Notes under the pieces: generated by a model
Database searches by the model: none
What the model was told of the DNA's origin: nothing
What the model saw: only the letters and a program-made list of their open reading frames with translations
Virus record (IMG/VR): IMGVR_UViG_3300046010_011996
Location: 1 to 21,469 of that record
Source: a virus
Length of the DNA: 21,469 nt
Direction: 5' to 3' (one strand)
In this document: piece after piece, positions 1 to 21,469 of the stretch
How positions within the stretch are numbered: position 1 is the first letter of the stretch
Layout of the letters: each line of letters opens with the position of its first letter
Made by a program: the position numbers and the translations under genes

Positions 1-97
1 ATTATAATCGTTTTTTCGATTTGTCCTTTTTTTCAAAACAACTCGTCCAACTTTTTGTGCAAAATAGTAATTAATCCGCTTTTAAAAGCTCTTTAAA
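1..97. other. Gene-free left edge after the tail fibre gene
   Basis: This stretch follows the stop of the last late gene and holds no credible reading frame. It is T-rich and contains two related blocks, TTTGTCC near 20-26 and CTCGTCC near 42-48, each followed by a T-run and offset by exactly 22 bases, and a 12-bp palindrome GCTTTTAAAAGC at 78-89. In Mu-like phages the fibre and late accessory genes lie next to the transposon end, whose transposase sites are about 22 bp long, so this could approach the phage end. That is inference; the palindrome could equally be a weak terminator stem. Confidence 0.3.
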
Positions 98-958
98 CTA
101 TACTACTGGAAAACTAAATTCAACTGATGTACCATAAGGCGAGCCACTAGCTATATCACCTATACCTAAGCCAGCGCTATAGTTTATAGGGGTACATGTT
201 AAATTTCCATTTAATGCCACGCTAAATCTAGCTACAAAGTGCCCACCTGGTACTGTTACCACCACATCTTTCCAAATTGCTCTATCGGGCCTATAACCTA
301 CAGGTAGGGTACAAACTAGAGTTAAACCAGATCCCATAGGTTCAAAATTAAGATTACCACTAACATGGCACAAGCCTGCCGATTTTCTATAGCGCATATT
401 ATCAGCAGCTACTACTATATACCCATTGCCAAAGCCATTTAAAAAAGGTATTTCACCAACTGCCCCAATATAGCGCCATGCTTCAGTATTTGTACCTAAA
501 TTAGTAGCTGCAATGGTTCTAAACTGAGGTATAGTGCCACTCCAGCTTAACTGATTAGCAGTGGCAGGTAATGCCGATGCCTCCACTCTTGCCTTTCTAT
601 TACGATGTACATTTTTAGTAGTCCCATCGCCATAAGTAATAGGATCAATAGCAGCCCATGTATCAAAACCAGTTATTACACCATAATTGGGCAGTGCAAT
701 TGTGCCATCTACTATATACTGCGCATCAAATTCGCATATCTCACCATTTAATACACAAGCACCAGCGGTAAACGATACATCACCACTAAGATGATTAGTT
801 TTTACCATTCCGTATAATATGCAGTTTGGTATAGATGCCCCATTACTCAGCAAGCCCTTCATAAACATTTGCAGGGCCTCTTTAAAACCATCACTTAAAT
901 GCGTAAAATCATCTGCTAAAAATTGGTGTTTGCCAGTACTAATAACTAAATCTTTCAT
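98..958 (-). CDS. Putative tail fibre / receptor-binding protein
   Basis: This 286-residue protein is encoded by the last gene of the baseplate cluster, the normal place for a fibre. Residues 1-80 (ending with a VLNGEICEFDAQYIVDG stretch) resemble the baseplate-attaching start of Bacteroidota phage fibres, in which a short helical part is followed by a strand-rich 'NGEI' region. The C-terminal third has the fibre-tip pattern TLPVGYRPDRAIW followed by short beta strands and an ALNGNL turn, which is common in trimeric fibre tips. It would sit at the distal baseplate and contact the host surface. It starts 8 bases after the upstream gpI-like gene, with an A-rich leader. It is short for a fibre and is the only one in the window, so further fibre or chaperone genes may lie outside. 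The role is inferred from position and pattern; the receptor is unknown. Confidence 0.65.
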   Translation of the reverse strand: MKDLVISTGKHQFLADDFTHLSDGFKEALQMFMKGLLSNGASIPNCILYGMVKTNHLSGDVSFTAGACVLNGEICEFDAQYIVDGTIALPNYGVITGFDTWAAIDPITYGDGTTKNVHRNRKARVEASALPATANQLSWSGTIPQFRTIAATNLGTNTEAWRYIGAVGEIPFLNGFGNGYIVVAADNMRYRKSAGLCHVSGNLNFEPMGSGLTLVCTLPVGYRPDRAIWKDVVVTVPGGHFVARFSVALNGNLTCTPINYSAGLGIGDIASGSPYGTSVEFSFPVV

Positions 959-966
959 AATATATT

Positions 967-1461
967 TTAAATTTTGTTTTCAAATTTCAATAAATAACGC
1001 TTGCCAGCTGGCTTATACTTATTTAAAAAGCTTACAATAATAGGCGAGCTACTTGTGTAGGATACCGGTACAATTACAGTATAATCATAAGCTAAATTAT
1101 ACTCATCTTTAAACCCAATAAAAACTCCAGCACCCTCAGATTTCTTAAACACAAATTCTGCTGCATGATGCTCACCTTTATAATGGATATAAGTATTCAG
1201 CAAATCATCATGATTATTTATAACAAAGCATTTAAATGAGCCCACGTTAGGGTATAAAACTCTTAGGCGTGCTTGCAAATAGTCAGTAAGTACAAATGGA
1301 GCTATTTCATCTAATTTCAATAGGTAATAATCCTCAGTAATTGCATAATATGCAAGCATTGGAGCTGCTAACACTTTTGTGTAAGCTTTCATTACTGGCT
1401 TTCGTATTGCGCCAGGTATCATATTGCTAACCCACTTATTTACATTAATACTAAAATTCAT
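967..1461 (-). CDS. Baseplate gpI / Mu gp48-like protein
   Basis: This 164-residue protein lies between the baseplate J-like gene and the fibre, the slot of P2 gpI and Mu gp48, which cap the baseplate wedge and connect to the fibres. Its start overlaps the stop of the J-like gene by one base, which indicates translational coupling. Residues 1-50 look helical and amphipathic (with a KVLAAPMLAYYAI stretch), and the remainder is a mixed alpha/beta domain with aromatic strands. No catalytic motif is visible. The assignment comes mainly from synteny. The family is too divergent to confirm by eye, and a Bacteroidota-specific baseplate protein is the alternative. Confidence 0.5.
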   Translation of the reverse strand: MNFSINVNKWVSNMIPGAIRKPVMKAYTKVLAAPMLAYYAITEDYYLLKLDEIAPFVLTDYLQARLRVLYPNVGSFKCFVINNHDDLLNTYIHYKGEHHAAEFVFKKSEGAGVFIGFKDEYNLAYDYTVIVPVSYTSSSPIIVSFLNKYKPAGKRYLLKFENKI

Positions 1462-2195
1462 TATGAGTACATATTAAGCGTTATTAAATCATTCCCAGCT
1501 AATTTACCTACTTCAAAGTAGCCAGCATCAGGTGTTACAATATTGCCAACTACAGGGGTATAGCTCAATCCGTAATCTACCTCTAGCACATCTATGTACA
1601 CATTTAATACGCCTGGCAAATTCAATAGCGCATCAGATAGTAATGTTTTACTTAATTCACTCCCAAAAGGTAGAGCATTCAAATAATCTTTTATGCCCTG
1701 CTTTACTGCTGCCTCTACTGTAGCCTGCACTCCAGTAAACTGCACACTCATCACAAAGCTGCATAAATCAGCAGTTTGGCTAATTATATCTATATCACTA
1801 CCGGCTATTTTTTTCAAAGCAACATAGCTACGTATAGCGTTCACCTCGGATGGTGTCAAATTAGCAGTAGAGGTACCACTAATTTTAGCTACTTTTATTA
1901 GCACTTTAGTACCCTGCTCTATGCAGCTTACTTTTGTAGCCACTGCACTTGGCATGGTTAAAACTAAATTCTCATACCAGGCCTTAGTGCCATATATCTG
2001 TGTTAAAGCTATCGTGTTTAGCTCTTTTTTGGCTAAATCCCAAAGCCTCGAAAGCTGCACAATACCAGCAGCTATTACCTTTTTAAAATTAGTATATATA
2101 GCCGATGAGCTAGAGCTGTTTAATGTTTGTAATGAAGTTTCAGCAGCTTGTGCTGCGTCCATTTCTGCTATAATGTCGTTTAAAGTCGCTGGCAT
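1461..2195 (-). CDS. Baseplate wedge protein J-like (Mu gp47-like)
   Basis: This 244-residue protein fits the baseplate J / Mu gp47 / T4 gp6 role, forming the wedge ring that encircles the hub. The N-terminal 85 residues are helical, with the 'AIYTNFKKVIAAGIVQLSRLW' type of helix seen in shortened J proteins of Bacteroidota phages. The C-terminal half has the J-type pattern of a helix (VEAAVKQGIKDYLNALPFGSEL), then LLNLPGVLNVYI, then a beta hairpin, as in proteins that build the iris-like ring. It is about two thirds the length of the E. coli phage homologues. It starts one base after the LysM-like gene and overlaps the gpI-like gene by one base. The call is supported by synteny and C-terminal pattern. 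Confidence 0.7.
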   Translation of the reverse strand: MPATLNDIIAEMDAAQAAETSLQTLNSSSSSAIYTNFKKVIAAGIVQLSRLWDLAKKELNTIALTQIYGTKAWYENLVLTMPSAVATKVSCIEQGTKVLIKVAKISGTSTANLTPSEVNAIRSYVALKKIAGSDIDIISQTADLCSFVMSVQFTGVQATVEAAVKQGIKDYLNALPFGSELSKTLLSDALLNLPGVLNVYIDVLEVDYGLSYTPVVGNIVTPDAGYFEVGKLAGNDLITLNMYS

Positions 2196-2196
2196 A

Positions 2197-2430
2197 TTAT
2201 AATGGGTATTTTGAGGCTATTGAAGTATTATTTTTAGTAAGTATTTTTACTGCCGTTAAATCGTCTGTAGTAGTTTCAATATCAGGCAGGGTTATAGTAG
2301 TACCAGTTAAATCATCTGTAATACTCATGTTATTGGCATGCGCTATATCAGTAGCATACACTACAGATCCATAATATTGTATAGCAATATCATTAAAGGT
2401 TTGCAGGCTTGATGGTTTAATAGTTTGCAT
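2197..2430 (-). CDS. LysM-like tail protein X
   Basis: This 77-residue protein has the LysM-like fold of P2 gpX. It starts with a strand (MQTIKPSSLQTFNDIAIQYYG), continues with a helix pair ending in AHANNMSITDDL, and closes with a strand carrying the TITLPD motif. Such proteins clamp the tail tube to the baseplate hub. Its start overlaps the 3' end of the gp25-like gene by 14 bases, and the J-like gene follows after one base. Residues 50-77 form a Thr/Asp-rich tail beyond the domain. The family call is fairly safe; the exact partner in this phage is inferred. Confidence 0.7.
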   Translation of the reverse strand: MQTIKPSSLQTFNDIAIQYYGSVVYATDIAHANNMSITDDLTGTTITLPDIETTTDDLTAVKILTKNNTSIASKYPL

Positions 2431-2710
2431 CTACTGTTATTTTTCCGTTTACATTATTTATGGCACGCACTTGCATACCATCTTTAATAAATTCTACACG
2501 TGCATCACGTGCTAGCGTATTGCTATGATCATGCAGATGCTTAAACACATCTACCCCTAGCAAAGGGCTTAATTTAAAATCACCTTTAGCAGCTAATAAT
2601 ATTAACTGCTGGTGCTGAGTATTACTATCACCTACTTTAAAATCACCTGCTACTATTTGCAAATCATAAGTAGTAGCATCTATCAATATATCTGTTACAC
2701 TATTTGCCAT
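2417..2710 (-). CDS. gp25-like baseplate wedge protein (GPW / Mu gp46-like)
   Basis: This 97-residue protein matches the gp25/GPW pattern: an opening strand pair ('YDLQIVAGDFKVGDS'), a helix (TQHQQLILLAAKGDFKLSPLLGVDV), and later strands. Proteins of this family join the sheath initiator to the wedge and carry the lysozyme-like fold without catalysis. Most carry a conserved EPR core; that core is not visible here, so this belongs to the divergent branch typical of Bacteroidota phages. It overlaps the spike gene by 11 bases and the gpX gene by 14. Synteny (spike, gp25, gpX, J, I) supports the call. Confidence 0.7.
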   Translation of the reverse strand: MANSVTDILIDATTYDLQIVAGDFKVGDSNTQHQQLILLAAKGDFKLSPLLGVDVFKHLHDHSNTLARDARVEFIKDGMQVRAINNVNGKITVDANY

Positions 2711-3275
2711 GTTTTACTTTATCATTTGTTATTTGTAAATACGCAGGCAATAGCTTACCAGCTAGTACCCCTTTTAATGCAGTTTGTAAAGCCGATGGCG
2801 CACCACTACCAGGCTCAGGTATTGGAGGCCCTGAAAGTATTGTCATGATGGCTTGTAAAATATCATTTACCTTTTTTAGCTCATCTACTAACTTTTTTTC
2901 TATCAACACACCACCTTCACTATCACCATTTAATTTAATCACATCTTTTATCACATCTATGTACATGCCATCAGCTTGCTTTACTAATATACGCTCAGCT
3001 TTATCAGCTTGCATTAATACAAAGCCTGTGCACTGCTCTACATTGCCAATTAGCACACTACTGCCTTTTGCCGGTACAATTACCAGGCTTTTACCTGAGC
3101 CCTCTTTAATGGCTTGCAATTGCACATCGTGGTATGTTATACCATCTACATCTACATCTATGGTATCAATGCCATTAATATTGGTACATATTCCATACAT
3201 CAATGCACTCGCATTATAGTGAGGTTTATCATGCATAGCTTTTAAAGCCTCTCTTATTAGTGCTTGCTTATCCAT
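2700..3275 (-). CDS. Baseplate spike / gpV-like (Mu gp45-like) protein
   Basis: This 191-residue protein occupies the Mu gp45/P2 gpV slot, right after the hub. Residues 25-95 form an OB-fold-like beta barrel (strands GIDTIDVDVDGITY, VQLQAIKE, LVIVPAKGSSVLIGNVEQ). Residues 95-125 are strands with a DGMYIDVIKDVIKLNGDSEGG turn resembling the spike helix. Residues 126-191 include a predicted coiled segment and a Pro/Gly-rich linker (GPPIPEPGSGAPS). No His-rich iron-binding tip is visible. It would form the trimeric membrane-piercing tip under the hub. It overlaps the hub gene by 8 bases and the gp25-like gene by 11. Confidence 0.7.
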   Translation of the reverse strand: MDKQALIREALKAMHDKPHYNASALMYGICTNINGIDTIDVDVDGITYHDVQLQAIKEGSGKSLVIVPAKGSSVLIGNVEQCTGFVLMQADKAERILVKQADGMYIDVIKDVIKLNGDSEGGVLIEKKLVDELKKVNDILQAIMTILSGPPIPEPGSGAPSALQTALKGVLAGKLLPAYLQITNDKVKHGK

Positions 3276-4257
3276 TGCTATTCAATTTTTTAGTCAGTTC
3301 TATAATACGCCTAAAGCCATTTAACCCATAGCTAACCTCTATCGAGTACACAAAATAGGTACCACTACGCTCTGTATAACGTGTATCTTTCAATTTGCAC
3401 GAAAAGCCAATACTTGCATAAGGCTGCCCAAATGCAGTAAAGCTGCCTGTGAAGCCAGTGTATTTTTTTTGTGCCAAATAGTCATTAGCTATTCTTTTTA
3501 CCTGGTCTAAAGTTTCACTATTCTTTACAATAATTTCCCTTACACTGCCATCAGCATCACCACATGTATAAAGCTCTTTAGCACCATCCTTTTTAGTGGT
3601 TTTAGCTACTATTTTTATTTTTACATCATCCGCATGCTGGTATTTCAAACTATTTGTATCTACAGTATTATACCCTATGGCATAGGCTACATTACCTGCT
3701 GGCGCTAGCTCCTCTAAGCCTACATACAGCTCATCAAAATTAAAGTAAGCTACTAGCTTGTATTGCTCTATTAAATAATCTAGCACCTTAGTAGCAGTGG
3801 CATTATGCACTACATAATTTTTCAAATCTATATTAGGTATGGCAGGGCTTAGTTTAATACCAGTGCCATCTGTAATATACTCACACACTTCACGGAGTGT
3901 AGTAGTTTTCCAACTCTTATTAATGTTTTTTCTTTTCAAAAGGTAACTATAGCCCTCACATTCTACCTCCACTGGGGTAGAATATCCTACCTTACTTATA
4001 AAGCCTTTAAACTCTTTTTTAAACTCATTATTATAACCTAAATCTACTGTAATAGCATCGCCTGCTACAAATGCATATACAGCCTGCTCAGTAGGCGAGC
4101 TGCTAGTATTTAATTTCGAAGTAGTAGGTATTTTTATAGTACATGTATCTACATAAGTTCCTATGCTACGCTTAATGCGCAAATCGTTCACACCGTTAAA
4201 TGCAAAATCACCATTTTTTTTACTGGTTATCGATATTTTAGAACAAAGTACAAACAT
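3268..4257 (-). CDS. Baseplate hub protein (gpD / Mu gp44-like)
   Basis: This 329-residue protein matches the late control protein D / Mu gp44 family, the trimeric hub that joins the tail tube to the spike. Visible features: an initial tube-like domain (residues 1-100) with strands around 'VAGDAITVDLGYNNEFKKEFKGFISKVGYSTPVEVECEGYSYLL', a middle helical domain (TTTLREVCEYITDGTGIKLSP and ATATKVLDYLIEQY) typical of the hub, and a final tube-like domain ending in a 'YFVYSIEVSYGLNGFRRIIEL' strand pair. The first residues MFVLCS are weakly conserved in type; the adaptor gene stop and this start share one base. Length is usual for Bacteroidota hubs. Confidence 0.8.
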   Translation of the reverse strand: MFVLCSKISITSKKNGDFAFNGVNDLRIKRSIGTYVDTCTIKIPTTSKLNTSSSPTEQAVYAFVAGDAITVDLGYNNEFKKEFKGFISKVGYSTPVEVECEGYSYLLKRKNINKSWKTTTLREVCEYITDGTGIKLSPAIPNIDLKNYVVHNATATKVLDYLIEQYKLVAYFNFDELYVGLEELAPAGNVAYAIGYNTVDTNSLKYQHADDVKIKIVAKTTKKDGAKELYTCGDADGSVREIIVKNSETLDQVKRIANDYLAQKKYTGFTGSFTAFGQPYASIGFSCKLKDTRYTERSGTYFVYSIEVSYGLNGFRRIIELTKKLNSNG

Positions 4258-4874
4258 TAGCCTAGGGGTGTTAAATCTGTTAAATCAAAAATATTAACAC
4301 TCACAAGCTCCATCTCATACGGCTTTACATCTTCTATACCTTTTACCTCAGGAAAATTCAAGCTCTTAATACACACTCTATCATCAGCTGTCAAAAACAA
4401 ATCAGTAAGCACACATCTCAATCTTAGTGAAGTATTACGCTCATACACTTCAATCATTTTTGCAATTTCATCCTCAGGGAAAGCCCCTTTTTTGCCAATT
4501 ATAAAACCTTTAATATATATTTTCCAGCTCTCTTGATTTACCAACTCCACTACCGTGCCTTTGCGCTCTGTTAATGGAGTTTCTATAATTCTCTTTTGGC
4601 TTTGCATTCGAATTATCGGGAAAGGTATTTCATAATCAGTTTGAGTAAATACACCATCCTCATCCATATCAAAAAAAGCAGGTAAAAAATAATAGCCTCC
4701 AGTTATTGCATTGGTTGCATACATTTTAGTACCATACTTACCAGTATATTCAGTGTCTAATTTGCCATCTTCACCTACTCTTGTATTTTCAAGCTTTTCA
4801 TCAAGTGTGTACTTTGGTACAACCACACCAAATACTTTGTTATATAAGTCTTGTAACTGTATTGTATTTATCAT
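4257..4874 (-). CDS. DUF6046-like protein, probable hub adaptor
   Basis: This 205-residue protein sits between the tape measure and the hub and resembles DUF6046, known from Bacteroidota Mu-like phages. The core runs from about residue 80 (FPIIRMQSQKRIIETPLTER) through 'GTVVELVNQESWKIYIKGFIIGK' to 'FPEDEIAKMIEVYERNTSLRL', and the end carries a 'KPYEMELVSVN' strand. This layout parallels adaptors that link the tape measure or LysM protein to the hub, and replaces Mu gp43. It overlaps the tape-measure gene by 4 bases and the hub by one. The family resemblance is fairly clear, the adaptor role is inferred from position. Confidence 0.65.
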   Translation of the reverse strand: MINTIQLQDLYNKVFGVVVPKYTLDEKLENTRVGEDGKLDTEYTGKYGTKMYATNAITGGYYFLPAFFDMDEDGVFTQTDYEIPFPIIRMQSQKRIIETPLTERKGTVVELVNQESWKIYIKGFIIGKKGAFPEDEIAKMIEVYERNTSLRLRCVLTDLFLTADDRVCIKSLNFPEVKGIEDVKPYEMELVSVNIFDLTDLTPLG

Positions 4875-6619
4875 TGTGCACTGTTTAAAATTCTCAATAA
4901 TCTATCATCTATCATCTCAGCAAGCTGATCTACACCCTCTTTGGCATTGGCTACATGAATATTTACACTATCCTGAAACTTGCCCAAATTAATGTATGTG
5001 TTTCTAGTGCCACCTCCAGTAATACCATTTACATCGCTACCTACTTTACTTTTAGCAGCTCTTGCAGCTGCATCATTACCTCCAGCTAAAGCACTGGCAG
5101 TGCTATTACCAAAATTGTAAGCTGGCGATGAGGCTTTACTGCTTTTATCTGTAGCCCATATTTTATTAATCTCCTGCATTTTGCCAGTAAATGCAGCCAC
5201 ATTAGCTGCTCTACGCCCAGCTCTATCAGTTTCTAAGCCTGCTGCCATTGCCCCATATTTGCTAGGGGTATCTGTCATGGTAAAACCATCCAACGGATTT
5301 GTTAAAAAGTTTTTAGTACTTGTACCTAATCGTACAAGCCAGTCTAAGGCTTTAAGCACACCTGCTTTAATACTAGTCCATATAGCATCACCTATATCTT
5401 TAAATGCATCCCACATGCCGCTACTAAATAACTTTACGGTATTCCACACAGCCTCCATAGCTTTACTAAAGCTGCCAAATTTTGCAATTAATGCAGTAAC
5501 AGCAGCTATTGCCAAACCTATAGCCACAATTACAATGCCTAAAGGATTAGCAGCCATAACAAGGTTTAAAATACGCTGCGCCATAGCCCATGCCTTAACT
5601 GCTAATACTACTGCACCAATGCCAGCAGCTACACTAAGTATAGGCACTATATTGGCACTTACCCAGTTAAAAGCCTGTATGAGCATTTGTATAAATGGGG
5701 CCATGGCTGGTAAAAGCTCAGTGCCTATTTTGTTTTTTACATCATTCAAAGCATTGTTTAGCCTATTAAAATTAGCTTGTGCGCTATCGCTACTATTTAT
5801 GGCCTCTACGCCAAAAGTTTTGTGTAATTCAGCTGCAAATTTTGGTAAAAATACATTAGCAGCTAACTCACCCTTTTGCATCATATCGCCTAACGCAGCC
5901 TCTGTAACGCCCATGGCTTTTGCTGCCAAACTAAACGCACCTGGTATGCGTTCACCTATTTGGCCTCGCAGCTCCTCAGCACTTACTGTACCTTTACTAG
6001 CCATTTGCCCTAAAGCCAAATAAACACCTTTTGCATCCTCACCACTCAATTTAAAAGAGGTGATAGCCTCACTAACTGCATCAAATGTTTTTACCTGATC
6101 AAGCTCAGATAATTTGCCACTTGTAGCGCCTAAAAATGTTTTAGCACCCTCTAGGCTAGCCATTTGGTCTAAGCCTAAAGTATTGCTACGCTCTTTGATG
6201 TGGCCCAGCATGGCACTGCCAGCAGTTTTACCCATACTAAATCGTATAGCATCTTCTATACCTTGCTGCCTTGTGGCTTGCATTACACTTTCACGTAACA
6301 TCATACCAGCACCAGCTACAGCTATGCCGGTACGTATAGCACCACCAGGGCCACCACCTCTACCACTTAGTCTATCTCTTTGACGTTCCAAGCTTTGCAT
6401 CTCTCTATTTGCCTGCCTAATATCACGAAGATTTACGCTTATATCACGTGTACGCTGTAACGCATCTAACCTGGCATTAATGCCCTGTATTGAGTTGCTT
6501 ACTTGCCTGCTACGGCCATCGATTCTACTAAATGTACGATCAACATTTGCACCTATGGCAGTGATACCACTGCTCATCTGATCTTTAAACTTTATTACAA
6601 ACTCTAAAATATTACTCAT
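4871..6619 (-). CDS. Tail tape measure protein
   Basis: This 582-residue protein sets tail length and is the scaffold for tube polymerisation. Residues 1-88 are helical and charged (coiled coil around 45-85). Residues 95-275 match the phage tape measure N-terminal domain (TIGR02675 type), with the hallmark 'ALGQMASKGTVSAEELRGQ' and 'GERIPGAFSLAAKAMGV' segments. Residues 318-382 form two to three hydrophobic segments likely to cross or enter the host membrane at injection. The C-terminus is Gly/Ala/Ser-rich. At about 1.5 angstrom per residue the tail would be near 85-90 nm, an estimate from the usual rule. Its ATG overlaps the end of the upstream frameshift extension by 8 bases, the arrangement usual for chaperone/tape pairs. 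Confidence 0.92.
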   Translation of the reverse strand: MSNILEFVIKFKDQMSSGITAIGANVDRTFSRIDGRSRQVSNSIQGINARLDALQRTRDISVNLRDIRQANREMQSLERQRDRLSGRGGGPGGAIRTGIAVAGAGMMLRESVMQATRQQGIEDAIRFSMGKTAGSAMLGHIKERSNTLGLDQMASLEGAKTFLGATSGKLSELDQVKTFDAVSEAITSFKLSGEDAKGVYLALGQMASKGTVSAEELRGQIGERIPGAFSLAAKAMGVTEAALGDMMQKGELAANVFLPKFAAELHKTFGVEAINSSDSAQANFNRLNNALNDVKNKIGTELLPAMAPFIQMLIQAFNWVSANIVPILSVAAGIGAVVLAVKAWAMAQRILNLVMAANPLGIVIVAIGLAIAAVTALIAKFGSFSKAMEAVWNTVKLFSSGMWDAFKDIGDAIWTSIKAGVLKALDWLVRLGTSTKNFLTNPLDGFTMTDTPSKYGAMAAGLETDRAGRRAANVAAFTGKMQEINKIWATDKSSKASSPAYNFGNSTASALAGGNDAAARAAKSKVGSDVNGITGGGTRNTYINLGKFQDSVNIHVANAKEGVDQLAEMIDDRLLRILNSAQ

Positions 6620-6794
6620 GGGTGCTGTTTTCTTTTTTTCGTATATCTAATAGCATTTTAAATGTTAATGCCCAGTTTGGCTCATCTAATGTAGATACAT
6701 CCAAACTGGGCATATAATAACCTAACATCGTATCAATATAGGCTATCGGATTGTTAGCAAAGCTGCCATCTGTATCTACTAGAGCTTTAGCAGC
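6612..6794 (-). CDS. Frameshifted C-terminal extension of the tail assembly chaperone (GT-type)
   Basis: This 60-codon open frame lies in the -1 frame relative to the chaperone gene upstream and is bounded by a TGA at 6795-6797 and a TAA at 6612-6614. It has no start codon near its beginning; the first ATG is at codon 23. Its translation reads like coding sequence from the first codons (AAKALVDTDGSFANNPIAY, then PSLDVSTLDEPNWALTF) and resembles the T part of GT tail chaperones. The zero frame stops at TAG 6779-6781, so the overlap is only about 15 bases. Slipping at the AAAG near 6785-6788 would give a product of about 167 residues. It ends inside the start region of the tape-measure gene, the classical position. 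It carries a strong hairpin at 6668-6713. Confidence 0.75.
   Translation of the reverse strand, partial: AAKALVDTDGSFANNPIAYIDTMLGYYMPSLDVSTLDEPNWALTFKMLLDIRKKENSTHE
6668..6713 (-). other. Strong hairpin inside the frameshift extension
   Basis: A perfect 13-bp inverted repeat (ATGCCCAGTTTGG at 68-80 of the 6600s, its complement at 6701-6713) encloses a second perfect 5-bp repeat (ATCTA at 6684-6688 with TAGAT at 6692-6696) around a 3-base loop, separated by small 3- and 4-base internal loops. The RNA of the late transcript would fold into a 46-nt two-part hairpin although the bases also code for protein. It begins about 72 nt downstream of the candidate slip site and ends about 50 nt before the tape-measure start. 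It could tune frameshifting, tape-measure translation or mRNA stability. The structure is seen; the role is inference. Confidence 0.7.
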
Positions 6795-7114
6795 TCAGCC
6801 GTTTTTGTTTCAATAAGCTCATTGAGCTTTGGCATGATGGCCATAAAGTAATCATCATCATCTAAGAGCTCTCTATCACCAGCCACAAAACAATTTTCTG
6901 CAAGCATCTCTAAATACTTCATAGGATCTGATGTACTCAGTGCTGATGCTGCACCGATTATTTGCCGGGTTGGTTTTTTAAAAAGGCCTATCTTATCTTC
7001 TACTATAATAGCCTTTAACTTGCCATGTGTAGCCTCTAAGTTTTTAAACTCAGGAAATTTAGCCATTACTAAATCTATCTTGGCTTGCTCTTGTGCTGTT
7101 GCTTCATCCTTCAT
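6779..7114 (-). CDS. Tail assembly chaperone, zero-frame product (Mu gp41-like)
   Basis: This 111-residue protein lies between the tail tube and tape measure genes, the fixed place of tail assembly chaperones, which coat the tape measure during tube assembly. It is acidic and helical, with a 'KLKAIIVEDKIGLFKKPTRQIIGAA' segment near residues 32-56 and a helix ending in LNELIETKTAELLKL. It ends at a TAG that is followed directly by a second TAG. Immediately upstream of this stop, the -1 frame opens and continues for 60 codons with chaperone-like sequence, so a fraction of ribosomes probably makes a longer GT form. There is no canonical XXXYYYZ heptamer; AAAG at 6785-6788 is the best slip candidate. 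The exact family is not recognisable by eye. Confidence 0.75.
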   Translation of the reverse strand: MKDEATAQEQAKIDLVMAKFPEFKNLEATHGKLKAIIVEDKIGLFKKPTRQIIGAASALSTSDPMKYLEMLAENCFVAGDRELLDDDDYFMAIMPKLNELIETKTAELLKL

Positions 7115-7147
7115 AATTTATTAAATTGGGTTTTAAATGTTAATTAA

Positions 7148-7567
7148 TTAAGCGCTTTTTTTGCTGAGAAATTTAAACGGTATATCGTGTTCCATAAATT
7201 TAGCGCCCTGCTCCATGTTGTACGACAACTCACCTAGCTTTACACCAGTCAATGTATCTGTGCGTAAAACTCTAGCCCCACGTGGCATATAAGCAGCTGT
7301 GATTACTAAGCCCGATACATCACATATATCATCAAAGCCTAACAAACGTGCAGCAGTATTTAATGCGTCGAGTTCATTTTTTAATAGCTTTATACTACCC
7401 TCATAGGTGTTATTACCACTTTGTATGCCAATGGGCTCGCGGCCTGCTGCATGTAAAGGCTCATCATCAGGGGTTTTTTTGTACATGATGTTACGTACTC
7501 CAGTGATGGTTTTACCATCTATCGCTATTTTAAGGTCGGCCCATTCAGACTCTTTTAAATAATTCAT
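7148..7567 (-). CDS. Tail tube protein
   Basis: This 139-residue protein directly follows the sheath gene and precedes the chaperone, the standard position for the tube of contractile phages. It has the size and strand pattern of a tube subunit: an N-terminal 'ADLKIAIDGKTITGVRNIMYKK' hairpin, a loop with HAAGREPIGIQSG, a strand pair YEGSIKLLKNELDAL, a helix, and a C-terminal 'GVKLGELSYNMEQGAKFMEHDIPFKFL' strand pair, similar to the Bacteroidota phage tube family. Hexamers stack around the tape measure inside the sheath. The leader before ATG carries the AATACAATACA motif, shared in part with the sheath leader. No unusual feature is seen. Confidence 0.8.
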   Translation of the reverse strand: MNYLKESEWADLKIAIDGKTITGVRNIMYKKTPDDEPLHAAGREPIGIQSGNNTYEGSIKLLKNELDALNTAARLLGFDDICDVSGLVITAAYMPRGARVLRTDTLTGVKLGELSYNMEQGAKFMEHDIPFKFLSKKSA

Positions 7568-7597
7568 TGTATTGTATTATGTTGTTAAAAATTTTGA

Positions 7598-8977
7598 TTA
7601 ATTAAATGGATTGTTTAAGCCTAACAAAATGTTTATCTTTCTCATGTACCCAAATGGAGTTACACTCTCTTGTACATCTAGCTTACCAGTGGCTAAAATA
7701 TTTTGATTAGGATCTATAAGCGCATCAAAGCCACTCAACTCACCAGCCATAGCGGTACGTACAGTGTACTCTATTTTACCCTCTAAAGCTTTTATTACCT
7801 CAGGGCTAATTTTACCACTTGCCGTATCAATAGGCACACTCTCATGAAGCTCATCCACATACACCTGGTAACTTATACGCTGGCATTTATCTACCACACG
7901 GCCACTTACCAAGTTTGTGTAATCATCGGTTTGCAAAGTACACATAGGATCATCACTTAAATAATAACCAGTACGCTGGTTATAGCTAGTTAAAGTAATG
8001 GCTCCTCTAAATATTAATACATCGCGTTGTGTAAATGCCTCGCTACGCACTGAGCCAATAAACGCATCATTAATACCTACTAATGGCCCATCTTTTACGC
8101 GAGCGATGCTAGTACTTACTGGCACTTTTGCCACACGCCCTAGTACTAAACCTACAGCAGCATTATTACTAGTGTTATTAGTATCGCCACATATAATGCC
8201 TACTGCATTGTTGCTAAGCGCTTTTAAATCTTGTGGCACATTGGAAGTTACATCTAAACGCCCACCCAATAATATACGTATTGGCTCTTGTATAGCTCTG
8301 TAAGCATTTACCATGGCAGTAGCTCCTGCCACAGCAGCTATTACATCTGCTCTAAAAAAGTTTGACGGTACCGATGCTTCACCAATCGGGTTACGAACTA
8401 CACCTAATACTTTAATTTCACCCTGAGCAAAATCTAGCAATCTTTTAGCCCCATTCGCATTAGTATTATCTACAGTTTGCACCATGGTTTGCGTTTCGGC
8501 CACAAGCAATAAATAAAGCAATGCACCTGTGCCAGCTTCATTATAAAACTCAGTTACATGTTTAAGTGCATATGCATCCGTAACAGATCGAGTTGATGTG
8601 GTAAGCGTACCACTGGTAGTACCTGCATTTAAGCAGGTAATAGTAAATGTAGTAGGCGTTACTACCGTAACCACATAATTACCCACAGGTATAGCCAATA
8701 CTTCCGATGTAACCGAAATAGTTACTGAATCGCCAGTAGATAAGCCGTGTGCCGATGGTGTGGTAATGGTAGCAGTGGTAGTTACTCTAGCCCATGTACT
8801 GGCTAATAAGGCAAATGCTATATTGGTAAAATCAGCAATGCTAGTTAATAGCACCGGTGTGTTTAGTATTGCATTATTTGCTAAGCCAGTGCATACTAAG
8901 CCTACTGTGCCATCTTTTACCTGAGGGGTTTGGCCCATTGAGCCGTTTCTAATTGTTATACTTACACCTGGTTGCAT
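7598..8977 (-). CDS. Contractile tail sheath protein (DUF2586-like) with inserted beta domain
   Basis: This 459-residue protein resembles the DUF2586 sheath family of Bacteroidota phages. The start MQPGVSITIRNGSMG, the 'ALKHVTEFYNEAGTGALLYLLLV' segment, the central AFIGSVRSEAFTQRDVLIFRG and the C-terminal 'SVTPFGYMRKINILLGLNNPFN' strand support this. Residues 60-124 interrupt the first domain with a Thr/Val-rich beta module that also occurs in the major capsid protein of this window. Without it the protein would be about 390 residues. The sheath contracts around the tube to drive injection. The gene follows the acidic SAP/LEM-like gene by 52 bases and is followed by the tube gene. Confidence 0.88.
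   Translation of the reverse strand: MQPGVSITIRNGSMGQTPQVKDGTVGLVCTGLANNAILNTPVLLTSIADFTNIAFALLASTWARVTTTATITTPSAHGLSTGDSVTISVTSEVLAIPVGNYVVTVVTPTTFTITCLNAGTTSGTLTTSTRSVTDAYALKHVTEFYNEAGTGALLYLLLVAETQTMVQTVDNTNANGAKRLLDFAQGEIKVLGVVRNPIGEASVPSNFFRADVIAAVAGATAMVNAYRAIQEPIRILLGGRLDVTSNVPQDLKALSNNAVGIICGDTNNTSNNAAVGLVLGRVAKVPVSTSIARVKDGPLVGINDAFIGSVRSEAFTQRDVLIFRGAITLTSYNQRTGYYLSDDPMCTLQTDDYTNLVSGRVVDKCQRISYQVYVDELHESVPIDTASGKISPEVIKALEGKIEYTVRTAMAGELSGFDALIDPNQNILATGKLDVQESVTPFGYMRKINILLGLNNPFN
8606..8800 (-). other. Inserted beta-rich domain, sheath copy
   Basis: Residues 60-124 of the sheath form a Thr-rich, strand-rich module that starts with STWAR, continues with TTTATITTP, HGL, TG, an AIP-G-Y segment and TFT, and ends TCLNAG..SGT. 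It aligns without gaps to the capsid copy at 10696-10890, with 42 of 65 residues identical by hand count. Domains of this pattern (a 'TATITTPxxHGLxTGD' turn followed by strands) recur in phage virion proteins and are probably Ig-like or similar beta sandwiches. It lies near the sheath N-terminus, between FTNI and the YALKHVTEFYNEAG segment, and is likely on the outer surface. Confidence 0.8.
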
Positions 8978-9029
8978 TGTATTGTTTATTTAAGTTTTTT
9001 TAAAAGGGTTTTAAATGAGCTTTGATTAA

Positions 9030-9461
9030 TTAATTAGCAGCATCAGCAGCTACAAGCAAAGCTATAAGTGCATCTTTTCGTGTAGCCCCATTCATAGGTA
9101 TTGTACGCTCCACACATAACGCTTTAAGCGCTGCTACTGTCATATCATCATATGGCGTAGGTTCAGGCAGATCCTCAGTGTTATTAACCTCATCAGCAAC
9201 CTCATCTACAAACTCATTCACAGGCGTATCATCAATATAAGCTCCAGTAGTTTCACCTAATGGTGTTTCAGTAACATCAGCGGCTACTGCATCTGCCAAC
9301 TGCCCACCACGTTCAACTTTTTGTATATCGAGGTTGCCTAATTTTTTCCCATAGGCTTTAGCATCTTCTATACTTTTAAAAGCTGTGCTATCAGCAGTCC
9401 AATAGATTGTATCTACATCAGGATAATTTTCAAAAAGGTTGTTTAAATATTCTTGTGTCAT
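9030..9461 (-). CDS. Acidic protein with SAP/LEM-like C-terminus
   Basis: This 143-residue protein is unassigned. Residues 1-48 form a compact N-terminal domain with a 'YPDVDTIYWTADSTAFKS' segment, as seen in a Bacteroidota phage gene next to the sheath. Residues 50-105 are a low-complexity, Asp/Glu-rich linker. Residues 106-138 (MTVAALKALCVERTIPMNG followed by ATRKDALIALLV) match the short helix-loop-helix HeH/LEM/SAP fold of many small phage head-tail proteins. By position it could be a head-tail joining or sheath-associated accessory protein, but its function is not known. The leader has two A-runs on the coding strand, and a 20-bp palindrome lies about 64 bases upstream of the start. Confidence 0.65.
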   Translation of the reverse strand: MTQEYLNNLFENYPDVDTIYWTADSTAFKSIEDAKAYGKKLGNLDIQKVERGGQLADAVAADVTETPLGETTGAYIDDTPVNEFVDEVADEVNNTEDLPEPTPYDDMTVAALKALCVERTIPMNGATRKDALIALLVAADAAN

Positions 9462-9524
9462 GAGTATTTTTTTTTTGTTTTTTTTGTTTAATTAAAGGCT
9501 GCTTTTATAGCCCCATGTTGGCCA

Positions 9525-9544
9525 TGTTTACCAATTGGTAAACA
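9525..9544. repeat. Perfect 20-bp palindrome
   Basis: The sequence TGTTTACCAATTGGTAAACA reads the same on both strands. It lies in a 147-base gene-free stretch between the amidase and the acidic SAP/LEM-like gene, about 64 bases before the latter's start. As RNA it could form an 8-bp stem with an AATT loop, but no T-run follows it on the transcribed strand, so it looks more like a dimeric protein operator than a terminator. No second copy was seen in the window. Role inferred. Confidence 0.6.
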
Positions 9545-9608
9545 CACCACATGAGGATTGGGATAGCAACAGCATTTTAGGTAATATGATTGTGTTAGTT
9601 TTCAAAGT

Positions 9609-10085
9609 TTATTGAATGTTTTTGTATTCCGGTATCGCATAAAAGCATGGGCACATTTTAACCCATTCGTTAGGCTCCACTACACCATCTTTATCAAGAT
9701 CAGGGCTTAAATCTCTATGCCCTAATATCATAGCTGTAGGGTGCAATTTCTTTAATTGAGTAAGTACACGTGTAAGCTCTGCTTTTTGCTCGTTTGTGCG
9801 TGTATCACCTGCTAGTATCTTTCTGCCATTTCTTACAATTCCACCCATGTAACTAACATGTATGGATTGCGAGTTATGACCAGCCACCCCATTGGCAATG
9901 TTATTGAGTGGTGTAATCAAATGACTTTTACCAACACCATCTACTACTATATGATACCCATTATTTTTCCATCCGTTATCTCTAAATCCTTTAATAAGAG
10001 CTGGGATTGTTTCATTAGCCCAACCAGCAGTACAGTGCACTACTATGTACTTAATGGATCTTCTACTTTTGGTGATGGCTATCAT
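9609..10085 (-). CDS. N-acetylmuramoyl-L-alanine amidase (endolysin)
   Basis: This 158-residue protein is a zinc amidase of the Amidase_2/PGRP (T7 lysozyme-like) family and would cut the amide bond between muramic acid and the stem peptide at lysis. Visible motifs: VVHCTAG (His17), NGYHIV (Tyr44-His45), GHN at residues 69-71, a GHRDLSPD segment (His123) and KMCPCF (Cys145/147). His17, His123 and one of the two cysteines are the probable zinc ligands. Between the last two motifs lies an EF-hand-like DLDKDGVVEPNEW loop, usual in Bacteroidota phage amidases. No signal peptide is present, so it needs a holin. Its start overlaps the holin-like gene by 4 bases. Confidence 0.93.
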   Translation of the reverse strand: MIAITKSRRSIKYIVVHCTAGWANETIPALIKGFRDNGWKNNGYHIVVDGVGKSHLITPLNNIANGVAGHNSQSIHVSYMGGIVRNGRKILAGDTRTNEQKAELTRVLTQLKKLHPTAMILGHRDLSPDLDKDGVVEPNEWVKMCPCFYAIPEYKNIQ

Positions 10086-10336
10086 TTTTTATACTTAAAT
10101 TCTGATAATATTTCGGTTACACCTTGCATTACAGAGGTATTGTTCTTAATCACTTCGCTCATTTCTTTTCTATCTTCACTTAGGTAGGTATCCATACGAT
10201 CCTGCACCTTGGTAATTCGCTTCCATAGTAGCCAACTAATAGTAACTAGCAGCACAATGGTAAACAACTGATCTGTAAGCCTGGTAAGTAATGTACTGGC
10301 AGGGTCTATTGCAATTTGTAATAAAATAGCTAGCAT
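10082..10336 (-). CDS. Holin-like membrane protein
   Basis: This 84-residue protein has one clear membrane segment at about residues 21-39 (QLFTIVLLVTISWLLW), preceded by a moderately hydrophobic N-terminus and followed by a charged, coiled-coil-prone cytoplasmic tail (KRITKVQDRMDTYLSEDRKEM). Size, one-helix topology and a 4-base overlap with the endolysin gene fit a BhlA-type holin that releases the amidase. A spanin or another membrane accessory is possible. The leader is a long A-run, and a strong hairpin at 10367-10405 separates it from the capsid gene. Confidence 0.7.
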   Translation of the reverse strand: MLAILLQIAIDPASTLLTRLTDQLFTIVLLVTISWLLWKRITKVQDRMDTYLSEDRKEMSEVIKNNTSVMQGVTEILSEFKYKK

Positions 10337-10366
10337 TTATAATTTTTTCTTTTTTTTTTAACCTTT

Positions 10367-10405
10367 GCTAGGAGGTGGTGGCTTTTACCTCACCACCTAT
10401 CTAGC
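10367..10405 (-). terminator. Hairpin between capsid and holin genes (attenuator-like)
   Basis: A perfect 8-bp stem AGGTGGTG (10373-10380) with CACCACCT (10391-10398) and a 10-base loop is extended by an outer GCTAG/CTAGC stem (10367-10371 with 10401-10405) across a 1x2-base bulge. It lies 41 bases after the capsid stop and 30 bases before the holin start. No T-run follows on the minus strand (an A-run does), so it may be a partial terminator, an mRNA-stabilising 3' hairpin that favours capsid output, or a processing site. The structure is seen; the role is inferred. Confidence 0.5.
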
Positions 10406-10446
10406 TTAGGCAATTTTAACTATGAATCCAAAAAACAAAACTTATA

Positions 10447-11763
10447 TTATTGGGCTTGTACGATGGCTACAATGCCTATTCCATTTGTGTACCGCTGGCG
10501 GCCACCCATGCGCACTAAACCACTATACACATCGCCATACATTTGCGGATGGTTGGTTTGCTCAAAGAATTTAATTTCACCAAGCGCAAGCTCCACGCAA
10601 TCTTTTTGATAGCAAAACACTGCATCATTATCTGTAATAGCTCCTAATGCGCCTATAGCTCTTACAACAGGAGCAGCGTTAGCAGTATGCGAAGCAGTAC
10701 CGGATGCCCCACCTGCATTTAAGCAAGTGAATGTAAAAGTACTAGCACCTGTTACTGTAATTGTGTAAATACCTAATGGTATAGCGGCAGCATCAGAGGT
10801 TACTGTTAATTGTACATTAGTACCAGTAACTAATCCGTGTGGAGCTGGCGTGGTAATAGTTGCAGTAGTAGTAGATCTTGCCCATGTACTAGCAGTTATT
10901 GCACCACTATCGTAAGTAGCCACATTGGCTGTAGGCACAATATCAAAGCCATATAATTTAGCTATTGCACCCTCTTTCGCATCATTATACAATGAGTAAT
11001 CTTTAGCATTGGTAGCTTTTAACTCATCTTCTAACTGGCTCCACATATCAAAGCTCATTACTGCATAACGTCCTTTAGCACTTACTTTTTGCTTATCTAA
11101 AGTAACTTTTGCACGCTTTAAATCGCTTAATGTAAAACCTTTACGGTTACCAGTAGCACCAGTCATATGTGATACATAGTTTGAGCCGCTTGTACGAATA
11201 ATATTAGCAGCTCCAGCAGGGGCCCATGAATTAAGTATATTATCACATACACTTTCATTTAACGCCCCAATATGATCACCTAGTACACTAGTCATTTTAT
11301 CGTAACTAAGCTGCACAGTTGCTGCATCTTCAATTACTGTAGGATCTGTGGTGTATTCATCCAATGCATACACTACATCTGTATCATTTCTCTTTACTGC
11401 TGTAGCAGGTATGGAGGTTCTATTTTTTACTACAGTAGGCCTGCTACCTGGTTGTGGTATATGCACCACCTTGCCACTTAGTACATAACTATCTGCGCGA
11501 AAACTATTCTTTAAAAACTCGATGCCTTTAAAAAGGTTATCGGCAATGTACTCAGTCCAAATTTCTACTTCTACAGCGCGAAATACAAAGGGGGTTTGAA
11601 ATAATTTTGTGATGTGGATATATGCCCCATATGCCATGCCCAAAACACCTGGCACAATGGCTAAAGGGAAATTTTGTACAATTTCGGAAGCATGTACACT
11701 AACTGGCGAAGCAAACAAAAGTGCAGCGCTAAGCAATACGATGAGATTTACTATTTTTTTCAT
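10447..11763 (-). CDS. Major capsid protein with signal-peptide-like start and inserted beta domain
   Basis: This 438-residue protein follows the protease/scaffold gene and has the Bacteroidota Mu-like capsid pattern: 'AVEVEIWTEYIADNLFKG' (63 onwards), 'LSGKVVHIPQPGSRP', a helix-rich core with GDHIGALNESVCDNIL and 'YAVMSFDMWSQLEDEL', and a C-terminal 'FFEQTNHPQMYGDVYSGLVRMGGR'. Residues 292-356 are an inserted beta-rich module also found in the sheath. Residues 1-25 look like a Sec signal peptide (KK, hydrophobic core, VHA before Ser26), followed by a second hydrophobic segment at 32-55. The real start seems to be the first ATG, since a long A-run leader precedes it. A start at Met43 would remove the signal. 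Capsomers of this protein form the head. Confidence 0.88.
   Translation of the reverse strand: MKKIVNLIVLLSAALLFASPVSVHASEIVQNFPLAIVPGVLGMAYGAYIHITKLFQTPFVFRAVEVEIWTEYIADNLFKGIEFLKNSFRADSYVLSGKVVHIPQPGSRPTVVKNRTSIPATAVKRNDTDVVYALDEYTTDPTVIEDAATVQLSYDKMTSVLGDHIGALNESVCDNILNSWAPAGAANIIRTSGSNYVSHMTGATGNRKGFTLSDLKRAKVTLDKQKVSAKGRYAVMSFDMWSQLEDELKATNAKDYSLYNDAKEGAIAKLYGFDIVPTANVATYDSGAITASTWARSTTTATITTPAPHGLVTGTNVQLTVTSDAAAIPLGIYTITVTGASTFTFTCLNAGGASGTASHTANAAPVVRAIGALGAITDNDAVFCYQKDCVELALGEIKFFEQTNHPQMYGDVYSGLVRMGGRQRYTNGIGIVAIVQAQ
10696..10890 (-). other. Inserted beta-rich domain, capsid copy
   Basis: Residues 292-356 of the capsid protein form the same Thr-rich module as in the sheath (8606-8800), starting at STWAR and ending at SGT, 65 residues, no gaps. 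It sits after a 'VPTANVATYDSGAI' segment and before 'APVVRAIGALGAITDNDAVF', where the capsid fold continues, so it looks like a loop insertion. A surface position on the capsid is inferred. Some stretches are nearly identical in DNA, for example CCTGCATTTAAGCA and CCCATGTACT, spaced identically in the two copies. Confidence 0.8.
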
Positions 11764-11816
11764 TCTTTTTTTTTTACTATTTTATTTAATATGGTTTTAC
11801 TTGTGTTGTGGTTAGC

Positions 11817-12302
11817 TTATGCTTGGGGTTCCTTGCCGTATTGCTCTTTAAATATGTGATTGTAATGAGCAGGGTGCATTTGCTTAATCACAGCTAACTT
11901 GCCAGCTTTGTGCGCTTCTTTGTAGCTTAGTTTTAGCAATGGATCACTTGCATCAGTGCCAGCACCTACAAGATTTTGCAACGTGGGTACAGTTGGCATA
12001 GTATCAAACAACTGCTTTAGGTTTTCAAGATTTGTTTTACCCATTTGCTTGTAAAATGGCTTTTGCGCATCAGTAATTTTGCGACTAGATACAGCGCCAT
12101 CTACTACAGCATCTACCTCTGCATCCATAGCCGCTTGTTGCAAAGTGCCTATAGTATCATTTAAGGTAACAATGGTTGCAGCATGCTCATCAGCTTGATC
12201 TGCTTTTGTTTTCAGCTCTTGTAGCTTACTCATTAATTGCTCAGGTGAGCCATCTTTGGTTAGGCCCACTAATAAAAGCATTGGTATTAATTGCTCTTTC
12301 AT
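11817..12302 (-). CDS. Possible internal-start scaffold protein (Mu gpZ-like)
   Basis: Inside the protease gene, ATG 12300-12302 would start a 161-residue C-terminal product, MKEQLIPMLLLVGL onwards, that contains only the scaffold-like half. The bases just before it (AATTTAAACAATACCGAA) look like the AT-rich leaders of other genes here (compare AAACAATACA before the sheath ATG). In Mu, protease gpI and scaffold gpZ are made from nested in-frame starts, so the same is plausible. This is a candidate, not a certain gene. The alternative is that the whole protein is cleaved. Confidence 0.4.
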   Translation of the reverse strand: MKEQLIPMLLLVGLTKDGSPEQLMSKLQELKTKADQADEHAATIVTLNDTIGTLQQAAMDAEVDAVVDGAVSSRKITDAQKPFYKQMGKTNLENLKQLFDTMPTVPTLQNLVGAGTDASDPLLKLSYKEAHKAGKLAVIKQMHPAHYNHIFKEQYGKEPQA

Positions 12303-12806
12303 TTCGGTATTGTTTAAATTTTTAATTGATGGAATAATGTGAGTAATATCTGTATCGCCTGAATCACTTAGTAGTAACATTTCACCATTATGGTATAAGC
12401 CTAGTGCATTATCATCACCACCTATATCTACTATAGATGCTTCTTTTAATTTGCCTCTAGTTACAGTAGCTAATATTTGACCTGGTAAAATATCTTCAAT
12501 TTCACTACTGTAAGCAATAGGCTCTATACCACTGCTGCACATGTTTAACGATCCTTCTTCTACCTGCTTGTAATACAGTTGTGCATCATCTTTATCATCA
12601 GTAAAATAAGGCACACCGGTAATGTTGCCATCAGCTTCTAACTTCACATCTTGCCAGTGCCCAATTACATTACCACGCACATGCATGTATAGCAATACTG
12701 GATTTTTTTTAAATTGGGTTAGATCGATGCCTGATGTATTGTATCTAAAGCCATAGTTATTAACCTGGTTACTTACAATTACAAACTTTTTACTACTTTT
12801 TGGCAT
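11817..12806 (-). CDS. Prohead protease with scaffold domain (Mu gpI-like)
   Basis: The preferred start is ATG 12804-12806 (MPKSSKKFVIVSN), since the upstream 21 residues from 12869 do not look like the family. The product is 329 residues. Residues 1-150 match the HK97-type U35 prohead protease: strands around FVIVSN, a 'NPVLLYMH' segment with candidate catalytic His, 'GSLNMCSSGIEP' with the Ser, and 'LKEASIVDIGGDDNAL'. Residues 170-329 form a helical scaffold-like domain (coiled coil around 'SKLQELKTKADQADEH', then a 'SSRKITDAQKPFYKQMGKTNL' turn, usual for Mu-type scaffold). It processes the prohead before packaging. An ATG at 12300-12302 may start a separate scaffold. Confidence 0.85.
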   Translation of the reverse strand: MPKSSKKFVIVSNQVNNYGFRYNTSGIDLTQFKKNPVLLYMHVRGNVIGHWQDVKLEADGNITGVPYFTDDKDDAQLYYKQVEEGSLNMCSSGIEPIAYSSEIEDILPGQILATVTRGKLKEASIVDIGGDDNALGLYHNGEMLLLSDSGDTDITHIIPSIKNLNNTEMKEQLIPMLLLVGLTKDGSPEQLMSKLQELKTKADQADEHAATIVTLNDTIGTLQQAAMDAEVDAVVDGAVSSRKITDAQKPFYKQMGKTNLENLKQLFDTMPTVPTLQNLVGAGTDASDPLLKLSYKEAHKAGKLAVIKQMHPAHYNHIFKEQYGKEPQA

Positions 12807-12869
12807 GCTCGAAATTTTATAAACTACTCTTAGCGATGTAAAAGTGCAGCGTGCAATTATGCTATGCAA

Positions 12870-12991
12870 ACGCAGTATTTACAACGCACTACACAGTGCT
12901 CCGTAACGGTTTTTTTTTCAAAGTATCTACAAATGCAGTTTAAATTTTGGAGGCGTATTAATGCATTTTTACACCACACAATACAAGTATA
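12870..12991. promoter_or_regulatory. Divergent late control region
   Basis: The two late operons start back to back here (minus protease-to-fibre, plus terminase-to-collagen-like), so both promoters should lie in this segment or just left of it, up to the protease start at 12806. Visible are a hairpin or operator GCACT-ACAC-AGTGC at 12886-12899, a dyad CCGT-A-ACGG at 12901-12909, and T9 at 12910-12918. Mu late promoters use activator C binding dyads upstream of a weak promoter; a similar arrangement is inferred. A TTTAAATTTTGG stretch at about 12939-12950 is only a weak match to TAnnTTTG. GGAGG precedes an ATG at 12961. Confidence 0.5.
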
Positions 12992-13435
12992 ATGGCCACA
13001 CTTACCAACGATCAAAAGTATGAATGGGCGAAAATGATTTTTTTAAAAGAAAATCTAACGCAAAAAGAAATAGCCGAGAAAGTAGGAGTTACCGCTAAAA
13101 CGCTTGGCAAATGGATTGCACAAGATAATTGGGCACAATACAAAAGCTCCATTATCATTACCAAAGAGCAGGAGTTACGCAGGATTTACATGCAAATAAA
13201 TGAGCTAAATACTTACATATTCTCGCGCGAAGAGGGTAGCCGATTTGCCAATAGTAAGGAGGCTGATACACTTACTAAGCTAACTGCTGCTGCACGTAGT
13301 TTAGAAACCGATACCAGCGTAGCAGATGTAATAGAGGTAGCTATGCAAGTTTGCAATTTCATTAAAAAAGATGATTTGCAAAAAGCACAGGAGGTAAGTA
13401 ATTATTTCGAAGCATTTATAAAAACAAAGTTGTAA
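12992..13435 (+). CDS. Small terminase-like DNA-binding protein
   Basis: This 147-residue protein has an N-terminal helix-turn-helix at about residues 17-42 (LTQKEIAEKVGVTAKTLGKWIAQDN) followed by a long helical segment from about residue 58 (EQELRRIYMQINELNTYIF) and a C-terminal oligomerisation-like part, as in small terminases of Mu-like phages (DUF1804-like). It would recognise phage DNA ends or pac-like sites and recruit the large terminase. Its stop is directly adjacent to the large terminase start. First gene of the plus operon. The HTH is clear; the terminase role comes from context. Confidence 0.8.
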   Translation: MATLTNDQKYEWAKMIFLKENLTQKEIAEKVGVTAKTLGKWIAQDNWAQYKSSIIITKEQELRRIYMQINELNTYIFSREEGSRFANSKEADTLTKLTAAARSLETDTSVADVIEVAMQVCNFIKKDDLQKAQEVSNYFEAFIKTKL

Positions 13436-14971
13436 ATGATTAAAAAAAATAGCATACTTGATAAGCAAGCTAATCAGTACTGGGATGCCTATAGAGATAA
13501 CTTACTCAAAGCCACGCCCATTGATACCAGCGAAGGGCCACATGAGCAAAAGGCACGTGTAGATAACCTAGAGGCAAACCCTGAGCAGTGGTTTAAATAT
13601 TATTTTCCAAATTATGCGTATGCCGAGCCTGCACCATTCCACAAAGCGGCTACTAAACGTATCATGAAGCATGCAAAGTGGTATGAAGTAAGAGCCTGGA
13701 GCCGTGAGCTTGCAAAAAGTACACGCACCATGATGGAGGTATTGCACCTAGGGCTAACCGGCAAAGTACGTAATGTAATACTTGTAAGCCATAGTGCCGA
13801 TAATGCACAAGAGCTTTTACAGCCCTACATAATTAACCTAGAGCATAACGCCAGGATAATACACGATTATGGCAAACAGCAAAAGTTAGGCAGCTGGGAG
13901 GCTGGCAATTTTACCACACGCAAAGGTTTAAGTTTTAAAAGCATTGGAGCTGGGCAAAGCCCCAGGGGTACACGTAAAGAGGAGGTAAGGCCCGATGTTA
14001 TTTTAATTGATGATATAGATACTGATGAGGAGGTGCGTAACACAGATCGTATTAACGCTAAATGGAAATGGATAGAGGAGGCATTAATACCTACTGTAAG
14101 TATTAGTGGCAATAAGCGTATAATATTTTGTGGCAATATTATAGCAAAAGACTGCTGTATAACTAGGGCTATAAAAATAGCCGATCACACAGATGTAGTA
14201 AATATTCGTGATAAAAATGGGGTGAGCTCATGGCCCACTAAAAATAGCGAGGCTGATATAGATTACATACTTAGCAAAATTAGTTATGAAGCTCAGCAAA
14301 AAGAGTATTATAACAACCCAATTGATAAAGGCGATGTATTTAAAGAGGTTACCTATGGTAAAGTGCCTCCATTACATACATGCGATGCTGTGCTAGTATA
14401 TGCAGATCCATCGACCAGCAACAAAGACAAAAGCAGTGCAAGCAATAAAAGTGTGCAGGTAATTGGGCGTAAATTAAATACCTATTATTTATACAAAGTT
14501 TGGCTTGATACTTCTAGTAATGCACGCTTTGTAGATTGGCTGTATGGTGGCTATATATACATGCATAATGGCAAAGTAGATATTAAAAAAATTCATGTAG
14601 AAAATAATAGCCTGCAAGATCCTCACTATGAGCAGGTACTTATGCCGCTTGTATTTGCACAAAGCAAAACTACAAACCTAGTACTACCCATTACCCCCGA
14701 TAAACGTAAAAAGCCTGATAAGTATTACCGAATAGAGGGAACCTTAGAGCCATTGAATAGATTAGGGCTTTTGATTTTCAATATCGCAGAAAAAGAAGAT
14801 CCACACATGCAACGCATGGAGGCGCAAATGAAAGGCGTGAGTAAAAACAGCAAACTGATGGACGGCCCCGATTGCCTAGAGGGTGGTGTGTGGATTTTAC
14901 AAAATAGCTATGCCAATGTAAATAGCAATATGCACATCATAAAACGCAAACCATCACCTAAACGAATTTAA
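13436..14971 (+). CDS. Large terminase subunit (Mu gp28-like)
   Basis: This 511-residue protein is the ATP-driven packaging motor and nuclease. ATPase motifs: a Walker A-like 'SRELAKST' at residues 89-96, without the classical GxxxxGK but typical of phage terminases, Walker B VILIDDID at 188-195, and a motif III-like IIFCGN at 229-234. Nuclease (RNase H-like) motifs: VYADPST with Asp324, HVEN with Glu389, and a DGPD segment with Asp476/Asp479. It follows the small terminase without a gap. It acts at the head portal, cutting and translocating DNA. Length and order are usual for Mu-like phages. Confidence 0.93.
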   Translation: MIKKNSILDKQANQYWDAYRDNLLKATPIDTSEGPHEQKARVDNLEANPEQWFKYYFPNYAYAEPAPFHKAATKRIMKHAKWYEVRAWSRELAKSTRTMMEVLHLGLTGKVRNVILVSHSADNAQELLQPYIINLEHNARIIHDYGKQQKLGSWEAGNFTTRKGLSFKSIGAGQSPRGTRKEEVRPDVILIDDIDTDEEVRNTDRINAKWKWIEEALIPTVSISGNKRIIFCGNIIAKDCCITRAIKIADHTDVVNIRDKNGVSSWPTKNSEADIDYILSKISYEAQQKEYYNNPIDKGDVFKEVTYGKVPPLHTCDAVLVYADPSTSNKDKSSASNKSVQVIGRKLNTYYLYKVWLDTSSNARFVDWLYGGYIYMHNGKVDIKKIHVENNSLQDPHYEQVLMPLVFAQSKTTNLVLPITPDKRKKPDKYYRIEGTLEPLNRLGLLIFNIAEKEDPHMQRMEAQMKGVSKNSKLMDGPDCLEGGVWILQNSYANVNSNMHIIKRKPSPKRI

Positions 14972-14977
14972 AAACGA

Positions 14978-14998
14978 TTTAAATCATATTTTAATATG
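14978..14998 (+). promoter_or_regulatory. Repeated gene leader, copy 1
   Basis: The 21 bases ending at the gp36-like ATG have the pattern TTTAAA-N-CATATTTTAA-N-ATG. The same pattern, with only two differing bases, stands before the tail-terminator-like gene at 18075-18095. Related A/T leaders occur at other starts, consistent with Bacteroidota A-rich translation starts. It defines the start of this gene. Confidence 0.45.
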
Positions 14999-15427
14999 GC
15001 AAACTTTGTAACCGCTGGTGAGCTTAAAACACACATGTATGAGGAGGTAGTAAACGAAATTACACGCAATGACGATAGCATTATAGAAGATGCTATAGAT
15101 ACTGCACTCGATGAAATTAAAGGCTGGTGTAGTAAATACAATATTGATACTTACCTAGCTACCATAACTCCCAGCAACAGAAATAAAAAGCTATTGAGCG
15201 TAGCCAAAGATTTAAGCGCATGGTATTTACTTCACTTATGTAATGTTACGATAGACTATGACAAATGGAAGGATTTGTATGATGCTGGCGTAATGTGGCT
15301 AAGCCAGGTACAAAAGGGTAACATAGTTTTAAACCTGCCACTAGCAACTATACCAGGTACATCGCCTGCACAAAATGTAAACCCTATTAAATGGAGCAGC
15401 AATACTAAGCGTAACAATCACTATTAA
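14996..15427 (+). CDS. Mu gp36-like protein (DUF1320-like)
   Basis: This 143-residue protein resembles DUF1320/Mu gp36, a head-completion or connector adaptor. It is helical, with 'FVTAGELKTHMYEEVVNEIT' and 'IIEDAIDTALDEIKGWCSKY' at the start, then 'LLSVAKDLSAWYLLHLCN' and 'WKDLYDAGVMWLSQVQKGNIVLNLP' at residues 61-120, and an extended tail. It is thought to extend the portal toward the tail. In Mu this gene comes after the capsid gene; here it lies between large terminase and portal, which is an order change. Starts with the TTTAAA-CATATTTTAA leader and ends 11 bases before the portal ATG. Confidence 0.75.
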   Translation: MANFVTAGELKTHMYEEVVNEITRNDDSIIEDAIDTALDEIKGWCSKYNIDTYLATITPSNRNKKLLSVAKDLSAWYLLHLCNVTIDYDKWKDLYDAGVMWLSQVQKGNIVLNLPLATIPGTSPAQNVNPIKWSSNTKRNNHY

Positions 15428-15438
15428 TTATATATAAA

Positions 15439-16773
15439 ATGGCTGGAAAAACTATCATAAGAAAAGCACCCCTTAAAAAGAATAATACACAAGTTGTAAA
15501 ATCTACTACCGATGGGCAAAGTATTGTAATCAATAATTTAGTAGTGCGAACTACTAACAGAGGTGGCAAAGTAGATATAAACAACTGGCGAGGAGCCCAC
15601 AAGCAAGCTGAGGCTATAATAGGCACTGGCGCTAGAGTACAGTTGTACGATATGTATGATGATGCACTATTAGATCCTCATCTGAGTGGTGTAATTGAAA
15701 AACGAATAATGAGTATCACAAACCATAAACTACGTTTTTTAAATGACAACAAAGAAGTAGAGGAGGTAACGGATATTATTAAAGGTAAAGGCTTTCGAGA
15801 GCTGCTACGTAATATGATGTGGGCAAAAATGTGGGGCATAGGCTTAGAGGAGCTTACCAAAGATGACTTTGGCAACCTAGTAACTTATAGTGTGCCTCGC
15901 AAACATATTAGGCCACGTACACAACAAATAGTACAAGAGCAATTTGGTGCAGATGGTACTGGCATCAGTTACCGGGAGGGCATTTACTTGAATACTTGTG
16001 TAGAGATTGGCACGCCTAACGATTTGGGATTGCTTTTAAAAGCAGTACCCTTTGTGCTTTATAAACGTGGCTGCTGGGGCGATTGGTCGCAGTATGCTGA
16101 GGTGTTTGGCATGCCTACCAAAATTGGCAGATACAATGGCTACGATGATGCCACACGCATTGCATTAGAGGCTGCATTAAATGATGCTGGTAGTGCATTA
16201 AGCATAGTAATACCTGAGGAGGCGAAACTAGAATTTTTAGAAAGCAAAACCACTACAGGCAGCAGCGACTTGTATAAAGATTTGGCCAATGCATGTGATG
16301 ATCAGCTAAGCATATTGATACTTGGCAATACCGAAACTACAAAAAGCAGTGCAAGTAGTGGCTATGCACAAAGCTCCACACATGCAAACCAACAAGAGCA
16401 GATAGCAGAAGATGACAGAGCGTATATAATTGGCTACCTCGAAACAGAAGTACGTAGAGTGTTTAAAGCTATGGGCTTGCCTATGGATGGTGGTGAGTGG
16501 CAGTTTGAACCTGAGCAAGAGCATGTACAATTAAAAGATAGAGTAATAATTGATACTACATTACGTAACGCTGGTTTGCCGATTGATGATGACTATTTTT
16601 ATACGAAATATAGCATTCCAAAGCCCGATAATTATGAGAAGCAAAAGAAAACTGCACCTGAGGTAAAGCCTGATAAAAAAGATTTACTAAAAAATGTAGA
16701 TAATGATGCTAGCATAACACTCACCTTAAAAGATCTTACAGATTTTTTCGACTTAGCCACTCCTACAGTGTAG
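15439..16773 (+). CDS. Portal protein (Mu gp29-like, DUF935)
   Basis: This 444-residue protein resembles the DUF935 portal family. Recognisable segments: 'LYDMYDDALLDPHLSGVIEKRI' near residues 70-92, a WAKMWGIGLEELTKDD segment, 'PRKHIRPRTQQI', a 'YKRGCWGDWSQYAEVFGMPTKIGRY' core that is a hallmark of Mu-like portals, and the crown region from about 270. The portal ring is the gate for DNA entry and the joint with the tail. Its length is close to usual. It ends in a charged tail (PDKKDLLKN...). The MuF gene starts 2 bases after its stop, from a GTG. Confidence 0.9.
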   Translation: MAGKTIIRKAPLKKNNTQVVKSTTDGQSIVINNLVVRTTNRGGKVDINNWRGAHKQAEAIIGTGARVQLYDMYDDALLDPHLSGVIEKRIMSITNHKLRFLNDNKEVEEVTDIIKGKGFRELLRNMMWAKMWGIGLEELTKDDFGNLVTYSVPRKHIRPRTQQIVQEQFGADGTGISYREGIYLNTCVEIGTPNDLGLLLKAVPFVLYKRGCWGDWSQYAEVFGMPTKIGRYNGYDDATRIALEAALNDAGSALSIVIPEEAKLEFLESKTTTGSSDLYKDLANACDDQLSILILGNTETTKSSASSGYAQSSTHANQQEQIAEDDRAYIIGYLETEVRRVFKAMGLPMDGGEWQFEPEQEHVQLKDRVIIDTTLRNAGLPIDDDYFYTKYSIPKPDNYEKQKKTAPEVKPDKKDLLKNVDNDASITLTLKDLTDFFDLATPTV

Positions 16774-16775
16774 CA

Positions 16776-17573
16776 GTGGCTTATGAGGGTAAGTTTAAGG
16801 AGCTAGAGCAGCTTTACAGCTCACACACATGTTGCCATATAGAAACACTGGCAGATGATGGGCTACTAATTAGCGATGCCGAGCTAGAGGCATGGGTAAA
16901 AGATATTTATGAGAATGGCAAAGGCAAAGTACATATACCAACGGTTAAGAAACTAGCAAAGTATTTTTCGGATGCTATACAAGCCGGTTATGGTATAAAT
17001 TTAAATGATATTGATTTAAACACGCCCGATGCAGATATGCTAAGCCATTTAGTAAATAACTGCTACACTTTTGCTGTGGCAAAAAATAAAACCCACCTAC
17101 AAAAGCTTACCGCTTTAATTAATAACAATGGTAAGATACGCGAGTGGGCAGATTATTTGCAAGAAGCCTCTAAATTGAATTTGAAACTAAATAAAACCTG
17201 GTTAAAAACTGAGTATGATTTAGCCATTGCAGGTGGTACTATGGCAAGCAAATGGGTTAACTTTAGCAGCAGCTCAGATACAATGCTACGATACTCTACA
17301 GTAGGCGATGCTCGAGTACGCGATAGCCACCGCTTATTAGATGGTACCACTTTGCCAGCTAACCACAAATTTTGGAATACTGCCTACCCACCTAACGGAT
17401 TTAAATGTAGATGTGATGCTGATAGCATACCGTACACCACACCAGCTACACCAACCGATAAAGTGCCAGCTACAGGCTCTGATGTTATACCAAAATTATT
17501 CCAGGTTAATTTAGCTAAAGAAAAATTGGCATTCCCACCAAAACACCCTTACTACAATGCCTTTAACAAATAA
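16776..17573 (+). CDS. Minor head protein (Mu gp30-like, MuF family)
   Basis: This 265-residue protein carries the MuF pattern: residues 177-213 hold 'GDARVRDSHRLLDGTTLP', then W200 and 'YPPNGFKCRCDADS', with the R..SH..LdG and PP.G.KCRC signature of SPP1 gp7/Mu gp30. The N-terminal 170 residues are helical. It binds the portal and is packaged in the prohead. The start is GTG at 16776, two bases after the portal stop; no in-frame ATG lies near it. Its final 17 bases overlap the gpG-like gene. Confidence 0.88.
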   Translation: MAYEGKFKELEQLYSSHTCCHIETLADDGLLISDAELEAWVKDIYENGKGKVHIPTVKKLAKYFSDAIQAGYGINLNDIDLNTPDADMLSHLVNNCYTFAVAKNKTHLQKLTALINNNGKIREWADYLQEASKLNLKLNKTWLKTEYDLAIAGGTMASKWVNFSSSSDTMLRYSTVGDARVRDSHRLLDGTTLPANHKFWNTAYPPNGFKCRCDADSIPYTTPATPTDKVPATGSDVIPKLFQVNLAKEKLAFPPKHPYYNAFNK

Positions 17574-18072
17574 TAATATACGTGCAAAAGCTGCTGCACT
17601 TCGTAGCCGATTACTTACACTACCTATTAAGGTAGGTGATACTGCCGTGCTATTTACAAAGCAACGATTTGCACAAAAAAACTGGATAGGCAATAGCGTA
17701 GAATACTGGAGGCCTCGAAAAAAATTTACACGCTGGGGTGTTACCCCACGTAATAAAGGCAGGGCATTACTAGTTGATAGTGGTAGGCTACGTAGAAGTG
17801 TAAGAATAATGAATAAGACAGCTACCAGCGTTACCATAGGTAGTGATGTGCCTTATGCTAAAGCTCATAATGATGGCTTTAGGGGTGAAGCTAAGCAAAC
17901 AGTAAGCCCTCACACCAGGAGGCTAAAGAAAGGAGGCACTACCACTGTTAAAGCGCATGATAGAACTATACAGCAAAACATACCACGTAGGAGGTTTATA
18001 GGGCAAAGCCAGTACCTAACCAAACAAATAGAGCGCATTATTAGTAGTGAAATTATGAAAGCAATAAAATAA
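17557..18072 (+). CDS. Virion morphogenesis protein (Mu gpG-like)
   Basis: This 171-residue basic protein matches the phage virion morphogenesis family (Mu gpG-like). Features are an N-terminal helix, a 'WRPRKKFTRWGVTPRNKGRALLVDSGRLRRSVRI' segment (residues 51-84) with the LvdtGrLr signature, an 'IGSDVPYAKAHNDGF' segment, and a basic C-terminal 'IPRRRFIGQS' segment. It acts in head-tail joining or tail completion. It overlaps the MuF gene by 17 bases. Length is typical. Confidence 0.88.
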   Translation: MPLTNNNIRAKAAALRSRLLTLPIKVGDTAVLFTKQRFAQKNWIGNSVEYWRPRKKFTRWGVTPRNKGRALLVDSGRLRRSVRIMNKTATSVTIGSDVPYAKAHNDGFRGEAKQTVSPHTRRLKKGGTTTVKAHDRTIQQNIPRRRFIGQSQYLTKQIERIISSEIMKAIK

Positions 18073-18074
18073 CC

Positions 18075-18095
18075 TTTAAACCATATTTTAAAATG
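18075..18095 (+). promoter_or_regulatory. Repeated gene leader, copy 2
   Basis: The bases before the ATG at 18093 repeat the pattern TTTAAA-N-CATATTTTAA-N-ATG seen at 14978-14998, with 19 of 21 positions equal. It helps fix this start. A/T-rich leaders are normal in Bacteroidota, but such a close match is more than composition alone suggests. Confidence 0.45.
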
Positions 18096-18599
18096 TTACA
18101 AAGCCCAATTAGTAAATTATATACAGCCATACTAAATCGAATAAAAACTAATGCTATTGGCATAAGATTTATTAGCCAAGATTTAGGCCAACTCGAATTT
18201 TATGATAATAAACCTAACGTAAGCTTCCCATGCGTGCTTATAGATGTAGGTGAGCTTAATTTTGAGGAGGGCTTACATAATTTACAAATAGCTACAGCTA
18301 CTATTACACTACGTTTAGCGCTAACCACTTACAGCGATGTAAGTAGCTTAACAACTGCTGAAGTACGCGGCAAAGGCTTGGAATATTATGAGCTAGAGCA
18401 TAGGCTATGCAATTTGCTGCACAATTGGCGGCCGGAACATGATGAGATAGGCGCTATAATACGCACGGCTACTGCCACGGAAAAAAGAGATGATAATATA
18501 CGTGTGAGGCAAATAACCTTTAGCACCTCCTTACAGTATGATGCTGATGCGTTAGCACCTACTGAAACCCCTTTACAAGTAAATTTTACAATTAACTAA
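18093..18599 (+). CDS. Probable tail terminator / head-tail joining protein
   Basis: This 168-residue protein has the layout of tail terminators: helix 'SPISKLYTAILNRIKTN', then 'NVSFPCVLIDVGELNFEEG' (the FPcvlid strand), the strands 'QIATATITLRLALTTY', the helix 'YYELEHRLCNLLHNWRPEHDEIG', and a final 'IRVRQITFSTSLQYD' strand pair. It resembles Mu gp37-like and lambda gpU-like folds, which cap the tail and fix its length. It follows gpG-like by 20 bases and uses the repeated leader. The fold-level call is reasonable; sequence family is not certain. Confidence 0.65.
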   Translation: MLQSPISKLYTAILNRIKTNAIGIRFISQDLGQLEFYDNKPNVSFPCVLIDVGELNFEEGLHNLQIATATITLRLALTTYSDVSSLTTAEVRGKGLEYYELEHRLCNLLHNWRPEHDEIGAIIRTATATEKRDDNIRVRQITFSTSLQYDADALAPTETPLQVNFTIN

Positions 18600-18609
18600 A
18601 TATAATAGC

Positions 18610-19284
18610 ATGCAATCAATCAATATTCTCGTCTATAAAAGCATGGCATTCGCATCCACTGTGAGCATATCTATGGAAAATGCCCCTAAAGATATATACT
18701 CTAACGATTTTGTTTTAAACCTTACAAATGCAAGAGGCGATCAAGTTGCAGCATGCAATTTTACTGAGGTTATAAATGATACAAAAAAAGTAACTATAGA
18801 TATAACTAGTGATATACCCTCCAATTTTGCAGGCAGATGTGCTGGATTACTAATATGGACAAATCCAGATAATTTTGAAGTATTTACACTGTGTCAAATA
18901 ATTGTAGATGTAGTGGATGATGCACATATAAATAGTAGCACCACTAATTACCTACCCAATAATAGCACGCTCAATATTAATGCAGCTGAGCAAGAAAATA
19001 CCATTGAAATTGCAATTACCTCAGGCTTACAAGGGCCGCAAGGTGAACCAGGCAGGGTACAGCTTTATGTTATAGAAATAAACTCAGGTAGTGGTACAAT
19101 CCCAATAAATACTAGTGAAATAACTGCCGATCAAACCCTGATTTTAAATAATACAGCTGTATTATTAACAATACAATTTATAGTAAATGATGGCGCTAGT
19201 TTTAAACAAAATCTTACTACACCGCTTGTGCCAAAATCTCCACTAATTGTATTTAGAAATGAAGATAGAATATATTACCGTTGA
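18610..19284 (+). CDS. Virion-associated beta protein with collagen-like motif
   Basis: This 224-residue protein is unassigned. Residues 1-110 look like a beta sandwich (alternating hydrophobic strands such as MAFASTVSISMENAPKD and FEVFTLCQIIVDVVDD). Residues 138-147 are a short collagen-like run G-LQ-GPQ-GEP-G, three G-X-Y triplets, common in phage fibre and baseplate proteins as a trimer linker. The C-terminus (YVIEINSGSGTIPI... to IVFRNEDRIYYR) is again strand-rich. It could be a neck whisker, decoration or small fibre. It is the last gene of the plus operon and ends 14 bases before the convergent minus gene. Function unknown; structural role inferred. Confidence 0.6.
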   Translation: MQSINILVYKSMAFASTVSISMENAPKDIYSNDFVLNLTNARGDQVAACNFTEVINDTKKVTIDITSDIPSNFAGRCAGLLIWTNPDNFEVFTLCQIIVDVVDDAHINSSTTNYLPNNSTLNINAAEQENTIEIAITSGLQGPQGEPGRVQLYVIEINSGSGTIPINTSEITADQTLILNNTAVLLTIQFIVNDGASFKQNLTTPLVPKSPLIVFRNEDRIYYR

Positions 19285-19298
19285 TAATACAAGCTTAA

Positions 19299-19601
19299 CT
19301 AATCCCATTTTAAATGTGAGTATTGCTGAGAGAGCATCTTTAGCGTAGGCTGATTGGTTTTATACACTTTTAAAGTTTCAGCATTATTTTTTAGTACTTT
19401 CTGTATTTGGATGACAGAAATATAAAATTCGTTACTAAGCTCCTCGCATGATTTGATGTAATTGTAATGCTTATATCTCATGTAGTAGAAATACCTAGCA
19501 CATAACGCTTTATCGCGCAGCTGCAAAAGCCTATCGCTACGCCCTGGTGTACCCTCTAAGAGCGTATCAATTTCGGTATTAAAAAGAGTAGCTATGCTCA
19601 T
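19299..19601 (-). CDS. Small HTH-like protein, candidate late-gene activator
   Basis: This 100-residue protein is basic in its centre and has an HTH-like segment at about residues 31-73 ('KALCARYFYYMRYKHYNYIKSCEELSNEFY', then ISVIQIQKVLKNN), a pattern found in small proteins of Bacteroidota Mu-like elements. It sits between the early and late regions, after an early terminator, the place of Mu Mor and C, which switch on middle and late genes. A TATTTTTG (TAnnTTTG) element lies about 6 bases before the ATG, with no TTG-like -33 partner; that suggests either an activated promoter with a leaderless message or chance. Function is inferred only. Confidence 0.45.
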   Translation of the reverse strand: MSIATLFNTEIDTLLEGTPGRSDRLLQLRDKALCARYFYYMRYKHYNYIKSCEELSNEFYISVIQIQKVLKNNAETLKVYKTNQPTLKMLSQQYSHLKWD

Positions 19602-19647
19602 GGCATTACAAAAATAGCATAGTGCTTAGCTGTTACTGTATGTGCAT

Positions 19648-19679
19648 AAAAAAAAGCTATACACATGTGTATAGCTTTT
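19648..19679 (-). terminator. Strong rho-independent terminator
   Basis: A perfect 28-bp palindrome at 19652-19679 (AAAAGCTATACACA followed by its exact reverse complement) gives a stem of about 12 bp with a CATG loop. On the minus strand it is followed by eight T's (complement of A8 at 19648-19655, partly within the palindrome). It stands 25 bases after the stop of the secreted protein gene and separates the early region from the HTH-like gene. A plus-strand reading has only four T's, so it works mainly leftward. Confidence 0.88.
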
Positions 19680-19703
19680 AGCATTTATTATACTTTTTGA
19701 CTG

Positions 19704-20279
19704 CTATTTTTTTGTAGCAGTTAACTCGCCTGGTGCGATGATTATTTTTAATTTGCCATTTACCCTAGTTAATGTAATTGCATCTAGCTTGTACATTTTT
19801 TCAGCTTTTAATGTTTTATTAAAAGTTACTTTATCATATATGCCATTAGGCCAGTAGTAGCTGTATAAATCAATGAGCATATTATCACTAGTGCTGGTGA
19901 TGATGCATTTAGTTATACGCTCATTTTTATCAATGTAGGCAGTTACAAATATCTTACCTGGTGTAAAATGCTCATTTGCTATAAATGCGTTTTGGGTAAT
20001 TGTCCATTTACTTACTGGCGGCTTTACATCATCTACCTCTAAGCCTCCATAACCACTCCTAGACAATAAATTACTATTAGCAAAGTTATTTAACCACATT
20101 ACCTTATAGCCTATAAAATTAATAGGTGCATTGCCATTATAGCTGGCAGCTTGTGCCACCTGATCTGTGCTATCCCCATAGTTTTCTATATAGTATGGCT
20201 CTTTATTAATGGTGCTAGTTTGAGCAGATGTAAAAGCATATGCAAATGCTAGCATGATGGTAAAAAGTTGTTTTCTCAT
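19704..20279 (-). CDS. Secreted protein of unknown function (candidate moron)
   Basis: This 191-residue protein starts with a Sec signal peptide (MRKQLFTIMLAFAYAFTSA, cleavage before Gln20, a pattern common in Bacteroidota). The mature part is a mixed alpha/beta domain with many aromatic residues and no visible catalytic motif. It is not expected in a Mu-like early or virion set. It starts 13 bases after the GemA-like gene, so it is likely in the early transcript, and is followed by a strong terminator. It could be a lysogenic-conversion or superinfection-exclusion protein acting in the envelope, or a captured host gene. The function is unknown. Confidence 0.65.
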   Translation of the reverse strand: MRKQLFTIMLAFAYAFTSAQTSTINKEPYYIENYGDSTDQVAQAASYNGNAPINFIGYKVMWLNNFANSNLLSRSGYGGLEVDDVKPPVSKWTITQNAFIANEHFTPGKIFVTAYIDKNERITKCIITSTSDNMLIDLYSYYWPNGIYDKVTFNKTLKAEKMYKLDAITLTRVNGKLKIIIAPGELTATKK

Positions 20280-20292
20280 ATTACAAAGTTAT

Positions 20293-20772
20293 TTAAAATC
20301 CTTTTAAAAATGAATTATACAAATTTTGATACTGGGTAACAAGCTTAGGCAGCTCCTCGAGGGTGTAAGCGTTAAGCTCTTTGTGTAGGTAGCCATATTG
20401 TACGCACCAATTATTAATACGTGGCATATCGGCTATTTTATTGCCACTGCTAGGGTGTATGGCACTCCATCCCATTTGATGTGCCAGTGCTATTATTTTC
20501 TTACGCATCGTGTTTGCTTGCTCGAATGGGGTACTAGCTTTAATAGAGGGCATACTTTTACTAATATGATTGGCATCATCAGCAGCCTGCATTTTTTGTT
20601 TGTTCAATTGCATTTTGAGATACTTAATAAACTCAATGGCTTCTACATTGGTTAAATCTTTACTGCTTTGGCTACGTCCATGTGTAAAGCTTTCTACTAG
20701 ATAGCACTTTGCACTGGCAAGCCCTGTTTGGGTGAGTAGAGCATGTAACTGCTTATTTAATTCTGTAGTCAT
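20293..20772 (-). CDS. GemA / Mu gp16-like regulatory protein
   Basis: This 159-residue protein resembles the GemA/gp16 (DUF1018) family of transposable phages. Residues 88-159 hold 'TMRKKIIALAHQMGW', a 'PRINNWCVQYGYLHKELNAYTLEELPKLVTQYQNLYNSFLKG' segment, the kIiaLa..lGW ... l..wv...y... Lt..el..lv..y pattern of that C-terminal domain. In Mu the gene modulates host supercoiling or gene expression; here the role is inferred. It lies just before the secreted protein and starts 2 bases after the upstream gene, in an early operon. Residues 1-85 are less conserved and helical. Confidence 0.7.
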   Translation of the reverse strand: MTTELNKQLHALLTQTGLASAKCYLVESFTHGRSQSSKDLTNVEAIEFIKYLKMQLNKQKMQAADDANHISKSMPSIKASTPFEQANTMRKKIIALAHQMGWSAIHPSSGNKIADMPRINNWCVQYGYLHKELNAYTLEELPKLVTQYQNLYNSFLKGF

Positions 20773-20774
20773 GT

Positions 20775-21080
20775 TTAAAAAAGTGTTTGTTTAATAATAT
20801 TTGCTTCTAACATTAAATTAAAAAATTTTATAGGTGCTTTTCTCCAGTTATGATCCATAATACAGCCACTAAAACTGCCTAGCTTATAATAAATTAACAT
20901 CCAAACATTATTTACTAATTCTGATCTACATTCACCACCTACATTATATAGTGATTCTTTAGCATGCTGGTACTTGTGATTATAATCTAAAAAGCGTGGT
21001 GATGTTTCTACTGTATCAACATAATCAAAATGAGGATAACCATAACGCCTCAGTACATCATAATTAATTCTTTTACTCAT
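20775..21080 (-). CDS. Small early protein of unknown function
   Basis: This 101-residue protein has a charged N-terminal half (MSKRINYDVLRRYGYPHFDYV, TSPRFLDYNHKYQHAKESLY) and a more hydrophobic C-terminal half (LVNNVWMLIYYKLGSF, PIKFFNLMLEANIIKQTLF). Two cysteines are present (in GGECRSE and SGCIMDH). It overlaps the upstream winged-helix gene by 8 bases and is followed by the GemA-like gene after 2 bases, so the three are co-transcribed. I do not recognise the family. Confidence 0.55.
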   Translation of the reverse strand: MSKRINYDVLRRYGYPHFDYVDTVETSPRFLDYNHKYQHAKESLYNVGGECRSELVNNVWMLIYYKLGSFSGCIMDHNWRKAPIKFFNLMLEANIIKQTLF

Positions 21081-21339
21081 TTGAATTAAATAAATTTAGG
21101 TGTTTAGTAATTTCTAGTTTGTTTGATAAATTAACTTTTGGCATTAATGTACTTAATTTAAAAACTCCTTTTTTTACCCTAACAACATAGCCAGCTTTAA
21201 CTAATTTACTCATACGCTCACTCATATATTTTTGCCAGTTATGGTAGTAACTAGTAGGCTGGTTTTTATATATTTCTTCTAATGTTGCTGTATCATTTTG
21301 CAGCAAGTAGTGAAGTATTATTTTATTATTTCTATTCAT
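21073..21339 (-). CDS. Small winged-helix DNA-binding protein
   Basis: This 88-residue protein has a winged-helix pattern: helix 1 NKIILHYLLQND, the 'TATLEEIYKN' helix, a recognition helix 'WQKYMSERMSKLVKAGYVVRV' and a wing 'VRVKKGVFKLS', as in small MarR/ArsR-like or AbiEi-type N-terminal domains. It would bind DNA, perhaps as an early regulator or as an accessory to transposition. It starts 6 bases after the stop of the gene upstream and overlaps the next gene by 8. Target unknown. Confidence 0.65.
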   Translation of the reverse strand: MNRNNKIILHYLLQNDTATLEEIYKNQPTSYYHNWQKYMSERMSKLVKAGYVVRVKKGVFKLSTLMPKVNLSNKLEITKHLNLFNSNE

Positions 21340-21345
21340 GCTACT

Positions 21346-21468
21346 TTAATTTATCTTTCGCCATTCTGTATCAAACTCTCTTTTACTTATGTAGGTATCG
21401 GGTAGCATTTTTTCGAGCCATCCTTTTCGAGCTCTATACTTATCATAAGCAGCCACACTGGTAATACA
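21346..21468 (-). CDS. 3' end of an early gene, cut by the window
   Basis: The minus frame from the right edge to TAA 21346-21348 is open for 40 codons and ends in charged, helix-like residues (SVAAYDKYRARKGWLEKM, then LPDTYISKREFDTEWRKIN). Spacing is 6 bases to the winged-helix gene, so it belongs to the early operon. Only the C-terminus is visible, and the family cannot be named. A chance open frame of this size is possible, but its composition and spacing favour a real gene. Confidence 0.5.
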   Translation of the reverse strand, partial: CITSVAAYDKYRARKGWLEKMLPDTYISKREFDTEWRKIN

Positions 21469-21469
21469 T

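Follow-up and report, generated by a model that had tools for sequence, protein, structure and literature searches.

Accessory domains are already known on phage capsids, tail tubes and tail sheaths, and phage Douge has them on head and tail together. The Ig-like domains of Douge, 919 per virion, are carried by capsid and tail tube alike; they bind mycobacterial glycans and have been proposed to support parallel attachment (PMC13033339). In multi-domain phage tail sheaths, the core carries inserted accessory beta domains that lie away from the tube; these domains are mostly Ig-like and mostly from large phages, and sharing with a capsid is not reported (PMC9230969). Among capsids, the coat protein of phage P22 has an I-domain (residues 222-345) inserted in its A-domain (PMC9965877) and folded as a six-stranded beta-barrel (PMC11243222). 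A further beta-barrel (PF12195) occurs as an insertion domain, nested in the beta-propeller, in the endosialidase tailspikes of phages K1F and phi92; in K1F this barrel provides one of the three sites that bind polysialic acid, and its loops influence host discrimination (PMC12632334).

We analysed a 21,469-base virus record, IMGVR_UViG_3300046010_011996 (the window, meaning this whole stretch of DNA), in which a single module is inserted in both the major capsid protein and the contractile tail sheath. As in Douge, accessory beta domains are placed on the most abundant head protein and on a tail-shaft protein of one virion, an arrangement for which side-on attachment was proposed; unlike in Douge, the predicted fold is a barrel rather than Ig-like, and the shaft protein is a contractile sheath rather than a non-contractile tail tube (PMC13033339). 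No published report of one module common to capsid and sheath was found in the open-access literature. Within the literature searched, the following are apparently new: a sequence-recognisable module on both a capsid and a contractile sheath, the barrel fold predicted for it, and its insertion at the I-domain site of a capsid whose family lacks I-domains.

Gene context of the window

The window holds head and tail genes of a Bacteroidota-type phage with a contractile tail. Terminase and portal genes lie on the plus strand, and the head protease, capsid, lysis, sheath, tube, tape measure and baseplate genes on the minus strand. The features relevant to the module are as follows.

7148..7567, minus strand: tail protein adjoining the sheath, probably the tail tube from its position (phrog_9206, phrog_4579)
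7598..8977, minus strand: contractile tail sheath protein, 459 aa, DUF2586 / phrog_907 (PF10758 E 2e-40; phrog_907 E 4e-32)
8585..8809, minus strand: sheath inserted segment, about residues 57-131, net ~74 aa, module plus linkers, absent in relatives
8606..8800, minus strand: module core, sheath copy, residues 60-124, an ungapped match to the capsid copy and confident in the AF2 model
10447..11763, minus strand: major capsid protein, HK97 fold, 438 aa, Phage_capsid_2 / phrog_267 (PF19821 E 7e-7; phrog_267 E 1e-28)
10678..10902, minus strand: capsid inserted segment, residues 288-362, ~75-77 aa, predicted beta-barrel module plus short linkers, absent in relatives, boundaries mapped to residues 227/228 of the relative L024
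10696..10890, minus strand: module core, capsid copy, residues 292-356, 42/65 identical to the sheath copy (AF2 pLDDT ~79-91; matches to endosialidase barrels 3ju4, 1v0e and 4hiz)
11817..12869, minus strand: head maturation protease/scaffold adjoining the capsid gene (phrog_11321, phrog_328)

Both the capsid and the sheath reading frames were intact. The capsid is homologous to those of Porphyromonas, Flavobacterium and Elizabethkingia phages. The sheath retains its core profile and fold around the insert, scoring 139.9 bits against PF10758 (cut-off 26.4) and matching sheath structures at Z 18-25. A second IMG/VR contig, possibly from a related sample, was 100% identical over 12,671 bases spanning both genes, which argues against a chimeric assembly, and an assembly artefact was rejected on this ground.

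Two copies of one module in insert-free protein families

Capsid residues 292-356 and sheath residues 60-124 aligned without gaps, and the coordinates, reading frame and 42 identities over 65 residues given for them in an earlier note on this DNA, made from the sequence alone, were correct. The best ungapped BLOSUM62 score between the two copies was 227, compared with at most 43 in 20 shuffles, and chance similarity was rejected. At the DNA level, 128 of 195 positions were identical (66%). The exact 15-mer ACCTGCATTTAAGCA and the block CCCATGTACT were present in both copies, which are separated by 2090 bases; from the outer edge of ACCTGCATTTAAGCA to that of CCCATGTACT, 179 bases are spanned. 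No third copy was found within the window.

To compare the insertion sites, capsid relatives were drawn from bacterial genomes, viral contigs and named Porphyromonas, Flavobacterium and Elizabethkingia phages, and site lengths were measured between fixed anchors in alignments of 148 distinct capsids and 81 distinct sheaths, the window's own included. The capsid site was 99 residues long in the window and 20-24 residues in 135 of the 148 sequences, and the next-longest site (48 residues) was unrelated to the module in sequence. The corresponding sheath site had 98 residues, against 20-29 in 75 of the 81 sequences; the others included one site of 31 residues, two rumen sequences of 63, a partial reading frame with none, and the relative L004, which carried an unrelated 145-residue stretch at the same loop. 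None of the other distinct capsids (147) or sheaths (80) carried the module. When 85 loci containing both genes were compared, capsid-sheath similarity was detected in the window phage and its identical contig alone. Both copies are true insertions into otherwise insert-free families. The alignments, in which insert-free relatives of both proteins exist, bear out the earlier proposal that capsid and sheath each carry a distinct inserted beta domain and return to their own folds behind it.

Predicted fold of the module

AF2 models contained a confident six-strand module in both the capsid and the sheath (pLDDT mostly 70-93), flanked by low-confidence linkers (<50). The capsid model was poor around the A-domain (pTM 0.51; residues 186-241 and 254-289 under 50). 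In structure comparisons with this predicted capsid model, several solved chains aligned to residues 289-362 alone. These were the K1F endosialidase beta-barrel (3ju4 and 1v0e; Z 8.2-8.3, rmsd 2.0 A over 70-71 residues, 21% identity), the phi92 endosialidase barrel (4hiz; 27% identity), the Uba6 FCCH barrel (Z 8.0-8.1), and the FCWL1 head-tail interface protein 9jlf_E over its residues 17-96 (Z 7.9). A Z near 8 may be background when whole models are compared, and the barrel match was accepted because exact boundaries, the 2.0 A rmsd and independent sequence evidence coincided.

With respect to the sequence evidence, the module profile matched 4hiz in the PDB at E 2.8e-4 and located the K1F barrel at 442-486, and PF12195 matched 9 of 14 module members (E up to 0.1; best E 7.6e-6). 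The sheath copy itself matched End_beta_barrel PF12195 (E 0.0048, 17.3 bits) and E1_FCCH PF16190 (E 0.004, 17.6 bits) under the curated cut-offs of 35 and 29.5 bits, respectively. PF16190 reached its cut-off in none of 49 records, and the 48 other than the window gave no match. Since the scores stay under the Pfam cut-offs, the module was not filed as a member of either family. It shares its predicted fold and a recognisable profile with the endosialidase barrel, which lacks the W/R/TTT/LNAG signature of the module and belongs to a tailspike enzyme rather than to a capsid or sheath; it likewise shares its predicted fold and a weak sequence match (sheath copy) with the E1 FCCH domain, which is part of a ubiquitin-pathway enzyme.

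The module is best described as a predicted, independently folding six-stranded beta-barrel of the kind seen in E1 FCCH domains and in endosialidases. Structure prediction upheld the separate beta module expected in the earlier note, lying between low-confidence linkers, and favoured a barrel over the beta sandwich that the note envisaged. An Ig-like fold is not supported: no Ig-type Pfam family matched at E up to 10, and no Ig-type fold occurred among the module-only structure matches listed. Phage proteins predicted to be Gp6-domain or baseplate J-like gave local matches of ~70 residues; judged by this length, the matches probably correspond to the same barrel. A PHROGs search with the module returned only a weak match to a family of unknown function.

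Distribution and origin

A search for the module in other phages, as had been suggested, located it in large proteins of unrelated phages at up to ~62% identity. About 30 other viral contigs carried it, in proteins of ~500-1,400 residues that commonly hold two copies ~168 residues apart and for which no name was obtained from PHROGs. In each of 18 carrier records examined over its full length, the copies shared a single reading frame; among the carrier records checked, the window was the only one with the module in two genes, and domain sharing between capsid and sheath was absent in every other record examined. Direct tblastn against 50,697 phage records gave no match, and the carriers are consequently known here only from metagenomic viral contigs. 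The module is a mobile accessory domain from a pool common to many unrelated phages.

The earlier note had presumed that the module was duplicated within the genome. A recent duplication, with either gene as the source for the other, as opposed to two captures or an old duplication, would explain the extra residue in TTP-x-xHGL common to both copies, the fact that each copy has its highest pairwise identity with the other (63%), and the use of the same codon at 24 of the 42 residues they share (16.1 +/- 3.0 expected). Set against this, each copy was 60-62% identical to the nearest module in unrelated phages, sister grouping of the two window copies had a support of just 0.17, and the L107 module from an unrelated phage matched the capsid copy at 25 of 40 codons. 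Synonymous divergence was also high (dN 0.33, dS 0.99), and no clear similarity extended beyond the module. A recent event is thus unlikely, and we regard it as improbable; an old duplication or two captures from the common pool are both possible. A role of the copies as a recombination seed between the two genes, also raised earlier, is unlikely given the 66% DNA identity and a longest exact run of ~15 bases.

The breadth of this distribution would also fit a near-neutral mobile domain, accepted by illegitimate recombination into permissive surface loops of abundant virion proteins and persisting, with no common function, as it does little harm. The module is widespread and promiscuous, and the unrelated insert of sheath relative L004 shows the same loop occupied independently of it. 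We nevertheless consider this explanation decidedly improbable: the copies diverged under purifying selection (dN/dS ~0.33) with the family core kept, and it is costly to burden each of the two most abundant proteins with an additional domain.

The capsid insertion site and the P22 I-domain

The viral-contig scan for P22-type coats returned mostly near-identical proteins, and a diverse set was taken from the phage collection instead. The capsid family profile matched the P22-type coat profile at E 1.3e-4 over 214 columns, and the relative L024 matched PF11651 at E 8e-4, under the cut-off. The family profile was needed for this detection; with single sequences, hhalign gave no significant overall match between the capsid family and P22 (E 0.38). 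These profile matches indicate a distant relationship between the capsid family and P22-type coats. The window insertion mapped to P22 residues 222-224 (223/224 in the single-sequence alignment, 222/223 with the family profile), which places the module within ~2 residues of the I-domain insertion point.

The module and I-domain profiles matched with a score of 25.3 over 18-46 columns, compared with a maximum of 19.5 in 200 column shuffles and 13.8 for a reversed profile, and among segments of the P22-family alignment only those including the matched I-domain part scored 25-27. This similarity hints at a common ancestor, but it is confined to a short T-x-T-x-x-x-HGL-x-x-GD motif and its hhalign probability is 39%. 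The HK97-fold coats of P22 and CUS-3 likewise hold a six-stranded beta-barrel in this A-domain loop, where the window capsid has its predicted one (PMC9965877, PMC11243222). The P22 and CUS-3 I-domains differ in having ~124 residues with D- and S-loops, whereas the insert here has ~75; the P22 D-loop and S-loop take up ~16 residues each, and the 65-residue module core has no room for both. They also differ in distribution and role: the I-domain is present in every P22-type coat aligned and has known folding and assembly roles, whereas the window module is absent from all relatives and common to capsid and sheath.

The correspondence of sites bears on structural reinforcement, the main rival to the glycan adhesion discussed below. 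The capsid barrel would aid subunit folding, stability or size in the manner of the P22 I-domain, the sheath barrel would brace neighbouring subunits, and glycans would be irrelevant. The shared insertion site, the six-stranded barrel of the I-domain and a profile score above all 200 shuffles are in its favour, as is the proposal that extra sheath domains cement the sheath (PMC9230969). We find it somewhat unlikely, considering that 147/147 other capsids and 80/80 other sheaths manage without the module, that low-confidence linkers on both sides suggest loose attachment, and that occurrence in unrelated large proteins is more consistent with a general accessory role than with two purpose-made interfaces. 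With regard to the origin of the I-domain, P22-type I-domains may have begun as captured mobile barrels of this superfamily. The window phage would then display such a capture at the I-domain site of an I-domain-free capsid family, and the same barrel on the sheath would unite head and sheath in a single, uniform adhesive surface; we offer this proposal tentatively and hold it to be rather unlikely.

Proposed side-on glycan adhesion

On balance, and by analogy, we lean towards weak, multivalent, side-on glycan adhesion as the function of the module. A mobile barrel of ~65 residues would have been inserted in frame into permissive loops of two virion proteins, namely the capsid A-domain loop where P22-type coats have their I-domain and a loop in the N-terminal part of the sheath. 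By analogy with P22 and other sheaths, both copies would face outward, and hundreds of barrels over head and sheath could bind weakly to glycans on or around the host surface, keeping the virion close to the cell before engagement of the baseplate. Binding was measured for the Douge domains (PMC13033339), whereas adhesion by the window module is argued from resemblance.

A shared fold by itself shows no function, and the FCCH barrel of E1 enzymes is not known to bind glycans. No glycan-binding residue was identifiable in the module. Its most conserved residues (W, R, TTT and LNAG) are not shared with K1F, which means that the ligand may differ or be absent.

If the module does bind glycans, the idea of a virion covered with weak binders, developed for Douge, would extend to another fold and to Bacteroidota-type phages with contractile tails. 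The large set of insert-free relatives provides a baseline for the combined head and sheath case, and the position at the P22-type I-domain site makes the origin of coat-protein insertion domains testable. The two insertions also mark one loop in each protein as tolerating a 75-residue domain.

Insertions at the sheath and capsid loops

The loop at which the contractile tail sheath carries the beta-barrel module is an apparent insertion hotspot. In the sheath alignment, the following related sheath was found to carry an insert of approximately 120 residues at the same loop, which differs from the module of the window and gave no match in a Pfam search.

L004:674-2200, related sheath with a different insert

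In two rumen phages (L080 and L083), both the capsid and sheath loops were expanded at the sites of the window inserts, with lengths of 48 and 63 residues, respectively; their loop sequences were related neither to each other nor to the module. A module-like GHGL-x-x-GD motif was also observed within the I-domains (in P22, a six-stranded beta-barrel inserted in the A-domain) of the P22-type coats of Sortsne and Lumpael (L300 and L301), which, as a lead, may bear on I-domain ancestry.

N-terminal extension of the capsid

Ahead of its core, the major capsid protein begins with a strongly hydrophobic, signal-peptide-like extension, which is odd for an HK97-fold capsid.

11578-11763 (-), N-terminal extension of the capsid, residues 1-62

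Similar signal-peptide-like extensions were observed in other capsids, including L138, L088, and L196. Among 148 distinct capsids, 65 had an N-terminal extension of 40–90 residues, and nearly all of these (63) showed a hydrophobic stretch of 18 residues; in 77 capsids, by contrast, the protein started no more than 10 residues ahead of the core. The extension is possibly a membrane-targeted prodomain, or the gene possibly has a dual start.

Other features of the tail region

7148-7567 (-), probable tail-tube gene
963-997, 7117-7151, and 8995-9029, AT-rich repeats of 35 bases each, 71–74% alike

The best PHROG match of the probable tail-tube gene was phrog_9206, a family labelled ‘major head protein’ and perhaps mislabelled. 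The repeats, located mostly in intergenic regions between tail genes, could be regulatory or could have arisen by chance.
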